Part shown: piece after piece, positions 1 to 58,215 of the stretch
Position numbering within the stretch: the first letter of the stretch is position 1
How the letters are laid out: each line of letters begins with the position of its first letter
NCBI GenBank assembly: GCA_020060385.1
Contig: JAGVAH010000135.1
Coordinates: 1 to 58,215, forward strand
Length of the DNA: 58,215 bases
Direction: 5' to 3'
Origin: Syntrophobacterales bacterium
GTDB taxonomy: Bacteria; Desulfobacterota; Desulfobaccia; Desulfobaccales; 0-14-0-80-60-11
Notes under the pieces: generated by a model
What the model saw: the letters and a program-made list of their open reading frames with translations, nothing else
What the model was told of the DNA's origin: nothing
The model's database searches: none
Program-made: the position numbers and the translations under genes

Positions 1-1150
1 CAAAGAAGTTCCCCCAGTCGTCCAGGTCCTTCTGGGTATAGCAGAGGATTTTGCGCTTCCCCGTGGTGCCGGAGGAGGCGTGGATGCGCACGATCTGCTC
101 GAAGGGCACGGCCCGGAAGGGGAAGGGGTAGCCGTCCCGGAGGTCGTCGGCGGAGGTCAGGGGCAGCTTCCGGAGGTCGTCCAGGGAGCGGATATCCTCT
201 GGGGTGAGGTTGGCTCCCTCCAAGAGGGTCCGGTAGAAACTGGAGCCCTGGTAGGCGTGGCCCACACTCCACTTGAGGCTTTTGAGCTGATGCGCCTCAA
301 GTTCCTCCCGGGTTTGAAAAGGGGGCATAAAGGTCAATTTGCGCATATCCGGTTTTTCCAATCTGATATTAGTCAGTCCGGCCGCGCCCAGGCGGGAGGC
401 CGCGGGGTTGTCCCCGGAGCCCGCGCCCAAAAAGGCCCGGCGCAGCTCCGGGTCCAACAGGAGCTTGTCGCTCCGGCCCTGGCCCACGATCTGGCCGTTG
501 GCCAGCAGATACGCGGACTTGGACGCGGTCAAAGCCCGGGCCGCGTTCTGCTCCACCAACAGGATGGTCACCCCGGCCCGGGTGAGTTGTTTGATAATCT
601 CAAAGATTTCGTCGGTAATCAAGGGCGCCAGGCCCAAAGAGGGCTCATCCAGGAGCAGCAGCCGGGGCTTGGCCATCAGGGCCCGGCCCATGGCCACCAT
701 CTGCTGCTCCCCCCCGGAGAGGGTGGCGGTGCGCTGATTTACGCGCTCCTTGAGTTTGGGAAAGCGGCTAAAGACCTCCTCCAAACGCTTTTGCATCTCC
801 CCCCGGCCCAGGTGCAGGGCCAGGGCCCCCAGCTCCAGGTTTTCCTTGACCGTCAGGTCCCCGAACATCTCCCGGCCTTCAGGGCACAGGGCCACGCCCC
901 GGCTGGCCATGGCCGCGGGGGTGGAGCCGGTGACCTCCTCCCCCTCCAGGACGATGCTCCCCCCGGAGGGGGGCACCAGGCCCATGACGGCCTTGAGCAG
1001 ACTGGTCTTGCCCGCGCCATTGGCCCCCACCAAGGCCACCGTCTCCCCCCGGCCCACCTCCAGGGACACCCCAAACAACGCCTGGGCCGCGCCGTAGTGA
1101 ACGGTGAGGTTGGAGATGCGGAGGAGTGATAAGCTTTTATCAATAGCCAT
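1..1150 (-). CDS. livF-paaK: LivF ABC-transporter ATPase fused in frame to phenylacetate-CoA ligase (3' end beyond window)
   Basis: One open frame runs from ATG at 1150 off the left edge. Residues 1-245 are a complete LivF ATPase of branched-chain amino-acid ABC importers: Walker A GANGAGKTS at 42-50, signature LSGGEQQ near 144-150, Walker B LLLLDEPS near 164-171. After RRAFLGAG the frame continues without a stop through about 20 linker residues into MRKLTFMPPF (ATG at 346, exactly 268 codons downstream) and a phenylacetate-CoA ligase N-terminus with the AMP-forming loop SSGTTGKRK close to the edge. I checked the junction codon by codon and found no stop. The ligase could also start internally at 346. 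It would activate aryl-acetates made from the products of iorAB upstream. No clear ribosome site precedes 1150, because AT-rich inserted DNA begins there. Confidence 0.85.
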   Translation of the reverse strand, partial: MAIDKSLSLLRISNLTVHYGAAQALFGVSLEVGRGETVALVGANGAGKTSLLKAVMGLVPPSGGSIVLEGEEVTGSTPAAMASRGVALCPEGREMFGDLTVKENLELGALALHLGRGEMQKRLEEVFSRFPKLKERVNQRTATLSGGEQQMVAMGRALMAKPRLLLLDEPSLGLAPLITDEIFEIIKQLTRAGVTILLVEQNAARALTASKSAYLLANGQIVGQGRSDKLLLDPELRRAFLGAGSGDNPAASRLGAAGLTNIRLEKPDMRKLTFMPPFQTREELEAHQLKSLKWSVGHAYQGSSFYRTLLEGANLTPEDIRSLDDLRKLPLTSADDLRDGYPFPFRAVPFEQIVRIHASSGTTGKRKILCYTQKDLDDWGNFF

Positions 1151-1188
1151 CAATTTTATCTTAAATAAGTTATATTAACTCGGAATAT

Positions 1189-1905
1189 TTAATTATGCTT
1201 TTCTGACTCAAATATAATTTTATCTTGTTGTTCTTGCAAAAGGTATTCTGTTTCAGAAATTAGGGAGGTTGCAAGCTCAACGAACCTTTCTATTGTGTTT
1301 GCTACCAAAATTTCTCCTGATTCATCAAATTCCACGGGATAAGGCTGTTGTTTTAATCTTATACGATCAAATCCGAACCTCATTAAGGAAAGTTTTCCCA
1401 TAGCCTTCGTTACAGAAACATGATCTATCCCAGGCAATGGTGTTGATACAATTGTGGTAGGATTAATAGTCTCTGTAGTAAATAGACCATGCAAGGCATA
1501 TTCAAGATAACTTGCTTTATCTTCAATTTTTTGAAGAGCAGCCTGAATTAACTCGTCTTTAACAATATCTTTGAATTCCTCAAAATTTGTTAATGTAATA
1601 TTTGTATTTCTTGAAGCATTAATAGCTCCGCTTTGAAATCCTATCTTTGAAATTAGTACCCCGCGATCTGCTCCCACATCATCTAAAATTGATTTAAGAG
1701 CAAGCACTTTTTCCTTTGTGACATTTCTATTCCAGAATTTACACTCGATAACCCATTTTATCTCGAATCCAAATTTAATAAACGTAACCCAAACATCTAT
1801 TTTATGTTTGGCACGCGCACCTTCAATGATTTCATCGACTTCTGCAGAGCAACCTAAGCTTTTAAATAAGTCAGCGGTAGTTGCCTGAAATTTTTTCCAG
1901 GTCAT
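1189..1905 (-). CDS. Mrr-like restriction endonuclease-fold protein
   Basis: A 238-residue protein whose first 100 residues fit the Mrr/PD-(D/E)xK nuclease fold: Asp37 in KIDVWV, Glu54 and Lys56 in IECK, then a Gln91-containing strand (FQSGAINAS) as in Mrr-type endonucleases that cut modified or foreign DNA. The C-terminal 130 residues are not recognised. The gene is much AT-richer than its neighbours and stands 38 bases upstream of livF-paaK with no methylase or specificity partner. It is therefore probably a transferred orphan, either a defence nuclease or a repair-type nuclease of the same fold. Confidence 0.6.
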   Translation of the reverse strand: MTWKKFQATTADLFKSLGCSAEVDEIIEGARAKHKIDVWVTFIKFGFEIKWVIECKFWNRNVTKEKVLALKSILDDVGADRGVLISKIGFQSGAINASRNTNITLTNFEEFKDIVKDELIQAALQKIEDKASYLEYALHGLFTTETINPTTIVSTPLPGIDHVSVTKAMGKLSLMRFGFDRIRLKQQPYPVEFDESGEILVANTIERFVELATSLISETEYLLQEQQDKIIFESEKHN

Positions 1906-1998
1906 GGATTTATTTCAACTTATCATTTTATAAACTGAGCCATGCTTTATTATTTGTTTTAAGATTTAACATAAATTCGTTAAAGGACCTGGGTCGTT

Positions 1999-2017
1999 CC
2001 GCGATCTTATATCGCGG
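1999..2017. repeat. Short hairpin CCGCGAT/ATCGCGG
   Basis: A perfect 7-bp inverted repeat with a 5-base loop in the 130-base gap between the Mrr-like gene and the downstream end of the REP transposase. It may be a terminator stem or a small REP-like palindrome. There is no T tract. Confidence 0.4.
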
Positions 2018-2037
2018 GCACCGCTGGCCTTACATTA

Positions 2038-2700
2038 CTACACCTGCCAAGGCTCATCCTGCCTAATTTTCCCCGCCTCCCGGTTCTCCCGGTCCATAGC
2101 CCAGTTTACGGGATTGGCGTCAATATATTCCCTAATGCCTCCCCATTCCTCCTCATCTCGGATGATACGCTCGTAATAGTTGCGTTGCCATAACTTTCCC
2201 TTGAATGGAGGCCAGTCAGATTCTCTTATGCCTTGGATATATTGGTGAGTGGTAAGGGATTTAAACGCCTGGACGATGCGCCCAATGGATTCAACCCCTG
2301 TACCTTGGGGCCGGAGTTGTTCCCCGTAGGGGCGAACCTTGTGTTCGCCCTGGTCCGAGCGATCACTATGGTAAAAATGAGCATTCGATTCCGGAGGCGT
2401 GGCGGAAGGGCGAATACAAGATTCGCCCCTACGGATGATGGCAATGGCGTGGAAATGGTTGAGCATGACCACTTTGGCATCCAATTCCAGGATCGGAAAC
2501 CGCATTGGTAACTCTTCCCAGGTCTGGAGAACCATTTCTCCGGAGGCATTAAGATGCATTAAATCTACGACAATCTCACCGAAAAGGTATTCTTTATTCT
2601 GGGTGCAAATGGTAATGAAATATACCCCTTCCTGTGAATAATCCCAACCCTGCAAGCGGATGGAGCGACGCCGGTTGGCGGCCGGTTTAATCATAGACAT
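2038..2700 (-). CDS. REP-associated tyrosine transposase (RAYT, Y1/HUH family)
   Basis: A 220-residue IS200-like Y1 transposase. Evidence is the N-terminal RRRSIRLQGWDYSQEGVYFIT, the metal-binding HxH in LNHFHAI (about residue 80), and the catalytic-tyrosine region LWQRNYYERIIRDEEEW with ANPVNWAMDREN after it. RAYTs nick single-stranded palindromic REP sequences. Between the HxH and the tyrosine, about 45 residues (GESCIRPSATP to GEHKVRPYGEQ) are simply the in-frame translation of the palindromic repeat at 2325-2434. The protein has thus absorbed a copy of a repeat that is probably its own substrate, and it may be inactive. A second copy lies just upstream at 2720-2828. Confidence 0.8.
   Translation of the reverse strand: MSMIKPAANRRRSIRLQGWDYSQEGVYFITICTQNKEYLFGEIVVDLMHLNASGEMVLQTWEELPMRFPILELDAKVVMLNHFHAIAIIRRGESCIRPSATPPESNAHFYHSDRSDQGEHKVRPYGEQLRPQGTGVESIGRIVQAFKSLTTHQYIQGIRESDWPPFKGKLWQRNYYERIIRDEEEWGGIREYIDANPVNWAMDRENREAGKIRQDEPWQV
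2325..2434. repeat. REP-like double palindrome, copy A (inside the RAYT gene)
   Basis: Two hairpins face each other. Left arm 2325-2350 has core GGGCGAA...TTCGCCC; right arm 2408-2433 has core GGGCGAAT...ATTCGCCC. The right arm is the reverse complement of the left with two mismatches in 26. Each is bounded by CGTAG/CTACG outside, with about 57 bases between. This is the layout of a BIME (paired REP sequences) and it sits within the coding sequence of the transposase. Confidence 0.8.
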
Positions 2701-2719
2701 GGTTCAACCGTCCACGGTC

Positions 2720-2828
2720 CGTAGGGGCGAACCTCGTGTTCGCCCTTTTGGGGGAGATCGTTCCGGTTAACCTGCATAATATTTTGTGGAGGCGCATTCG
2801 CGGGGCGAATACAAGATTCGCCCCTACA
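2720..2828. repeat. REP-like double palindrome, copy B
   Basis: Same family as copy A: left arm 2720-2745, right arm 2803-2828, in inverted orientation and nearly identical to copy A in both arms. It lies just upstream of the RAYT start, and its right arm reaches into the 3' end of the vapC-like gene, supplying that gene's TAG stop. Confidence 0.8.
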
Positions 2829-3210
2829 GTGATCTTGCATAAGGCACTTCCACCTCCACCATAGGAAAATGCCTGGCATTTAAGGTGACTAATTTCGCCT
2901 GGTGCAGGGCCGCTGTAGCGGCGATGAGGGCGTCGGCCAGGCCTACCCCGTGGCTGGGGCCGTAATCCCGGCAATAGAGGCCGCCCTTTCGGGCAATTTC
3001 CGCGTCCACGGGGATTATTTCTAGTAAGTCCAGAAACTGCTCCACTCCGCGCCTTTCTTCCCCTTCCCGCACGCCGGCATAGAGTTCCGCGACGGTGATG
3101 GCGGAGATTAGAATTGGTTCGGAGCGAGCCCGCAAAAAAGCCAAGGCCTCTATCCGGCCCCGAAAATAATCTACCAGTATATCAGTATCAAGAAGAAGTC
3201 TAAGAGTCAT
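2824..3210 (-). CDS. vapC: VapC-type PIN-domain toxin
   Basis: A 128-residue PIN-domain ribonuclease. Acidic residues expected for Mg binding are present: Asp8 in LLLDTDILVDYF, Glu42 in AELYAG and Asp93 in LADALIAATA, followed by the typical LVTLNARHF strand. Such toxins cleave tRNA or other RNA and are neutralised by a paired antitoxin. The start overlaps the antitoxin gene by 11 bases, the usual coupled arrangement. The last residues and the TAG stop are made by the edge of the palindromic repeat at 2803-2828, so the original C-terminus may have been altered by repeat insertion. Confidence 0.85.
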   Translation of the reverse strand: MTLRLLLDTDILVDYFRGRIEALAFLRARSEPILISAITVAELYAGVREGEERRGVEQFLDLLEIIPVDAEIARKGGLYCRDYGPSHGVGLADALIAATAALHQAKLVTLNARHFPMVEVEVPYARSL

Positions 3211-3460
3211 TGTCTCTTCGGGAATAAGGGAAACGGTCGAATTCCCGCCGCAAGGCTTCGAAATCAGGGAGATCGTCCCTATCCCTCCAGATTCCCCAAG
3301 CCTGCTCCAGCATCGCCCGGCGGTCCCGGGGTTGATGGCGGTCGATGAAGTCGTCGATGGCCCGGCGGATCAAGGCGCTCTGTTTCTGGCCGGTCTGCCG
3401 GGCCAGGTCCCGGAGCGCGTCCCGTTCCTTTTCCGTCAAATAGATCTGCGTCCTCACCAT
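3200..3460 (-). CDS. vapB: VapB-type ribbon-helix-helix antitoxin
   Basis: An 86-residue protein beginning MVRTQIYLTEKERDALRDL, an N-terminal ribbon-helix-helix DNA-binding domain (MetJ/CopG type), with a C-terminal acidic/aromatic tail (GIWRDRDDLPDFEALRREFD) of the kind that wraps the PIN toxin. The start at 3460 is chosen over a longer frame to 3556 because AAGGA lies 8 bases before it and the RHH fold starts there. It is the first gene of the pair, overlaps vapC, and probably represses its own promoter at 3491-3519. Confidence 0.85.
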   Translation of the reverse strand: MVRTQIYLTEKERDALRDLARQTGQKQSALIRRAIDDFIDRHQPRDRRAMLEQAWGIWRDRDDLPDFEALRREFDRFPYSRRDNDS

Positions 3461-3490
3461 GGCGGCAATCCTTGGTAGTGATGTATATAG

Positions 3491-3519
3491 ATAATGTATA
3501 ATATTTTTATCTTTGTCAA
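3491..3519 (-). promoter_or_regulatory. Candidate sigma-70 promoter of vapBC
   Basis: On the minus strand a perfect -35 TTGACA (3514-3519), a 17-base spacer and -10 CATTAT (3491-3496) lie about 30 bases upstream of the vapB start. The region is AT-rich with alternating TATA, a likely site of autoregulation by VapB. Confidence 0.55.
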
Positions 3520-3670
3520 GTCTCTGAAACCTGGAGAATATCGCCTTTATTTCCACTATTTGGGCACTGCCAGTCAGGGGCTGAGGGGGGCAAGCCCCAA
3601 GCAGGTTGTTGAAAAACTAGAGGCAAAAAGGAATTCAAAGCGCAAAAAAAAACCAGAAGAACATGCAAAG

Positions 3671-3751
3671 TCCCCCTTTGTCAAAGGGGGATTTAGGGGG
3701 ATTTCAGGGTTTTATAAAATCACCCCTAACCCCCCTTTTGCAAAGGGGGGG
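3671..3751. repeat. Inverted pair of CCCCCTTTG/CAAAGGGGG hairpins
   Basis: Hairpin 3672-3690 has perfect 9-bp arms around a single base; a second hairpin spans 3731-3750. The two units are inverted relative to each other, separated by about 25 bases. A related copy is at 11140-11175. This C-rich/G-rich palindrome type is widespread as intergenic repeats in many bacterial genomes. Confidence 0.75.
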
Positions 3752-3816
3752 ATAAGAGCCGCTCCGAATTTGGGTCAAAACCTATTATGCAGCAGCCTGG
3801 TAGCAAACTAGAACCT

Positions 3817-3944
3817 ATTTCAAAACCTCTTTTTATGTCATCCTGAATGCCGTGAAAAAACACAACACCTTGAAAACACAAGATTCTTCACTCCGCTTCG
3901 CTCCGTTCAGAATGACAGTTTTGGGGAAATTGAGGTTTTGAAAT
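3817..3944. mobile_element. MITE-like element with 13-bp perfect terminal inverted repeats
   Basis: ATTTCAAAACCTC at 3817-3829 is matched exactly by its reverse complement at 3932-3944. Inside, TGTCATCCTGAAT and TTCAGAATGACA form a second, inner inverted pair. There is no coding capacity and no clear target duplication. It looks like a small non-autonomous palindromic element. Confidence 0.55.
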
Positions 3945-3962
3945 GGCTTATAGACTCCTGGT

Positions 3963-4400
3963 TTAAGCCTGCCGCCGCGACCTCCAGGCCTGGCGGGCAT
4001 ATCTGCCGATCCCCAGGAAAAGGCCCATCACCAGATAAAAAGGGATGGTGTAGGGATACAGCAGGGCAAAGCTGCCCTCCGCGTCGCCGCCGAAGTAGTG
4101 GAGCACCCGCAGGTCATGGAGGGTAACGGTGACGAAAAAGATCAGCTTAATATTGACAATGTATACCCCCATCAGGATCAGGTATTTCTTCCAGAACCCC
4201 GCCCGGCTCCACCAGCCGGTGTAGGCCTCAATCCGGCCGCAGATGAGACTGATGATCCCGGCGATGATGAAGGGTATGAAAAAGACGTAATAGGAGGGGA
4301 GGTGCTCCCATGGGGAAAATTGGTACAGCGCCACCGCCAGGAAAGGCAAAATCCACCAATAGGTCATGAGCAGCAGGTATTTGCCGGATTTGCCGAACAT
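3963..4400 (-). CDS. Small four-helix membrane protein, function unknown
   Basis: A 145-residue protein with about four hydrophobic segments: LLLMTYWWILPFLAVALYQF near the N-terminus, YYVFFIPFIIAGIISLIC, YLILMGVYIVNIKLIFFVTVTL and ALLYPYTIPFYLVMGLFLGIG, ending in a basic tail. The start at 4400 has AAGGA 8 bases upstream. I do not recognise the family. It is collinear with the zinc-ribbon-like gene at 4496-4699, in the block inserted between livG and livF. Confidence 0.65.
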   Translation of the reverse strand: MFGKSGKYLLLMTYWWILPFLAVALYQFSPWEHLPSYYVFFIPFIIAGIISLICGRIEAYTGWWSRAGFWKKYLILMGVYIVNIKLIFFVTVTLHDLRVLHYFGGDAEGSFALLYPYTIPFYLVMGLFLGIGRYARQAWRSRRQA

Positions 4401-4495
4401 TGCCGGTTCCTTTTTAATTAACCACCCCAGGGCCAGGACCGCCCTGTCCCTGCCCCCCAAGATTTAGGGGCGGGACCGGGCCCGGCCCCTATGTG

Positions 4496-4699
4496 CTAGA
4501 TATCCTGCAGCAGCTTCAGGGCCGCTTCCAGATGTTGCAGGGCCTGGTAGAGGGGTTCGCACTCCAGACAGTTGACGACGTTGTCCCGGCCCCGGGAGGT
4601 GAAGGTGGTTTCCCGGGTGCCCTCGCATTTGGGGCATTGGCCCGCGGCCTGCTTTAGTTCCCCCACCAGCTGGGGGAGAGTCAGGTTGTCGATATTCAT
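4496..4699 (-). CDS. Small zinc-ribbon-like protein, function unknown
   Basis: A 67-residue protein with two Cys pairs, CPKC and CLEC, about 20 residues apart, a pattern suggesting a single zinc site, followed by an amphipathic helix (QALQHLEAALKLLQDI). A strong GGAGG lies 6 bases before ATG 4699. No family recognised. It stands upstream of the small membrane protein on the same strand. Confidence 0.6.
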   Translation of the reverse strand: MNIDNLTLPQLVGELKQAAGQCPKCEGTRETTFTSRGRDNVVNCLECEPLYQALQHLEAALKLLQDI

Positions 4700-4945
4700 G
4701 GTCTTCCTCCTTGAGACCATAAATTAGGCACGGCCCGCAATAAATCAATAGTTAGGAAGATACTGCCGCCCCGGTTTGCTGGTCCTGCCTCTCCTGGCGG
4801 CAGAATCAGCCTCTTGGCATTATATGGGGCTTCGGCTAAGGTGACAAGACGCTCCCGGCTGGCCCCGGGGGCTGGCAAAAAGCCGGGCAGAGGTTATATT
4901 ATAATAATCGATGCGGACAAAAGTTTCTTTAGGAGAATGGCAAGA

Positions 4946-5158
4946 ATGCAGGAATACCATGTTGATCCCTACACCGAGGTGGTGGAAGAACCGGAGGTGA
5001 TCGTCACCGCGGTCCTGCCCCACGTTATCCACGGCCGGCTGGTGGAACGGGTGATTCTCTGGGTGCGGCCCCACCTGGACTGGCAGGGCCGGCGTTATAA
5101 ACTGACCTGGTGGGCGGACGGGGTGGCCTACTATCAACCGGTCAGCAGAACGGCTTGA
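4946..5158 (+). CDS. Short hypothetical protein
   Basis: A 70-residue acidic-to-neutral protein (MQEYHVDPYTEVVEEPEVIV...). ATG 4946 is preferred because AGGAGA ends 9 bases before it; the in-frame ATG 4937 is too close to that site. It is predicted to be mainly beta strand. No homologue recognised. It stands alone on the plus strand between minus-strand orphans. Confidence 0.45.
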   Translation: MQEYHVDPYTEVVEEPEVIVTAVLPHVIHGRLVERVILWVRPHLDWQGRRYKLTWWADGVAYYQPVSRTA

Positions 5159-5338
5159 AAGAAAGGTGGGGGCCACTGCCGCCCTATCACCAGGGGGCTT
5201 GATGGTTTTTTCTTGGGGCTCCTCTTGTGATTGATTTCTTTAATCTGATACCGGCTTGACTTGACATCCCGGGAAACCGTATTAATTTGTGGTCAAACGG
5301 CCTTAAGCATTTAATCTCTCCAAGAAAGGAAAAAAACC

Positions 5339-5773
5339 ATGCGGGCATTGCGGATCATGCCGATTCTGACCTTGGCGGCCCTTCTTCTCCTGGCCGTTTC
5401 CCCGGGCCAGGCCCAAGCGCCCCGGGGCACGGTGTCCATCGACCTCACGGGCATCGGCGTCGGGCTGGGAGTCAGTTGGGGCTCGGGCACCCTCAGGTAT
5501 CAAGGGCGATCCTATCCCTTCAGCATCCAGGGCCTCCAAGTGGGGAACGTGGGCATCTCCACCCAGCGGGCGGTGGGCACGGTCTATTATTTGCACAATG
5601 TGGCCGATTTTGCCGGCAACTACGCGTCCGTGGGCGCGGGCATGGCGGTGGCCGGGGGTATGACGGGCCTGACCATGCAGAACCAGCGGGGGGTGGTCAT
5701 CGACCTCTACTCCGTGGACCAGGGGGTGCAGTTGACCATCGGACCCCAGGGCTTCACCATTGATATGAGGTAG
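5339..5773 (+). CDS. Secreted EipA/DUF1134-like protein, first of a tandem pair
   Basis: A 144-residue protein with a signal peptide (LTLAALLLLAVSPGQAQA, cleavage after about residue 26), then a small all-beta domain: GVGLGVSWGSGTLRYQGRSYPF, VGTVYYLHNVADFAGNY, NQRGVVIDLYS. The pattern recalls periplasmic EipA/DUF1134-type SH3-like barrels, but the assignment is by eye only. AAAGGA precedes the start. It is a paralogue of the next gene and sits antiparallel inside the interrupted liv locus. Confidence 0.55.
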   Translation: MRALRIMPILTLAALLLLAVSPGQAQAPRGTVSIDLTGIGVGLGVSWGSGTLRYQGRSYPFSIQGLQVGNVGISTQRAVGTVYYLHNVADFAGNYASVGAGMAVAGGMTGLTMQNQRGVVIDLYSVDQGVQLTIGPQGFTIDMR

Positions 5774-5784
5774 ATGAACCGGCT

Positions 5785-5826
5785 CCCGGGGATGTATCCC
5801 CAGCCCCCGGGTGGGCCTGGTTTTTT
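5785..5826 (+). terminator. Candidate rho-independent terminator
   Basis: Stem CCCGGGG (5785-5791) with CCCCGGG (5805-5811), with an alternative inner stem GGGGA/TCCCC, followed by TTTTTT at 5821-5826. It lies 12 bases after the stop of the first secreted paralogue. Confidence 0.5.
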
Positions 5827-5923
5827 CGGAGGCGGAAATCTTAAACCGGCGGAGTCAGTTGCCGATAAGTATTCTTAATGAGGAAAATCAGCAATAACCA
5901 CAAAAACCTAAAAGAAAGGACGA

Positions 5924-6373
5924 ATGATGAGCACCAAAAGGATTCTTTTAAGTCTGGCTGTGGTGGCGTTGCTTTTAGGCTTGGTCTACACCGTGGGGGC
6001 CCAGCCCCAGACACCTTATCCCATCGGCACCGTAACCATTGAGAGCAAATCCATAGCTGCGGGCGTGGGCATTTCCTGGGGCGACGGCACCCTGAAATTC
6101 AAGGATAAGACCTACACGTTCACCGTCAGGGGCCTGGACGCGGGCGCGGTGGGCATTGCCAAGATCAGCGCCACCGGCGACGTCTATAATATGAATAATG
6201 TCAGCGACTTTGCCGGTGACTATGCCGCGGCCCAGGCGGGAGGTGCCATTGTGAAAGGCCCCGTGGGCCTGTTGATGAGAAACACCAAGGGCGTGGTCAT
6301 CAACCTGAAGGCTGTCCAGACGGGCGTGAATCTGACCCTGGGAGCCAAGGGCATGAGCATCGTCATGAAATAG
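5924..6373 (+). CDS. Secreted EipA/DUF1134-like protein, second of a tandem pair
   Basis: A 149-residue protein with an N-terminal signal segment (ILLSLAVVALLLGLVYTVGAQ), then the same domain as its neighbour: GVGISWGDGTLKFKDKTYTF, GDVYNMNNVSDFAGDYA, NTKGVVINLKAVQTGVNLTLG. AAAGGA lies before the tandem ATG ATG (5924/5927). It probably arose by duplication; each copy has its own ribosome site and is separated from the other by a terminator-like stem. Likely periplasmic or envelope-associated, function unknown. Confidence 0.55.
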   Translation: MMSTKRILLSLAVVALLLGLVYTVGAQPQTPYPIGTVTIESKSIAAGVGISWGDGTLKFKDKTYTFTVRGLDAGAVGIAKISATGDVYNMNNVSDFAGDYAAAQAGGAIVKGPVGLLMRNTKGVVINLKAVQTGVNLTLGAKGMSIVMK

Positions 6374-6396
6374 CAATAAGAGACATTTAACGATAG

Positions 6397-6423
6397 GGGA
6401 CCAGGGGTTCCGCCCCTGGTCCC
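6397..6423. terminator. Bidirectional hairpin between convergent genes
   Basis: A perfect 11-bp stem, GGGACCAGGGG (6397-6407) with CCCCTGGTCCC (6413-6423), loop TTCCG. It lies between the plus-strand secreted protein (ends 6373) and livG on the minus strand (ends 6430). There is no T tract, so it is a weak intrinsic terminator at best. Confidence 0.5.
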
Positions 6424-6429
6424 TCCCCA

Positions 6430-7221
6430 CTAGGCAGTAACACTCATCCGCCCCAGGTAGGCCTCCAGCACCAACGGATTGACCCGCACCTCCGCGGGGC
6501 TGCCCGCGGCGATGCGGCAGCCGCCGTCCAGGACCACCACCCGGTCCGAAACCCCCATGACCATCTCCATGTCGTGCTCCACCAGGACCATGGTCTTCCC
6601 ATACATGCGCATCTGCCGGATGAGCCCGGCGATCTGGGCCGTTTCTTCGGGGTTGAGACCCGCCACCGGTTCATCCAGCAGGATGAGCTCCGGCTGGGAT
6701 ACGAAGGCCCGGGCCATCTCCACCCGCTTTTTATCGCCGTAGGGCAGGGCGCCCGCGGGCAGGGCGGCCTTATCCGCCAGGCCGAAGGTGTCCAGGGCTT
6801 CCAGGGCCTGGAGTTTCAGGCGGCGCTCCCGGTTCCGCAGGGCCGGAAGGCGCAGCAGCGCTTCCAGGAGAGAATCCCCGGCCTGGATGGTGAGGCCGCA
6901 GAGCACGTTGTCCAGGACCGAGAGCCGGGGAAAGAGGCGCAGGTTCTGGAAGGTGCGGGAGATCCCCAGCCGGGCCAGCCGGTGGGCCGCCAGGCCGGCG
7001 ATGTTCACGCCGTCAAAGAGAATCTCCCCCGCATCCGGCCGGATCACCCCGGAGAGGCAGTTGAGCAGAGTGGTCTTGCCCGCGCCGTTGGGGCCGATGA
7101 GCGCGGTGACCTGGCCCCGGGCCGCGCGGAAATTCACCTGCGACAGGGCCGGCAGGCCCCCGAAGTGCTTGCTGAGAGCGGTGATCTGGAGGAGTGTGTG
7201 ATTATCGGATGTCATAACCAA
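6430..7221 (-). CDS. livG: LivG, branched-chain amino-acid ABC transporter ATPase
   Basis: A 263-residue cytoplasmic ATPase of the LivFGHMJ-type importer. Walker A GPNGAGKTTLLN, the LivG-typical ISRTFQNLRLFP Q-loop region, signature-like LPYGDKKRVEMAR, Walker B ELILLDEPVAGLNPEE and the H-loop VLVEHDMEMVMG are all present. ATGs at 7221 and 7215 are both possible; no strong ribosome site is seen. It follows livM with 139 bases containing a nested palindrome. The usual partner livF lies 5.3 kb further on, beyond inserted genes. Confidence 0.92.
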   Translation of the reverse strand: MVMTSDNHTLLQITALSKHFGGLPALSQVNFRAARGQVTALIGPNGAGKTTLLNCLSGVIRPDAGEILFDGVNIAGLAAHRLARLGISRTFQNLRLFPRLSVLDNVLCGLTIQAGDSLLEALLRLPALRNRERRLKLQALEALDTFGLADKAALPAGALPYGDKKRVEMARAFVSQPELILLDEPVAGLNPEETAQIAGLIRQMRMYGKTMVLVEHDMEMVMGVSDRVVVLDGGCRIAAGSPAEVRVNPLVLEAYLGRMSVTA

Positions 7222-7283
7222 ATTTAAGCAACATCGGCATCCTGCCCATGCTTTTTTGTCTTACTTCTTAACCTACCTTTATA

Positions 7284-7358
7284 TGGGGTTGGGGGAGGGG
7301 GCAGGGGCACCGTAGCCACAGGCGTCTCGCCTGTGGTCTCCCTGGCCCTCTCCCCCAA
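7284..7358. repeat. Nested palindrome with CACAGGCG/CGCCTGTG core, copy 1
   Basis: Inner hairpin CCACAGGCG-TCT-CGCCTGTGG (7317-7336) flanked by an outer pair TTGGGGGAG / CTCTCCCCCAA. The same plan recurs at 11856-11937. It lies in the livG-livM gap. Confidence 0.65.
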
Positions 7359-7360
7359 AA

Positions 7361-8365
7361 TCAGCTCTCACTCCCACTTCCTGCCAGGCGGCGCCGGGCC
7401 AGGCGGATTTTGATGAGGTCCACCAGCCCGGTTATAAAACCCTGGGGCAGGAAGAGGAGGATCACCACCAGGATCAGGCCGTGGATGATATCCATATAGG
7501 TTTCGAAAAAGTCCAGGAGGTGGGGCATGATGGTGATCAGGCCCACCCCGAAGAGGGTGCCCCAGATGGAGCCCATGCCCCCCACCACCACCATGATGAC
7601 CAGGTCCAGGGATTTGAAGATGCTGAAGGGCACCGGATTGACGTAGCCGAAGTAGTGGGCGTAGAGGCTGCCGGCCACGGAGGCAAAGACCGCGGACAGA
7701 ACAAAGACCAGGACCTTGGCCCGCTGCACGTTGACCCCCATAGTGGCCGCGGCCACTTCGTCCTGGGCCAGCGCGGCCAGACCCCGGCCCACGCCGCTCC
7801 GCACCAGGTTGAGGCATAGGGTCAGGGCCAGCAGGGCCGCGGTCCAGACCAGGTAATGGAATTTGATATCGCTGTCAAAGGTGAGACCGCATAAGGACAG
7901 GGGGGGTATCCCGGAAAGACCGCTGGGGCCGCCGGTGACCTGATCCCACTGCACGAAAATGGCGTGCACCACATAGTTGAAGCCCAGGGTGGCCATGGCC
8001 AGGTAGTGGCCGGAGAGCCGGAGGGTGGGCACGCCCAGGGCCAGGGCTAGCAGCGCCATTACCACCGCAGTCAGGGCCATGGCGGGCCAGGCCGGGAAGT
8101 TATAGGTGGCGGTGAGTACCGCGGAACCATAGGCCCCCAGCCCGAAGAAACCGGCATGCCCCAGGGAAATCTGGCCCGCGTAGCCGATGAACAGGTTGAG
8201 GCCAAGGACGACGATGACATAGAGGCCGATGAGGTTGAGGATCCCCAGATTATAAGGGTTGGTGATCACCAAGGGCGTGCCCAGGAGGATCACCGCCAGG
8301 ACCCAGACCGCCAGACCGGTGCGGTGGCGGAGGGCGAATAATTTGGATTTTCCCCAGGTCCCCAT
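7361..8365 (-). CDS. livM: LivM, branched-chain amino-acid ABC transporter permease
   Basis: A 334-residue polytopic inner-membrane permease. Characteristic stretches are GLNLFIGYAGQISLGHAGFFGLGAYG (permease signature region), TLRLSGHYLAMATLGFN and GGMGSIWGTLFGVGLI. Pairs with LivH to form the channel. ATG 8365 is chosen because AAGGAG sits just upstream; a TTG at 8380 is in frame but contains that site. Gene order iorB - small Cys-rich gene - livM - livG on one strand suggests co-transcription. Confidence 0.92.
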   Translation of the reverse strand: MGTWGKSKLFALRHRTGLAVWVLAVILLGTPLVITNPYNLGILNLIGLYVIVVLGLNLFIGYAGQISLGHAGFFGLGAYGSAVLTATYNFPAWPAMALTAVVMALLALALGVPTLRLSGHYLAMATLGFNYVVHAIFVQWDQVTGGPSGLSGIPPLSLCGLTFDSDIKFHYLVWTAALLALTLCLNLVRSGVGRGLAALAQDEVAAATMGVNVQRAKVLVFVLSAVFASVAGSLYAHYFGYVNPVPFSIFKSLDLVIMVVVGGMGSIWGTLFGVGLITIMPHLLDFFETYMDIIHGLILVVILLFLPQGFITGLVDLIKIRLARRRLAGSGSES

Positions 8366-8386
8366 GGCGCTCCTTGGCAATACCGG

Positions 8387-8584
8387 CTATTTCCGGGATT
8401 TGATGAATTGGGCGATGCTGCGGTTATAAGTGCGTTCCACCTCCGGGGAGAAATAGCACGCGGGCAGCTCGCCATTGGCCCGGTGATAGTGCAGGCACTC
8501 ACAGCAGATTCCCTTGCGTTCGCAAGGCTCATAGGTGCAGTTGCATTTCGCCAGATTCACTTCTTGCCGGGGACATTCTTTCAT
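8387..8584 (-). CDS. Small Cys-rich protein, DUF6485-like
   Basis: A 65-residue protein with a dense cysteine pattern: [18 protein letters not shown], then [20 protein letters not shown] and [17 protein letters not shown]. The pattern resembles the DUF6485 family of small Cys-rich proteins of anaerobes, probably binding a metal or an Fe-S centre. AAGGAG lies 9 bases before ATG 8584. It sits between iorB and livM in the same orientation, so a role tied to the oxygen-sensitive IorAB enzyme is possible but is inference. Confidence 0.65.
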
Positions 8585-8610
8585 GCTTTTCTTCTCCTTG
8601 GGGCTGATTT

Positions 8611-9117
8611 TTACCCGGCCGCCGCCACTCCCAAACGAAAGGCCTGAAGGTTGGTTTCCCGGAAACGGGGAGGGAGCTTCTCCCGGATGAGGTCCTCCAT
8701 GAGTTCCACCCCACAAAAGAGCCCTTCCCTGGCCGCGGCGAAACCCAGTAGGATGAGATTGGCGGCCACCGCCGCGCCCATCTGCCGGGCCAGGCCCTGG
8801 GCGTCAATATTTTGAAAATCGCCGGGAACCGGGGAATTGACAAAGACCGCGGCGTCATGTTTTAGGTATAAACGGTGCACCGCCAGGTTCTTGAGGGCCA
8901 GAAAGAGGCCCACATCCGCCCGGCCCGGGGGAATCAAGGGGCCTCGAAAGGGACCCACCTTGATCATGGAGATGACGGTGCCGCCCCGTTGAGCCATGCC
9001 GTGGGTTTCGGAGGTAAGGACCTCCAGGTCCAGGGCCGCGGCCGCCTCGGCCAGCAGGCGGGTAAGGGTCAAGGCCCCCTGGCCTCCCAGGCCGCTGACA
9101 ATGATTTGCTGTTTCAT
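8611..9117 (-). CDS. iorB: Indolepyruvate ferredoxin oxidoreductase, beta subunit
   Basis: A 168-residue gamma-type domain of 2-oxoacid:ferredoxin oxidoreductases. It opens [25 protein letters not shown] and carries the family motif [12 protein letters not shown]. With IorA it oxidatively decarboxylates aryl-pyruvates (from Trp, Phe, Tyr) to aryl-acetyl-CoA, reducing ferredoxin. It is somewhat shorter than the commonly seen 190-200 residues, ending LGVAAAG. It follows iorA after 122 bases that contain a long hairpin. Confidence 0.9.
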
Positions 9118-9150
9118 GATTACTCCAGGTAGCGGGGGATCCGCGGGAAT

Positions 9151-9202
9151 AGTGATAAGTGATCAGTTGCCGTAAGAGACCGATTACTGATCACTGATTA
9201 CT
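9151..9202. repeat. Hairpin with AGTGATCAGT-type arms between iorA and iorB
   Basis: Left arm 9151-9167 and right arm 9186-9202 are reverse complements with two mismatches in 17, around an 18-base loop. It falls in the iorA-iorB gap and could stabilise or attenuate the transcript, or may simply be a palindromic repeat. Confidence 0.55.
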
Positions 9203-9239
9203 CACCTGCTATTGAAAACTCCCCCTCCCTCCGCAACCC

Positions 9240-11108
9240 TCATTTCGTTACTCTAGCTTCAATCGCCCCTACGGGGCAGACGTGGACGCAAACGCCGCAG
9301 CCGCTGCAGCGGGCCCGGTCAATGACCACCTGGTAGGTGGCTTCATCCAGGTGAAGTGCCGGGCATTCGAAATCATCCAGGCAGTGGCGGCAGCCGGTGC
9401 AGTCCTCGGTAACGCAAATTTCCCAAGCTGGTTGGGCCTTCCGGGCCTCCCGGTCCAGAATGCACAAATGTTTGGCGATGATCACCGCCACCCCGCCGTC
9501 AGCGCCCCGGCAATATCTATCCGCTTCCTGGAGCAGGGAGACGAATCCGGGGATATCGTAAGGATCGGCCTCTTTTAGGAAGCGGACGCCGCAGGCTCTG
9601 ACCAGGTCGGTCATAAAGACCGGGTGGGCCTGCTGGCCCCCTGCCGTCAACCCCTTCTCCGGGGTGGGCTGGTGGCCGGTCATGGCCGTGGTGGCATTGT
9701 CCAGGATCACCAGGATAAAGCGGGCCTGGTGAAAGACCGCGTTGATCAGGGCCGGGACCCCCGCATGGAAAAAAGTGGAATCGCCGATGGTGGCCACAAT
9801 TGTAGGAACCTTCTCCCCGGCCGCGGCGAAGGCCCGGTAGAAACCCGCGGCCTGGCTGATGCCCGCGCCCATGCAGTGGCAGGTGTCCACCGCGCCCAGG
9901 TTCAGGCCCAGGGTATAGCAGCCGATGTCGCTGGGGAAGATGCCCTCCGGGAAGGTCTCCCGGATGGCGTAAAACGCGGCCCGGTGAGCGCAGCCGGCGC
10001 AGAGGGTGGGGCGGGTGGCCTCCCCGGCAGGGGGGGCGGCGCTGGCCGCCGGGGGCAGGTTGAGGAATCTCTCCAGTACCTGCCGCAGGACTTGGGGGGT
10101 CAGCTCCCCTTCCCCGGGCACCGTTTTGGTGTTACGCCCCTGGACCTGGTCCCCGGCCAGTTGCATTTCCATGACCGGGTATGTCTCCTCCAGGACCAGG
10201 ACCCGCTGATAATGGAGCTTAATATGGCTGATGAAGTGCCGGTGCAAGGGATAGGGCAGGTTGACCTGGTAGAGATCGACCCGGCGGAGCAGATCCATTT
10301 CCTCCAAGAGGTCCCAGGTATGGGCCAGGGCCACTCCGGAGGCGATGAGGCAGACCCCTGGGAAGGAATCGTCCCCCGGGGTGAGCACGGGATAAAATTC
10401 TTCCTCCAGGGCAATTTCTGCGATCTTTTGATTCAGCAGCCGGTGCAGCTCCCGGAGGTACTGGGGGGTGGCGCACCAGCGCCCCGGATTCTTTTCGAAA
10501 TGCGCGGTCCGCTCCAGCCTCTGGGGCTCAAAGAGGGGCACGTTCTGGCGGGCGTGGCAGACCCGGGTGGTGGGCCGCAGCATCACCGGAATCTCATATT
10601 TCTCCGAAAGCCTAAGGGCCTGCCCCACCATGGCTTTGGCCTCCCGGGGACTGGAAGGGTCCAGTACCGGGATTTTGGCGAACATGGCGAAGAAGCGGCT
10701 GTCCTGCTCGGTCTGGGAGCTGTGGGGGCCGGGGTCGTCCGCAGCGATCACCACCAGCCCCCCCTTGACGCCCAGGTAGGCGGAGCGCATAAAGGGGTCG
10801 GAGGCCACGTTCAGGCCCACCTGCTTCATGGAGACCGCGGAGCGGCGGCCGCTCATGGAGTTGGCCAGGGCCGTCTCATAGGCCACCTTCTCGTTCACCG
10901 ACCACTCGGCGTGGAGGGCGATGCCGGCTTCCCGGGCCAACCCGGGCACGGCCTGGAGGATCTCTGAGGCCGGGGTGCCGGGATAGGACGCGGCCAGAGT
11001 GACCCCGGCCTCGACGAGCCCCCGGGCCATGGCCTCGTTGCCCATTAAAATGCGTTGCTGCTTTTTATCTTTAAAAGATTCTGGCAAGGATTCTGATTCC
11101 ATAATCAT
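9240..11108 (-). CDS. iorA: Indolepyruvate ferredoxin oxidoreductase, alpha subunit
   Basis: A 622-residue thiamine-diphosphate enzyme subunit. N-terminal pyrimidine domain (GNEAMARGLVEAGVTLAASYPGTPASEIL), TPP/Mg domain (CAGCAHRAAFYAI, IGDSTFFHAGVPALINAVFH, ILDNATTAMTGHQPTP), then a C-terminal 2x[4Fe-4S] ferredoxin domain (CTGCRHCLDDFECP; CSGCGVCVHVCPVGAIE). The frame is open up to 11273, but that extension translates a palindromic repeat, so ATG 11108 (or 11102) is the likely start. It works with iorB in aromatic amino-acid catabolism; the CoA ligase at the livF fusion fits the same pathway. Confidence 0.92.
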   Translation of the reverse strand: MIMESESLPESFKDKKQQRILMGNEAMARGLVEAGVTLAASYPGTPASEILQAVPGLAREAGIALHAEWSVNEKVAYETALANSMSGRRSAVSMKQVGLNVASDPFMRSAYLGVKGGLVVIAADDPGPHSSQTEQDSRFFAMFAKIPVLDPSSPREAKAMVGQALRLSEKYEIPVMLRPTTRVCHARQNVPLFEPQRLERTAHFEKNPGRWCATPQYLRELHRLLNQKIAEIALEEEFYPVLTPGDDSFPGVCLIASGVALAHTWDLLEEMDLLRRVDLYQVNLPYPLHRHFISHIKLHYQRVLVLEETYPVMEMQLAGDQVQGRNTKTVPGEGELTPQVLRQVLERFLNLPPAASAAPPAGEATRPTLCAGCAHRAAFYAIRETFPEGIFPSDIGCYTLGLNLGAVDTCHCMGAGISQAAGFYRAFAAAGEKVPTIVATIGDSTFFHAGVPALINAVFHQARFILVILDNATTAMTGHQPTPEKGLTAGGQQAHPVFMTDLVRACGVRFLKEADPYDIPGFVSLLQEADRYCRGADGGVAVIIAKHLCILDREARKAQPAWEICVTEDCTGCRHCLDDFECPALHLDEATYQVVIDRARCSGCGVCVHVCPVGAIEARVTK

Positions 11109-11139
11109 CAAATGTTCACCCAAAATCAGAAGCAAAATT

Positions 11140-11175
11140 CCCCCCTTTTCTAAAGGGGGGTCAGGGGGGATTATT
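11140..11175. repeat. CCCCCCTTTT/AAAGGGGGG palindrome upstream of iorA
   Basis: Hairpin 11140-11160 followed by TCAGGGGGGATT. Same family as 3671-3751. It lies in the iorA leader and creates a spurious N-terminal extension (PPDPPLEKGG) in frame with iorA. Confidence 0.65.
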
Positions 11176-11297
11176 GTAAGCGCTCGTATATACTCTCTAA
11201 AACTCCATCTAAGTTTTTTATTACCTTCCTTGCGAAAAATCTCAGTTAATGTAGGGTGGGCATTGCCCACCAATTTTTTGGCCTAGTGATTGTTTGG

Positions 11298-11768
11298 TTA
11301 AGCCGGCTCCTGCTGGAGAATTTCCTCCAATTCCTCCAAAAAACCCGCCTGCCCCGGGATGATTTTAACCCTGGCCTCCGCCAGGGTAAACCACCCGGCC
11401 CGGTCGATCTCCGGAAATTTTTTTATATTGCCGGAGCGGGGCGGCCATTCCAGGGTGAAGGTGTTGCTCTTGATACTTCCGGGGTCGCAATCCCCTTCAA
11501 AGGCCCAGGCCTGGATGACCTTGCCGCTGGGCTGCTTCCGGGGAGTGAGGGGCAGAAATTCACCCTCCGTGGGAAACCCGGTTTCCTCCTGAAATTCCCG
11601 CCGTGCGGCCGCCAGGGCGTCTTCCCCAGGAGCAAATTCCCCTTTGGGTAGGGACCAGGCCCCCAGGTCCTTCTTGGCCCAAAAGGGCCCCCCGGGATGC
11701 ACCAGAAAGACCTCCAGGACACCCCCGCGGCGGCGGTACAGCAGCAGACCGGCGCTGTGCTTGGGCAT
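11298..11768 (-). CDS. Nudix hydrolase
   Basis: A 156-residue protein with a perfect Nudix box, GX5EX7REUXEEXGU: GEFAPGE, then REFQEETGF. The sequence before it (WAKKDLGAWSLPKGE) is typical of NTP/dinucleoside-polyphosphate-type Nudix pyrophosphohydrolases. Substrate not predictable. GGGGAGGA stands 9 bases before ATG 11768. It is collinear with iorA (190 bases downstream) and livH upstream. Confidence 0.85.
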   Translation of the reverse strand: MPKHSAGLLLYRRRGGVLEVFLVHPGGPFWAKKDLGAWSLPKGEFAPGEDALAAARREFQEETGFPTEGEFLPLTPRKQPSGKVIQAWAFEGDCDPGSIKSNTFTLEWPPRSGNIKKFPEIDRAGWFTLAEARVKIIPGQAGFLEELEEILQQEPA

Positions 11769-11818
11769 CCGGGCCAATCCTCCCCAATTAACCCGCGAAA
11801 CTTCAGATCCACACCGGA

Positions 11819-11844
11819 GGGCGCACACACGGATACGCCCCTAC
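11819..11844. repeat. Diverged single REP arm related to the 2325/2720 repeats
   Basis: GGGCG...CGCCCCTAC resembles the right arm of copies A and B (GGGCGAAT...ATTCGCCCCTAC) with several changes in the loop. It is a solitary half unit upstream of the Nudix gene. Confidence 0.4.
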
Positions 11845-11855
11845 ATAAGAAACAA

Positions 11856-11937
11856 TATGGGATTGGGGGAGGAGCAAAGGTGCACAGGCGGGACGCCTGT
11901 GCCACCCGCCCTTAGCCCCCTCCCCCACAAACAACTT
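11856..11937. repeat. Nested palindrome with CACAGGCG/CGCCTGTG core, copy 2
   Basis: Inner hairpin GCACAGGCG-GGA-CGCCTGTGC (about 11881-11902) within an outer GGGGGAGG / CCTCCCCC pair, the same plan as 7284-7358. It lies between the Nudix gene and the small gene upstream. Confidence 0.65.
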
Positions 11938-11952
11938 CTCCCCCCTCTCCCA

Positions 11953-12297
11953 CTACCAATTCCAGGTGCCGTCGGGGTTCCAGCGGCTGGGCCAGGGGGG
12001 CAGGAGCCCCATTCTTTCCAAGGCATTACCGGTAATGGAGCGGCCATCCTGGGTGAATCCGGCCTCCCCGCCGCATCTGGGGTCCGGGGCATATTGCAAT
12101 TTCCGGGCTTCCGCAGCCCTGGCCAGGCGATATCCTTTCTCTTCCTTCCCCGCGCAAGGCGGGGATAAATAGGTACGATGCTGATCGTCCAGGAGGACGA
12201 GGGCCTGATCGGGCATGGTCCGGGCGGGCACGAAAAAAAAGCCGGCCAGGAGCGTGAAAATCAACATGACGAGAAAGAATTTGATGGTGGGTAACAT
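11953..12297 (-). CDS. Small membrane-anchored or secreted protein, unknown
   Basis: A 114-residue protein with one N-terminal hydrophobic segment (IKFFLVMLIFTLLAGFFFVPA) that is either a signal peptide or an anchor. Two cysteines (PPCAGKEE and PRCGGEAGF) might form a disulfide in the periplasm. C-terminus is Trp/Pro-rich. No family recognised. It lies between livH and the Nudix gene on the same strand. Confidence 0.55.
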   Translation of the reverse strand: MLPTIKFFLVMLIFTLLAGFFFVPARTMPDQALVLLDDQHRTYLSPPCAGKEEKGYRLARAAEARKLQYAPDPRCGGEAGFTQDGRSITGNALERMGLLPPWPSRWNPDGTWNW

Positions 12298-12392
12298 GGA
12301 TCTTGCCTTTAATGGTCCGGATTAGCCTACCCCGGTCAGCAATATTTTGGGGCGCAGGGCGCCCCGGCCAGGGGGGATTGGGCCTCCCTCCC

Positions 12393-13268
12393 CTAGGCCC
12401 CCTCCCCGCCCAGCAGGCCCCGGGGGCGGATAAAGAGCACCAGCAGCAGCACCACAAAGGCGATGACGTCCTTGTAGGCGCTGCTGATGTAGGCGGTGCC
12501 CAGGCTTTCCAAGAGTCCCAGGATCAGGCCCCCCAGGATGGCCCCGGGAAAGGAGCCGAAGCCCCCCAGGATGGCGGCCGCGAAGCCTTTGAGGCCCAGG
12601 AGCACGCCCACGTCGTAGCTTAAAGTGGTGATGGGGGTCACCAGGCAGCCGGCCAGGCCCCCCAGGGCCCCGGCCAAGGCAAAGCTCATGGCCTTGACCC
12701 GCCAGACCTTCAGACCCACCACGGCCGCGGCCGCCTCGTTGGCGGCCACCCCCCGCATGGCCAGGCCCATGGAGGTCTTCCGGAAGAAAAGGACCAGGAG
12801 GACAATGGCCCCGGCGGTGAGGACCAGGATCCACAGGGTCTGGGGGAGGATGGTGGCCCCCAGCAGTTTCACCGGCTCCTCCCCGGCCAGGGGCGGCACG
12901 GCCATGCGGTTTTTTCCCCAGATGAGTTTCATCAAACCCCTAAAAATGATGGACAGGCCGATGGTCAGGAAGATCAGCACCAGGTGGCTCTGGGAGCGGG
13001 AGGGCCTTAAGCCTATCTCTTCCACGGCCATGGCTACCAGGGTCACCCCGGCGATGGCCGCGGCCAGGGCCAGGGGCATGGGCAGGCCCCCGGCGAATAG
13101 GGCGCTGAAGAGGATCATGCCCCCCAGGGAGACGAAATCCACCTGGGTGAAATTGACGATGCCCATGGTATTGTGCACCACCCCGAAGCCCAGGGCCACC
13201 AGGGCATAGATCGCCCCTGCGGTCAGGCCCGCGAAGATGAATTGGAGCAAGTCGTGAAAATTGGCCAA
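12393..13268 (-). CDS. livH: LivH, branched-chain amino-acid ABC transporter permease
   Basis: A 291-residue inner-membrane permease. Typical LivH features are IFAGLTAGAIYALVALGFGVVHNTMGIVNF at the N-terminus, VEEIGLRPSRSQSHLVLIFLTIGLSIIFRG and LLGLKGFAAAILGGFGSFPGAILGG. It appears to start with TTG at 13268, 5 bases after AAAGGA; no better ATG is near. It is the first liv gene on the minus strand, divergent from the sigma-54 activator. No substrate-binding LivK gene is in the window. Confidence 0.9.
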   Translation of the reverse strand: MANFHDLLQFIFAGLTAGAIYALVALGFGVVHNTMGIVNFTQVDFVSLGGMILFSALFAGGLPMPLALAAAIAGVTLVAMAVEEIGLRPSRSQSHLVLIFLTIGLSIIFRGLMKLIWGKNRMAVPPLAGEEPVKLLGATILPQTLWILVLTAGAIVLLVLFFRKTSMGLAMRGVAANEAAAAVVGLKVWRVKAMSFALAGALGGLAGCLVTPITTLSYDVGVLLGLKGFAAAILGGFGSFPGAILGGLILGLLESLGTAYISSAYKDVIAFVVLLLVLFIRPRGLLGGEGA

Positions 13269-13559
13269 TTTTATCCTTTAACCGGTTTGCCGGGGCAGGC
13301 CAGGGAGCCGATCCGCTGGTATTCCCCCCCCGAAGCATTCTTGGCGCTGTTTATAAGAGCTTTAAACATATAAAACTATATGAAATACATGAAACCTCGC
13401 AAGGAAAAAGGAACGCAGTCCTTGACTGCCATCAGTCCCGGAAAGAAGAGCCGGGCAGGCGGAGCCATCTTCTGCCCCCCCACAGGGGGATTGCCTTCTG
13501 GGTTTGATATTCATTAATTATTGAGATATTATCAAAAATTGAGGGAAAATTAGGCGCAT

Positions 13560-14906
13560 ATGATTTCCAAATCGGACCTGAGCCTGGACAATTTCTCGTT
13601 GGCCGCCAAGAACCTGGAGTTCATCCTGGACCATCTCCAGGAGGGGATCATTGCCCACGACAAACAGCGGCGCATCTTTTTCTTCAACCGCGCGGCCGCG
13701 GCCATGACCGGCTTCGCCAAAGAGGAGGTCTTGGGCAAGGACTGCCACCAGGTCTTTGGCGGCCCTTTATGCGGCCGGCAATGCTCCTTTTGCGGCCAGG
13801 CGCCGGCTTCCTGGACGCAGCTCAGTTATCCCCTGAACCTGGTGACCAAAGAGGGGGAGCCCAAGCAGGTGGAGATGTCGGTGGTGGGCATGACAGACGA
13901 CCAGGGGCGATTCGCCGGCGTCCTGGCGGTGCTCCGGGACATCACCTCTATGGCGGGTTTGAAATTCTGGACCGGGGACTTTGCCGGTTTCGCAGGCATT
14001 GTGGGCCGGGATCCCCAGATGATCCAGATATTCAAGCAGATTCGTCAATTGGGGGAAAATGATTATCCGGTGCTGATCACCGGGGAGACCGGCACCGGCA
14101 AGGAACTGGTGGCCGCGGCCATCCACAGCGAGAGCCGGCGGCATCGGGGGCCATTTGTCCCCGTCAATTGCGGGGCCCTGCCTGAAGGGGTGGTGGAGAG
14201 CGAGCTCTTCGGCCACGTGAAGGGTGCGTTCTCCGGCGCGGTAAGGGATAAAAAAGGCCGCTTTGAACTGGCCCATGGGGGCACCATCTTCCTGGATGAA
14301 GTGGCGGAATTAACCAGGAGTATGCAGGTTAAACTGCTCCGGGTCTTGGAAAGCGGCGCGTTTGAGCGGGTGGGGGGGGAAAGGACCATTACCGCGGACG
14401 TGCGGGTCATCAGCGCCACCAACCGGGATTTGAAGCGGGAGATAGCCAGGAAGAATTTTCGCCAGGACCTGTTCTATCGTCTGAACGTGGTGCCCATTGA
14501 GGTGCCGCCCCTTAGGGAGCGTCAGGGGGATATCCCTTTGCTGGTGGATTTTTTTCTTAAAGGATCCCGGAAACCGGGGGGGAAAGCCCTGCGCTTTTCT
14601 CCGGAAGCCCTGGGTCTGCTTCGGCATTATCCCTGGCCCGGGAATGTGCGGGAACTGCAAAACGCGGTGCATTACGCCCTGGCCCGGGGGGAAGGCCGGG
14701 TGCTGGGGGTGGAAGATCTGCCCCAGGAGATCCGGCGGGAGAGTGCCCGCCGGGGGCCGACCTCCAAGCTCAAGCTCGCCACCGTTAAAGCCGCGCTGGC
14801 TCAATGCGGAGGAAATAAGGCCAAGGCGGCACGGCTCCTGGGCGTGGGCCGGGCCACCCTCTATCGCTTTCTCATGTCTCACGAGACACATCTGTCTCAA
14901 GATTAA
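13560..14906 (+). CDS. Sigma-54-dependent activator, PAS + AAA+ + Fis-type HTH
   Basis: A 448-residue enhancer-binding protein. PAS sensor at about 15-130 with a cysteine cluster (Cys62, Cys71, Cys75, Cys78 in CHQVF...CGRQCSFC), which could hold a metal or Fe-S centre or act as a thiol switch. AAA+ domain about 147-375 with Walker A GETGTGKE (175-182) and sigma-54 contact loop GAFSGA (222-227, Ser in place of the usual Thr). Fis-type HTH at the C-terminus (NKAKAARLLGVGRATLYRFL). It is followed by TGTCTCA repeats and the rubredoxin/rubrerythrin/desulfoferrodoxin genes, so it probably controls oxygen defence. No receiver domain is present. Confidence 0.9.
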   Translation: MISKSDLSLDNFSLAAKNLEFILDHLQEGIIAHDKQRRIFFFNRAAAAMTGFAKEEVLGKDCHQVFGGPLCGRQCSFCGQAPASWTQLSYPLNLVTKEGEPKQVEMSVVGMTDDQGRFAGVLAVLRDITSMAGLKFWTGDFAGFAGIVGRDPQMIQIFKQIRQLGENDYPVLITGETGTGKELVAAAIHSESRRHRGPFVPVNCGALPEGVVESELFGHVKGAFSGAVRDKKGRFELAHGGTIFLDEVAELTRSMQVKLLRVLESGAFERVGGERTITADVRVISATNRDLKREIARKNFRQDLFYRLNVVPIEVPPLRERQGDIPLLVDFFLKGSRKPGGKALRFSPEALGLLRHYPWPGNVRELQNAVHYALARGEGRVLGVEDLPQEIRRESARRGPTSKLKLATVKAALAQCGGNKAKAARLLGVGRATLYRFLMSHETHLSQD

Positions 14907-15088
14907 ATTTGAGACACTGTGGACTGGTCTTTTTTCTGGCGCTACCCGGGGCGAACGCCAGCGGTATGGCGGGGATAAACAGGCTGAAATAGGCGCCGGC
15001 ACAGGCTCTAATGTCTCTGCCACCTTTTCCCGGAAATTTGTCTGAAGATGAAATTTCCCGCATCCTCTTTCTGCTAAAAGTGTCTCAA
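14875..15088. promoter_or_regulatory. Cluster of TGTCTCA half-sites, probable activator operators
   Basis: TGTCTC-AC-GAGACA at 14875-14888; TGTCTCAA (14893-14900) facing TTGAGACA (14909-14916); single TGTCTC at 15012-15017 and TGTCTCAA at 15081-15088. The first three half-sites lie within the last codons of the activator gene and encode its tail SHETHLSQD. Position and symmetry suit upstream activating sequences for the Fis-type domain. Confidence 0.55.
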
Positions 15089-15190
15089 GAACCTCTGCTA
15101 CTCTACCTCCCCAAAATAATCTTGCAGCCGCCTCATTGATTTTCCCAAATCATTTCTTATGGTTATTTATAGGCGACCGGATTGCCAAGA

Positions 15191-15206
15191 TTGGCATAAA
15201 TCTTGA
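15191..15206 (+). promoter_or_regulatory. Candidate sigma-54 (-24/-12) promoter
   Basis: TTGGCATAAATCTTGA matches the sigma-54 consensus YTGGCAYRNNNNTTGC with correct spacing except the final C. It lies about 45 bases before the rubredoxin start and 100-300 bases after the TGTCTCA sites. Confidence 0.45.
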
Positions 15207-15250
15207 GTAATATCTGGTCAAATTCAACGAATCCTTGGGAGGCAGAAACC

Positions 15251-15448
15251 ATGGCCAGTCCAGATAAGGTTTTCCAATGCCAGATGAGCAACTGTGGTTT
15301 TCTCTATGACCCGGACCGGGGCAACAAGAAGACCAAGATTCCTCCGGGAATTGAATTCAAAGATTTGCCTGAGGATTGGCATTGCCCCCTCTGCGGGTCC
15401 GGTAAAAAGATGTTCCGCTGTCTAAAGGACCAGGGTGCGGGAAGCTAA
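15251..15448 (+). CDS. Rubredoxin with C-x4-C N-terminal pair
   Basis: A 65-residue single-iron electron carrier. The first Cys pair is CQMSNC (C-x4-C) rather than the usual C-x2-C; then GFLYDPDRG, and the second pair CPLCG. Rubredoxin-2 of Desulfovibrio desulfuricans is known for the same spacing. GGGAGG lies 7 bases before ATG 15251. First gene after the sigma-54-like promoter; likely electron donor to rubrerythrin or desulfoferrodoxin downstream. Confidence 0.88.
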   Translation: MASPDKVFQCQMSNCGFLYDPDRGNKKTKIPPGIEFKDLPEDWHCPLCGSGKKMFRCLKDQGAGS

Positions 15449-15499
15449 ACGCGATTGCTGCGGTCACCGCCAATTTGGCAACAGACGAGGGCGCAAACA

Positions 15500-15706
15500 G
15501 TGGGTCATCCAAGCGATAAATGTCTGAAAAAAACCCTGGAGATGGCGGCACACATGCTGGAGTTGGCGGACGCCGGCGACGCGGTCAGGGAGGATGTGGG
15601 TTGCGGCGTCCTTTATGGGGTTTTGCGGGATGCCGCTTACCGCATCAAAAAGTTGGCGGAGGCGGAGCGCCAGGCCCACCTGAAGAAAATGCGCCGGAAA
15701 GTTTAG
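15500..15706 (+). CDS. Small conserved-looking helical protein, unknown
   Basis: A 68-residue protein if started at GTG 15500 (GAGGG upstream); a longer frame starts at TTG 15455. The central part DAGDAVREDVGCGVLYGVLRDAAYRIKKLAEAE resembles small uncharacterised proteins I associate with sulfate reducers, but I cannot name a family. Predicted all-helical with one cysteine. Lies between rubredoxin and rubrerythrin in the same orientation. Confidence 0.55.
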   Translation: MGHPSDKCLKKTLEMAAHMLELADAGDAVREDVGCGVLYGVLRDAAYRIKKLAEAERQAHLKKMRRKV

Positions 15707-15749
15707 GGAGTGACGAAATCCAGGATCAATTTAAAAAAAGGAGAAACCC

Positions 15750-16244
15750 ATGAGCAAGACCGAAAAAAATCTGATGGAAGCTTTTGCAGGTGAATCCCAG
15801 GCCAACCGGAAGTACCTGGCCTTTGCCAAACAGGCCGAAAAAGAAGGTTATCCCCAGATTGCCAAACTGTTCCGGGCCGCGGCCGAGGCGGAGACGGTCC
15901 ATGCCCACGCCCACCTCCGGGCCCTGGGCGGCATTCACGGCACTGCGGAAAACTTGAAAAGCGCCATTTCCGGAGAAACTCATGAATTCAAGAATATGTA
16001 TCCGGGGATGATTGCCGCGGCCAAGGAAGAGGGTCACAAAGCCGCGGAAAGAAGCTTCACCTACGCCAATGAAGTGGAAAAGATCCACGCCGCGCTTTAT
16101 GAAAAGGCCCTGAAGAATATGGACCAGGCCGGGGACGTGGACTATTACGTCTGCTCCGTCTGCGGCTACACCTGCGAAAATGAGCCGCCGGATACCTGTC
16201 CGGTATGCAACAGCAAATCCCAGGCCTTCTTCAAGGTGGCCTAA
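15750..16244 (+). CDS. rbr: Rubrerythrin
   Basis: A 164-residue peroxide-reducing diiron protein of the cytoplasm. N-terminal four-helix ferritin-like domain with ligand motifs [23 protein letters not shown] and [14 protein letters not shown]-terminal rubredoxin-like domain CSVCGYTC...CPVC at about 134-158. Length is normal for the short rubrerythrin class. Strong AAAGGAG upstream. Reduces H2O2 to water with electrons from rubredoxin. Confidence 0.95.
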
Positions 16245-16272
16245 TCAGGTAGGAATGATAAGGAGAAGAACC

Positions 16273-16647
16273 ATGACCGAGAGATTGCAGGTTTATAAAT
16301 GTGAAATTTGCGGGAACATCGTGGAAGTGCTGCACACCGGCGTAGGCGAGCTGGTTTGCTGCGGCCAGCCCATGAAAAATTTTGTGGAGAACACCGTGGA
16401 CGCGGCCAAGGAAAAACACGTGCCGGTGATCGAAAAAATCCCCGGGGGTTTTAAAGTGAAGGTGGGCAGCGTGGCCCATCCCATGGAGGAGAAACATTAC
16501 ATCGAATGGATTGAAGTCATTGCCGACGGCAAGGCCTACCGGCAGTTCCTGGCACCGGGCCAGTCTCCCGAAGCCACCTTCGAGATCCAGGCCGAGAAGG
16601 TGACGGCCCGGGAATACTGCAACCTGCACGGGCTGTGGAAGGCTTAA
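16273..16647 (+). CDS. dfx: Desulfoferrodoxin (class II superoxide reductase)
   Basis: A 124-residue superoxide reductase. N-terminal desulforedoxin-like iron site: CEIC at residues 10-13 and Cys-Cys (VCCGQ) near 29-30. The C-terminal neelaredoxin-like domain has His ligands in [24 protein letters not shown] and the Cys-His pair EYCNLHGLW. Reduces superoxide to peroxide, which rubrerythrin then removes. AGGAGAAG precedes ATG 16273. Part of the oxygen-defence run. Confidence 0.95.
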
Positions 16648-16939
16648 CCTCAGGGGCTGGGCCGGAGGCCATACGCGGCGGAGACTCAGGATCAAGACGC
16701 GGTAATGGACATTATCCGGCCCTATCCCTGAAAGGGGCCATAGAAAATCTTCCTCACCAGGAGGCCAAGCGCGCTGGCCCCAGTTCACTAAAATCTTGCA
16801 GTGGGGAACGGGCCCGGTGGACAAATGTGGCCCGGGTATTATTTTACCAAGGTGAAATCAATAAAAAATTTCCCAGGGGAGGGACTATAGTCAGGTTGGA
16901 AAAACAAGGTCGATTTTATCGAAGGAGGTTAGCAATGCC

Positions 16940-18271
16940 ATGGACGCCCTGATACTCTCGCGGCTGCAATTTGCGGTGGCCACGTTCTTTCATTTCATCT
17001 TCGTGCCCCTGACCCTGGGATTATCCATCCTCGTCGCCATCATGGAAACCATCTATGTAAAGACCGGCAATGAGGAATACCTGCGGATGGCCAAATTCTG
17101 GGGGAAGATCTTCATCATCAATTTTGCAGTGGGGGTGGTGACCGGCATTACCCTGGAATTCCAATTCGGGACCAACTGGGCCCGGTACTCCCGTTATGTG
17201 GGGGATATCTTCGGTTCCATCCTGGCCATTGAAGCCACCCTGGCCTTTTTCCTGGAATCGACTTTCCTGGCGGTCTGGATCTTCGGCTGGAACCGGCTCT
17301 CCCCTAAGCTCCATTGCCTATCCATCTGGCTGGTGGCCTTCGCCTCCAACCTTTCGGCCTTTTGGATCTTGATGGCCAACGCCTGGATGCAGCACCCCGT
17401 GGGCTATACTATTCGCAATGGCCGGGCGGAACTCACCGATTTCCTGGCCGTGGTCACCCAACCCTTTGGCTTCCAGATTTACTTCCACACCATCAGCGGG
17501 GCCTACATCCTGGCGGGCTTTGTGGTCATGGGCATCAGCGCCTATCATCTGCTGCGGAAACAGCACCTGGCCTTTTTTACCAAATCCTTCCGCATGGGCT
17601 TGATCCTTGCCCTGATCTTCTCCCTGGCGGAAATCGTCCAGGGACATATCCACGGCGCCGAAGTGGCCAAGATCCAACCCGCCAAACTGGCGGCCATGGA
17701 ATCCCTCTGGGAGACCCAGGCCGACGCGCCCCAGACCTTGTTCCTGATTCCCGACGTCAAGAATGAACGCAATCTCCTGGAGTTCGGCAAGATTCCGGGG
17801 GCTTTGAGCCTGCTGGCCTATCACTCCCGCAACGCCACGGTCAAGGGGCTCAAGGACTTCCCCAAGGAGGATCGGCCCCCGGTGCTCCTGACCTTCATCG
17901 CCTTCCGGGTGATGGTGGGCCTGGGCTTCCTCTTTGCGCTCCTCACCCTGGTGGGTTGGTTCAAGCGCCATCAGCTGGAGGACAGCCCCAGGTACCTGAA
18001 GATCATGCTCTATGCCATTCCGCTCCCCTATGTGGCCCTGCAGGCGGGCTGGATCGTCACCGAAGTGGGCCGCCAGCCCTGGATCGTCTATGGGTTGATG
18101 CGGACCAAAGACGCGGTCTCGCCCATCGCCGCCTCCCAGGTGGGGGTCACCCTGGCGGCGTTCATCGCCGTGTATGCGGCCCTGGGAGTGGTTGCTTTCT
18201 ATCTCATCGCCAAGCACGTCCGCCGCGGACCGGAGCCCGCAGCCGCGGCCCCGGGCCTGGGGGAGGGTTAA
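16940..18271 (+). CDS. cydA: Cytochrome bd quinol oxidase subunit I
   Basis: A 443-residue polytopic inner-membrane protein with the family features: N-terminal LSRLQFAVATFFHFIFVPLTLGLS containing the haem-ligand His, GWIVTEVGRQPWIVYG near 365, and a short Q-loop (GLKDFPKEDRPP). It oxidises quinol and reduces O2 to water with very high affinity, a common oxygen-scavenging route in anaerobes. GAAGGAGG stands before overlapping ATGs at 16935 and 16940; only the latter is in frame. CydB follows 4 bases after the stop. Confidence 0.95.
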   Translation: MDALILSRLQFAVATFFHFIFVPLTLGLSILVAIMETIYVKTGNEEYLRMAKFWGKIFIINFAVGVVTGITLEFQFGTNWARYSRYVGDIFGSILAIEATLAFFLESTFLAVWIFGWNRLSPKLHCLSIWLVAFASNLSAFWILMANAWMQHPVGYTIRNGRAELTDFLAVVTQPFGFQIYFHTISGAYILAGFVVMGISAYHLLRKQHLAFFTKSFRMGLILALIFSLAEIVQGHIHGAEVAKIQPAKLAAMESLWETQADAPQTLFLIPDVKNERNLLEFGKIPGALSLLAYHSRNATVKGLKDFPKEDRPPVLLTFIAFRVMVGLGFLFALLTLVGWFKRHQLEDSPRYLKIMLYAIPLPYVALQAGWIVTEVGRQPWIVYGLMRTKDAVSPIAASQVGVTLAAFIAVYAALGVVAFYLIAKHVRRGPEPAAAAPGLGEG

Positions 18272-18275
18272 GATC

Positions 18276-19301
18276 ATGTTGGAGACTATCTGGTTTCTGC
18301 TGTGGGGCATTCTCTGGGCCGTCTACTTCATGCTGGACGGATTTGACCTGGGTCTGGGGACCTTAATGCCGGTACTGGCCAAAAACGAGACGGAGCGGCG
18401 CATCGTCTACCGGGTCATGGGGCCCTTCTGGGACGGCAACGAAGTCTGGCTGATCACCGCGGGGGGGGTCACTTTCGCGGCCTTTCCCACCACCTACGCG
18501 GCCATGTTCAGCGGCCTTTATTCCGCGCTGATGCTCATCCTCTTCGCCTTGATCATCCGGGGCGTTTCCTTTGCCTTCCGGGACGAGGTGCACACTCCCG
18601 GCTGGAAACGTTTCTGGGACGTATGCCTGACCATCGGCAGTTTCCTGCCCGCCCTGCTCCTGGGGGTGGCCTTTGCCAATATCTTTCAGGGCCTCCCCTA
18701 TGATAAAGACTTTGTCTATCAGGGAACCCTGTTTACCCTCCTCAATCCCTACGGCATCGCGGGGGGGGTTCTCTTTGTCTTGCTCTTTCTGGTCCACGGC
18801 TCCCTGTGGCTGGCGGTAAAATCCGAAGGCGAATTGCAGGCCCGGGCCGGGAAAATGGTCTCCAAGCTCTGGGCCGCGCTCCTGGTGGTGGCGGTGATCT
18901 TCCTCCTGGCCACCCGGCGCCAGACTTTTCTGTACGATAACTACACGGCCAACCCCGTCCTTTTTCTCATCCCCTTGCTCGCGGTCCTGGCCCTGATCGC
19001 CACCCGGTTGTTCATCGCCAAGGCCGCGTGGTGGAAAGCCTGGTTCGCGTCCAGTACCACCATCGTCGCGGTCACCCTCTTCGGGGTGGTGGGGCTCTAT
19101 CCGAAATTGTTGCCCTCCAGCCTCGATCCGGCCTTCAGTCTGACCATCGCCAATTCCTCCTCCAGCCCCCTGACCCTCAAGATCATGCTGGTGGTGGCCC
19201 TGACCTTCGTGCCCCTGGTCATCGCCTACCAGGTCTGGGTGCACTACCTCTTCCGGCACAAGTCCACGGCAGAAGATCTGGAGGAGGGTGAGATTTACTG
19301 A
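18276..19301 (+). CDS. cydB: Cytochrome bd quinol oxidase subunit II
   Basis: A 341-residue polytopic partner of CydA. N-terminal WFLLWGILWAVYFMLDGFDLGLG, GPFWDGNEVWLITAGGVTFAAFP and C-terminal IAYQVWVHYLFRHK are typical. ATG 18276 comes 4 bases after the cydA stop with GGGAGGG upstream, so the two are translationally close. No CydX-like small ORF was recognised downstream. Confidence 0.95.
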   Translation: MLETIWFLLWGILWAVYFMLDGFDLGLGTLMPVLAKNETERRIVYRVMGPFWDGNEVWLITAGGVTFAAFPTTYAAMFSGLYSALMLILFALIIRGVSFAFRDEVHTPGWKRFWDVCLTIGSFLPALLLGVAFANIFQGLPYDKDFVYQGTLFTLLNPYGIAGGVLFVLLFLVHGSLWLAVKSEGELQARAGKMVSKLWAALLVVAVIFLLATRRQTFLYDNYTANPVLFLIPLLAVLALIATRLFIAKAAWWKAWFASSTTIVAVTLFGVVGLYPKLLPSSLDPAFSLTIANSSSSPLTLKIMLVVALTFVPLVIAYQVWVHYLFRHKSTAEDLEEGEIY

Positions 19302-19424
19302 TCTGGGGAGGGGTTTGGTGGAGGGAGGGTCGGAAACCAGGGGGCCTTTTGTTTCTCCTTACCCCCAAACCGCAGATGGGAGTAAAGTTTTAAGAAATAC
19401 ATTTAGATTTTAGGAGGCCGCATA

Positions 19425-21038
19425 ATGGCCTTAAGAAACTTCAGTCATTCAAGATTGGCCACAGTTGCCGCAGTTGGGGTGCCGCTTCTCGCCATATGGG
19501 CAGTCTTCTTGTTTTGCGGACGGTGCTCTCCCGCCTGGGCTCACCAGGCCTTGATGACCTACGAAGGCAGCAAGACTTGCAGCACCGGTGAATGCCACCC
19601 CGGTAAAGCTGCTGAGGTTCATGGCTCGTCGCACTATCAATGGCAAGGCCCGACTCCGGGAGTACCAAACCTTGGCGGCCAAATTGCCGGGAAATGGGGC
19701 AGCATTAACGATTTCTGCACCTATCCCAATATTAACTTTCTCTTTCAAATGACCAACCTGGCCGGGGCCACTGTAGTGACCGGCTGTGGCAGCTGCCACG
19801 CCGGACGGGGACTGCCCCCTTCACCTAGCGCCTCTCAGGAGCAGTTGAATAACGTTGATTGCCTCATGTGCCACTCAGACCTTTACAAGCGAGTAGGGGC
19901 CATTTTGCCCAACGGCCAGCCGGGGTTTGTTAACGACCCCACGATGGACATTAGTGCGGCCACGGCGGCCATCCGGAAAACTCCCTCCCAGGCCACCTGT
20001 CTGAGCCGCTGCCATGTGAGCGCCGGGGGAGGTCCCGGCTTCAAGCAAGGAGACATTGACCCCCTCCAACTCGATCCTCCCAGGACGCTGGACGTCCATA
20101 TGGCCTCCGTGGCCAACGGAGGCGCCGGGTTGAGCTGCCTGGACTGCCATAAGGTTACCAACCATCGCTTCGCCGGTCGGGGCAATGACATCAGGGAAAC
20201 GGACCTCAACCTTAAGATTGAGTGTCTAGACTGTCATGCCAACCCCCCACATACCGCCGTTAATGCCAACTACCAGGATCTCAACCGGCACCTGACCCGG
20301 GTCAATTGCACCGTCTGCCACATTCCGGCCTACGCCCGGAATGCGCCGACGGACATGCTGCGGGATTTCACCCGGATTGAAGCAGATGCCGCCGTCAAGC
20401 GCTATGAACCGGTGCGGACCTTCGCCACCAACGTGATGCCGGTCTACCGCTGGTTCAACGGCCTGTCCTATTTTTACGAGTTCGGCAAGGCCATCACCCT
20501 TTATGCCGGCAATAAATTCTTTCAGGCCTATCCCTTGGGCGACATCTACGATTCTAACGCCAAGATTAACGCTTTTAAATTGCATCAGGCCAAAATGGGC
20601 TATATCCTGGGCTCCCGGCGGCAAATTCCGGTGAAATCCAAGGTGCTCTGGGAAACGGGAAATATCGACCAAGCTCTGCGGCAAGGGGCGGCGGAAATGG
20701 GCTGGGCCATTCCAGGATACGGCTTCGCCAATTCCCAGCGCTATTTTTCCCTCTACCACGAGATAGCTCCCAAGGAAAACGCCCTCCAATGTGCTGCCTG
20801 TCACGTCAGCGCCGGCCGGCTGAATTTCCAGGAATTGGGCTATCTGGTGAAAGCTACCCGGAATGGGCAATCCCTATGTTCCAGTTGTCATAATCCGGAA
20901 ACTGCTGATTTTTACCAAATCCACAACAAACATGTTAGGGAGGAGTCCATCAGTTGTACCACCTGCCATAACTTCCAGACCGCACCGCTGTTGAGGCCGG
21001 GAAGTATTAACCCGATCTATCTGCTTTTAGGGAATTAG
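19425..21038 (+). CDS. Multihaem cytochrome c, octahaem tetrathionate-reductase-like family
   Basis: A 537-residue exported protein with signal peptide to AWA (about residue 39). Canonical haem sites CGSCH (121), CLMCH (146), CLDCH (238), CLDCH (267), CTVCH (295), CAACH, CSSCH and CTTCH make eight; two atypical sites, CSTGECH (52-58, C-x4-CH) and CLSRCH (192-197, C-x3-CH), could raise the count to ten. The arrangement near the N-terminus (first haem then EVHGSSHYQW, later INDFC...CGSCHAG, NNVDCLMCH) follows octahaem tetrathionate reductase (Otr)-type cytochromes. Periplasmic; substrate unproven. AGGAGG lies before the start; a terminator follows. Confidence 0.8.
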   Translation: MALRNFSHSRLATVAAVGVPLLAIWAVFLFCGRCSPAWAHQALMTYEGSKTCSTGECHPGKAAEVHGSSHYQWQGPTPGVPNLGGQIAGKWGSINDFCTYPNINFLFQMTNLAGATVVTGCGSCHAGRGLPPSPSASQEQLNNVDCLMCHSDLYKRVGAILPNGQPGFVNDPTMDISAATAAIRKTPSQATCLSRCHVSAGGGPGFKQGDIDPLQLDPPRTLDVHMASVANGGAGLSCLDCHKVTNHRFAGRGNDIRETDLNLKIECLDCHANPPHTAVNANYQDLNRHLTRVNCTVCHIPAYARNAPTDMLRDFTRIEADAAVKRYEPVRTFATNVMPVYRWFNGLSYFYEFGKAITLYAGNKFFQAYPLGDIYDSNAKINAFKLHQAKMGYILGSRRQIPVKSKVLWETGNIDQALRQGAAEMGWAIPGYGFANSQRYFSLYHEIAPKENALQCAACHVSAGRLNFQELGYLVKATRNGQSLCSSCHNPETADFYQIHNKHVREESISCTTCHNFQTAPLLRPGSINPIYLLLGN

Positions 21039-21481
21039 ATCGACGAATTCCCTGGGAACCGGCAATCCCAAGACTAAAAGAGGGGCGATCACCCAAATCG
21101 CCCCTTAATTATTGGTGGGTAAGGCGCAATTATACCGGTTTTAGGCATTCACCCTGGTAAGGAAGCAGAGTGACTGCTCTCCACCCCCAGTCTTAATCAA
21201 AATAATTGCTTTTCGAGACGGTGATCCTCTCCTTCCTGACTCTGCGATGTCTATATTGTAAAAAAATAATTGACTTTCTTTAATAATCGGATCATCATGA
21301 GTCTTAAGCACAGAGCTGTAACCGTTGCGGAACAGGCGTGTAGCCGAACCGGAAGTGATTATAATTAAAAGATTATATGCTGTCCAGCTTTCCTCAAGAA
21401 TGGTGGCCTTTTGGCAGACAAAAAGCTCCCGAATTTATGAGCAGATCAGAATAGGGTACCACTGAAGCATGCGGGGGTATC
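21039..21481. other. Gene-free 440-base stretch
   Basis: Holds the terminator at 21082-21109 and, about 200 bases before the next gene, TTGACT with poorly matched -10 candidates. No ORF or known riboswitch was recognised. Confidence 0.5.
21082..21109 (+). terminator. Rho-independent-like terminator of the multihaem cytochrome gene
   Basis: Stem GGGGCGAT (21082-21089) with ATCGCCCC (21097-21104), loop CACCCAA, then TTAATTATT. It is 44 bases after the cytochrome stop. Confidence 0.65.
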
Positions 21482-23296
21482 ATGGTTATCATCAGAGTGT
21501 TAAGAGTGTTAGGGGTGGTCTCCATCCTCGCGTTAGCGACGGTTTTTTCCTCTGGCGCGAGTCCGGCAACCGCCCAAGTCTCCCCCCAATATGTCCTGGT
21601 AGACGACTATGCAGGGATCTCCCTGCCCGGCAGAGAGTGGTATTATACCCGCATAGGCACGGATCGTGGCCAGATGGGCAGCGGGTCGTACAGTGTAGCC
21701 CTGGGGGGTGGACAAGCACAGGTGTCGGTTGCCAGCGGCTGGGCTGGAGTGTGGACCAGCTTAATGCATAACGCCGTAGATCAGGATGTTTTGAAACCCA
21801 CCCAATTGTTGGGCCCTTATGTCAAAGCCCAATTTCAGCCGCGGATAACCGGGATAGAGATTGATTTGGCCGAGGGGAACGGCGCCTTTAGGGTCGAGCT
21901 AAAGGATGCCACTAACACGATCGTTTATAACAGCGGTAATATCACCTTGCCCGGCGGCCCCTACACCATCAGCCTGTCAGTCGCACCGACCGCGGACCTA
22001 AAACTCTTAAATTGGCTGATTGATGGCGCCGGCTCGGCCACGGTCAAACAGGTGCGCTTCAAGATCGAGTCCCCCTCCTACTCCATCCCCGAGGCCGTGT
22101 TCTTGTTTTCTTATGGCCATCTGAGTCAATGTTACGATGCCGCCTCCGGCATGGTGCGGGACAGGGCCCGTTGGCCGGTCAAGGATTTTGCCGCGGTGCC
22201 CTGTGTCGGCACCTTTGCCTTGGCCACCGTCCTCGCCCAAAACCAGGGATATGTTGAGGCAGTTACCGCCAGAGCTGTCGTCCAAAAGGCCAAGGAAGCC
22301 CTGCTGGCACTGGTCCAGGACCACCAAACGCAACATGGTGTTCTGCCTCATTTCGTTGCCAATAAAGATGGCACCGGCTTCAAGATTGTGGAGAATACGG
22401 AATGGTCAAGTGTAGACACGGTGATCGGGCTTGCCGCCGCCATTCTGGCCTGTCAGGCCATGGGGGAAGATACGTCCCCCCTGGAAAACTTGCTGAAAAA
22501 TATCGACTGGCATGATCTCACTAATAATGGCGCCCGGTCCATCGGCCATGGATATAGCTATGGAGGTGTAAAACTGGATAGCACCTGGGATACCTTTGGG
22601 TCTGAGGCTTTTCTGGTGGCGGTGGCCTATGCGGCAGCCCAGGGGCGAATCGCTCGCTTAGACAAGTACCGGCACCCTCCCACCTGGGATGGTTCCGGGT
22701 TTAACGACGAACTCGCGGCGCTGTTCTTTCCCATGCAAAGCAGAGACGCCTGGGGCAATGATTGGGCAAAATACCGGCAGGCGGCTTATGAAAAGCAGAT
22801 CAACTACTTCTCGCAGCATATCTACGGCTCTTTAGGTCTTTTTGGCCTCAGCGCCTGCGAGGTGCCCGAACCCTGGATGGTGGCCGCAAATCAGGTTTAC
22901 CAGGCCTTTGGAGTGGGTGGGCACAATAATCAACCCAATGACGGGACCGGTCTGGTGGGCTATCCTGTCCTTGCGCCACATTATGCCGCCATGGTGGGCA
23001 GGGAGCACCCCGCCGCCTCGCAGCAACTTTTTAACTATCTCATATCAACGAAAAAAATCTTCACTCCCCTGAACAACGTCGAATCTTTTGGGCTCGACAG
23101 CGCCGGGGCCTTGCATTGGAACTCTCTGAAAGGCTCCTGGAACTTGAGCCTCCAGTGTCTGGGAGCCGCCCGGGCCCTCTCTGGCAGTGACTACCTGCCT
23201 TACCAGGCTCTCGAGAATAATTCTTTCCTCAAGCGGGGTTTCCAGTGGGTGTCTAGATTTCATTCCCTTCCTTTGGGCATTTTATTGCTGGATTAG
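21482..23296 (+). CDS. Secreted (alpha/alpha)6-barrel, glycoamylase-like protein
   Basis: A 604-residue protein with signal peptide ending near TAQ (residue 32). Residues about 35-200 look like a beta-rich carbohydrate-binding domain. The rest is helix-rich with the pattern HGVLPHFVANKD...ENTEWSSVDTVIGLAAAILACQAMG and GYSYGGVKLDSTWDTFGSEAFLVAV, which resembles bacterial glycoamylase-like/glucanase toroids (PF10091 type). It probably cuts or binds a beta-glucan or cell-surface glycan in the periplasm or outside. Assigned by pattern only. Confidence 0.55.
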   Translation: MVIIRVLRVLGVVSILALATVFSSGASPATAQVSPQYVLVDDYAGISLPGREWYYTRIGTDRGQMGSGSYSVALGGGQAQVSVASGWAGVWTSLMHNAVDQDVLKPTQLLGPYVKAQFQPRITGIEIDLAEGNGAFRVELKDATNTIVYNSGNITLPGGPYTISLSVAPTADLKLLNWLIDGAGSATVKQVRFKIESPSYSIPEAVFLFSYGHLSQCYDAASGMVRDRARWPVKDFAAVPCVGTFALATVLAQNQGYVEAVTARAVVQKAKEALLALVQDHQTQHGVLPHFVANKDGTGFKIVENTEWSSVDTVIGLAAAILACQAMGEDTSPLENLLKNIDWHDLTNNGARSIGHGYSYGGVKLDSTWDTFGSEAFLVAVAYAAAQGRIARLDKYRHPPTWDGSGFNDELAALFFPMQSRDAWGNDWAKYRQAAYEKQINYFSQHIYGSLGLFGLSACEVPEPWMVAANQVYQAFGVGGHNNQPNDGTGLVGYPVLAPHYAAMVGREHPAASQQLFNYLISTKKIFTPLNNVESFGLDSAGALHWNSLKGSWNLSLQCLGAARALSGSDYLPYQALENNSFLKRGFQWVSRFHSLPLGILLLD

Positions 23297-23424
23297 ACCC
23301 AGAGGGGTGTCCCCATTGGTGGATCGCGGCGATAACTTTTCAATCTCCAGGGCAAGGCTATAGAGCCCAAAGCCCGTAGCCCGTAGTGCGGGAAAGCGAA
23401 GCGCATCCCGCCTTTACCTAGTAG

Positions 23425-24912
23425 CTAAAAAGCCCAAAGAATCAACCCCAGAAGAAAAGAAGCAGCCAGGCCCAGGGGGATGGTGCGCCTCAGGATCTCC
23501 CCTTCCTGTCTCAGGGCGCCGCACATGGGCGCGGCCAGGGCGATCTTGAAGGGGGAGGAAATGGAGCCCACCGCGGAGCCCACGGTGAGCCCCGCGGCCA
23601 GCCAGACCGGGGACGCCCCCAGGAGCGCGGCCGCGTGCACCTGCAACCCCCCGAAGAGCATCAGGGAGGCCACCCCGTAGCCGGTGAGAAAGGTGCCCAC
23701 CCAGCCCAGCAGGGGCACGAACAGGGGATACCAGCTGCCGGTGTAGGACTTCAGCCCCATGGCCAGGACCCAGGGGATGTTTCTCATCTGCTCCAGGCCC
23801 GCGAACCCCACCCCATACCCGGAATAAGCAATAATCTGCCCCATGGCCCCGAACAAAGCCATGGCCGTCAGGGCCCGACCGGCCTGGCGCAGACCGGCGG
23901 CCAGCACCTTCCGGGTGTTCACCTCTCCCCTGAACAGGGCCACCGCCACCCCCAGGGCCAGAAAGAGGTACAGGTAGGCGGAAAAGAAGGGGGTCATGGT
24001 AATCCGGTGTATGGGCACCACCTGCACCTGGAAGACCCAGAGGCTCTGGGTGGCTTCCTTAAGCCGGGGCACCGTGTTCACCAGCAGCAGGGGCAGCAGG
24101 ATAGCGGCAAAAGGCAGCAGGTCCCGGATAATTTCCGGACGCCAGCGCCAGCGGCGGGCCCCCAGGAGCATTAAAGCAACCATCAATGCCAGCCCCCCGG
24201 CCATCCCGGCCAATGCCACCCCCAAAGTCAGAGTCGTCACCAGCGCCACCAGGCTCACCAGCAGGCCGCTGCCTAAAACCTGGGGGAGAAAAGACCAGCG
24301 GCCGTCCTTAAGCGGCAGATACCAGGGGATAGCGGCGGCCAGGGCCAGGACCGCGGGCACCGAGAGCCAGGCCGTGGCCGCGGCCAATTCCCCCAAGGGC
24401 AAGCCGGTGACCAGGGCCAGCACGGTGATGATGATCCCGGCCATCTCCACGCTCATCAAACCGGCATAACCGATAATGGACAGGGCCGCGGCCCTTGCGG
24501 GGTTGACCCCGGCGGCGCGGAGCATGGGCGCGACAATGGGCTCGGCGATGACGCTGGCCCCTTCCAGGAAGTTGCAGATCCCCAGGCCGATGAAGAGGTG
24601 CCGGTGCCGGGGATGGCGCAGGCCCTGCAAAAACCAGTCGACAATGCGGTCAATGGACCGGGAGGCCACCAGCAGATGGGACAGGAGGATGCCCGCGGTG
24701 ACCACCAGGAGCAAGGGCAAGGTGGTGACCACCCCATCCACCGCGGCCATCAGGATGACGCTGAGGGGCGTCTGGAAAGCCAGGTGGGCCAGGGCCGCGG
24801 TAAACAGCACGCCGTAGACGGAGAGTTCCAGGGCCGGCCGCTTGAATACCACCGCCAATACCGCCAGGAGCAGCACCGGACTCCAACTCAGAACAAAGGC
24901 CGCAAGATTCAT
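23425..24912 (-). CDS. Lactate permease (LctP) family transporter
   Basis: A 495-residue polytopic membrane protein with about 12-14 segments. Features of the LctP family: FNFLEG-like stretch CNFLEGASVIAEPIVAPML, GYAGLMSVEMAGIIITVLALVTG, FGAMGQIIAYSGYGVGFAGL and GSAVGSISSPFKIALAAPMCGA near the C-terminus. It would import lactate or a related 2-hydroxy-acid. Somewhat shorter than the usual 540-560 residues. ATG 24912 preferred to TTG 24918. Monocistronic in appearance. Confidence 0.75.
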   Translation of the reverse strand: MNLAAFVLSWSPVLLLAVLAVVFKRPALELSVYGVLFTAALAHLAFQTPLSVILMAAVDGVVTTLPLLLVVTAGILLSHLLVASRSIDRIVDWFLQGLRHPRHRHLFIGLGICNFLEGASVIAEPIVAPMLRAAGVNPARAAALSIIGYAGLMSVEMAGIIITVLALVTGLPLGELAAATAWLSVPAVLALAAAIPWYLPLKDGRWSFLPQVLGSGLLVSLVALVTTLTLGVALAGMAGGLALMVALMLLGARRWRWRPEIIRDLLPFAAILLPLLLVNTVPRLKEATQSLWVFQVQVVPIHRITMTPFFSAYLYLFLALGVAVALFRGEVNTRKVLAAGLRQAGRALTAMALFGAMGQIIAYSGYGVGFAGLEQMRNIPWVLAMGLKSYTGSWYPLFVPLLGWVGTFLTGYGVASLMLFGGLQVHAAALLGASPVWLAAGLTVGSAVGSISSPFKIALAAPMCGALRQEGEILRRTIPLGLAASFLLGLILWAF

Positions 24913-25410
24913 GGGCAATCAGTAAGCAGCAGGGCCAATCAATGTTTGGCCGCGGTGGATCATCCTCCTTCCCTAGGCCAAGGAAAAAGCCTGGCGCTTA
25001 ATGTAACCGGGGCAAAGGCGCGCCCGCAACCTTCAGGAGGCGAAAATGGCGCTAGTTTTTGCCATTTCCCGAATTATATGCGGGAATATCAAGGGCCTAG
25101 GAAGATTGCCGTTATTCCCATCTGGACTCGCTCCCCCTTGCCTTTACCCTAGAGCAGGCAGGGCAAGGGACGCCGGTCACTTTTATAGCTTTTGCCAAAA
25201 GTTCTTTCCTCCTATCCCCTCTCCCCCCTGCGGGGGGAGAGGGTTAGGGTGAGGGGGGAGGAAAAAGCTTTTGGCAACCAGTATAAGAGGAGATAGATAT
25301 CGGTACCGCGGCTATTACGGACAGATTCCCTCTTTTTAGGGCAATCCTGGGCCCATGGCCCGGGTCGGGATGACTTTGGTGGAAACCTGGACTAGGCGGT
25401 GCTTATTTAG
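24913..25410. other. Gene-free 500-base stretch with one palindrome
   Basis: Between two divergently arranged minus-strand genes. The only structured piece is the 12-bp-arm hairpin at 25216-25243. A short plus-strand frame (25046-25252) has GGAGG upstream but runs through the palindrome and lacks protein-like composition. Confidence 0.5.
25216..25243. repeat. CCCTCTCCCCCC/GGGGGGAGAGGG palindrome
   Basis: Near-perfect 12-bp arms with a TGC loop, followed by GTTAGGGTGAGGGGGG. This C/G-rich type of intergenic repeat is scattered in many genomes; here it stands 170 bases downstream of the pyruvate decarboxylase stop. Confidence 0.65.
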
Positions 25411-27117
25411 TTAACCAAAGGATTTCAACGTCTTGGGCGGACGGGCGTTGCTGGCGCACACCCGGGTGCCCCATTCCAGTAGATCCCGGCTGCAGTCATC
25501 CTTGTCGATCACTACTTCAATGACGCTCAGGCCGTCGTGGGCCAAGGCCTTGGCGATGGCCTCCCGGGCTTCCCCCTCGGTGCGGACCTGGCAGCCCCAA
25601 CCGTTGCCGTCCGCGCCGTTGAAGGCCGGCACCAGCCCGGCATAATTCCAGTTCTTGATGACATTGTAGGGGCCGTCGTGGATCTCCACTTCGATGGTGT
25701 AGCCGCCGTTATTCATGATGAAGATGATGGGCTTGAGGCCGTAGCGGATCATGGTGGAGAGTTCCTGGGCCGTCATCTGGAAAGAGCCGTCGCCGATGCA
25801 GGCAATGACCCGGCGGTTGGGCTGCACTGCCAGCTGGTAACCCAGCGCGGCGCCCACGGACCAGCCGATGGAGCCGTATTGCATCTGGATTTCGAAGGCG
25901 CTTCCTGCGGGCAGGGAAAGGTTGATGCTATTGAACCAGGAATCCCCGGTTTCGGCGATGAGGGTGGTGTTGCCGTCCAGCATACCCTGGATCATGGCGA
26001 AGAGGCGCCGGGTGCGGATGGGGGCGTCGGGGTCGATGGGAGGTTCCGGCACGTTTTGGGTGCGGGTGCGGTTAAAGGTCGCCAGGGAGGTGTCGTTCCC
26101 CTTGATCTGGCCGGCCAGGGCCACCAGAAACTCATCCATGGCAATATCCTGGTAAAGGGCCCCGGGCAGCTGCACAAAGTCGGGGCCCAGGTGAATGAGT
26201 TTTTTCGGGCTGATTTCGATGGTGTGGCCGCAGGAGGCATAGTCCGAGAGGACTGGCCCGGCAAAGAGATAGGCGTCCGCGGATTCCACAATGGCCTCGG
26301 TGCCGGGACTGGACACCGGGCCCCAATAGATGCCCACGAAGCTGGGGTGGCCTTCCGGGAAGAAACCCTTGGCATTGGGCATCATGGCCACTGCATAGCC
26401 GGAGGCGTCGATGAACTGCCGGAACGCGTCCAGGGCCCCGGCCGCGCGCAGCTTGACCCCCCCCACCGCCACCGGTTTGACCGCGGCGTTGAGCAAGGCC
26501 GCGGTATGATCCACCGCCTCTTTCAGGGATTCCGGGTTGCTGCTGGGCTTTTGCCAGAACTGATAGGGTTTCGGGGCCGGGACTTCCAGGGCGGCAATAT
26601 TACAGGCAATCTCCAGATAGACCGGCTTGCGGCGGCGTAGGGCCGTGGCAATGGTTTGGTCGATGAGTTTGGGGGCGTCCTCGGCATGGCGGATGATCAC
26701 CGCCGCCGCGGTCACCGGGGCAAACATCTCCCGCACATAACCGTAGCGCACCTCTCCCAGGGAGTGGTGCAGGATCTGGTTTTCCGGTTCCGAATGGGTA
26801 TTGGGGCCGCCGGAGATCAGGATCACCGGCAGGTCCTCGGCATAGTGGCCCGCGGTGGCGTTCACCGCGCTCAGGGCGCCGACGCTGTAAGTCACCAGCA
26901 TGGCCGCGGCCCCGTGGGCCCGGGCGTAGCCGTCGGCAGCGTAGCCGGCGTTGAGTTCATTGCAGCAACTGATGCAGGTTAAATTCTGGTTCGCCAGGAT
27001 TTGATCGAACAGAGCCAGGTTATAATCTCCCGGGATGGCAAAGTAGTGGCCCAGGCCCACCTGCTCCAGGCGGGTGGCGAGATAAGAGCCGACGGTGGCG
27101 TTAGTCGTTCCAGCCAT
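25411..27117 (-). CDS. pdc: Pyruvate decarboxylase (thiamine-diphosphate enzyme)
   Basis: A 568-residue 2-oxoacid decarboxylase closely patterned on Zymomonas-type PDC: VGSYLATRLEQVGLGHYFAIPGDYNLALFD, catalytic Glu in CCNELNAGYAADGYARA, the HH pair in ILHHSLGE, and the TPP motif GDGSFQMTAQE...NNGGYTIEVEIHDGPYN with the PDC active-site Glu. Converts pyruvate (possibly indolepyruvate) to aldehyde and CO2. AAGGAGGG lies 7 bases before ATG 27117. PDC is uncommon in bacteria. No alcohol dehydrogenase is adjacent. Confidence 0.88.
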   Translation of the reverse strand: MAGTTNATVGSYLATRLEQVGLGHYFAIPGDYNLALFDQILANQNLTCISCCNELNAGYAADGYARAHGAAAMLVTYSVGALSAVNATAGHYAEDLPVILISGGPNTHSEPENQILHHSLGEVRYGYVREMFAPVTAAAVIIRHAEDAPKLIDQTIATALRRRKPVYLEIACNIAALEVPAPKPYQFWQKPSSNPESLKEAVDHTAALLNAAVKPVAVGGVKLRAAGALDAFRQFIDASGYAVAMMPNAKGFFPEGHPSFVGIYWGPVSSPGTEAIVESADAYLFAGPVLSDYASCGHTIEISPKKLIHLGPDFVQLPGALYQDIAMDEFLVALAGQIKGNDTSLATFNRTRTQNVPEPPIDPDAPIRTRRLFAMIQGMLDGNTTLIAETGDSWFNSINLSLPAGSAFEIQMQYGSIGWSVGAALGYQLAVQPNRRVIACIGDGSFQMTAQELSTMIRYGLKPIIFIMNNGGYTIEVEIHDGPYNVIKNWNYAGLVPAFNGADGNGWGCQVRTEGEAREAIAKALAHDGLSVIEVVIDKDDCSRDLLEWGTRVCASNARPPKTLKSFG

Positions 27118-27587
27118 GATTAACCCTCCTTTTGGGGCGGTCAAAGAGTGAAACCGGGAGGTGCCGGTGGCCTTTACTTGTCCGGGGTGGATATGCCCGA
27201 TGCTTCGTGGACCTGGGGTTGGAAACCGAGATTATGCGGCCGCCTTGGTCACCGCGGGAAAAAAATGATATTAGGACCGTCCCTCCCGGAGGAAATCCCG
27301 GAAAGGGTCCCCTAGTTTGGCCAGATCGCCTGGTGGAGACCAGGATAGCACCCCTTGCCCTTAAAGTGTAGCCTTATCTGCAAATTTCCCACCTGCAACC
27401 CTTTGGTTCCCAGGATCTTGGGAGTCAGTGACTGATGAGCACCGGGCAAAACCCGGCGGCAGGATGGCCCCAGGGCCTCGGGCTCAGGGAGGTAAGCTTA
27501 GGCTACCCTAAGAAATTAATAGCCTGACCAGAGGAACCAACCTGGAAGCTGCTGGTGACACCCCGGGTGGCATCCATAACAGGGAAC
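27118..27587. other. Gene-free 470-base stretch holding a structured region
   Basis: No protein gene recognised. Its right half (27403-27540) can fold into a closed multi-branched structure, listed separately. It is the spacer between the ubiquitin-like cassette and the pyruvate decarboxylase gene, both minus strand. Confidence 0.5.
27403..27540. ncRNA. Candidate structured RNA, class unknown
   Basis: Closing stem TTGGTTCC (27403-27410) with GGAACCAA (27533-27540). Inside: TGAGC (27436-27440) with GCTCA (27482-27486) enclosing hairpins CCGGG-CAAAA-CCCGG (27442-27456) and GGCC-CCAG-GGCC (27466-27477); then CTTAG-GCTACC-CTAAG (27497-27512). Strand unclear. It does not fit any riboswitch or ribozyme class I can name. 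Confidence 0.35.
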
Positions 27588-27857
27588 TTAATGGGGCACT
27601 CCCCATAAGGCATGTTCCAGCAGCAACCCCGAGGTCAGCCAGGGGGCCTTTTCTTCCAGGCCTTTGATTCTCTTGGTTAAATATTTGACTTTGGCCTGGA
27701 AATTTTCATTATCGGGTGCGCCTTCCAGATCTTTTGTCGCCCCGTGCAGGAGCTGCCGCAGCTCCAAATACTCCCTCTCCAGGGCCTGGGCCTCTTTGCG
27801 GAAATTTTGATAATCTTCCGATTGGTCATCGTAAAACCACATCAGGTCCTTATCCAT
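27588..27857 (-). CDS. Small coiled-coil protein, last gene of the ubiquitin-like cassette
   Basis: An 89-residue charged protein (MDKDLMWFYDDQSEDYQNFRKEAQALEREYLELRQLL...) with long heptad-like helices separated by GAPDNENF, then KVKYLTKRIKGLEEK and a hydrophobic end. GGGAGG lies 6 bases before ATG 27857. It follows the E1-like gene after 92 bases, same strand. No family recognised; an adaptor or target-binding role is only a guess from context. Confidence 0.6.
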   Translation of the reverse strand: MDKDLMWFYDDQSEDYQNFRKEAQALEREYLELRQLLHGATKDLEGAPDNENFQAKVKYLTKRIKGLEEKAPWLTSGLLLEHALWGVPH

Positions 27858-27949
27858 GTCCGGCCTCCCAGATCCAGCCTTCCCCCCTGGTGTGCCCAGG
27901 GGACAGTGGGCAGTTATGCTCGTAAGTTGCCAAAACCCCAATCTTTTCT

Positions 27950-29215
27950 TCAGAGACGATAATCGCCCCGGGCGTCATAAAAGATGGGGGGCGTTTCCTG
28001 TCCATCCAGGAGCCTTCTTAAAGAATCCACCGCCAAGCCGGCGATGATTTGATTGGTCATGATGACCGCGGGATCGGGCTGGCGGATACAGGACTCCGGC
28101 TGCTGCTGGCGGGTCTCGGGATGACGCCGGTCCACGATCCCGTATAATCCCAGGAGGGCCGCGGGGGTCTGGGTATTCTGCTTGGGGTCATAGACTACCA
28201 CCTGGCCCTGGTCGATGTTGGTGCCGCTGCTGATCAGGATTTTCTTCTCCTGCGCACATTTTTCGCTCAGCACTATCCTGGTTTCATGGTTATCGACGCA
28301 GTCGAAGATAACGTCGAAAGGGGAGATGTCGGTGGCGCTTCTTAAGTAGGCCGCCGCGGCTTGGGCCCGGGTCCCGAAGGCGGCGTTCAGCCTTTGGGCC
28401 AAAATTTCCGCCTTGTTGAGACCAAGGGCCTCGTAAAAAAATACTTGCCGGTTCAGATTCGTGATCTCAATGGCGTCCGGGTCCATAAAAGTAAGATGGG
28501 GAAAGCCCGCGTAAGCCAGGCCCAGCCCCACAAAATTCCCCAAAGCCCCGGCCCCCACCACGCCGATGGCCAGATCGGATGGGGCTGGAGCCAATTTCTT
28601 CCTCCGGTAGTCCAGCACCTCCGGGGATGCCTGCTGCCCCATCAGGATATTTTTGGTCTCCCCCAGGGCCAGACCGGCGCCAATGATGGCCAGGACCGGG
28701 TCCTCAGCATGGGGGCGAGGGAGGTTGAGGGGTGACACCACCTCCGCCAGCGCCTGCCATTCCCGTCCCGGCAGATAGGTAAAAATTTTGCACCCCTCCT
28801 CCTCTTCGGTTTCGTAGCAGCACCCCCGGACAATGGGCAGATGATCCTGCCGCCCCTTTTCCAGGAGCAATTTATTGGCCAGCCCATACCGGCTCAGGTC
28901 CACGATCGCCTGGCAGTGGTGAAAGATGTCCCCCAACCGCGGATGGGTATAAAACCCTTCCAAAAACGTGAGGTGGAAACCGGGGTTGATCTTGGGGGCC
29001 ATCTCCAGGAGCCGGGCCTCCAAGGAGGGGGCGATCACCACGATCTGGTTAATCCCCAGGGCCGCGGCCGCGAGAATAAAGAGGGAGGCCAGCCGGTCGG
29101 CGTCCCCCACCACCCCGATTTTTCCTTCCCTCAGGCGTCGCTGGTCCCAGCCGGCAATTTGCAGCTGCCGGTCCAGCCTGGCTTCGAAGATCGTGGGGGT
29201 TGAGGATGAATACAT
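27950..29215 (-). CDS. ThiF/E1-like activating enzyme with degenerate N-terminal half
   Basis: A 421-residue E1-family protein. Active Rossmann adenylation domain at about 215-400: GVVGAGALGNFVGLGLAYAG (nucleotide loop GAGALGN, 221-227), MDPDAIEITNLNRQVFF (E1 motif NLNRQ 253-257), DCVDNHETR (305-313) and a candidate catalytic Cys376 in PESCIRQPDPAV. Residues 30-160 (IGVVGDADRLASLFILAAAALG) look like a second, degenerate ThiF/Rossmann unit without the motifs, recalling the inactive/active pairing of eukaryotic E1s. It should adenylate the C-terminus of a ubiquitin-like protein. Lies 22 bases after the JAMM gene. Moderately AT-neutral, host-like codon use. Confidence 0.8.
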   Translation of the reverse strand: MYSSSTPTIFEARLDRQLQIAGWDQRRLREGKIGVVGDADRLASLFILAAAALGINQIVVIAPSLEARLLEMAPKINPGFHLTFLEGFYTHPRLGDIFHHCQAIVDLSRYGLANKLLLEKGRQDHLPIVRGCCYETEEEEGCKIFTYLPGREWQALAEVVSPLNLPRPHAEDPVLAIIGAGLALGETKNILMGQQASPEVLDYRRKKLAPAPSDLAIGVVGAGALGNFVGLGLAYAGFPHLTFMDPDAIEITNLNRQVFFYEALGLNKAEILAQRLNAAFGTRAQAAAAYLRSATDISPFDVIFDCVDNHETRIVLSEKCAQEKKILISSGTNIDQGQVVVYDPKQNTQTPAALLGLYGIVDRRHPETRQQQPESCIRQPDPAVIMTNQIIAGLAVDSLRRLLDGQETPPIFYDARGDYRL

Positions 29216-29237
29216 AGTAATATTAGTGTGTTAATGG

Positions 29238-30041
29238 CTAAACGCTTTCCAGCTTGGCAAGCTGATATTTTAGCGGTTGAATCTTGGTGCGCACCTCCTC
29301 CCGGAGAGCGGCGATCTCTTCCTGGGGGAAGGGCCCTGACGATTCCACTTCCATGACCTCGGCTTCCTTCTTGGTGATGCTGGTTTGGCCCGAAAGGATC
29401 CCCCGCCGCTTGTAATGAATCTCCTGGCGATGCCAGCCCGCATCCCCGACAACCATGGCGTAGCAAAAGCCGCCATACACGGTTTCCATGATCCTGGCGG
29501 CCGCCACCGGCACATCGGTAACGAGGCAGACGCTGCCTCGTTCCAGGTCTGGGGGGCTCCAACGGCCCTCCACCAGCAAGGCCAGGTCCTTGATCACCAA
29601 TTCTCTTTTGGCCACCGGCTGTTTCACCAGCGCCGTCACATAATTCAGCACCACCTCCTGGTTTTGCGCATCAATGGCGGAAAATCCCTGGAGATCCAGT
29701 TCCCCGTGGGAGTGAATCCAGCCGTTGATGATCCGGTCATCCGGCAGGGTCTCCTGGTAGGCGGCGATATTTTCCGGGCCGATGCGGGTGTAGTGTTGGC
29801 TGTTTTCATCATTTTTCGGTAAGCCGATATCCCTGATTACCTCCGGGTTATCACGGCTGCCCAGGGTGTAGCCATACCATTCGTAGCTGTCTCCATGGAC
29901 CTCCCGCACCAGTTCGCTGATTTTGAAGGCCTTGGCCCGGGCATAACCGGTCAGCCTGATTGCCTCCGGCAAGGAAGCCAGGATTAACTCATAGGCTTCC
30001 GCCCGCTTCAGTTCCCCCAGGCTCTTGAATCTCATCTGCAT
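29238..30041 (-). CDS. JAMM/JAB (Mov34/MPN) metalloprotease
   Basis: A 267-residue JAB-domain protein. JAMM residues: Glu54 in YEWYGYTLGS, then His110-Ser-His112 in GWIHSHGELDLQGFSAID with Ser121 and Asp124. The gap between the second His and Ser is eight residues, one more than the usual seven. Such enzymes trim or remove ubiquitin-like proteins. The C-terminal 130 residues include a probable coiled coil (EEEIAALREEVRTKIQPLKYQLAKLE-type). The start overlaps the ClpX-like gene; ATG 30035 (ATGA overlap with its stop) is an alternative. Confidence 0.8.
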   Translation of the reverse strand: MQMRFKSLGELKRAEAYELILASLPEAIRLTGYARAKAFKISELVREVHGDSYEWYGYTLGSRDNPEVIRDIGLPKNDENSQHYTRIGPENIAAYQETLPDDRIINGWIHSHGELDLQGFSAIDAQNQEVVLNYVTALVKQPVAKRELVIKDLALLVEGRWSPPDLERGSVCLVTDVPVAAARIMETVYGGFCYAMVVGDAGWHRQEIHYKRRGILSGQTSITKKEAEVMEVESSGPFPQEEIAALREEVRTKIQPLKYQLAKLESV

Positions 30042-31135
30042 CTCGCCCGCACGAAATTCTCATCTATCACCAATTCGCCCTTATAGGTTCCGGGCAGCCG
30101 GAACATTTCTTCATGGAGGACCTTATGGAGAATGCTCACCAACCCCCGGGCCCCGGTGCCCTCCTGTTCGGACTGATGGGCGATGGCGGTTAAGGCCCCG
30201 TCGGTAAAGGCCAGGTCTATGTCCCAGGCCTTAAAGTCGTCCACGTAAGCCTTGAGGGGGCTGCCCTCGCTTTTCACCAGGATGTCCTTCAGATCCTGGG
30301 TGGAGAGCAGACTGTAAACCACCCGCACGGGAAAGCGCCCCATCAGCTGCCGGATCATCCCGAATTTAACCAAATCCTCGGTCAGGAGGTGCTCCCGCCA
30401 ATCGCCGTTATGGCCCTGGCGGTCCAACCGTTTCCGGACAATGGCGTCAAGATTTTCGTAGACTCCGCCAGCAATGAAGAGGACGTGTTTGGTGGATAAA
30501 GAGATGCGTTCGCTCCCCAAATCAATCGTATTTTCCACGCCCTCCACCAGTTGCAGGAGGCCTTTCTGCACCCCGGTGCCGGACACGTCCCGGTATACCC
30601 CGGGCTCATGGGCAATCTTGTCAATTTCATCCAGATAGACTATCCCCAGTTGGGCGACCTGGGAGTTGCCCCCCGCGGCAATCAGCAAATCCACCAGGAT
30701 GTCGGCCACATTCTGGCCCACATAGCCCACTTCACTGAATTTGGCCAGGTCCACCGCCATGAAAGGAACCCCCACCAACTCCGAGGCAATTTCACTGGTG
30801 TAGGTCTTGCCGCACCCGGTGGGGCCCACGATCAGGATATTGGCCTTGGGGGTCCGGGTTTGGCGCAGGATGGAGTCAAGGTCTTCCCGGTTTTCCTCCG
30901 CAGACCGCTTGAAGGCTGCCCCCAACCGCCGATAATGGAAGGAGATGGCGGTGGCCATGATTTTTTTCCCGGGGTCCTGCCCAATAATAAACCGGTCCAG
31001 CTCGACCTTAAGATCGGACGGGGTCTTATTAAATTCCATGATTTGCCGCATCACGTCGCTGACCTGATGCTCGCGCCGCTGGTCCAGCTTTTCTTTGATG
31101 CGTCGCTGTTGTTGCCGTTTCACTTCATCGTACAT
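30032..31135 (-). CDS. ClpX-like AAA+ unfoldase without zinc domain or ClpP-docking loop
   Basis: A 367-residue AAA+ protein aligned by eye with ClpX: DRFIIGQDPGKKIMATAISFHYRRL (DQYVIGQ-like), Walker A GPTGCGKT (104-111), pore loop GYVG (137-140), Walker B VYLDEIDKI (166-174), MGRFPVRV box and sensor-2 GAR (328-330). It lacks the N-terminal Cys4 zinc-binding domain; a basic helix is there instead. In the region where ClpX carries the IGF ClpP-docking loop it has LDRQGHNGDWREHL with no IGF. It should unfold proteins using ATP, but not obviously feed ClpP. ATG 31135 follows the previous stop by 2 bases. Confidence 0.85.
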   Translation of the reverse strand: MYDEVKRQQQRRIKEKLDQRREHQVSDVMRQIMEFNKTPSDLKVELDRFIIGQDPGKKIMATAISFHYRRLGAAFKRSAEENREDLDSILRQTRTPKANILIVGPTGCGKTYTSEIASELVGVPFMAVDLAKFSEVGYVGQNVADILVDLLIAAGGNSQVAQLGIVYLDEIDKIAHEPGVYRDVSGTGVQKGLLQLVEGVENTIDLGSERISLSTKHVLFIAGGVYENLDAIVRKRLDRQGHNGDWREHLLTEDLVKFGMIRQLMGRFPVRVVYSLLSTQDLKDILVKSEGSPLKAYVDDFKAWDIDLAFTDGALTAIAHQSEQEGTGARGLVSILHKVLHEEMFRLPGTYKGELVIDENFVRARCR

Positions 31136-31137
31136 AA

Positions 31138-31596
31138 TTATGCTCTCTTGGATATTTCCGGTTTTTCCCCGGCAAGGCCGCCCAAAAGCAAGGTCTGGAA
31201 GTGATGCCCGGCCAGTTGTTCCGGCGTCAGATGCGGCTGGCGCCGGAACAGGGGTCTGCACAACAGGACCTCCTCCGGGGAGTGGGCGAAGTGGAGGTAG
31301 GGGTTATTAACTTTGGCGACAATGGCCATGGTGAGGCGGTATTTTTCCGGAGTGGCCAGAGCGAACAGGGGGAGTTGGAGTTTTTCTTTTTCCCTGGCCG
31401 GTTTTGACTTGAGTGTCCCTAAGGAAAAATTTTCATTAAAGGCATCAATTTCCTTCAAGAAATCCTCTGCCAAGCCGTGTTTTTCCACCAGGGCGTGGAT
31501 TCTCACAAACAGGCTGGGTTGCCAGGGCTCCTTGGCTTTTCTTTGGAGCCGTTCCCTTTTCAACCGGTGCAGCAGATCGGCTTTAGGCGTAAGCAT
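31138..31596 (-). CDS. Unknown protein of the ubiquitin-like cassette
   Basis: A 152-residue basic protein. N-terminal half is helical (LLHRLKRERLQRKAKEPWQPSLFVRIHALVEKHGLAEDFLKEID-type), the second half has LQLPLFALATPEKYRLTMAIVAKVNNPYLHF and ends GEKPEISKRA. No fold recognised. ATG 31596 overlaps the end of the E2-like gene by 14 bases, and its stop is 2 bases from the ClpX-like start, so the three are translationally coupled and probably act together. Confidence 0.65.
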   Translation of the reverse strand: MLTPKADLLHRLKRERLQRKAKEPWQPSLFVRIHALVEKHGLAEDFLKEIDAFNENFSLGTLKSKPAREKEKLQLPLFALATPEKYRLTMAIVAKVNNPYLHFAHSPEEVLLCRPLFRRQPHLTPEQLAGHHFQTLLLGGLAGEKPEISKRA

Positions 31597-32761
31597 TCTT
31601 AACTTCCACCCGCCCGGAGGAAATCTTCGGGTGATCCGGACTGATGCGGTAATCTTCAAAGTCCACCAGCCGTTCCTGCATCGGCAGTCTATCCAGACTA
31701 TGATAGCCGTTGCGGCGGCGGCAATTATAGCCGTAAAACAGGGCGTTAACGCCTTCTTCCAGCGCGGTGACGGCGGCCGCGGCCGTGAAGGCCGGGGGAG
31801 GGTGGAAGTGTCTCAGGCAAATATCCTGGCCGGCGGTATGGCGGCGCAGGAAAGGATGTTTATACTTTTCCAGAACCACCGGCTTGAGGCGGCCCGCGGT
31901 GGAAATCGCCACCCGGCAATCGGGGAACAGGTAAAGGCGGCCGTAATAATCTTTGAGGGCGTATTCTCCGGTGCGTTTGTAAATTAAATATTCCCCGGTC
32001 TTGCCCATCCGGGAGAAACCAAAGCCATTGATCTCCAGGGAGCCCTCGGCCGCCAGGAACAGCAGAACCCCCGCCTTTTGCCAATGCTTTTTTGAGAGTT
32101 GCTCGTCCTGGACAATCTTCTGCCTTAAGCGGTCCTTCTCCTTTTCCAGTATCTTTGCGGTTATGGCTTGATGGAACCATTGACGCAGATCTTGAGCCGC
32201 TATTCTGCCCTCCCTGAGGGGTTCTACGGTTATCACGATGTTGTCTAACTGAGTCAGTAATTTTCGGGATACCTCCGGGTCAGCCAATCTGCGCCTGCGC
32301 CGCTTATATTTTGGGGGAAGGGCAATTTTTTGGCATATGAGGTCCAATACTTCTTCACTATCCGGCTTTTTTCTCCCCCCAATATGGTCTTCTCTCCTGA
32401 GGAAATGGGGCATTATTGCAAAAACTATAGTTTTAAGATTTTGATCAAGGCCAACATCCTCTCGTTTGACCATGAAACCGAGATTTTTTTGCAGGAAAAC
32501 GTCCCTTAGCTGATTATAGGCTTCAGGATGCAGGTGTGGGAATTGTTCCAGGAGGGAGGATAAGCTCAGGGTCTTGATGAAGTGCCGGCCGTCTACCAGG
32601 AGAAGCTCATTCCCGCTGGGAGACCCCCGGGCTGAGCCTGGGCTTGGGGAATTTGCAGGGTCCTGGATTTCTGCGGCCAGGGAGGGATCGAACAACAGGG
32701 GCACAAAGAGGAAATTATTGACCACCACCAGTTCCAGGTCGGATGCCAATAATTGTTGCAA
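31583..32761 (-). CDS. Protein with an E2-like (UBC-type) active-site motif
   Basis: A 392-residue protein using TTG 32761, which has AAGGAGG 7 bases upstream; a longer frame reaches 32860 but overlaps the upstream gene. Residues 1-190 are an unrecognised domain (ELVVVNNFLFVPLLFDP...LLLVDGRHFIKTLSL). The C-terminal part has YLIYKRTGEYALKD, LYLFPDCRVAIS, then KHPFLRRHTAGQDICLRHF with Cys315. Ubiquitin-conjugating enzymes carry HPN-x5-G-x-[IV]-C-L at the catalytic cysteine, so this is a plausible divergent E2. Set between a Gly-Gly-ending small protein and E1/JAB genes. The E2 reading is inference from this motif plus context. Confidence 0.6.
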   Translation of the reverse strand: MQQLLASDLELVVVNNFLFVPLLFDPSLAAEIQDPANSPSPGSARGSPSGNELLLVDGRHFIKTLSLSSLLEQFPHLHPEAYNQLRDVFLQKNLGFMVKREDVGLDQNLKTIVFAIMPHFLRREDHIGGRKKPDSEEVLDLICQKIALPPKYKRRRRRLADPEVSRKLLTQLDNIVITVEPLREGRIAAQDLRQWFHQAITAKILEKEKDRLRQKIVQDEQLSKKHWQKAGVLLFLAAEGSLEINGFGFSRMGKTGEYLIYKRTGEYALKDYYGRLYLFPDCRVAISTAGRLKPVVLEKYKHPFLRRHTAGQDICLRHFHPPPAFTAAAAVTALEEGVNALFYGYNCRRRNGYHSLDRLPMQERLVDFEDYRISPDHPKISSGRVEVKNAYA

Positions 32762-32774
32762 GGGTACCTCCTCC

Positions 32775-33140
32775 TTATCGTCCTCCCTCTTGAGGTTTGA
32801 TGGCCCGCACCGCCACATAAAGGTATTTTTCCCCGGCTGCAGTCTCCTCCAGAACCGCATACTTTATGGCCGCGCCGCCGATTCCCCCGGCCTTGGTCAG
32901 GAGCCGGCCGCCGTCAAGTTGCCTCTGGATATCTTCCAGCACCTGCATCTCTTCCAGGCTCCAATTGGTCTTGGCCAACATCCGGCTGCACAGATCCTGG
33001 AGGGATTGGTCTTCGTAGTTCCCCGGTTCATGGATGTCGATCAGCCCTTCCCCCGCCTGGCCGGGTATGATCTCCACCACCAATGGCAGCAATTGTGCCA
33101 GCCTGTCCGCTTGCTCCGCCTTTTTCTCGTGGATTTCCAT
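32775..33140 (-). CDS. Small protein ending Gly-Gly-Arg, candidate ubiquitin-like modifier
   Basis: A 121-residue acidic protein, first gene of the cassette. N-terminal half helical (MEIHEKKAEQADRLAQLL), C-terminal part strand-rich (AAIKYAVLEETAAGEKYLYVAVRAIK) and ending PQEGGR. A C-terminal Gly-Gly with one trailing residue, next to E1-, E2- and JAB-like genes, is what an immature ubiquitin-like protein would look like. However, the beta-grasp fold is not evident, so it may be another component. AAGGAG lies 12 bases before ATG 33140; the stop is 13 bases before the next start. Confidence 0.6.
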   Translation of the reverse strand: MEIHEKKAEQADRLAQLLPLVVEIIPGQAGEGLIDIHEPGNYEDQSLQDLCSRMLAKTNWSLEEMQVLEDIQRQLDGGRLLTKAGGIGGAAIKYAVLEETAAGEKYLYVAVRAIKPQEGGR

Positions 33141-33497
33141 CTGCGGCCGTGCTCCTTTTGAGGCCCTTTGGGCTGCCCGACGTCCGCGTCGGCCCTTTTT
33201 CCTTACCTTTTTATATATTTATATTGATAAAAAAATCTAATCTGTCAAGTGGCGGTAAGGCCGGGAGGCCGCTTGCGTCCATTAAGCCTGGCTAATCTCT
33301 TGAAGAGCCCTGGAAAGGTTCCCCCGGGACCTAATGCGCCCGTAACCATACCGGCGCCTGCCTCTGCCTAGAGCCACTTATTGACCAACTGGGGCTCTCT
33401 GATTGTCTGGGGAGGTTAATTCTCCCGATAAAAACCCACTGGTGGCCTCCCAAAATGCGTGGACGCCACCAATAATGGAGACAACATCTGGAATAAG
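33141..33497. other. Gene-free 357-base stretch
   Basis: Carries the promoter candidate at 33218-33248. The remainder, up to the end of the radical SAM gene at 33498, shows no gene or clear terminator. Confidence 0.5.
33218..33248 (-). promoter_or_regulatory. Candidate sigma-70 promoter of the ubiquitin-like cassette
   Basis: Minus strand: -35 TTGACA (33243-33248) and -10 TATAAA (33218-33223), spacer 19, or ATATAA at spacer 18. The region is AT-rich and lies 78 bases upstream of ATG 33140, the only promoter-like spot before the seven-gene run. Confidence 0.5.
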
Positions 33498-35090
33498 TCA
33501 GCTTTTTCCTTGTTTCTGCACCCCCAGGCAGCATTGACGTATGAGGTCCCGCAGGTCGAACATGTCTGCTCCTAAAGCGCAGTGGGTCAAATAGCCCAGC
33601 AGACGGCTGGGATTTTTTCTGGCCATGCCCAGGAGTTGTCGCCAATATTGCCAGCGGGTGGAGGAGACGATGCCCAACTGCCAGGAAAACCATAGGAATA
33701 CAGAGAGTTCCCGTAATTGTCGGCGCAACGGCTTCTTCGCCGGCGGCGCTGCAGCCGGGGGGAGGGTTTCTCCCCGGCGCTGGGCCAGCACCGCCCGGGT
33801 GGGCCGCTTGCCTAAAAAAAACCGATAGGTTCGCTCCAGGAAACGCTGCGGTTCATAAATCGTCTCCCAGACCTTCAGGTATTCGGCCACGATTTGCTCC
33901 CGGGGACGGCTGGGAATGAAAAATTGAGGCACCCCGATGCTGTCGAGTTCCGGCGCTTTCTGGATTCTATCTTCCAGGAGACGGCCTTCCCGCTGCAAGC
34001 GGTGCCATAAGCGGGTATGGGGAATCGGTTGCAGGAGATTGAGCATGGATATCGGGATGCTGGCGGCTTCAATTAAGGCAATTATCCGCTCTCCGGCTCC
34101 CGGTTTTTCTCCATCCATCCCCAAAATAAAGCTGCCCATGATGTTCAGGCCATTGGCTCTGATTCTCTGGATGGAATCCTGCATGGACGCCCGGCGATTG
34201 TGATGCTTATGACTGCGGATCAAGGCCTCCTCCTCCGGCGTCTCGATCCCCAGAAAGACTTCCACAAAATTGGCCGCGGTCATCTGGTCGATCAGGGCCA
34301 CATCCTGCCCCAAATCCAAGGTGGCCTGGGTAGTAAAGGTAAAAGGCTCCCCCCGGCCTTTACTCCAGCGGGTCAGTTCCTGGAGGATGGCCCGGACGTG
34401 GGTCTTGCTGGCGATGAAGTTGTCGTCGCAGACAAGAAGATGGCCACGCCAACCCAGGCGAAAAATGGTTTCCAACTCGGCAATAACCTGGCGGGGTTCT
34501 TTATAGCGGGGGCGGCGTCCAAAAAGCTGGACCACGTCGCAGAACTCGCAATCATGGGGACAACCCCGGGAGGTCTGGATGGAGAGCTTGGAGTAATTTC
34601 TCAGATTCAGCAGATCAAACCGGGGAATGGGGGAGGTAGTCAAGTCTGGTCTGGAGTCGCCTTTAAAGACTCCTCCCCGCCGCCCCTGGGCCAAGGCCTC
34701 CAGCAACAGAGGAATGGCATTTTCCCCTTCCCCCAGAACCAGGAAATCGCCCCCCGCCTGCAAAATTTCCTCCGGCAGGGAGGTAACATAGGGACCTCCC
34801 ACCACCACGGTCTTGCCCCGGCCTTTGGCCTCCCGGATGAGGGCCAGCAGGTTTTGTCGCTGAATGATCATGCCGGAGATCATGACCAGGTCTGCCCAAC
34901 CCCACAACTGGTCGGTCATGGCCTCGGCATTCAGATCCACCAGGCGTAATTGCCAGTCCCGGGGCAACAGGGCGGCCACGGTGATCAGGCTGAGAGGAGG
35001 CATTAAGGTTTTGTGACCCATGGCGTGGACTAGCTTGGGGAAGGAGAAAAATGACCGGGGCATGGGAGGATACAGCAATAATACCTTCAT
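33498..35090 (-). CDS. B12-binding-domain radical SAM protein (DUF4070-type)
   Basis: A 530-residue enzyme. Residues 1-140 form a B12-binding-like Rossmann domain (MKVLLLYPPMPRSFF, GGPYVTSLPEEIL, LGEGENAIPLLLEAL). The radical SAM core follows with the cluster motif CPHDCEFC (about 175-182), FVEVFLGIETPEEEAL and NIMGSFILGMDGE. The C-terminal region (helical, LRELSVFLWFSWQLGI) is of the DUF4070 kind. Reaction unknown; relatives act on lipids and small molecules. AGGAG 7 bases before ATG 35090. It stands alone. Confidence 0.8.
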   Translation of the reverse strand: MKVLLLYPPMPRSFFSFPKLVHAMGHKTLMPPLSLITVAALLPRDWQLRLVDLNAEAMTDQLWGWADLVMISGMIIQRQNLLALIREAKGRGKTVVVGGPYVTSLPEEILQAGGDFLVLGEGENAIPLLLEALAQGRRGGVFKGDSRPDLTTSPIPRFDLLNLRNYSKLSIQTSRGCPHDCEFCDVVQLFGRRPRYKEPRQVIAELETIFRLGWRGHLLVCDDNFIASKTHVRAILQELTRWSKGRGEPFTFTTQATLDLGQDVALIDQMTAANFVEVFLGIETPEEEALIRSHKHHNRRASMQDSIQRIRANGLNIMGSFILGMDGEKPGAGERIIALIEAASIPISMLNLLQPIPHTRLWHRLQREGRLLEDRIQKAPELDSIGVPQFFIPSRPREQIVAEYLKVWETIYEPQRFLERTYRFFLGKRPTRAVLAQRRGETLPPAAAPPAKKPLRRQLRELSVFLWFSWQLGIVSSTRWQYWRQLLGMARKNPSRLLGYLTHCALGADMFDLRDLIRQCCLGVQKQGKS

Positions 35091-35404
35091 ATTGCCGCTC
35101 CTGGAAGGTTAGCTGTCATCCCCGCCGCGTCCTTTTTATTTAGAAAATCAGCGAGTTGCCCATATTTCCTCATAGTCCGACTTTCCTCTGGGAGTTCTTT
35201 CTACTAATGGGCTGTGGTCCTGGGGTGTCTTGGCTGCGAAGCTTTGTTCTGTAAACGGCTGTATCTTAGCAGATACCCTTTCCTTCCCTAAGGATTTTTC
35301 AGGAATCCTCCGGCGCGGAAAATATTTTTCTTTTTTATGCTATGATTAACGGCGGCATCCGCCAAACCTGCAAATTCTGGTCAGCTCAAGGAATATGTGA
35401 AGAT
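35091..35404. other. Gene-free 314-base stretch between divergent genes
   Basis: Contains a short palindrome GTATCT-TAGC-AGATAC (35261-35276), a possible operator, and TATGAT about 60 bases before the UbiA gene as a weak -10. No gene seen. Confidence 0.4.
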
Positions 35405-36304
35405 ATGCGCCGCATAGGCTTATATGTGCAACTAGCCCGGGTGCATCAGTATGTGAAGAACGGCTTTGTCTGCCTGCCCCTTCTTTTTGGCTATAAACTT
35501 GGGGATGTGCAGGCCCTGGAGCAGACCGGCCTGGCTTTCCTGGTATTTTGTCTTACAGCCTCCAGCGTCTATGTGATTAATGACCTCTGGGACGTCGAAG
35601 AGGACCGGCAGCACCCGGTAAAGCGCCACCGTCCCCTGGCTGCCGGGGAGTTGCTTCCCGCCCAGGCCGCCCGCTTCATGGTCCTCTTATTGGCGACGGC
35701 AGTTGTTTTGACGGTCGTTTTCCTCCCCATCATCTTTCTGGTGATATTATGCAGCTACCTAGTCCTTAATCTGGCCTACACTTTCCTTCTTAAACACCTG
35801 GCCGTGGTAGACGTGGTCTGCATTGCCATCGGCTTCGTACTTAGAGTCTATGCCGGTGGGGTGACGGCGGGGGTCCCCATCAGCCATTGGATTGTGGCCT
35901 TGACCTTTCTCCTGGCCCTCTTTTTGGCCTTTGGCAAACGGCGGGACGATCTGCTCCAGGCAGATGGCGGTAACAACGCCCGGAAGAGCCTGGACGGCTA
36001 CAACCTGGAGTTCGTGGGCCTCGCCATGGGCGTGATGGCGGCGGTGATCATCGTCGCCTATCTCCTCTATACCCTGTCCCCCGGCACCATGGCCAAACAC
36101 GGCAGCGACCAGCTCTACCTCAGCGCTTTCTGGGTCATCCTCGGCCTGTTGCGCTATTTTCAGATCACCGTGGTGGAAGAGCGTTCCGGCTCCCCCACGA
36201 AGATCCTTATCCAAGATGCTTTTCTCCAGGTCACCATCATCCTCTGGTTCCTCTCTTTTTTCCTGTTACACTATTTTGCAATCAGGGCCGAAGGGGGCGT
36301 TTGA
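35405..36304 (+). CDS. UbiA-family decaprenyl-phosphate phosphoribosyltransferase-like enzyme
   Basis: A 299-residue polytopic prenyltransferase. Catalytic Asp motif VINDLWDVEEDRQHPVKRHRPLAAGEL matches DPPR synthase (Rv3806c type), which joins polyprenyl phosphate to phosphoribosyl pyrophosphate. A second motif region is near GKRRDDLLQADGG. ATG 35405 is chosen over 35342 because the family fold starts there. The stop is 5 bases before the DprE1-like gene, and a DprE2-like gene follows, giving the full route to polyprenyl-phospho-arabinose. Confidence 0.8.
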   Translation: MRRIGLYVQLARVHQYVKNGFVCLPLLFGYKLGDVQALEQTGLAFLVFCLTASSVYVINDLWDVEEDRQHPVKRHRPLAAGELLPAQAARFMVLLLATAVVLTVVFLPIIFLVILCSYLVLNLAYTFLLKHLAVVDVVCIAIGFVLRVYAGGVTAGVPISHWIVALTFLLALFLAFGKRRDDLLQADGGNNARKSLDGYNLEFVGLAMGVMAAVIIVAYLLYTLSPGTMAKHGSDQLYLSAFWVILGLLRYFQITVVEERSGSPTKILIQDAFLQVTIILWFLSFFLLHYFAIRAEGGV

Positions 36305-36308
36305 CGGC

Positions 36309-37607
36309 ATGAAGCTGAGCGGCTGGGGTAGATACCCGGTGATTGACAGCCAGACGCAATCCTTTGCCAGCCTGGCCGAGCTCCACCGTTGTCTGGCGGT
36401 TGCCGGCGACCTCATCGTCCATGCCATGGGCAGAAGTTATGGGGACAGCGCCCTCCACGACCGGGTGCTTCTTTCACGGCGTTTCAACAAGATCCTGGAC
36501 TTCGAACCCCAGACCGGCACGGTCACCTGTGAGGCTGGCGTCACCCTGGCGGATCTCCTGGAGGCCTTCCTGCCCCGGGGCTGGTTGTTGCCGGTAATCC
36601 CCGGCACCAAGTTCATTAGTGTGGGGGGGGCCATCGCCAGCGACATCCACGGCAAGAACCACCACCGGGAGGGATGTTTCAGTGAGTGCCTCCAGGCCCT
36701 GGACCTGCTCCTCCCCAATGGTGAAATGAAGCGGATGAGCCGTAAAGAGAATCGCCACCTGTTTCAGGCGACCTGCGGCGGCATGGGGCTCACCGGGATC
36801 ATCACCACGGCCGCGTTGCGCCTGCGGCCCATACGGAGCGCCTGCATCAGGGAAACCCGGCAGCGTTGCGCCAACCTGCAGGAGGTTTTCCAATTGTTCG
36901 AGGCCAACCCGGAGCCCACCTATTCCGTGGCTTGGATCGACTGCCTCTCCTCCGGAGAGCGCCTGGGCCGCTCCATCTTGATGTTGGGGGAGCATGCCGA
37001 GTCGGGGCCCCTGCGCCTCCCCCCCCCCCGATCCCTGGGCATTCCCCTGGAGTTGCCCTCCTTCGTCTTAAATAAACATTCTGTCGCCCTCTTCAACCAC
37101 CTCTACTACCACGGCAAACCCGATTTGGTGGCGGGACGCCTCACCCCTTTGGAGGACTTTTTCTTCCCCTTGGACCGGATTGGCCACTGGAACCGGATGT
37201 ACGGGCGTCGCGGCTTTACTCAGTACCAACTGGTGCTGCCCCAGGAATCGAGCCTGGCGGGCATAACCGAGATTTTGCAGCGCACCAGCGCCTCGGGCCT
37301 CGGTTCCTTCTTGGGGGTGCTCAAGCTTTTTGGCCCGGCTAACGACAACCTTCTCTCCTTTCCCATGCGGGGATATACACTGGCCATCGACTTTAAAATC
37401 GAGAAAAGACTCTTTCCCTTTTTGGAAGAATTGGACCGGGTGGTCCTGGACCACGGCGGGCGTCTCTACCTCACCAAGGACGTGCGCATGTCCAGGGAGA
37501 CTTTCTGTCAAAGCTATCCCCGCTGGGAGGAATTCGCGGCTCTCCGGGAACGCTTAGGTTTGCAGGAGAAATTCAATTCCCGGCAGTCCCGCCGCTTGGG
37601 AGTGTGA
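36309..37607 (+). CDS. DprE1-like FAD-dependent polyprenylphosphoryl-ribose oxidase
   Basis: A 432-residue VAO/PCMH-type flavoprotein: HAMGRSYGDSALHD, PGTKFISVGGAIASDIHGKNHHREGCF (FAD-binding), FLGVLKLFGPANDNLLSFPMRGYTLAIDF and the C-terminal YLTKDVRMSRETF, all as in DprE1. It oxidises the C2 hydroxyl of polyprenyl-phospho-ribose. At the place of mycobacterial Cys387 (GWNICVDF) it has Ala (GYTLAIDF). It starts 5 bases after the UbiA-like stop. Confidence 0.85.
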   Translation: MKLSGWGRYPVIDSQTQSFASLAELHRCLAVAGDLIVHAMGRSYGDSALHDRVLLSRRFNKILDFEPQTGTVTCEAGVTLADLLEAFLPRGWLLPVIPGTKFISVGGAIASDIHGKNHHREGCFSECLQALDLLLPNGEMKRMSRKENRHLFQATCGGMGLTGIITTAALRLRPIRSACIRETRQRCANLQEVFQLFEANPEPTYSVAWIDCLSSGERLGRSILMLGEHAESGPLRLPPPRSLGIPLELPSFVLNKHSVALFNHLYYHGKPDLVAGRLTPLEDFFFPLDRIGHWNRMYGRRGFTQYQLVLPQESSLAGITEILQRTSASGLGSFLGVLKLFGPANDNLLSFPMRGYTLAIDFKIEKRLFPFLEELDRVVLDHGGRLYLTKDVRMSRETFCQSYPRWEEFAALRERLGLQEKFNSRQSRRLGV

Positions 37608-37608
37608 T

Positions 37609-38340
37609 ATGCATGTGCTCATTTTGGGGGCCAATTCCGACATGGCCCAGGCCCTGGCCCGCAAGTTCGCCCAGGCGGAGCGGGCCCATCTGACCCTGGC
37701 CTCCCGGGACCTGGAGCTTTTGGCAAAACAGGCCCGGGATCTGGAGATTCGCTTCCAGATCAAGGCCCGGCCACTCTACTTCGATGCCACCGACTTTCCC
37801 TCCCACGCCGGTTTTTACCACAGCCTCGCCCCCAAGCCGGACCTGGTTATCTTGGCCTTTGGCTATCTGGGAGACCAGAAGCGGGCCCAGGAGGACTTCG
37901 GAGAGGCCCGCCGGATCATCTCCATCAACTTTACGGGGGCAGTAAGTATCCTGGAAATCATCGCCCAGGACTTTGAAGTCCGGGGTCATGGCGGTATCAT
38001 CGGCATCAGTTCCGTGGCCGGTGAACGGGGGCGCCAGAGCAACTATATCTATGGGGCCGCCAAAGGAGCCCTTTCCCTGTACCTGGGGGGGCTGCGCAAC
38101 CGTCTCCACCCCCGGGGGGTGCGGGTGTTGACGGTGCTGCCGGGGTTCGTGGCCACCAAGATGACAGAACACCTGGACCTCCCCGAAAAGCTCCTGGCCA
38201 CTCCCGCAGAGGTGGCCGAGGACGTTTACCGGGCTTATACCAGAGGCAAGGAGAAGGTTTATACCAAGGGTTTGTGGAAGTGGATCATGTGGATTATCAA
38301 GGCCATACCGGAGAAGTTGTTCAAAAGGCTGAAATTATAA
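37609..38340 (+). CDS. DprE2-like short-chain dehydrogenase
   Basis: A 243-residue SDR: nucleotide loop LILGANSDMAQALARKFA, catalytic Ser in GISSVAGERGRQSNYIYGAAKGAL with YxxxK. The C-terminal GLWKWIMWIIKAIPEKLFKRLKL resembles DprE2. Reduces the keto intermediate made by the oxidase to the arabinose form. ATG follows the DprE1-like stop by 1 base. An amphipathic C-terminus suggests membrane contact. Confidence 0.85.
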   Translation: MHVLILGANSDMAQALARKFAQAERAHLTLASRDLELLAKQARDLEIRFQIKARPLYFDATDFPSHAGFYHSLAPKPDLVILAFGYLGDQKRAQEDFGEARRIISINFTGAVSILEIIAQDFEVRGHGGIIGISSVAGERGRQSNYIYGAAKGALSLYLGGLRNRLHPRGVRVLTVLPGFVATKMTEHLDLPEKLLATPAEVAEDVYRAYTRGKEKVYTKGLWKWIMWIIKAIPEKLFKRLKL

Positions 38341-38354
38341 AATGTTCAAAAACA

Positions 38355-38384
38355 CCGGCGGGTTTCCACTCCGATCCCCGCCGG
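38355..38384. terminator. Hairpin between convergent genes
   Basis: CCGGCGGG (38355-38362) with CCCGCCGG (38377-38384), loop about 14 bases. It lies 15 bases after the DprE2-like stop and before the oppositely oriented SGNH gene. No strong T tract. Confidence 0.5.
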
Positions 38385-38420
38385 GCCGTTAGAAGTTTCC
38401 CCTTACCCCCTCCGGGAGGA

Positions 38421-39599
38421 TCAGTTGGTCCAGGAGAGAGCCGACACCGCCCGTCTCAGACCGGCATTCTTTGCTGGGATGCAGTTAACTTTTCCTTTGA
38501 TTTTTTTATAGACAATGTTTGCTAGTATCTTATTACCTTCGGCATTCAAGTGGTTAGTTGTGTCGGTAAAAAATTCATTAAGATTTCTCTCCCCAATCAT
38601 CTGCAGCATATCTTCCCCGACATTTAATGGTTCCACACCATCTTTGTTTAATAAATTTATTATATTTTGGAAAATCCATTTTTGATGTTTCTTATAATAT
38701 TGTAAATCATCGTATGTGGGTAATATAACTACGATTGGTATTCTGCCTTCGTGTATGGCATCCTTATAAAATTTGATGAGTATCTTATTAGTAACTTGCA
38801 AAGAACCCGATTTATGATTCATTTGATAAAAATCACTATAGCTCGGCTTTCCAGCAATTTTGGCAAGAATATAAAAATGTGTGGCGCATTTTAGAACTGA
38901 CAGGATATAGGGAAACTCCAGACAATTTAAATGGCCGAAATCTTCCAAGAAAAAATATTCATGCTTTAAATATCTCTCGGGCTCTTTAACCAGCAACATA
39001 TATTCATTTTTAGAAATATTGGGCACGGGAATTAATTTCAGGTCCCCATCGCTGTTAAGAATAAATCTCGGCTTAAGGGCATAACGATGATTGGGATAAA
39101 GAAGATTCCTAAATTGGTTGACGTTTCTAAAAATATTTTCTGTCAGAAAGCCCATTATGACCACCTTAGATTTATCCTGGGTATTTAACTTAAACCGTAA
39201 GAATGCCTGGTCAGTGCCATAACCCCCTCCACCATAATTAGCCACCCGGCATCCCAGTAATAATGAGAGCACATTGGACCAGGCCTGTTCATTGTCAACT
39301 TCTGCGGCCCACGTAAAAGAATCTCCATACAACGAAACGCAGGCTGGAAAACGGAGGGGATCGGGGAAGGCCGGAATAATTCGTGAGCCGGTTTCATCCA
39401 CATCGCCTTTAGGGACCCAACCTAATACCGGGTGCCGGTTGGTCAAATAATTTTCAAAGTCATCAAAGGTTTCCTGTGCCTTATATAAGACACCTTTGTT
39501 TTCCAAGTATTTCCCTAAATAATAAGATATGCCTTCGAGGCAGCAAAAATTAATTAAAATAATTATTGAGTAGCAAAAAACTTTTTTTGCTTTATCCAT
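38421..39599 (-). CDS. Membrane-anchored SGNH-type hydrolase-like protein
   Basis: A 392-residue protein with an N-terminal membrane segment (VFCYSIIILINFCCLEGISYYLG). The GDSF-like block SLYGDSFTWAAEVDNEQAWSNVL and the distal NHLNAEGNKILA (Asp/His pair) fit SGNH hydrolases, often O-acyl esterases or transferases acting on polysaccharides. The gene is distinctly AT-rich relative to the DprE genes, suggesting separate origin. ATG 39599 is preferred over TTG 39608. Confidence 0.65.
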   Translation of the reverse strand: MDKAKKVFCYSIIILINFCCLEGISYYLGKYLENKGVLYKAQETFDDFENYLTNRHPVLGWVPKGDVDETGSRIIPAFPDPLRFPACVSLYGDSFTWAAEVDNEQAWSNVLSLLLGCRVANYGGGGYGTDQAFLRFKLNTQDKSKVVIMGFLTENIFRNVNQFRNLLYPNHRYALKPRFILNSDGDLKLIPVPNISKNEYMLLVKEPERYLKHEYFFLEDFGHLNCLEFPYILSVLKCATHFYILAKIAGKPSYSDFYQMNHKSGSLQVTNKILIKFYKDAIHEGRIPIVVILPTYDDLQYYKKHQKWIFQNIINLLNKDGVEPLNVGEDMLQMIGERNLNEFFTDTTNHLNAEGNKILANIVYKKIKGKVNCIPAKNAGLRRAVSALSWTN

Positions 39600-39714
39600 T
39601 CTGCCCAATCCGTCTGCTAATGGAATGGAATAGATTATCGTCGCTACTGCAACTGCATGGTCCTAATAATATTATAATAAATATCGCCATCATTATCATT
39701 TGGAATATTACGAG

Positions 39715-40638
39715 CTACCCAGGGAAGCCTCTCCAAAAATCCCGGTGCAGGCTCAGGCCCGCTTTCAGGGCCAGGGGCAGGAGCCTTTCCTTGGAGCCCA
39801 ACTGGTAGCCCGCGAGTTTGATGAGCAGACGCAGCATGAGTTGGGGAAGCAAATGGGTCTTCCCGGAACTGCTCAAAAAACGCCGGCCTTCCTGGAATAA
39901 CCGCAAACCTTCCCTCCCCGCGGCCCCGAAGTTATCAACAATCCAAGGTGCTTGGCTGCCGAAAAAGACTCCCACATCGAAATATCGCCTAAATTCCTCC
40001 ACCAGGGAATAATTATGGGAGTGAACCACCTGGGCCTCGGCGGCATAGTAAATGGCGTAACCGGCTTCTATCATTTTGGCCGCGACATATTGATCCTCGC
40101 ACATGATTACGGGCGGAAACCCGCCTACCGCATCTAGGGCCGCAGCGCGGTAGACCGCGCAGACATTGGAGCAAAAAACCGTTTTCAGACCCAGGTGAAC
40201 CCGATCCGCCTGCATCTTTAATAGGGAGGTGGCAGGATAATTGAAGCGGCGGTTCCATGCTTCCAGGGGATGGGCGTCCGGCCGGGGCAATTGCCGGGCG
40301 TACGCCAGCCCGATATCTTGCCTCTCTGCCAGGGGTTTCACCAAATTCTCCAGGAGGTGGGCATGGGCCGGGATGGCGTCCTGGGTCATGAAGAGGTAGT
40401 AGTCCCCTTGGACCAAATGGCGGCCTAATTCCCGGGTGGCTCCATGGTTGAACTCCTCGGCCTGGATCTGGTGGACTTGGGCCCCGGAGGCCAGGGCCTG
40501 GGGAACGGTATCATCCACCGAGCCGGAATCAATGACCAGCAAGGTCTGGGGGGGCAGGCTTTGACCCCGGAGCCCCGCCAGCACCTTGAGAAAAGTCTCT
40601 CCCCCATTAAGGGTGGGGATAATTACCGCCAGATGCAT
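39715..40638 (-). CDS. Family 2 glycosyltransferase (rhamnosyltransferase-like)
   Basis: A 307-residue GT-A fold enzyme: HLAVIIPTLNGGETFLKVL, VIDSGSVDDTV, TQDAIP in the DxD position, then VGGFPPVIMCEDQYVAAKM. The layout is that of rhamnosyl-type GT2 enzymes of O-antigen clusters. Cytoplasmic or membrane-associated. Upstream (right) is the O-antigen ligase-like gene on the same strand. Confidence 0.8.
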   Translation of the reverse strand: MHLAVIIPTLNGGETFLKVLAGLRGQSLPPQTLLVIDSGSVDDTVPQALASGAQVHQIQAEEFNHGATRELGRHLVQGDYYLFMTQDAIPAHAHLLENLVKPLAERQDIGLAYARQLPRPDAHPLEAWNRRFNYPATSLLKMQADRVHLGLKTVFCSNVCAVYRAAALDAVGGFPPVIMCEDQYVAAKMIEAGYAIYYAAEAQVVHSHNYSLVEEFRRYFDVGVFFGSQAPWIVDNFGAAGREGLRLFQEGRRFLSSSGKTHLLPQLMLRLLIKLAGYQLGSKERLLPLALKAGLSLHRDFWRGFPG

Positions 40639-40727
40639 GTCTCATCCTCTGCACTCCGGGTTGGCAGATCTAGACGGGGCGGCGGCAACTGTGGTGCCCG
40701 CCCCCGGTCACTCTGGCCCGGATAAGT

Positions 40728-42083
40728 CTAGCGGCTGAGCATCATTCCCAGGGCCGCGCCCCCGGCGATCACCACGCCGAACAGTAGAAACCTAGCTGCA
40801 AAGGCTTTGCTATCCCTGGGCGGGGGGGCGGAACTGCCGGTGTAGGGGGCCGCCAATCCCAGGAGGATGTGAAAAAACCAGCTGACCTGGGGATGAAATA
40901 GGCCGTCGAACACCTGCAGATGCAGGATTTCCCCCACCAGGGGCAAAAGGAGGGCCAAGGGAGGAAAGACCGCCCCGGCAGGGGCCTGCAAAGCCCGGCC
41001 CGTTAATCGACCCAGGATAACCAGGACCACGCCGCTGTATAGCAAAATAAAGGGAAGCCCCAGGTCAGCCATGAAGGTCAGGAAGTTGTTCTCGGAAGTT
41101 TTGAGTTTCCTTGTCCAGGCGGAAAAATCCTCTTTGGTCAGATAGGGATATTTAATCTCATAGTCCCGGAGATATCCCTCCCGGGAGGCCCATAAGCCGA
41201 TACCGAACCAGGGATGCTCCCGGGCCAGATGCCAGGAAAACCTCACATTCTCCAGGCGGTAGGCCACCGACTCATGGTATTTATTTTTTTCGGCCATGAT
41301 GGGCCGGAGCAGATGCCCGGCGGTGGCGGAGACCAAAAAGAGTAAAAACAAGATGATCCCCAACTGTCTGCCGGTCCAGGGGCGGAAGCAGGCCGCCAAC
41401 AGGCCCAGCGCCGGGGGGATAACCAGGGCTGACCCCATGCCAAGATTTTTTCCCGTCAGCAAAAGGATCAGATAACCAACGCCCAGCAGGGCTATGCCCA
41501 GCCCCATCTGCAGGCGCACCGGGCTTAAGACCAGGGCCAGGGGGACAAAAGAGAAGAGGATGAGGCGGCTCCCCACTGGATGGTAATGTTCGTCAAGGAA
41601 ATGGAAAACACTGCCTGTGGTCCAGATCCCCGCACTGCACAACAGTAGGATGATGACCAGCAGTCCCAGGCTGAACCACAAGAAGCAGCGTTGTCGCTCG
41701 GGCGTCCGCAGAAGCAGCCGGGCGCTCCAGTATCCTCCCAGCCCCGCAGATATGATGACAAAGGCCCGGGCTAAGGAAGAGGCTTTCTCCGGACTGCGCA
41801 AGCTGCTGACCAGGACCAAAATAAAGAGGGTGAGGGAAATGAGAACCGGGGGAGATTTCCAGTTTACCGATCTAGGCCTTTGGGAGACTAACACGATCAA
41901 GAGGATTAGGGCGCACCAGAGGCCGGAAAAGACCTTGGCTCGCTCTCCGGGAATGATATTCAGCGTAGGTTGCATCAAGGCCAGGTGCAAGGAAGTGGCC
42001 AGGAATAGAAGCCAGGCCAGCTTTTCCCCCCGGGAAGTGGTGGCCGTAGGTTCGGCATGGCCTTGATTAACAGGGTCCGGCAT
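40728..42083 (-). CDS. O-antigen ligase-like (WaaL/RfaL) membrane protein
   Basis: A 451-residue protein with about 11-12 hydrophobic segments and one large periplasmic loop containing ENVRFSWHLAREHPWFGIGLW and ENNFLTFMADLGLPFILLY, the signature region of Wzy_C/O-antigen ligases. It probably transfers an undecaprenyl-linked glycan to lipid A core or a similar acceptor; a polymerase role cannot be excluded. Lies 29 bases downstream of the sugar-phosphate transferase. Confidence 0.8.
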   Translation of the reverse strand: MPDPVNQGHAEPTATTSRGEKLAWLLFLATSLHLALMQPTLNIIPGERAKVFSGLWCALILLIVLVSQRPRSVNWKSPPVLISLTLFILVLVSSLRSPEKASSLARAFVIISAGLGGYWSARLLLRTPERQRCFLWFSLGLLVIILLLCSAGIWTTGSVFHFLDEHYHPVGSRLILFSFVPLALVLSPVRLQMGLGIALLGVGYLILLLTGKNLGMGSALVIPPALGLLAACFRPWTGRQLGIILFLLFLVSATAGHLLRPIMAEKNKYHESVAYRLENVRFSWHLAREHPWFGIGLWASREGYLRDYEIKYPYLTKEDFSAWTRKLKTSENNFLTFMADLGLPFILLYSGVVLVILGRLTGRALQAPAGAVFPPLALLLPLVGEILHLQVFDGLFHPQVSWFFHILLGLAAPYTGSSAPPPRDSKAFAARFLLFGVVIAGGAALGMMLSR

Positions 42084-42112
42084 TGAGGTCAGGTATTCCC
42101 AAGGGGGGCAGC

Positions 42113-43654
42113 TTATTTCACCCCGTCACCCCTAATAACGACAATAATAGTTTTAGCAATGATGAACAGGTCCAGCCAAAAACTTTGATGCTTAAGATAA
42201 TATAGATCTTGGACCGTGCGTTTCTCTAAAGAGGGAATGCCCCGGTTCAGGATTTGCTGGTAGCCGGTGATTCCTGGTTTGGCCTTGAGACGGCGGCGCT
42301 GCCAGAGATTGTATTTCTCCACCAGGTCCACCTGCTCCGGCCTCGGCCCCACCAGGCTCATAGTCCCTGACAAGACGTTGACCAATTGCGGGACCTCATC
42401 CAGGCTCCACCTGCGGATAAATCTGCCCACCGGGGTTACCCGGGGGTCTTCCTTGATTTTAAAAACGGGCTCGGGAAGATTTTCTAAATCAATCATCTCT
42501 TTCAGTTGGGCGTCGGCATTCTCCACCATGCTCCTGAATTTATAGATTTTAAAGGGCTTGCCTTCCAGGCCCACCCGCTCCTGGATATAAATCACCGGTC
42601 CTTTGCTGGTGAGTTTGATCAACAGGGCGATGCAACACCAGATGGGTAAGCCCAGCACCAGGACCAACAGAGAGATCAGGATATCCATGAGGCGCTTTAC
42701 TATTTTGTAGCCGGGATGCAAGGAAGCGTCCCGCAACTCTATGATGGGATAATCCTGGCAGACGTCAATTTCCCGGCTGGTTACCGCCACCCCTAAAGAA
42801 TCGGGCACCATATAAAAAGGGATCTGGTGGGACTCGCAGAAATTGACCGCCAGCATCATCAGTTCCCGGTCTAAATATCCGGAGGAGAGGCCATCCTCAT
42901 CCGCAATGCACAACAGACCGTCAAAGGGGAGGCGCTGCCAGACCGCGGCGATATCCCGTAATCCCCCCAAGGTTGGCAGTCCAAGATCCCCATTGCCGGC
43001 AGTCGTCGTCATATTGGCCTCCAAACTGCCCACTACCTTCACTGAGGCGTTATGGGATTTCAGGTGCTTCAGAAATTCCGCAGCCCGCCTGCCCCCGCCA
43101 ATAACCACCAGTTTCTCCTGGAGGATACCTTGGCCGCAAAGGTAGTTTTCCAACCATTGCCGCAGCAGACGGGCGCTGGAGGCAGCAAGGAGGGCAATGA
43201 CCAAAGAAAGGAGATAAACCAGGCGGGATACCAGCAAACCATGGTAAAGAACGCCCAGAACCATGAGGAAGACAAAGGCCAGAAAACCCCCATTGAGCAA
43301 ATTGCGAAGGGGCCAGTGGGTGGAGACCAGCAGCTGCGGAGAATTGCGGTATTCACCGTTGCCGGCCAGGATGAAAAGCCAGGATATCGACAAAACCGTG
43401 GCGGCCTTGAGAAAGGGGATGATGGTCGGCGGGGTCGCTTCCGGAGGAGGGATAAAGCGGACGATGCTGTCCACATGATAGCGCAGGTGATAGGCCAGAA
43501 TGATGGAGGAGAAAAATACCAGCAGATCGAGAATAAAGAGAAGATAACCCCGGAAACCCCAGAAAAGGAGCAAAAGATTCTTCCAGGACAGCCCCCGGAG
43601 AGCCTCGCAAGAACCTTGCCAGGAAACCGGGCCTCTATGTGGAGGGCGACTCAT
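42113..43654 (-). CDS. Undecaprenyl-phosphate sugar phosphotransferase (WbaP/WcaJ-type)
   Basis: A 513-residue polyprenyl-phosphate glycosyl-1-phosphate transferase. N-terminal membrane segments, a CoA-binding-like Rossmann domain (KLVVIGGGRRAAEFLKHL), then the catalytic domain: KRLMDILISLLVLVLGLPIW, GPVIYIQERVGLEGKPFKIYKFRSM, RRWSLDEVPQLVNVLSGTMSLVGPRPEQ and RLKAKPGITGYQQ. It starts assembly of the lipid-linked glycan. First committed step for the surface-polysaccharide cluster. Confidence 0.9.
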   Translation of the reverse strand: MSRPPHRGPVSWQGSCEALRGLSWKNLLLLFWGFRGYLLFILDLLVFFSSIILAYHLRYHVDSIVRFIPPPEATPPTIIPFLKAATVLSISWLFILAGNGEYRNSPQLLVSTHWPLRNLLNGGFLAFVFLMVLGVLYHGLLVSRLVYLLSLVIALLAASSARLLRQWLENYLCGQGILQEKLVVIGGGRRAAEFLKHLKSHNASVKVVGSLEANMTTTAGNGDLGLPTLGGLRDIAAVWQRLPFDGLLCIADEDGLSSGYLDRELMMLAVNFCESHQIPFYMVPDSLGVAVTSREIDVCQDYPIIELRDASLHPGYKIVKRLMDILISLLVLVLGLPIWCCIALLIKLTSKGPVIYIQERVGLEGKPFKIYKFRSMVENADAQLKEMIDLENLPEPVFKIKEDPRVTPVGRFIRRWSLDEVPQLVNVLSGTMSLVGPRPEQVDLVEKYNLWQRRRLKAKPGITGYQQILNRGIPSLEKRTVQDLYYLKHQSFWLDLFIIAKTIIVVIRGDGVK

Positions 43655-43826
43655 GATGGTGATGTCCCTTGTTTTAGGTGCGCCAGGTTCTCCTCATTTT
43701 AGGGGGAGAGGCCCAGGCGCGAGGAAACCTGCCCATGCTAATATCTGCCTCAGTTGCGGCGCTCCCTCTTTTAGAGCCGGCTCCCTTATCTGCCCCCCAT
43801 GCAGATTTGGCCCCTGCCCTTGCCGG

Positions 43827-45605
43827 TCAGCCGCCGGGAATCTCCGGATTTAGAGGCTGTAACAGATGTATGGCTCCAGGTGGCCCGCAATATCTCTGAA
43901 AGGGAAATATCTTAAGAACCCGGTATCCGGGGAGGGGACCAAGAGTGACCAAACAATCTTCCCGGGATACCCACCACCAACTCAATCCCTTGGCAGGCTG
44001 AAAATCGTTGTGGTAACAGTGGTAGCCATTAAATTCGAAGCCTCCGTCCATGGAGCAGGGATTGACTCCAAGTTTCTGGAGGGCATAATCGTGGGCTTTC
44101 TTCTGGCTGTGCTTGATCTCCATAAAATCGTGGACCTGACAAGTGGACCAAAGGCCCAGGCAAACGACCATAACAAATCCTGGAATTATTTTCCAGAAGG
44201 TTTCGCCTGCGCCGGGGCAGGCGGAACGGTTTCCCGCCAGCCAGATGACCAGGAAGATCAACACCGGGATCAAATAACGATCATGGAAACGGGTGAAGGT
44301 GATAATGCCCAAATAGAAAAGCGCAGCCAGGAGCACCATGAAAAGCAGGAAAGAGTTGTCTCCGTCTGCCCCAGCCCCACCGGCCTGCAACCATTGCCGG
44401 ACATAGGCAAAAAGGAGAATCATCAAGACTACTGCGGCCAATGCCGCCCAGGAAGCCAGCAGATAGTAGGCCGCGGTGGAGATGACCCCCAGCCTCGGAA
44501 TTCCTAACATATAGGTATCTTTCAATAAAACCGGACCGATACCGAAATCGTCAATGATATTTCCCCGAAACAATATGGGTGGCTGGATGAGATCGGTAAC
44601 AATAGCCATCTCCAAGAAAACCACGGCGACCATAAAGACCATCAGGAAATACTGAAAATAGCGGGAACGCAGCAATAATATGCAGTTTCCCGTGAGAAGG
44701 GGAGAAAGAAAGAAGCCCAGATAACCCAAGCCGAAGAAGACGATGCCATTAAAGATGAATCCCAGATAGTCCCAGAAGCCTTTTTCTTTAGGAATATTGA
44801 GGATATTATGAATTATCTGGTGTTGGGTCAGAGGGGAACTTCCCAGGATCGAAAGCAGCACCTCGTAAGATACCCAGGGGAGCATGACTAAAGCCAATCC
44901 CAGGAAGAGCATCTTCCTTCTTCCCAGGGCGGCCCCGCTGGGATGCGCCCAGCAAGTAACCAAAAAGGCCAGGAGGATGACTACCCCGATCTGCCTGGTG
45001 AGAATCGATGCCAAAACCAGGAGGAGCCCGGCGATAATCCAGGGGGTGCTGGCTTTCTTCACGCCCAGATAGAGAAAGAGCACCGCGAAGATGGCCAGAG
45101 AGGCAAAGGTGATATCCGTCATAAAAGTGAAGCATTCTGCCAGGAAAAGGGGATTGCCCACCACGGTCAGGGTCCCCAGCAGCGCCGGCCAGGGCGGCAC
45201 CCGGGCGGTCCGCAGCAGCAGGAGGAGGCCGAAAGACCCCAGGACCCCCATGGTGAGTACGGCGATCCTCAGGGTGGTTAGGGAAAACCCCAAGAGCCGG
45301 CTGAAGAGGTCCCCCACCAGGAGGTGGATCAACAAAGACGGTCCACCCGGAGCCCCCGGGGGGCCCCAGCCGGTGACCGCGATTTTCCCCGTGGACCGGA
45401 AGGCTTCGAGGCTTCTAACGAAGGCCCAGTCGTCATTGATCATGAATTCGCCCCGGGGATTAACCACCACGATTATCAGGCCCCAGACCAGCAACAGGGC
45501 GGCCCAGGGAAACCAGTTCTTCATCAGGGCACTGATACTGGGGCTAGATTTTCCCCCACACTGCAGGTCATCCAGCCGCTTCCATGGATAATTAATTACC
45601 GGCAC
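43827..45605 (-). CDS. Polytopic membrane glycosyltransferase-like protein
   Basis: A 592-residue protein with about 11-12 hydrophobic segments. The first periplasmic loop carries NDDWAFVRSLEAF, an acidic pair like those of PMT/ArnT-type GT-C enzymes, which use polyprenyl-phosphate sugars. Its donor could be the polyprenyl-phospho-arabinose made by the DprE set, but that is inference. The start is uncertain: GTG 45605 or ATG 45524. It follows the next GT-C-like gene by 21 bases. Confidence 0.6.
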   Translation of the reverse strand: MPVINYPWKRLDDLQCGGKSSPSISALMKNWFPWAALLLVWGLIIVVVNPRGEFMINDDWAFVRSLEAFRSTGKIAVTGWGPPGAPGGPSLLIHLLVGDLFSRLLGFSLTTLRIAVLTMGVLGSFGLLLLLRTARVPPWPALLGTLTVVGNPLFLAECFTFMTDITFASLAIFAVLFLYLGVKKASTPWIIAGLLLVLASILTRQIGVVILLAFLVTCWAHPSGAALGRRKMLFLGLALVMLPWVSYEVLLSILGSSPLTQHQIIHNILNIPKEKGFWDYLGFIFNGIVFFGLGYLGFFLSPLLTGNCILLLRSRYFQYFLMVFMVAVVFLEMAIVTDLIQPPILFRGNIIDDFGIGPVLLKDTYMLGIPRLGVISTAAYYLLASWAALAAVVLMILLFAYVRQWLQAGGAGADGDNSFLLFMVLLAALFYLGIITFTRFHDRYLIPVLIFLVIWLAGNRSACPGAGETFWKIIPGFVMVVCLGLWSTCQVHDFMEIKHSQKKAHDYALQKLGVNPCSMDGGFEFNGYHCYHNDFQPAKGLSWWWVSREDCLVTLGPLPGYRVLKIFPFQRYCGPPGAIHLLQPLNPEIPGG

Positions 45606-45626
45606 CCCCTTGGCATCGCCTCCCAG

Positions 45627-46886
45627 TTAGCGGAGAAATTGGATATCACGCCAATCCCAGATGCGGGCAGGTTGTAAGTCCACATTCACCGGCTTGATAT
45701 TCCATAAGTATACTTCCCAGCTGACCGCCCCCCGGTAATGCACCCAAAAACTGAAGGCCGTGAGCGCCAGAAAAACGGTAATCATCATCCATTTAGGCCT
45801 TGGGGCCTGAGCCAGCGAGTCCACCACGGGAATGAGAAAATACACGAGAAATGGCGCCATATCCGCAAAAAAACGCGGCCCATATGAATGTCCCGCCCAC
45901 CAATGGGGATAGGCCGATATTGCCAGCCAATGCAGACCGATGATGGCTACCAGGAAATAATCGACTTTTGCTATCCTTCCTGCTTTCATCTTTAAATATA
46001 TTCCCAGAAAGGCCATAAAGAAGATGGGGGAAAAAAGTAATAAACCGCGAGCCGGGCTGATGAGATTACCCATTAATGCCTCAAAAAAACCGGCATTCAA
46101 CCCGATTCTACCAGGAGAATAATATGGTGGGAGAAGGGCGTTATAAGTTGATAGATTAAATATGATAAATGGCGCAAGCACCAAGACTGCCCAAACCACG
46201 TAACGCCAAACGTATTGCCGATAATATAAAAGCACAAATAACGAAAAACAAATCAAGGCTATACTGTTTGTAGGTCTGATGATATAAGCCATGGCCAATA
46301 GCGCGCCGATATATTGGATCAACCATGGCCGCGAGTCCGCCCGTAGGATCAGATAGAGGGATAAGGTCAACATCAGCATAGAGGGCCCATGCTGATACAA
46401 TTCGCGGCTTGCCTGGGACCAGGCGGGGGTGCAAAAAGCAAAAATAAATACTATTACTAGAGCATAACTGCGCTTCAAATCTAAACACGCAATAAGATAA
46501 ATTATAACTGCGGTAATCGCCAGTATAAATGAAGCAATAAAACGTTCATATACTGAGTGGTATCGAATAATTGTAGCATTATTTACAAACCGACTTATGG
46601 TCCAGACAAAGGGTACCGCAATGATTGCTGTTCCTGCAGGGAAATAATTATAATAGTGATTATTAATTTTGACGATACCATAAAAGTTATTATCTTTAAT
46701 TAGTTCAAGATGGTCATCCAGCTCCGTGCTGCCCTTATTGATGATATTTATCGCCGTGGGAATTATCCATCTGGCGTCGGAGGCAGTCATGATGGGGCTT
46801 TTTATATAACTTGCGAAGACCGCCAGGAAAATGATGAGCGGCAGGGCGCTTCTCCGGCAAAGCAGCCAAAAATTAACGGTCGCCAT
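45627..46886 (-). CDS. Polytopic membrane protein, GT-C-like
   Basis: A 419-residue protein with 10 or more membrane segments. The first loop has MTASDARWIIPTAINIINKG, then YYNYFPAGTAIIAVPF and later HWWAGHSYGPRFFADMAPFLVYF, features shared with uncharacterised GT-C-type glycosyltransferases. AT-richer than its downstream partner, suggesting mosaic origin. Same strand and closely spaced with the 43827-45605 gene. Confidence 0.6.
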   Translation of the reverse strand: MATVNFWLLCRRSALPLIIFLAVFASYIKSPIMTASDARWIIPTAINIINKGSTELDDHLELIKDNNFYGIVKINNHYYNYFPAGTAIIAVPFVWTISRFVNNATIIRYHSVYERFIASFILAITAVIIYLIACLDLKRSYALVIVFIFAFCTPAWSQASRELYQHGPSMLMLTLSLYLILRADSRPWLIQYIGALLAMAYIIRPTNSIALICFSLFVLLYYRQYVWRYVVWAVLVLAPFIIFNLSTYNALLPPYYSPGRIGLNAGFFEALMGNLISPARGLLLFSPIFFMAFLGIYLKMKAGRIAKVDYFLVAIIGLHWLAISAYPHWWAGHSYGPRFFADMAPFLVYFLIPVVDSLAQAPRPKWMMITVFLALTAFSFWVHYRGAVSWEVYLWNIKPVNVDLQPARIWDWRDIQFLR

Positions 46887-46962
46887 AACGTGCCCCCCAG
46901 GGGCCGGAAAGAACCGGCCTCCTGGCTCCTTTCCCCTGTTTCTCCCCTGCGGCGCCCTGGGC

Positions 46963-48918
46963 TTAACGCACTGGAAACCTGGCCACTAGTCTTTTAAACT
47001 TGGCAATTACCTCTGCCGGGGTCACCGCTAAGCGACAGGGATCACTCTTCCAACGGACCGCCAGGTTCTTGCAGCCTACGTCCCAACAGGGATAGCAGTC
47101 AAGATCCGCCGGTGGTTCGGCCACCTCGCAATTAGCATAGAAATTCAATCTCGCGGCGGGTTTGACCCCCCCGGTAAAAATAGCCAGGAAAGGAATGCGG
47201 GACAGGGCGGCGATGTGGTAGGCGCTGGTGTCCGTACTGATTACATATTTCCCCAATTTTACCGCTTCAATATAATCCGTGATCGTCTTGGTTTTACCCA
47301 CCAGGCTGACTATCCCTTTGCCTTTGAAATGCTTGCTATTCTTGGTCCCCACCACCAGGGGGGTTAATCCCATGGCCTTAACGGCTTCCAGAAGCTGCGG
47401 ATAATAAGGTTCCCACCAACTTCTCGCGGGATTGGTGGCGATCAGGCAGAGAACCACAAATCTCCGGGTCGCCTCGACTCCCATGTCGGCCAAGATTTGC
47501 AGTACCCTCTGCCGGGCTTCCGGGTAATCGGCCATGGGCACCAATTCATAGTCCGGTTCTAAGCCCAGCTTCCGGGTGTACACCAGATGCCGGTTAACCT
47601 CATTGTCCGCATTCATGATCCCCCAAAAGGTTTCAAACTCCATCTCCAGGTTGATAAAATTATAGACTTGCGAGACTGTGGGGATGGGTAACGGCGAAAA
47701 TTTTCGGCCATTGGGGATGGCGATGAACTCATCAAAGATCTTAAATCCGTTCATCATCTCGATGTTCCGCTGATAGGTGGCCAAAAGCAGCTTCTTTTCC
47801 GGATAGCGATCCCGGAGCTTCTGAAAGGCGGAAATGCCCATCAACAAGTCACCTATGCCGTCATCCCGGATGATGGTAATGGCCTTGCTGAACTCCTGGG
47901 GAGCAAACGGCCGGCGCTGCTGTTCTTGGGCTTGGAGCTGCGCAATTTTCCGGGCCCAAAGCCGGCGCAACCGGAGTCTATCCAGTCGTCCTTTCCGCCA
48001 ATCCCGGGAAGAACATTCCCAATGGTAAATCTCCGCGGCGGGGTTATATAACACCTTAAATCCCGCCTCCGCCAGCCGGAAACAGAAATCCGTATCCTGG
48101 GCCTCCTCCTTAAAATTCTCATCCAGTTGGAACCGGTCAAAAACGTCGTGCCTCATTGCCACCGCGGCGAAAGTCACCGCCGGCACCACGGCCTGGTAAT
48201 TGGCCCTGGTAAGATCCCTGGGCTGCCGGGCATGGATATGAAAGCCATCCCCATGCGCATTGAATTCTATGCCCGCATGTTGAATGGTGTTATCCGCATA
48301 AAGAAGCTTGGCCCCCACAACCCCGATCTGCAAATCTGCCAGGGGATCGATCAAATTAGCCAACCAGTTAGCGGTAACCCGGGTATCGTTGTTGAGGAGC
48401 ACCACATATTGACCCCGGCTCCGGTTTTCGATTAACCAATTATAATTTTTAGAGAAATAATATGAATTCAATTTAAATATTTTCAGGTTTTTATGACGGT
48501 TGGCGGCCAGACGGTAATATTGCCAGACCTCGGGTTCGGTGCTCCCGGTATCGCCCAACAAGATCTCGATTTGATATTTGTTGCTGGGGAACTTAATGAT
48601 TGCTTCCAGGCAAGGTTGAATCAGATCCAAACGATTTTTAGTCAAAATAGCAATTGATACCAGCCCCTTGGTGTAATCTTGGGCATGGGGATAATCCTGC
48701 AGCCGCTCACCCTTGATTTTCCTAAAATACCGGTCAATGGCGAACCAAAGCCCTTTAACGCCATGTAACCGCAGGATCTCCCAGGAGAGGCGGGCGAGAT
48801 GTAAATAGAATTTAATGGGGATTACTTTGGACAAGGGTGCCAAATTATTAACCTTTGTTAGTGTCTTAAATTCAGGGAGATGGTTGTCTGCTAAATGAAG
48901 TCGGCTTGATTTTGCCAA
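46963..48918 (-). CDS. Two-domain glycosyltransferase: GT2 plus GT9-like
   Basis: A 651-residue fusion. GT2 domain about 85-330: GLVSIAILTKNRLDLIQPCLEAI, LLNNDTRVTANWL, AQDTDFCFRLAEAGFKVLYNP. GT9/heptosyltransferase-like domain about 345-645: ITIIRDDGIGDLLMGISAFQKL, LIATNPARSWWEPYYPQLLEA, VISTDTSAYHIAALSRIPFLAIF, followed by a Cys cluster (CYPCWDVGCKNLAVRWKSDPC) seen in some GT9 enzymes. One polypeptide would add two sugars. The start overlaps the upstream gene by 28 bases. Confidence 0.8.
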   Translation of the reverse strand: MAKSSRLHLADNHLPEFKTLTKVNNLAPLSKVIPIKFYLHLARLSWEILRLHGVKGLWFAIDRYFRKIKGERLQDYPHAQDYTKGLVSIAILTKNRLDLIQPCLEAIIKFPSNKYQIEILLGDTGSTEPEVWQYYRLAANRHKNLKIFKLNSYYFSKNYNWLIENRSRGQYVVLLNNDTRVTANWLANLIDPLADLQIGVVGAKLLYADNTIQHAGIEFNAHGDGFHIHARQPRDLTRANYQAVVPAVTFAAVAMRHDVFDRFQLDENFKEEAQDTDFCFRLAEAGFKVLYNPAAEIYHWECSSRDWRKGRLDRLRLRRLWARKIAQLQAQEQQRRPFAPQEFSKAITIIRDDGIGDLLMGISAFQKLRDRYPEKKLLLATYQRNIEMMNGFKIFDEFIAIPNGRKFSPLPIPTVSQVYNFINLEMEFETFWGIMNADNEVNRHLVYTRKLGLEPDYELVPMADYPEARQRVLQILADMGVEATRRFVVLCLIATNPARSWWEPYYPQLLEAVKAMGLTPLVVGTKNSKHFKGKGIVSLVGKTKTITDYIEAVKLGKYVISTDTSAYHIAALSRIPFLAIFTGGVKPAARLNFYANCEVAEPPADLDCYPCWDVGCKNLAVRWKSDPCRLAVTPAEVIAKFKRLVARFPVR

Positions 48919-50849
48919 AGTTTTCGGGCGATCTGCCGATAGATCTTGACGAATGGAGATATAGCTAATTTTAATAGTTGATGTTTCAATATAAATAACT
49001 TTATATCACATTTTAATTTTGATCGAGAGTTCATATAGGGATAAAGCTTATACAAATCATCACGCATTAGCTTAGCGTAGCTTTCATTCTTAAACAAGAT
49101 TCCCCTGTAGTATTCCGACAATATAACTTTTATAAATCTTGGTAATATATTGTTGGTTATGTATTTACAGCCTCTGATATAATCATCTTGATATTGATCC
49201 AATAGTTTTTTTGCATAAATAATACGGCTAGTTGCCATTCTTGTGCTCCAAGAGCAACTAGTGCCGTGTATACGCCATTGTGCAAGAGATTTATTTATAA
49301 ATACATTACTATACCCCTTCGCAAAAATACGCAAGAATAAATCGTCATCCTCATATCCGGATAGCCTTTCATCAAAACCACCAACATCATTAAATGCCTT
49401 TTTTGATATTAGCGTGGCAGATGGAACCACAAACATATCCGCACTTAGGCATTGATCGATAGTTTTCTTAGGATGAACGGAACCGGTAAATGCTAAACAA
49501 TCTAAGCGAACTAACTCCCCACCCTCACCTATTTCATCAACAGTACTATAAACCCATCCCAGTTCAGGATAATGATTCTCTAAAAAAGGCCTCACCAGAT
49601 TTTCTAAATGATGGGGATACCAAATGTCATCTTGATCCAGGAAGGCAATAAAGTCTCCATTGGCAATACGGACACCATAATTTCTTGCCGATGATTGCCC
49701 ACCATTTTCTTTATTGAAAATTAATAGGGGATATTTTTTTGCCAACTCTGTCAACAAAAGGCCAGAATCATCCGTTGATCCATCATTTACGACGATTATT
49801 TCATATGGTTTGAGCGTTTGATCTACAACGCTTTGGATTGCCTTTTCTAAATATTTCTCCCCATTATAAACAGGTATGACCACAGATATTTTTTTGTCAA
49901 TTTTTGCAAGGTCGGGAGAAACATCATAAGCCTGTTCCAATAATCTTTGTCGATCTACGGGACAACCATTCCCTTGGAAAGAGAGGCTGAGAAAAAACTC
50001 GAACCCTAACGTATCATGAAAAGCCTTCTCTTTTAAATTAATATATCCCGCCTGGTATAGGTCGTTTATAATCAAACGAAAACTGGCCGGGGTAAAACGC
50101 CAGGCATGGATATCAATATATTCGGGTGCATCTTTCTTAGTCTCCAACATTTGTTTCGCTTCCGAGATACTGTGGGTCAGTTTGAGAGAGCCAAGTTCTT
50201 CTTGCGACCAAGATAGGTGGCCATCCCTGTACGCAACATAAGCAAAATGATCAAATATTTTTCCCACAGGATGCCTGGTTCGCTTTTCCAGATAAGCTTG
50301 TATCACCTCTCCGGTGCTGGTTAATGGTTGAAATATGTCAAAACAAAACCTTTTATCCGGGATAGCCAGGATTAATACACCATCTTCTTTCAAAAGAGAC
50401 TCACAATCTTTTATAAAGCCGATAACATCGGGAATATGCTCTAGGACATGGGAAGCAATGATATAGTCATATTTATTATTCTTTATGAAGCTGGTAATCC
50501 GTTGTCCATCCGTCACATAATCGACTTCTTCTATCTTCGAGATGTCCATGTTGGGATCATCTTGATATTTTTGTTTAAGATCGGCCGCACAGGCATGATC
50601 TAGCGTCTCAACATTATATCCCAGTGATTTAGGAGCCACCGGATTATAACTTGGCCCGATTTCCAGACCGAAATCAGCGGCCTTGAATAAAGACCTAAGA
50701 ATATCCATTCTATCCATAACGTATTTCCTTAACCCAAACCTCGTGCCCCGTAAGGAAGACAGCCTGGAAATTTGCCGGACAAGTAATTTTTCCTCAGATT
50801 GTTGCCATGGTGTCCCTGCATCTTGGTAGTCACACCCATCTTCGACCAT
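48891..50849 (-). CDS. Two-domain enzyme: SAM methyltransferase plus GT2
   Basis: A 652-residue fusion. Methyltransferase domain about 40-260: GLEIGPSYNPVAPKSLGYNVETLDH, YDYIIASHVLEHIPDVIGFIKD, GVLILAIPDKRFCFD. GT2 domain about 325-560: KISVVIPVYNGEKYLEKAIQSVVDQTL, NDGSTDDSG, LDQDDIWYPHHL, YEDDDLFLRIF. It is clearly AT-rich, unlike the ABC exporter beside it, so recently acquired. Probably extends and methylates a glycan end, which in ABC-exported O-antigens can stop chain growth. Confidence 0.82.
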   Translation of the reverse strand: MVEDGCDYQDAGTPWQQSEEKLLVRQISRLSSLRGTRFGLRKYVMDRMDILRSLFKAADFGLEIGPSYNPVAPKSLGYNVETLDHACAADLKQKYQDDPNMDISKIEEVDYVTDGQRITSFIKNNKYDYIIASHVLEHIPDVIGFIKDCESLLKEDGVLILAIPDKRFCFDIFQPLTSTGEVIQAYLEKRTRHPVGKIFDHFAYVAYRDGHLSWSQEELGSLKLTHSISEAKQMLETKKDAPEYIDIHAWRFTPASFRLIINDLYQAGYINLKEKAFHDTLGFEFFLSLSFQGNGCPVDRQRLLEQAYDVSPDLAKIDKKISVVIPVYNGEKYLEKAIQSVVDQTLKPYEIIVVNDGSTDDSGLLLTELAKKYPLLIFNKENGGQSSARNYGVRIANGDFIAFLDQDDIWYPHHLENLVRPFLENHYPELGWVYSTVDEIGEGGELVRLDCLAFTGSVHPKKTIDQCLSADMFVVPSATLISKKAFNDVGGFDERLSGYEDDDLFLRIFAKGYSNVFINKSLAQWRIHGTSCSWSTRMATSRIIYAKKLLDQYQDDYIRGCKYITNNILPRFIKVILSEYYRGILFKNESYAKLMRDDLYKLYPYMNSRSKLKCDIKLFILKHQLLKLAISPFVKIYRQIARKLWQNQADFI

Positions 50850-50896
50850 ATTTGATCTGAGGTCATTTCCTCAAGGCAATCCCCTGACCCCATCTA

Positions 50897-51643
50897 CTAA
50901 TCTGCAACCGACCCTAAGAAGTTCTCATACTGACGCACCACTCCCGGGGTGTCGCCCCAGCTCCTTATTTCCCCTCGCTCCAACCACAGGGCCCGGTCGC
51001 AAAATTTTAGGATCTGGTCAAGGCTATGGGAGACAAAGAGGATGGTGCCGCCGGCTTGGCGAAATTTGGCAATATGCGCATGGCACTTTTCTTGAAAAGC
51101 CGTATCTCCCACCGCCAGGACTTCGTCCAAGATCATAATTTCCGGGTCAACCGCGATGACCACGGCAAAGCCCAACCGCGTGATCATGCCCGAAGAGTAC
51201 GCCCGCAGCGGCGTTTCCATGAAATCCTCCAGCTCGGTAAATTCACTGATCGCGTCAAACTTCTTATCCATCTCCCGCCGGCTGATTCCCAGAATAGAAC
51301 CCAATAGATAGACGTTCTCCCGCCCACTCAACTCATGGTCGAACCCCCCTCCCAGTTCGATCATGGGGGCCACCTTTCCCGGCACCCGCACCGTGCCCCG
51401 CGTCGGTTTCATAACCCGGGCAATCAGCTTCAAGAGGGTGCTCTTGCCGGCGCCGTTCCGGCCGACAATGCCCAGCATCTCCCCGGGGGGCACCTGAAAA
51501 GTGATATTTTTCAAGGCCCAGAACTCTTCATATTCCATGTGGCCCTTGAAGGATTTGATGATGAATTCCTTAAAGGAATGGACGCGCTCTTTAGGTAATC
51601 GGTAGCGCACCGAAACATCTTGCAGGACGATGGGCAGATTCAT
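50897..51643 (-). CDS. wzt: Polysaccharide ABC exporter ATPase (Wzt/TagH-like)
   Basis: A 248-residue ATPase: NITFQVPPGEMLGIVGRNGAGKSTLLKLIARV (Walker A), IELGGGFDHELSGRENVYLLGSILG (typical of polysaccharide/teichoic exporters), YSSGMITRLGFAVV (signature), EIMILDEVLAVGD (Walker B). It lacks the C-terminal carbohydrate-binding domain of longer Wzt proteins, so substrate selection probably lies elsewhere. It pairs with the permease 19 bases upstream. Confidence 0.9.
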   Translation of the reverse strand: MNLPIVLQDVSVRYRLPKERVHSFKEFIIKSFKGHMEYEEFWALKNITFQVPPGEMLGIVGRNGAGKSTLLKLIARVMKPTRGTVRVPGKVAPMIELGGGFDHELSGRENVYLLGSILGISRREMDKKFDAISEFTELEDFMETPLRAYSSGMITRLGFAVVIAVDPEIMILDEVLAVGDTAFQEKCHAHIAKFRQAGGTILFVSHSLDQILKFCDRALWLERGEIRSWGDTPGVVRQYENFLGSVAD

Positions 51644-51662
51644 GGACGCCGTTACAGGTCAG

Positions 51663-52442
51663 CTAAATATAATAGACAAAAGTATCCGCATATTTGGTGA
51701 ACACCAGATATCCTATCAACAGACTTACCGTGGCCACGAGTAAGGCCAGACAGCAGGTCTCAAGATGCGGCAGCTCCCCCATAAAGATAGGCCATCGAAA
51801 ACATTCGACAATATAAAACATGGGGTTCAATTTAAGAACGAAAAGAAATTTTTTGGGAACAATATCTAGAGGGTACACAATAGGCGTTAGATACATCCAG
51901 GGCATAAGAAATATTTGATACATATCTATTATATCATGGAAGAAAATTGCAGTGGCCGATAGCAAAAAGGATATCCCCACGGTGAACATGACTGCAAATA
52001 ATAGCGGCACCGGCAAAAATAACAGAGACAAATGAAAACCCTTGCCTAAAATAGGTAATAGAATGAAGAGGGGAATCAAGGCTAATGACAGGTTAAACAG
52101 GTTGGATATAACTGTGGAAATAACAAATATCGCCTTAGGGATATATATTCTTTTGAATAACGGCCCATTATTCAGCAGACAATGGGAGGACGCTACTGTG
52201 CTTTGGGCAAAAAAATTCCAAAGTTGATATCCGGAGAGGAAATAAATAATAAAACTTTTTACCCCAAAACGGAAAATAGTGGAAAAAATAATTGTAAAGA
52301 CGATAGTATTCAATAACGGATTGAGCATGCTCCAGAAAAAACCCAGCATTGAGCGCTTGTAGCGCACGGTCAAATCTCGGATCACCAAGTTATGGAGTAG
52401 ATCCTTAAATTGAATTAATTCTGTTATATTTTCTTTAAGCAC
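51663..52442 (-). CDS. wzm: Polysaccharide ABC exporter permease (Wzm/TagG-like)
   Basis: A 259-residue ABC-2-type permease with six segments. N-terminal LLHNLVIRDLTVRYKRSMLGFFWSMLNPLL is diagnostic of the Wzm/KpsM/TagG group; it ends LVFTKYADTFVYYI. Exports undecaprenyl-linked glycan across the inner membrane with the ATPase. AT-rich. It is the most upstream gene of this run; a promoter is expected in the 600-base gap to its right. Confidence 0.9.
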   Translation of the reverse strand: MLKENITELIQFKDLLHNLVIRDLTVRYKRSMLGFFWSMLNPLLNTIVFTIIFSTIFRFGVKSFIIYFLSGYQLWNFFAQSTVASSHCLLNNGPLFKRIYIPKAIFVISTVISNLFNLSLALIPLFILLPILGKGFHLSLLFLPVPLLFAVMFTVGISFLLSATAIFFHDIIDMYQIFLMPWMYLTPIVYPLDIVPKKFLFVLKLNPMFYIVECFRWPIFMGELPHLETCCLALLVATVSLLIGYLVFTKYADTFVYYI

Positions 52443-53058
52443 GAGGTTATCTTATATTTATCGGCTTAATGGTCTATAGAAGTTGATCTCAAGACTAACT
52501 AGTGTTAACCTGCAACTATCTTTTTATGTCTCTGCTCCCGGTGGATGGCTGTGGTCATGATACGTAAACCCTAAAAACTGTCAACCATTAATCGTATGGC
52601 CAGGAGTGGTCTACTGCCCCAAAGCGGGCGATTCCTAATTGACCTGCCCCAAGGAGTATACCAGAACTTAAGCTGAAGTTGGGGGCAATTGGGGCTGCCC
52701 CCCTTTGGGGTGCCATTTTGAATGAGAAAATTCCCCTTTTTTCCCTCTATGGGGTCGTGGTATATTTTGCCTGCACCCCTCAAGGATAGGGTTCTGTTGG
52801 GGAGCAACCTGAGCCCCTGGTGGGGAAGCAGATGGATGGGCAGGGCCGAGGTACCGATGAGAATGGGGACCAGGGTCAAGGCATCAGGAATTTGTGCTAT
52901 CATGTTTTATCCGATAATGGTAACCAATTTGATAATTGGGGTTTTTCAGGGGTTGAGGAAAAGGGGTTCAAGACCCCGATCCGGTCAAACCCAGCCAAGA
53001 CGCTCGATAAGCCCGGCGTAAGTTGTGCTTGCCCCCGAGGTCTTCTGGACGTATTCCC
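52443..53058. other. Gene-free 616-base stretch
   Basis: Short, poorly protein-like frames on both strands only. It includes GGGGCTGCCCCCCTTTGGGG (about 52691-52710), able to fold. It may be decayed insertion DNA; I recognised no transposase motif. The left part should carry the wzm promoter, the right part that of the radical SAM gene. Confidence 0.4.
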
Positions 53059-54276
53059 ATGAACCTTGACATTTCGGAAATGCTGACTGATTTTTCCCAA
53101 GTCAATATAATGGCCTATGGGAATGCTCTATTAGGATATCTGGAGGGATTCTTGCGGTTGTCCAGGCCGCGTAGCTACCCTCGGGACCTGGATATCGTCT
53201 TGACCAAAGCCTGCAATCTTCGGTGTAAATTCTGTATTTCTTACGGTTCCTGCAAAGGCCAGCGCTGGATGGATTTTGCCTTATATGAGCAAATCGCCCG
53301 TCGGCTTTTTCCCTTCGTCACCACCATCTTTTTCTGTTCCGGCGGGGAGCCCCTGTTATATCCCCTGCTCCGAGAAGCATTAACACTAGCCCGGCAATAT
53401 CGGACCATGACCGTTATGGTCAGCAATGGCACACTCCTGGATCGCCATACCGCCCAATGGCTGGTCCAGGACCAGAGCCTCCATAACCTGCGCATTTCCT
53501 TGGATGGGGCCAGGAAAAGGACCGTGGAAAGCATCCGCTGCGGGGCCAACTTCGAGTCCATCCTGGTCAACCTTGAGTATCTAGCAGCCTTGAAGATGGA
53601 GCGGGGCCTCACCTATCCCCGGTTGTCTTTTCAGTATGCGGTAATGCGATCTAATCTGGAAGAACTGCCGCAACTCTTTAAAATTTGTGCTCAACTGGGG
53701 GTGGATCAGGTCAAGGTGACTTACCTCAATGTTGCCAACGACATTGACCCCCAGGAGTCGCTGTTTCATCACCGGGAACTGGCCGCCCAGGTGTTTGCCA
53801 AGGCCCGGGCCCGGGCGCGGGAGTCCGGCATCCACTTGGACCTGCCACCGTTGATCGGCCAGGATAGAGGCCGCCGCAGATGTATGCGCCCCTGGCAATT
53901 TTCCCAAATTGATCCCGACGGTTCCATCCGGTTTTGCTATCACGCCTGGCGTCAGAGAATGGGATTATTCTCCGGTGATTTCGAGACTCACTGGAGAGGT
54001 GAGTATTATCAGAAGCTGCGCCGGACCCTGGATTCCCCAACCCCCTATTTCCCTTATTGTCGCTATTGTTCCACCCACCTGGGCTTTAACCAGGAAAGCT
54101 CCCACAAACAGAGCCTCCACGCCGACTCTTATGTGATTCCAGGGTTGGAACACCTGCAAGTTCCCTTTAATTCGAGGTTTGAAGAAAACTACAACTCATT
54201 TGAGGAACTCAAGGCAGCGCGGGGAGCTGAAGACTTTCCGCCCAACTCAAGGGTTGCCGCCATCTCATATGAATAA
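53059..54276 (+). CDS. Radical SAM/SPASM-type enzyme
   Basis: A 405-residue protein. Radical SAM motif CNLRCKFC (about residue 50), SGGEPLLYPLL, SNGTLLDRHTAQWL and LRISLDGARKRTVESIR. The C-terminal cysteines CMRPWQFSQIDPDGSIRFCYH and CRYCSTHLGF suit an auxiliary SPASM-like Fe-S site. Substrate unknown; such enzymes often modify peptides, sugars or nucleosides. No precursor peptide gene is evident nearby. ATG 53059 is chosen; no strong ribosome site is seen. Confidence 0.75.
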   Translation: MNLDISEMLTDFSQVNIMAYGNALLGYLEGFLRLSRPRSYPRDLDIVLTKACNLRCKFCISYGSCKGQRWMDFALYEQIARRLFPFVTTIFFCSGGEPLLYPLLREALTLARQYRTMTVMVSNGTLLDRHTAQWLVQDQSLHNLRISLDGARKRTVESIRCGANFESILVNLEYLAALKMERGLTYPRLSFQYAVMRSNLEELPQLFKICAQLGVDQVKVTYLNVANDIDPQESLFHHRELAAQVFAKARARARESGIHLDLPPLIGQDRGRRRCMRPWQFSQIDPDGSIRFCYHAWRQRMGLFSGDFETHWRGEYYQKLRRTLDSPTPYFPYCRYCSTHLGFNQESSHKQSLHADSYVIPGLEHLQVPFNSRFEENYNSFEELKAARGAEDFPPNSRVAAISYE

Positions 54277-54279
54277 AAC

Positions 54280-54666
54280 TTGGCACAAGTAATGGGGGCA
54301 GGTCAAGAGGCCCTCATGGCTCAGAAGGCTATTAGCTCTCTGGCGGGGAATTTTGTGTTCCCGGGTTCCAATCAGCGGCCGGTTGCCCAAGAGCTGTTCC
54401 GCCAAAAGGTCTGGGAGCCGGTGCTGAAGCGATTAGGGGCGCGCTACCGGCCGCCCTATTAGATGCGGCACACCTTCGCCACTTTCGCTGTCTCGGTGGA
54501 GGAAAATATCAACTGGGTGGCCCGGATGCTGGGGCATCAACGCCCGGTGGTGACCCTGGAGAAGTATAACCGGTTGGTGCCGAATCTGACCCGGTGGCAT
54601 GGGCAGGCGCTGCTGGGGGCAGGGATTACCGGGGAAGGTTCCCCGGGAAGAATTCTACATCAGTAG
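54280..54666 (+). pseudogene. Tyrosine recombinase (phage-type integrase) C-terminal remnant with in-frame stop
   Basis: Both halves are in one frame: NFVFPGSNQRPVAQELFRQKVWEPVLKRLGARYRPPY, stop TAG at 54460-54462, then MRHTFATFAVSVEENINWVARMLGHQRPVVTLEKYNRLVPNLTRWHG. The second half carries the RHT box and GH of the catalytic domain and the terminal Tyr. Homologues usually read PYQMRHTFA, so the TAG is a CAG (Gln) changed by one base. N-terminal domains are missing. It lies 26 bases from the 3' end of tRNA-Glu. Confidence 0.85.
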
Positions 54667-54692
54667 GTATATCAGCATGTCATCCACAAATA

Positions 54693-54768
54693 TGGTAGTC
54701 CCAACGGGACTCGAACCCGTGTCTTTGCCGTGAGAGGGCAATATCCTAGGCCGCTAGACGATGGGACC
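54693..54768 (-). tRNA. tRNA-Glu (anticodon CTC)
   Basis: A 76-base cloverleaf on the minus strand. Acceptor GGTCCCA pairs with TGGGACT (one G-T), D arm GTCTAGCGGCCTAGGAT, anticodon stem TTGCC-CTCTCAC-GGCAA giving anticodon CTC (Glu), T arm CGGGTTCGAGTCCCG, discriminator A and an encoded CCA. The 3' end faces the recombinase remnant. Confidence 0.95.
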
Positions 54769-54934
54769 ACGTCTTATTTTTATAACTAAAGGGGCCAGTC
54801 CTTGTCAATGGGGTTTTAGCCCCTGGGGGACCGGAGAAGCCAAAGGAATTCCCGGCCCGCTCCATTGCCGCCCCCGTTGCCGATGCTTAAGTTCCCAAGG
54901 GAAAGCCCCTATCCAGGGATGCAGGGGATAATTC

Positions 54935-55330
54935 ATGGCCAAGTATCTGATTCACCACCACCTGGCCCGCCGGGAGCATTGGGACTTGCGCCTGGAAGTG
55001 GAGGGGGTGTTGAAATCCTGGGCCGTGCCCAAGGAGCCCTCTCCGGACCCGCAGGTAAAACGGCTGGCGGTGATGGTGGAGGACCATGCCTTGGAATACG
55101 GCGATTTTGAGGGGACCATCCCTGAAGGCCAATACGGGGCCGGGGAAGTGAGAATTTGGGATGCCGGCTCCTATGAGAATTTGAAGCCCCTGCCCATGGC
55201 CGCGGCCCTGGATCAGGGGCAGGTGGAGCTGCGCCTTCAGGGGCGCAGGCTGCAGGGCAACTTCGCCTTGATCCGTTTTAAAGGCAAGGGTAAGGAAAAG
55301 GAATGGCTCTTCTTCAAGATGAAGGACTGA
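54935..55330 (+). CDS. Stand-alone LigD 3'-phosphoesterase domain protein
   Basis: A 131-residue protein matching only the phosphoesterase module of bacterial NHEJ LigD: YLIHHHLARREHWDLRLEVEGVLKSWAVPKEPS (metal-binding His and Asp), VEDHALEYGDFEGTIPEGQYGAGEVRIWD, and FKGKGKEKEWLFFKMKD at the end. It trims 3' phosphates/ribonucleotides at DNA ends. Ligase and polymerase domains and Ku are absent here. AGGGG lies 8 bases before ATG. It overlaps the end of mobA by 17 bases. Confidence 0.9.
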   Translation: MAKYLIHHHLARREHWDLRLEVEGVLKSWAVPKEPSPDPQVKRLAVMVEDHALEYGDFEGTIPEGQYGAGEVRIWDAGSYENLKPLPMAAALDQGQVELRLQGRRLQGNFALIRFKGKGKEKEWLFFKMKD

Positions 55331-55940
55331 CCCTGGGATTTTCTGGTACCAGCCGGGCCGCGGCCTGCAAGTCTGCCGGGGTATTGAGATTCATAAAGCT
55401 GCGGCCTTGGGGGTCCAGGCGGGCCACCTCCTCCGGGGACAGCGCCAGGGGCCGGCACTCTTCCAAGAAGCGTCGCACATGACGGCCACCCCCATCCAAG
55501 AAAGCCGCGAGCCGGGGCAGGAGACGCACGGCATAGATGCCGGGGAAGGGCTGGGGCCCTCGGGAGGTATGGCAGATTACCGCAGTCCTGACGCCCTGGC
55601 CGGCCCGGGAGGCCAAGGCCGCCAGCAAAGACGGCTCCAAAAAAGGGGCATCCGCCGCAACCGCCAGCACCAGGGGGGTGCGGGCGTAAAACAGGGCGGT
55701 CTCCAGTCCCCCCAGGGGGCCTTGCCAGGGCCGGAGGTCGGTGAGAAGGGGCAGACCCAGGGAGAGATGGGACTGGGGCTGGTTGGTGAGCAGCCAGCAT
55801 TCAGCCACCCAGGGGCCCAGCGCTTCTGCCACCCATAAAGCCAGAGGCCGGCCCCCCAACAGCAGGGAGGGCTTATCCTGCCCCAGTCGCCGGCTCCTGC
55901 CTCCAGCCAGAATGGCCCCGGTAATTGGTTGGGTAGACAA
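55314..55940 (-). CDS. mobA: Molybdenum cofactor guanylyltransferase MobA
   Basis: A 208-residue nucleotidyltransferase: ITGAILAGGRSRRLGQDKPSLLLGGRPL (GTP-binding loop), PWQGPLGGLETAL, VLAVAADAPFLEPSLL, FMNLNTPADLQAA. Attaches GMP to molybdopterin for bis-MGD enzymes such as formate dehydrogenases. It appears to start with TTG 55940 (AGGGGGG just upstream); no ATG is suitable. Its 3' end overlaps the convergent LigD-like gene. Confidence 0.88.
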   Translation of the reverse strand: MSTQPITGAILAGGRSRRLGQDKPSLLLGGRPLALWVAEALGPWVAECWLLTNQPQSHLSLGLPLLTDLRPWQGPLGGLETALFYARTPLVLAVAADAPFLEPSLLAALASRAGQGVRTAVICHTSRGPQPFPGIYAVRLLPRLAAFLDGGGRHVRRFLEECRPLALSPEEVARLDPQGRSFMNLNTPADLQAAARLVPENPRVSPSS

Positions 55941-55999
55941 AGACCCCCCCTATATATTGCATCTATCCAAGGTTGTCAGGAGAAAAGCGGTGGCAGGGA

Positions 56000-56443
56000 T
56001 CAGGATTCCGGTTTGTCCAGGATCTTTTCTTTCTTCACGTCCCGGTTCAGGTAGACGGCGCATCGCTGGCACGGACCGTTGCACAGGGTGTCGCTGAATT
56101 CCCGCACTTCGTAACAGGGGCGCCAGGGGAGTTTATAAGCCGCGCAGTCTTCCTTTTTCTGGCAGTCAAAGATATTCCAGCAAGGGGCCAGGACCATCAG
56201 GTTGCGGAGGCAGGCCAGGGTGAAGCCCCGGTCGTGGATCAGGCGGTTGATCTGGTTGATCTGGGAGACGTCAAACGTGGAATAGAGGCGGTTGTTGGTA
56301 TTCTTCTCCCTTAAGGGTTTGATAAAGCCCTCTTTTTCATATTCCCGAATGCGCTTCTGGGAGAGGTTCACATGGCGGGAGACTTCATTGATCAGAAAGA
56401 GGTCGCCTTCGCCTGGAGCCCGTTTGTTTTTTCCTCGGGGCAT
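56000..56443 (-). CDS. MerR-family regulator with Cys-rich C-terminus
   Basis: A 147-residue protein. N-terminal MerR winged-helix: LFLINEVSRHVNLSQKRIREYEKEGFIKPLR, YSTFDVSQINQINRLIHDRGFTLACLRNLM. The C-terminal 50 residues hold seven to eight cysteines (CWNIFDCQKKEDCAAYKLPWRPCY, LCNGPCQRCAVY), suggesting a metal or Fe-S sensor unlike the standard two- or three-Cys MerR sites. It is upstream of mobA on the same strand (59-base gap). ATG 56443 preferred to TTG 56449. Confidence 0.82.
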   Translation of the reverse strand: MPRGKNKRAPGEGDLFLINEVSRHVNLSQKRIREYEKEGFIKPLREKNTNNRLYSTFDVSQINQINRLIHDRGFTLACLRNLMVLAPCWNIFDCQKKEDCAAYKLPWRPCYEVREFSDTLCNGPCQRCAVYLNRDVKKEKILDKPES

Positions 56444-56694
56444 GATCAATTCTATAAGGGATTAAGTTTAAACAAATTTTACATAAAACGCTTCGATATA
56501 CAAGAAAAAATTAGGCCCAAAAAATTTTTTTCAAATGGGGAGAAAGGCCCCGGGAATATCCTTCCAAGCCCCAGGCCAACTCCTGGAAACAGTTGTTGCC
56601 CCGAAACCAGGTGAGGTCACCCTGGACCGCCAGCACCCGGCGTTTGCCGGCGCCCCAGGGTGAAATAGGGCCTGGTGGCTGGTCTGGTTACCGA

Positions 56695-58215
56695 TCACTT
56701 CTTTTTTGATAGCCACTTCACCTGCTCCATCACCGCCTCGGCCTCTGCTTTCTTCCCCTCCTGGCTATAGGCCACGGCCAAGTTGCGGTAAAAGCTGACA
56801 TTGTCCGGGGTGAGCCGGATGGCCTCTTTGAAGAGGGGGATGGCCTCTTTGAACTTGCCCTGCCTGGCGTAAGCAATGGCCAGATTATTATAAGCAGAGG
56901 GATATTTGGGGGCCAGGGCCAGGGTCTTTTGGTACATGGCCATGGCCTGATCTAGCTGGCCCCGGTTCACCAGGTCCATGCCCAGATGGTGATAGGCCAT
57001 GTAATTGTTGGAGTTAATGTCGATGGCCCGGGTGAAGAGGGTCTGGGAGTTGCGCCAGTAGCCCGCCTGCCCCCAGGAGGCCAGCAGACAGGCAACCAGT
57101 AAGGCGGCCGCGCTGCTTGATAGCACCATACTCCGGTGCCGCCACCCGGCCGTTGCCTCGGATATACCCCAGGCGGCGATGATGAAGAGGCCAATAAACG
57201 GCACATAGGTATAACGGTCCGCCATGGCCTGGCCCCCCACCTGCACCAGCCCGATTACCGGCAGCAGGGTGCCCAGGTACCAGAGCCAGCCCACCGCCAG
57301 GTAGGGATGACGGCGGGAGCTATAAAGGAGAAAAATCGTCAGGACCAGAAGGGCCAGGCCGGCCACTGCCGCTTCCCACCAAGGCACCGGCGCCAGGGGG
57401 TAAAAAAAGATCATGGGGTAAGGCCAGAACAGCTTCACCAGATACTGGACATAGGCCACCAGGGCGTTGGCGATCCGGGGCCCCAGAGGCCGGATGGCCA
57501 TGGGCATCACCGCGCCGCTCCCCTTCTGGGCCGCCATGGTAATGAGACAGGAAAGCCCGGTCAAGAGAAGCAGGGGAATTTTTTCCTTGAGCAGTTGCCA
57601 GTAAGCCCATTTGGCAGCCCCTGGCTGGGGCTCGACGCTATCGGTTGCACCCGGTGCCGGCCCGGGTCCGCCCGGGACCCGGCCCAAGGGCCAGTAGTCC
57701 AGAAGGAGCAGGACAAAAGGCAGGGTGACCACCATGGGTTTACTCATCAGGCCCAGGACAAAGGCCAGGATCACGGCCAGGTAGCGCCATACCGAAGGCG
57801 CGGCCACATAGACCGCGTAAGCCCACAGGGTGAGCAGCCAGAAAAAGGTGCTCAGGACGTCCTTTCGTTCCGCCACCCAGGCCACCGACTCCACGTGCAG
57901 GGGGTGCAGCGCGAAAAGGGCGGCCACCACCGCGCTGGGCCAAAGGCCCCCGGTTACCCGGGCCAGAAAGAGGAAAAGGAGAATCGTGTTGGCCAGATGC
58001 CAGACCGCGTTGGTGAGATGGTGACCCCCGGGCCACAGCCCGAAGATTTGGACATCCAGCATGTGGGACAGCCAGGTCAAGGGGTGCCAGTTGCTGGAGT
58101 GGAACGCTCTAAAGGCCCATTTTACACCGGGCCAGGTGAGCCCGGCCCGGACCATGGGGTTATGGGTGACATACATGTCGTCATCGAAGGTGAGGAAATC
58201 GTGGTGGCTCACCTG
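56695..58215 (-). CDS. TMTC-like membrane protein with C-terminal TPRs (5' end beyond window)
   Basis: At least 506 residues; the N-terminus lies off the right edge since FDDDMYVTHNPMV normally follows a first membrane helix. Polytopic GT-C-type region with the acidic FDDD loop, NWHPLTWLSHMLD, HPLHVESVAWVAERKDVLSTFFWLL and GLMSKPMVVTLPFVLLLLDYWPLG, all typical of TMTC-type O-mannosyltransferase relatives. At least three TPR units follow (YMAYHHLGMDLVNRGQLDQA, PSAYNNLAIAYARQGKFKEA, VSFYRNLAVAYSQEGKKAEA). Role in bacteria unclear, perhaps protein glycosylation. Confidence 0.82.
   Translation of the reverse strand, partial: QVSHHDFLTFDDDMYVTHNPMVRAGLTWPGVKWAFRAFHSSNWHPLTWLSHMLDVQIFGLWPGGHHLTNAVWHLANTILLFLFLARVTGGLWPSAVVAALFALHPLHVESVAWVAERKDVLSTFFWLLTLWAYAVYVAAPSVWRYLAVILAFVLGLMSKPMVVTLPFVLLLLDYWPLGRVPGGPGPAPGATDSVEPQPGAAKWAYWQLLKEKIPLLLLTGLSCLITMAAQKGSGAVMPMAIRPLGPRIANALVAYVQYLVKLFWPYPMIFFYPLAPVPWWEAAVAGLALLVLTIFLLYSSRRHPYLAVGWLWYLGTLLPVIGLVQVGGQAMADRYTYVPFIGLFIIAAWGISEATAGWRHRSMVLSSSAAALLVACLLASWGQAGYWRNSQTLFTRAIDINSNNYMAYHHLGMDLVNRGQLDQAMAMYQKTLALAPKYPSAYNNLAIAYARQGKFKEAIPLFKEAIRLTPDNVSFYRNLAVAYSQEGKKAEAEAVMEQVKWLSKKK

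What the first reader, a model, noticed from the sequence alone, without database searches (positions are those of the whole stretch)
27588..33140. Compact ubiquitin-like conjugation cassette coupled to a ClpX-like unfoldase
Seven minus-strand genes, several overlapping or 2-14 bases apart, encode in order: small protein ending GGR, E2-like motif protein, unknown 152-residue protein, ClpX-like AAA+, JAMM protease, E1-like enzyme, small coiled-coil protein. E1/E2/JAB operons are known in bacteria (PRTRC, Bil, CBASS Cap2/Cap3 systems), but I do not recall one built around a dedicated ClpX paralogue. The set suggests a tag-and-unfold pathway, a bacterial analogue of ubiquitin plus unfoldase, or a defence system. 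The functional reading is inference; the gene set and order are seen directly.
Basis: partly seen in the sequence, partly recalled or inferred. Interest (0 to 1): 0.92.

Follow-up and report, generated by a model that had tools for sequence, protein, structure and literature searches.

The report
Ubiquitin-like tagging operon with ClpX-like unfoldase
A set of six bacterial genes, kept together across many genera, encodes a small ubiquitin-like tag, enzymes that should attach and remove it, and a dedicated protein-unfolding motor that has lost its docking site for the usual protease; this suggests bacteria may have their own "tag, pull apart, untag" pathway.

Summary
Confirmed, and stronger than first reported. 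The core is six genes, Ubl–E2-like–X152–ClpX-like–JAB–E1; the seventh, coiled-coil gene is an occasional extra. Order is conserved in Desulfobacterota, one Methylomirabilota contig and one contig filed as Nanoarchaeota. Among 395 genomes of the phylum, exactly the same 20 hold the Ubl, the E1 and the ClpX-like protein; 375 hold none.

The small protein ends in invariant PQEGG (30/30), then a freely varying tail: five end exactly at GG and two are fused to a GNAT acetyltransferase, like ubiquitin precursors. E1 carries a degenerate adenylation half plus an active half with invariant Cys. JAB keeps its H-H-S-D site (33/33). E2 keeps YKHP…Q-x-I-C (29/29, one K to R), but its fold was not confirmed. 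The ClpX-like protein keeps motor and pore residues (32/32) and lacks the zinc domain, RKH loop and ClpP-binding IGF loop.

Best reading: a ubiquitin-like conjugation system related to PRTRC / Iyer type 6d, with a ClpP-independent unfoldase, working like Cdc48 or the proteasome base plus Rpn11. Conjugation and unfolding are inferred, not shown. Sampled flanks are housekeeping genes; no support for a defence island. Novelty judged against open-access papers only.

The parts
32775..33140 (-). Ubiquitin-like protein (Ubl), 121 aa, C-terminus PQEGG-R; mature end predicted at Gly120
   Evidence: PQEGG invariant in 30/30 homologues, next position at most 23% conserved, tails of 0-151 aa; AlphaFold model pLDDT 82 with beta-grasp order, weak Foldseek matches to ATG8/GABARAP and bacterial Ubl 8tyz_B
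31583..32761 (-). E2-like conjugating enzyme, 392 aa; predicted catalytic Cys315 in YKHPFL-x6-QxIC
   Evidence: Y300, H302, P303, L305, Q312, I314, C315 in 29/29; helix-strands-Cys-helix order in the model; no significant fold or family match; weak profile match to PRTRC_B at the active-site Cys
31138..31596 (-). X152, conserved protein without a known family, 152 aa; role unknown, perhaps adaptor
   Evidence: found beside ClpX-like, downstream of E2-like, in the loci where that stretch is intact; no Pfam, NCBIfam, PADLOC, PHROG match
30032..31135 (-). ClpX-like AAA+ unfoldase, 367 aa; no zinc domain, RKH loop or IGF loop
   Evidence: Walker A/B, GYVG pore loop and sensor-2 Arg in 32/32; the three ClpX-specific elements absent when aligned with the genome's own ClpX, 35% identity
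29238..30035 (-). JAB/JAMM metallopeptidase, 265 aa
   Evidence: H108, H110, S119, D122 in 33/33, E52 in 32/33; Prok-JAB weak match for 6 of 17 members
27950..29215 (-). E1-like enzyme, 421 aa: N-terminal degenerate adenylation half plus C-terminal active ThiF half with Cys376
   Evidence: ThiF E 7.7e-31; halves homologous, E 8e-6; ATP-site residues and Cys376 conserved in 32/32; eukaryotic Uba1 best PDB match
27588..27857 (-). small coiled-coil protein, 89 aa; occasional accessory
   Evidence: homologues in L003, L018 and L047, in varying positions

Best explanation
The six genes form one pathway for attaching and removing a ubiquitin-like protein, coupled to a dedicated unfoldase. The JAB peptidase trims the tail after PQEGG where there is one. 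The E1 adenylates the exposed glycine in its C-terminal half and takes it as a thioester on Cys376; its N-terminal half is a structural pseudo-partner. The Ubl passes to Cys315 of the E2-like protein and then to a target amine. The ClpX-like ring recognises Ubl-tagged proteins, perhaps through its own N-terminal helix or through X152, threads them through its GYVG pore and releases them unfolded or taken out of complexes without passing them to ClpP; the JAB protein, apparently translated together with it, cuts the Ubl off during or after threading. This works like Cdc48 or the proteasome base with Rpn11. Shown from sequence: gene set, co-occurrence, conserved active sites, diglycine precursor pattern, loss of the ClpP loop. 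Inferred: every reaction, the isopeptide target, the partner interactions and the role of X152.
For: The same 20 of 395 genomes hold Ubl, E1 and ClpX-like; conserved order in the complete loci, and where the E1 is unlinked it is still present. PQEGG invariant with abrupt loss of conservation after it, five natural GG ends and two GNAT fusions. E1 active-site residues conserved and pseudodimer architecture. JAB site conserved. Pore and ATPase residues kept, IGF/RKH/zinc elements lost in all 32; in E. coli those loops dock ClpP and contact substrate (PMC7112951). ClpX-like stop and JAB start overlap in 29 of 32 loci. Co-translocational cleavage by a JAMM enzyme above an AAA+ ring is known for Rpn11 (PMC6770211).
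Against: No experiment. Ubl Foldseek matches are weak (best E 0.05). E2 fold not confirmed. No E3 or substrate known; X152 unexplained. An adjacent unfoldase could assemble or recycle the conjugation machinery instead of acting on conjugates. One JAB (L002) has V in place of the catalytic E.
Confidence: 0.6

Rival explanations
1. A true Ubl conjugation pathway whose ClpX-like protein is a remodeller of the machinery itself: it releases stalled E1/E2/Ubl assemblies or activates X152, and does not act on tagged targets.
For: Elements by which ClpX recruits its usual clients and ClpP are lost; unfoldase, JAB and X152 genes are packed tightly.
Against: ClpX-like/JAB gene overlap and full conservation of pore-loop residues fit a motor on conjugates as well.
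Confidence: 0.15
2. An anti-phage defence system of the Bil/CBASS kind that modifies phage proteins.
For: Patchy distribution, absent from two congeners; similar component list to Bil operons (PMC11354881).
Against: No match in phage, plasmid or viral collections for the Ubl; no PADLOC hit for the novel proteins; sampled flanks are sugar, redox and nucleotide metabolism genes; no recurrent neighbour outside the core across unrelated families.
Confidence: 0.1
3. A Ubl-tagged degradation system in which the ClpX-like ring hands substrates to ClpP by a different docking mode or to another protease.
For: True ClpX and an HslU homologue occur in the genome, so partner proteases are likely present.
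Against: IGF-loop region deleted in 32/32 homologues; no protease other than JAB in the cassette.
Confidence: 0.1
4. A sulfur-carrier pathway: the Ubl carries thiocarboxylate made by the E1, and JAB acts as in CysO/Mec-type release.
For: E1 C-half belongs to the ThiF superfamily; a diglycine C-terminus also fits sulfur carriers.
Against: E2-like partner with invariant Cys, no sulfurtransferase gene in the cassette, dedicated unfoldase, tailed precursors including GNAT fusions, E1 with two adenylation halves.
Confidence: 0.05

Closest known systems
Iyer 2006 operon type 6d / PRTRC system (Ubl, JAB, E1, E2, alpha-helical protein)
   Same: Similar component list; E1 C-half matches a PRTRC-type ThiF over its whole length including the Cys motif (hhalign prob 98.5, E 2.5e-15); weak match of the E2 active-site Cys to PRTRC_B
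   Different: Dedicated ClpX-like unfoldase; E1 has an extra degenerate N-half; E2-like keeps HP before the Cys whereas 6d E2s lack the classical His (PMC1779556); Ubl does not match PRTRC_C; the PRTRC examples seen here were on plasmids
Bil (BilABCD) bacterial ubiquitin-like system
   Same: Ubl, E2, JAB peptidase, and an E1 with inactive plus active adenylation halves (described in PMC11354881)
   Different: BilA has two Ubl domains; no unfoldase or X152 is described there
CBASS Cap2/Cap3 and 6A-MBL
   Same: E1 adenylation domain similarity (Cap2, 6A-MBL E1, E1-E2 models); JAB peptidase
   Different: E2-E1 fusions with a cyclase or metallo-beta-lactamase partner (PMC1779556 and own knowledge); no unfoldase
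FtsH-ternary systems with Ubl tri-ligase (Kaur 2020)
   Same: A complete prokaryotic Ubl conjugation set placed beside an AAA+ chaperone (PMC7159879)
   Different: FtsH and MoxR/vWA instead of ClpX-like; EAD-effector fusions and RING E3; conflict-system context
Eukaryotic Cdc48/p97 and proteasome base with Rpn11
   Same: Proposed division of labour: AAA+ motor acts on tagged substrate while a JAMM enzyme removes the tag
   Different: Unrelated unfoldase lineage (ClpX), no 20S particle in the cassette; analogy only
ClpX
   Same: AAA+ motor, GYVG pore loop, sensor-2 GAR motif
   Different: 35% identity to the genome's own ClpX; zinc domain, RKH loop and IGF loop missing in all homologues

Membership tests
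Bacterial Ubl-JAB-E1-E2 operons (Iyer types 6a-6e) | E1-like adenylating enzyme without rhodanese | tested here: met
   ThiF E 7.7e-31, no rhodanese match
Bacterial Ubl-JAB-E1-E2 operons (Iyer types 6a-6e) | JAB peptidase fused to or next to the E1 | tested here: met
   JAMM residues 33/33, adjacent gene except where E1 is unlinked; Pfam support weak
Bacterial Ubl-JAB-E1-E2 operons (Iyer types 6a-6e) | Ubl of beta-grasp fold with C-terminal glycine | tested here: met
   GG invariant 30/30; beta-grasp order in model, Foldseek top matches mostly Ubl fold but E no better than 0.05
Bacterial Ubl-JAB-E1-E2 operons (Iyer types 6a-6e) | E2-fold protein with active-site Cys | tested here: inconclusive
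   motif invariant, secondary-structure order fits, no significant fold or family match
PRTRC system | ThiF family TIGR03736 above cut-off | tested here: not met
   62.9 bits against cut-off 144.75
PRTRC system | PRTRC_B E2 and PRTRC_C Ubl families | tested here: not met
   no NCBIfam match for Ubl or E2; hhalign insignificant for Ubl, weak for E2
Bil system | BilA with two Ubl domains | tested here: not met
   121-aa protein modelled as one beta-grasp domain
Bil system | E1 with inactive and active adenylation halves | tested here: met
   halves homologous, ATP-site residues and Cys in the C-half
ClpX (TIGR00382) | above curated cut-off | tested here: not met
   235.9 bits against 370.75
ClpX (TIGR00382) | IGF loop for ClpP docking | tested here: not met
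   deleted in 32/32
Anti-phage defence system | protection against phage | not testable with these tools
   needs an experiment

The most novel reading that the evidence does not exclude
A bacterial ubiquitin-like segregase pathway: a true Ubl with a processed diglycine end is conjugated by E1 and E2, and a ClpX-derived, ClpP-independent unfoldase coupled to a JAMM enzyme extracts or unfolds the tagged proteins and recycles the tag, a convergent bacterial counterpart of Cdc48 and Rpn11.
Probability: 0.42. Interest if true: 0.9.

Novelty: new variant of a known kind. Interest (0 to 1): 0.78.

Why it matters
In eukaryotes, ubiquitin tagging is tied to AAA+ motors and to a JAMM enzyme that removes the tag during threading. 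Bacterial Ubl operons described in the papers I could read have conjugation and removal but not this coupling to a ClpX relative. If the reading holds, the coupling of tagging to unfolding evolved at least once more, from a bacterial unfoldase, and the question of how such coupling arises becomes testable with six small proteins. It would also give a bacterial protein-control route separate from ClpXP, Lon, FtsH and Pup.

Tried and rejected
PRTRC_B (Prok-E2_D) and Prok-E2_B families rang nowhere in the phylum sample or in the controls, so those searches say nothing about absence. Full-length E2 Foldseek was uninformative; its best E2-fold match, UbcH7, had E 1.4. X152 profile matched only ribosomal protein L20 weakly and was dismissed as composition. 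The empty-site test failed because the two congeners hold only distant paralogues of the flanking genes. A Methylomirabilota sample could not be centred. Defence-island reading rejected as leading account on flanks and collection searches. Sulfur-carrier reading rejected as leading account on E2 and precursor tails. Pfam hits NPDC1, JAKMIP and similar on E2 and coiled-coil were treated as noise.

Full report
Seven minus-strand ORFs lie at 27588-33140. After correcting starts with ribosome-binding sites and homologues the order is Ubl (32775-33140), E2-like (31583-32761), X152 (31138-31596), ClpX-like (30032-31135), JAB (29238-30035), E1 (27950-29215) and a small coiled-coil protein (27588-27857). 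The Ubl, E2-like and X152 proteins had no match in Pfam, NCBIfam, PADLOC or PHROGs that I consider meaningful.

The cassette is a real unit. A scan of species genomes with the E1 returned 19 loci, most in Desulfobacterota, one Methylomirabilota (L018) and one filed as Nanoarchaeota (L016). The order Ubl-E2-X152-ClpX-JAB-E1 recurs in the loci that hold the whole cassette. In a sample of 395 genomes of the phylum, Ubl, E1 (E at most 1e-60) and ClpX-like (E at most 1e-120) were each found in 20 genomes, and they are the same 20, in 13 of 245 genera. In three genomes of one genus the E1 lies elsewhere in the genome but is present; in two others (G166, G336) the contigs end too near to judge linkage. 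Two congeners lack the cassette. The coiled-coil gene was found in only three other loci. L003, L015 and L019 showed the E1 without the other core genes on the stretch fetched; whether the rest lies elsewhere in those genomes was not tested.

The small protein looks like a ubiquitin precursor. PQEGG is invariant in 30 homologues and conservation stops there: the next residue is at most 23% conserved, tails run from 0 to 151 residues, five proteins end exactly at GG, and in two related species the tail is a GNAT acetyltransferase. The AlphaFold model (mean pLDDT 82) has strand-strand-helix and later strands as in a beta-grasp; Foldseek lists mostly ATG8/GABARAP-type Ubls and includes bacterial Ubls 8tyx and 8tyz, but E-values are 0.05 or worse, so the fold is likely rather than proven.

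The E1 is a ThiF-superfamily enzyme closest among solved structures to eukaryotic Uba1. Its two halves are homologous (E 8e-6); the C-half carries the ATP-site residues and Cys376, conserved in 32 homologues apart from one D247E. A review describes the same inactive-plus-active pseudodimer in BilD (PMC11354881). The C-half aligns with a PRTRC-type ThiF through the cysteine motif (E 2.5e-15).

The E2-like assignment is weaker. The YKHP, Q and IC residues around Cys315 are invariant in 29 homologues apart from one K to R change, and the model gives helix, strands, Cys, helix in UBC order, but Foldseek and Pfam gave nothing significant and the profile match to PRTRC_B covers only the active-site stretch (p 0.015).

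The JAB protein keeps H, H, S, D in 33 of 33 and the catalytic E in 32; Prok-JAB matches six of 17 members weakly. The ClpX-like protein keeps Walker A and B, the GYVG pore loop and the sensor-2 arginine in 32 of 32, but compared with the genome's own ClpX it lacks the zinc domain, the RKH loop and a stretch holding the IGF loop. In E. coli ClpXP, IGF loops dock ClpP and RKH loops contact substrate near and above the pore (PMC7112951). Its stop overlaps the JAB start in 29 of 32 loci.

Mechanism. From these parts I infer trimming by JAB, activation by E1, transfer through the E2-like protein, attachment to targets, and ATP-driven threading of tagged targets by the ClpX-like ring without delivery to ClpP, with JAB removing the tag. 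Rpn11 provides the precedent for cutting during threading (PMC6770211). None of the reactions is shown here, and X152 has no assigned role.

Context. Sampled neighbours are metabolic genes. Groups of related loci share flanking genes, but no neighbour recurs across unrelated families. The Ubl has no match in plasmid, phage or viral collections, nor the E1 in viral contigs. This does not exclude defence but gives it no support.

Comparison. The nearest described kind is Iyer's operon type 6d, which I equate with the PRTRC set, with Ubl, JAB, E1, E2 and a helical protein (PMC1779556). The cassette differs in its unfoldase, its E1 N-half, an E2-like protein that keeps the histidine, and a different Ubl; it fails the PRTRC family cut-offs. 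FtsH-ternary systems pair a Ubl set with another AAA+ protein (PMC7159879). In the open-access papers searched I found no Ubl operon with a ClpX relative; subscription papers were not held, so this is a limited statement.

Noticed in passing
L011:3577-4395, L045:8318-9136, L046:9799-10611: In two species of one genus the Ubl is fused after GG to a GNAT acetyltransferase (L011 and L045 are the same sequence), reminiscent of ubiquitin-ribosomal protein fusions.
   Followed up: partly
L016:3276-9227: Most diverged cassette, on a contig filed as Nanoarchaeota with a TrmB-type regulator and ArgG/ArgH genes nearby; may be transfer into an archaeon or a binning error. Its X152 is 396 aa.
   Followed up: partly
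L004:2958-3392 and relatives: ArsR-type regulator directly upstream of the Ubl in the loci of one group.
   Followed up: partly
L004:4957-5331, L005:4767-5141: A PDDEXK_3 / GxxExxY gene inserted between E2 and X152.
   Followed up: no
L021 (G000:C164:52704-53759): A second ClpX-like protein of 588 aa with an extra C-terminal region and a GF in its loop, outside the cassette.
   Followed up: no
window 35342-38340: UbiA, FAD-binding and short-chain dehydrogenase genes in a row, resembling a decaprenyl-phosphoryl arabinose (DprE1/DprE2) set.
   Followed up: no
window 48001-51000: Local drop in GC content to 42.5% against about 52-62% in most of the window.
   Followed up: no
L015:7992-9236: Relative of the E1 with no other cassette gene on its 17-kb stretch; whether the rest lies elsewhere in that genome was not tested.
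   Followed up: no
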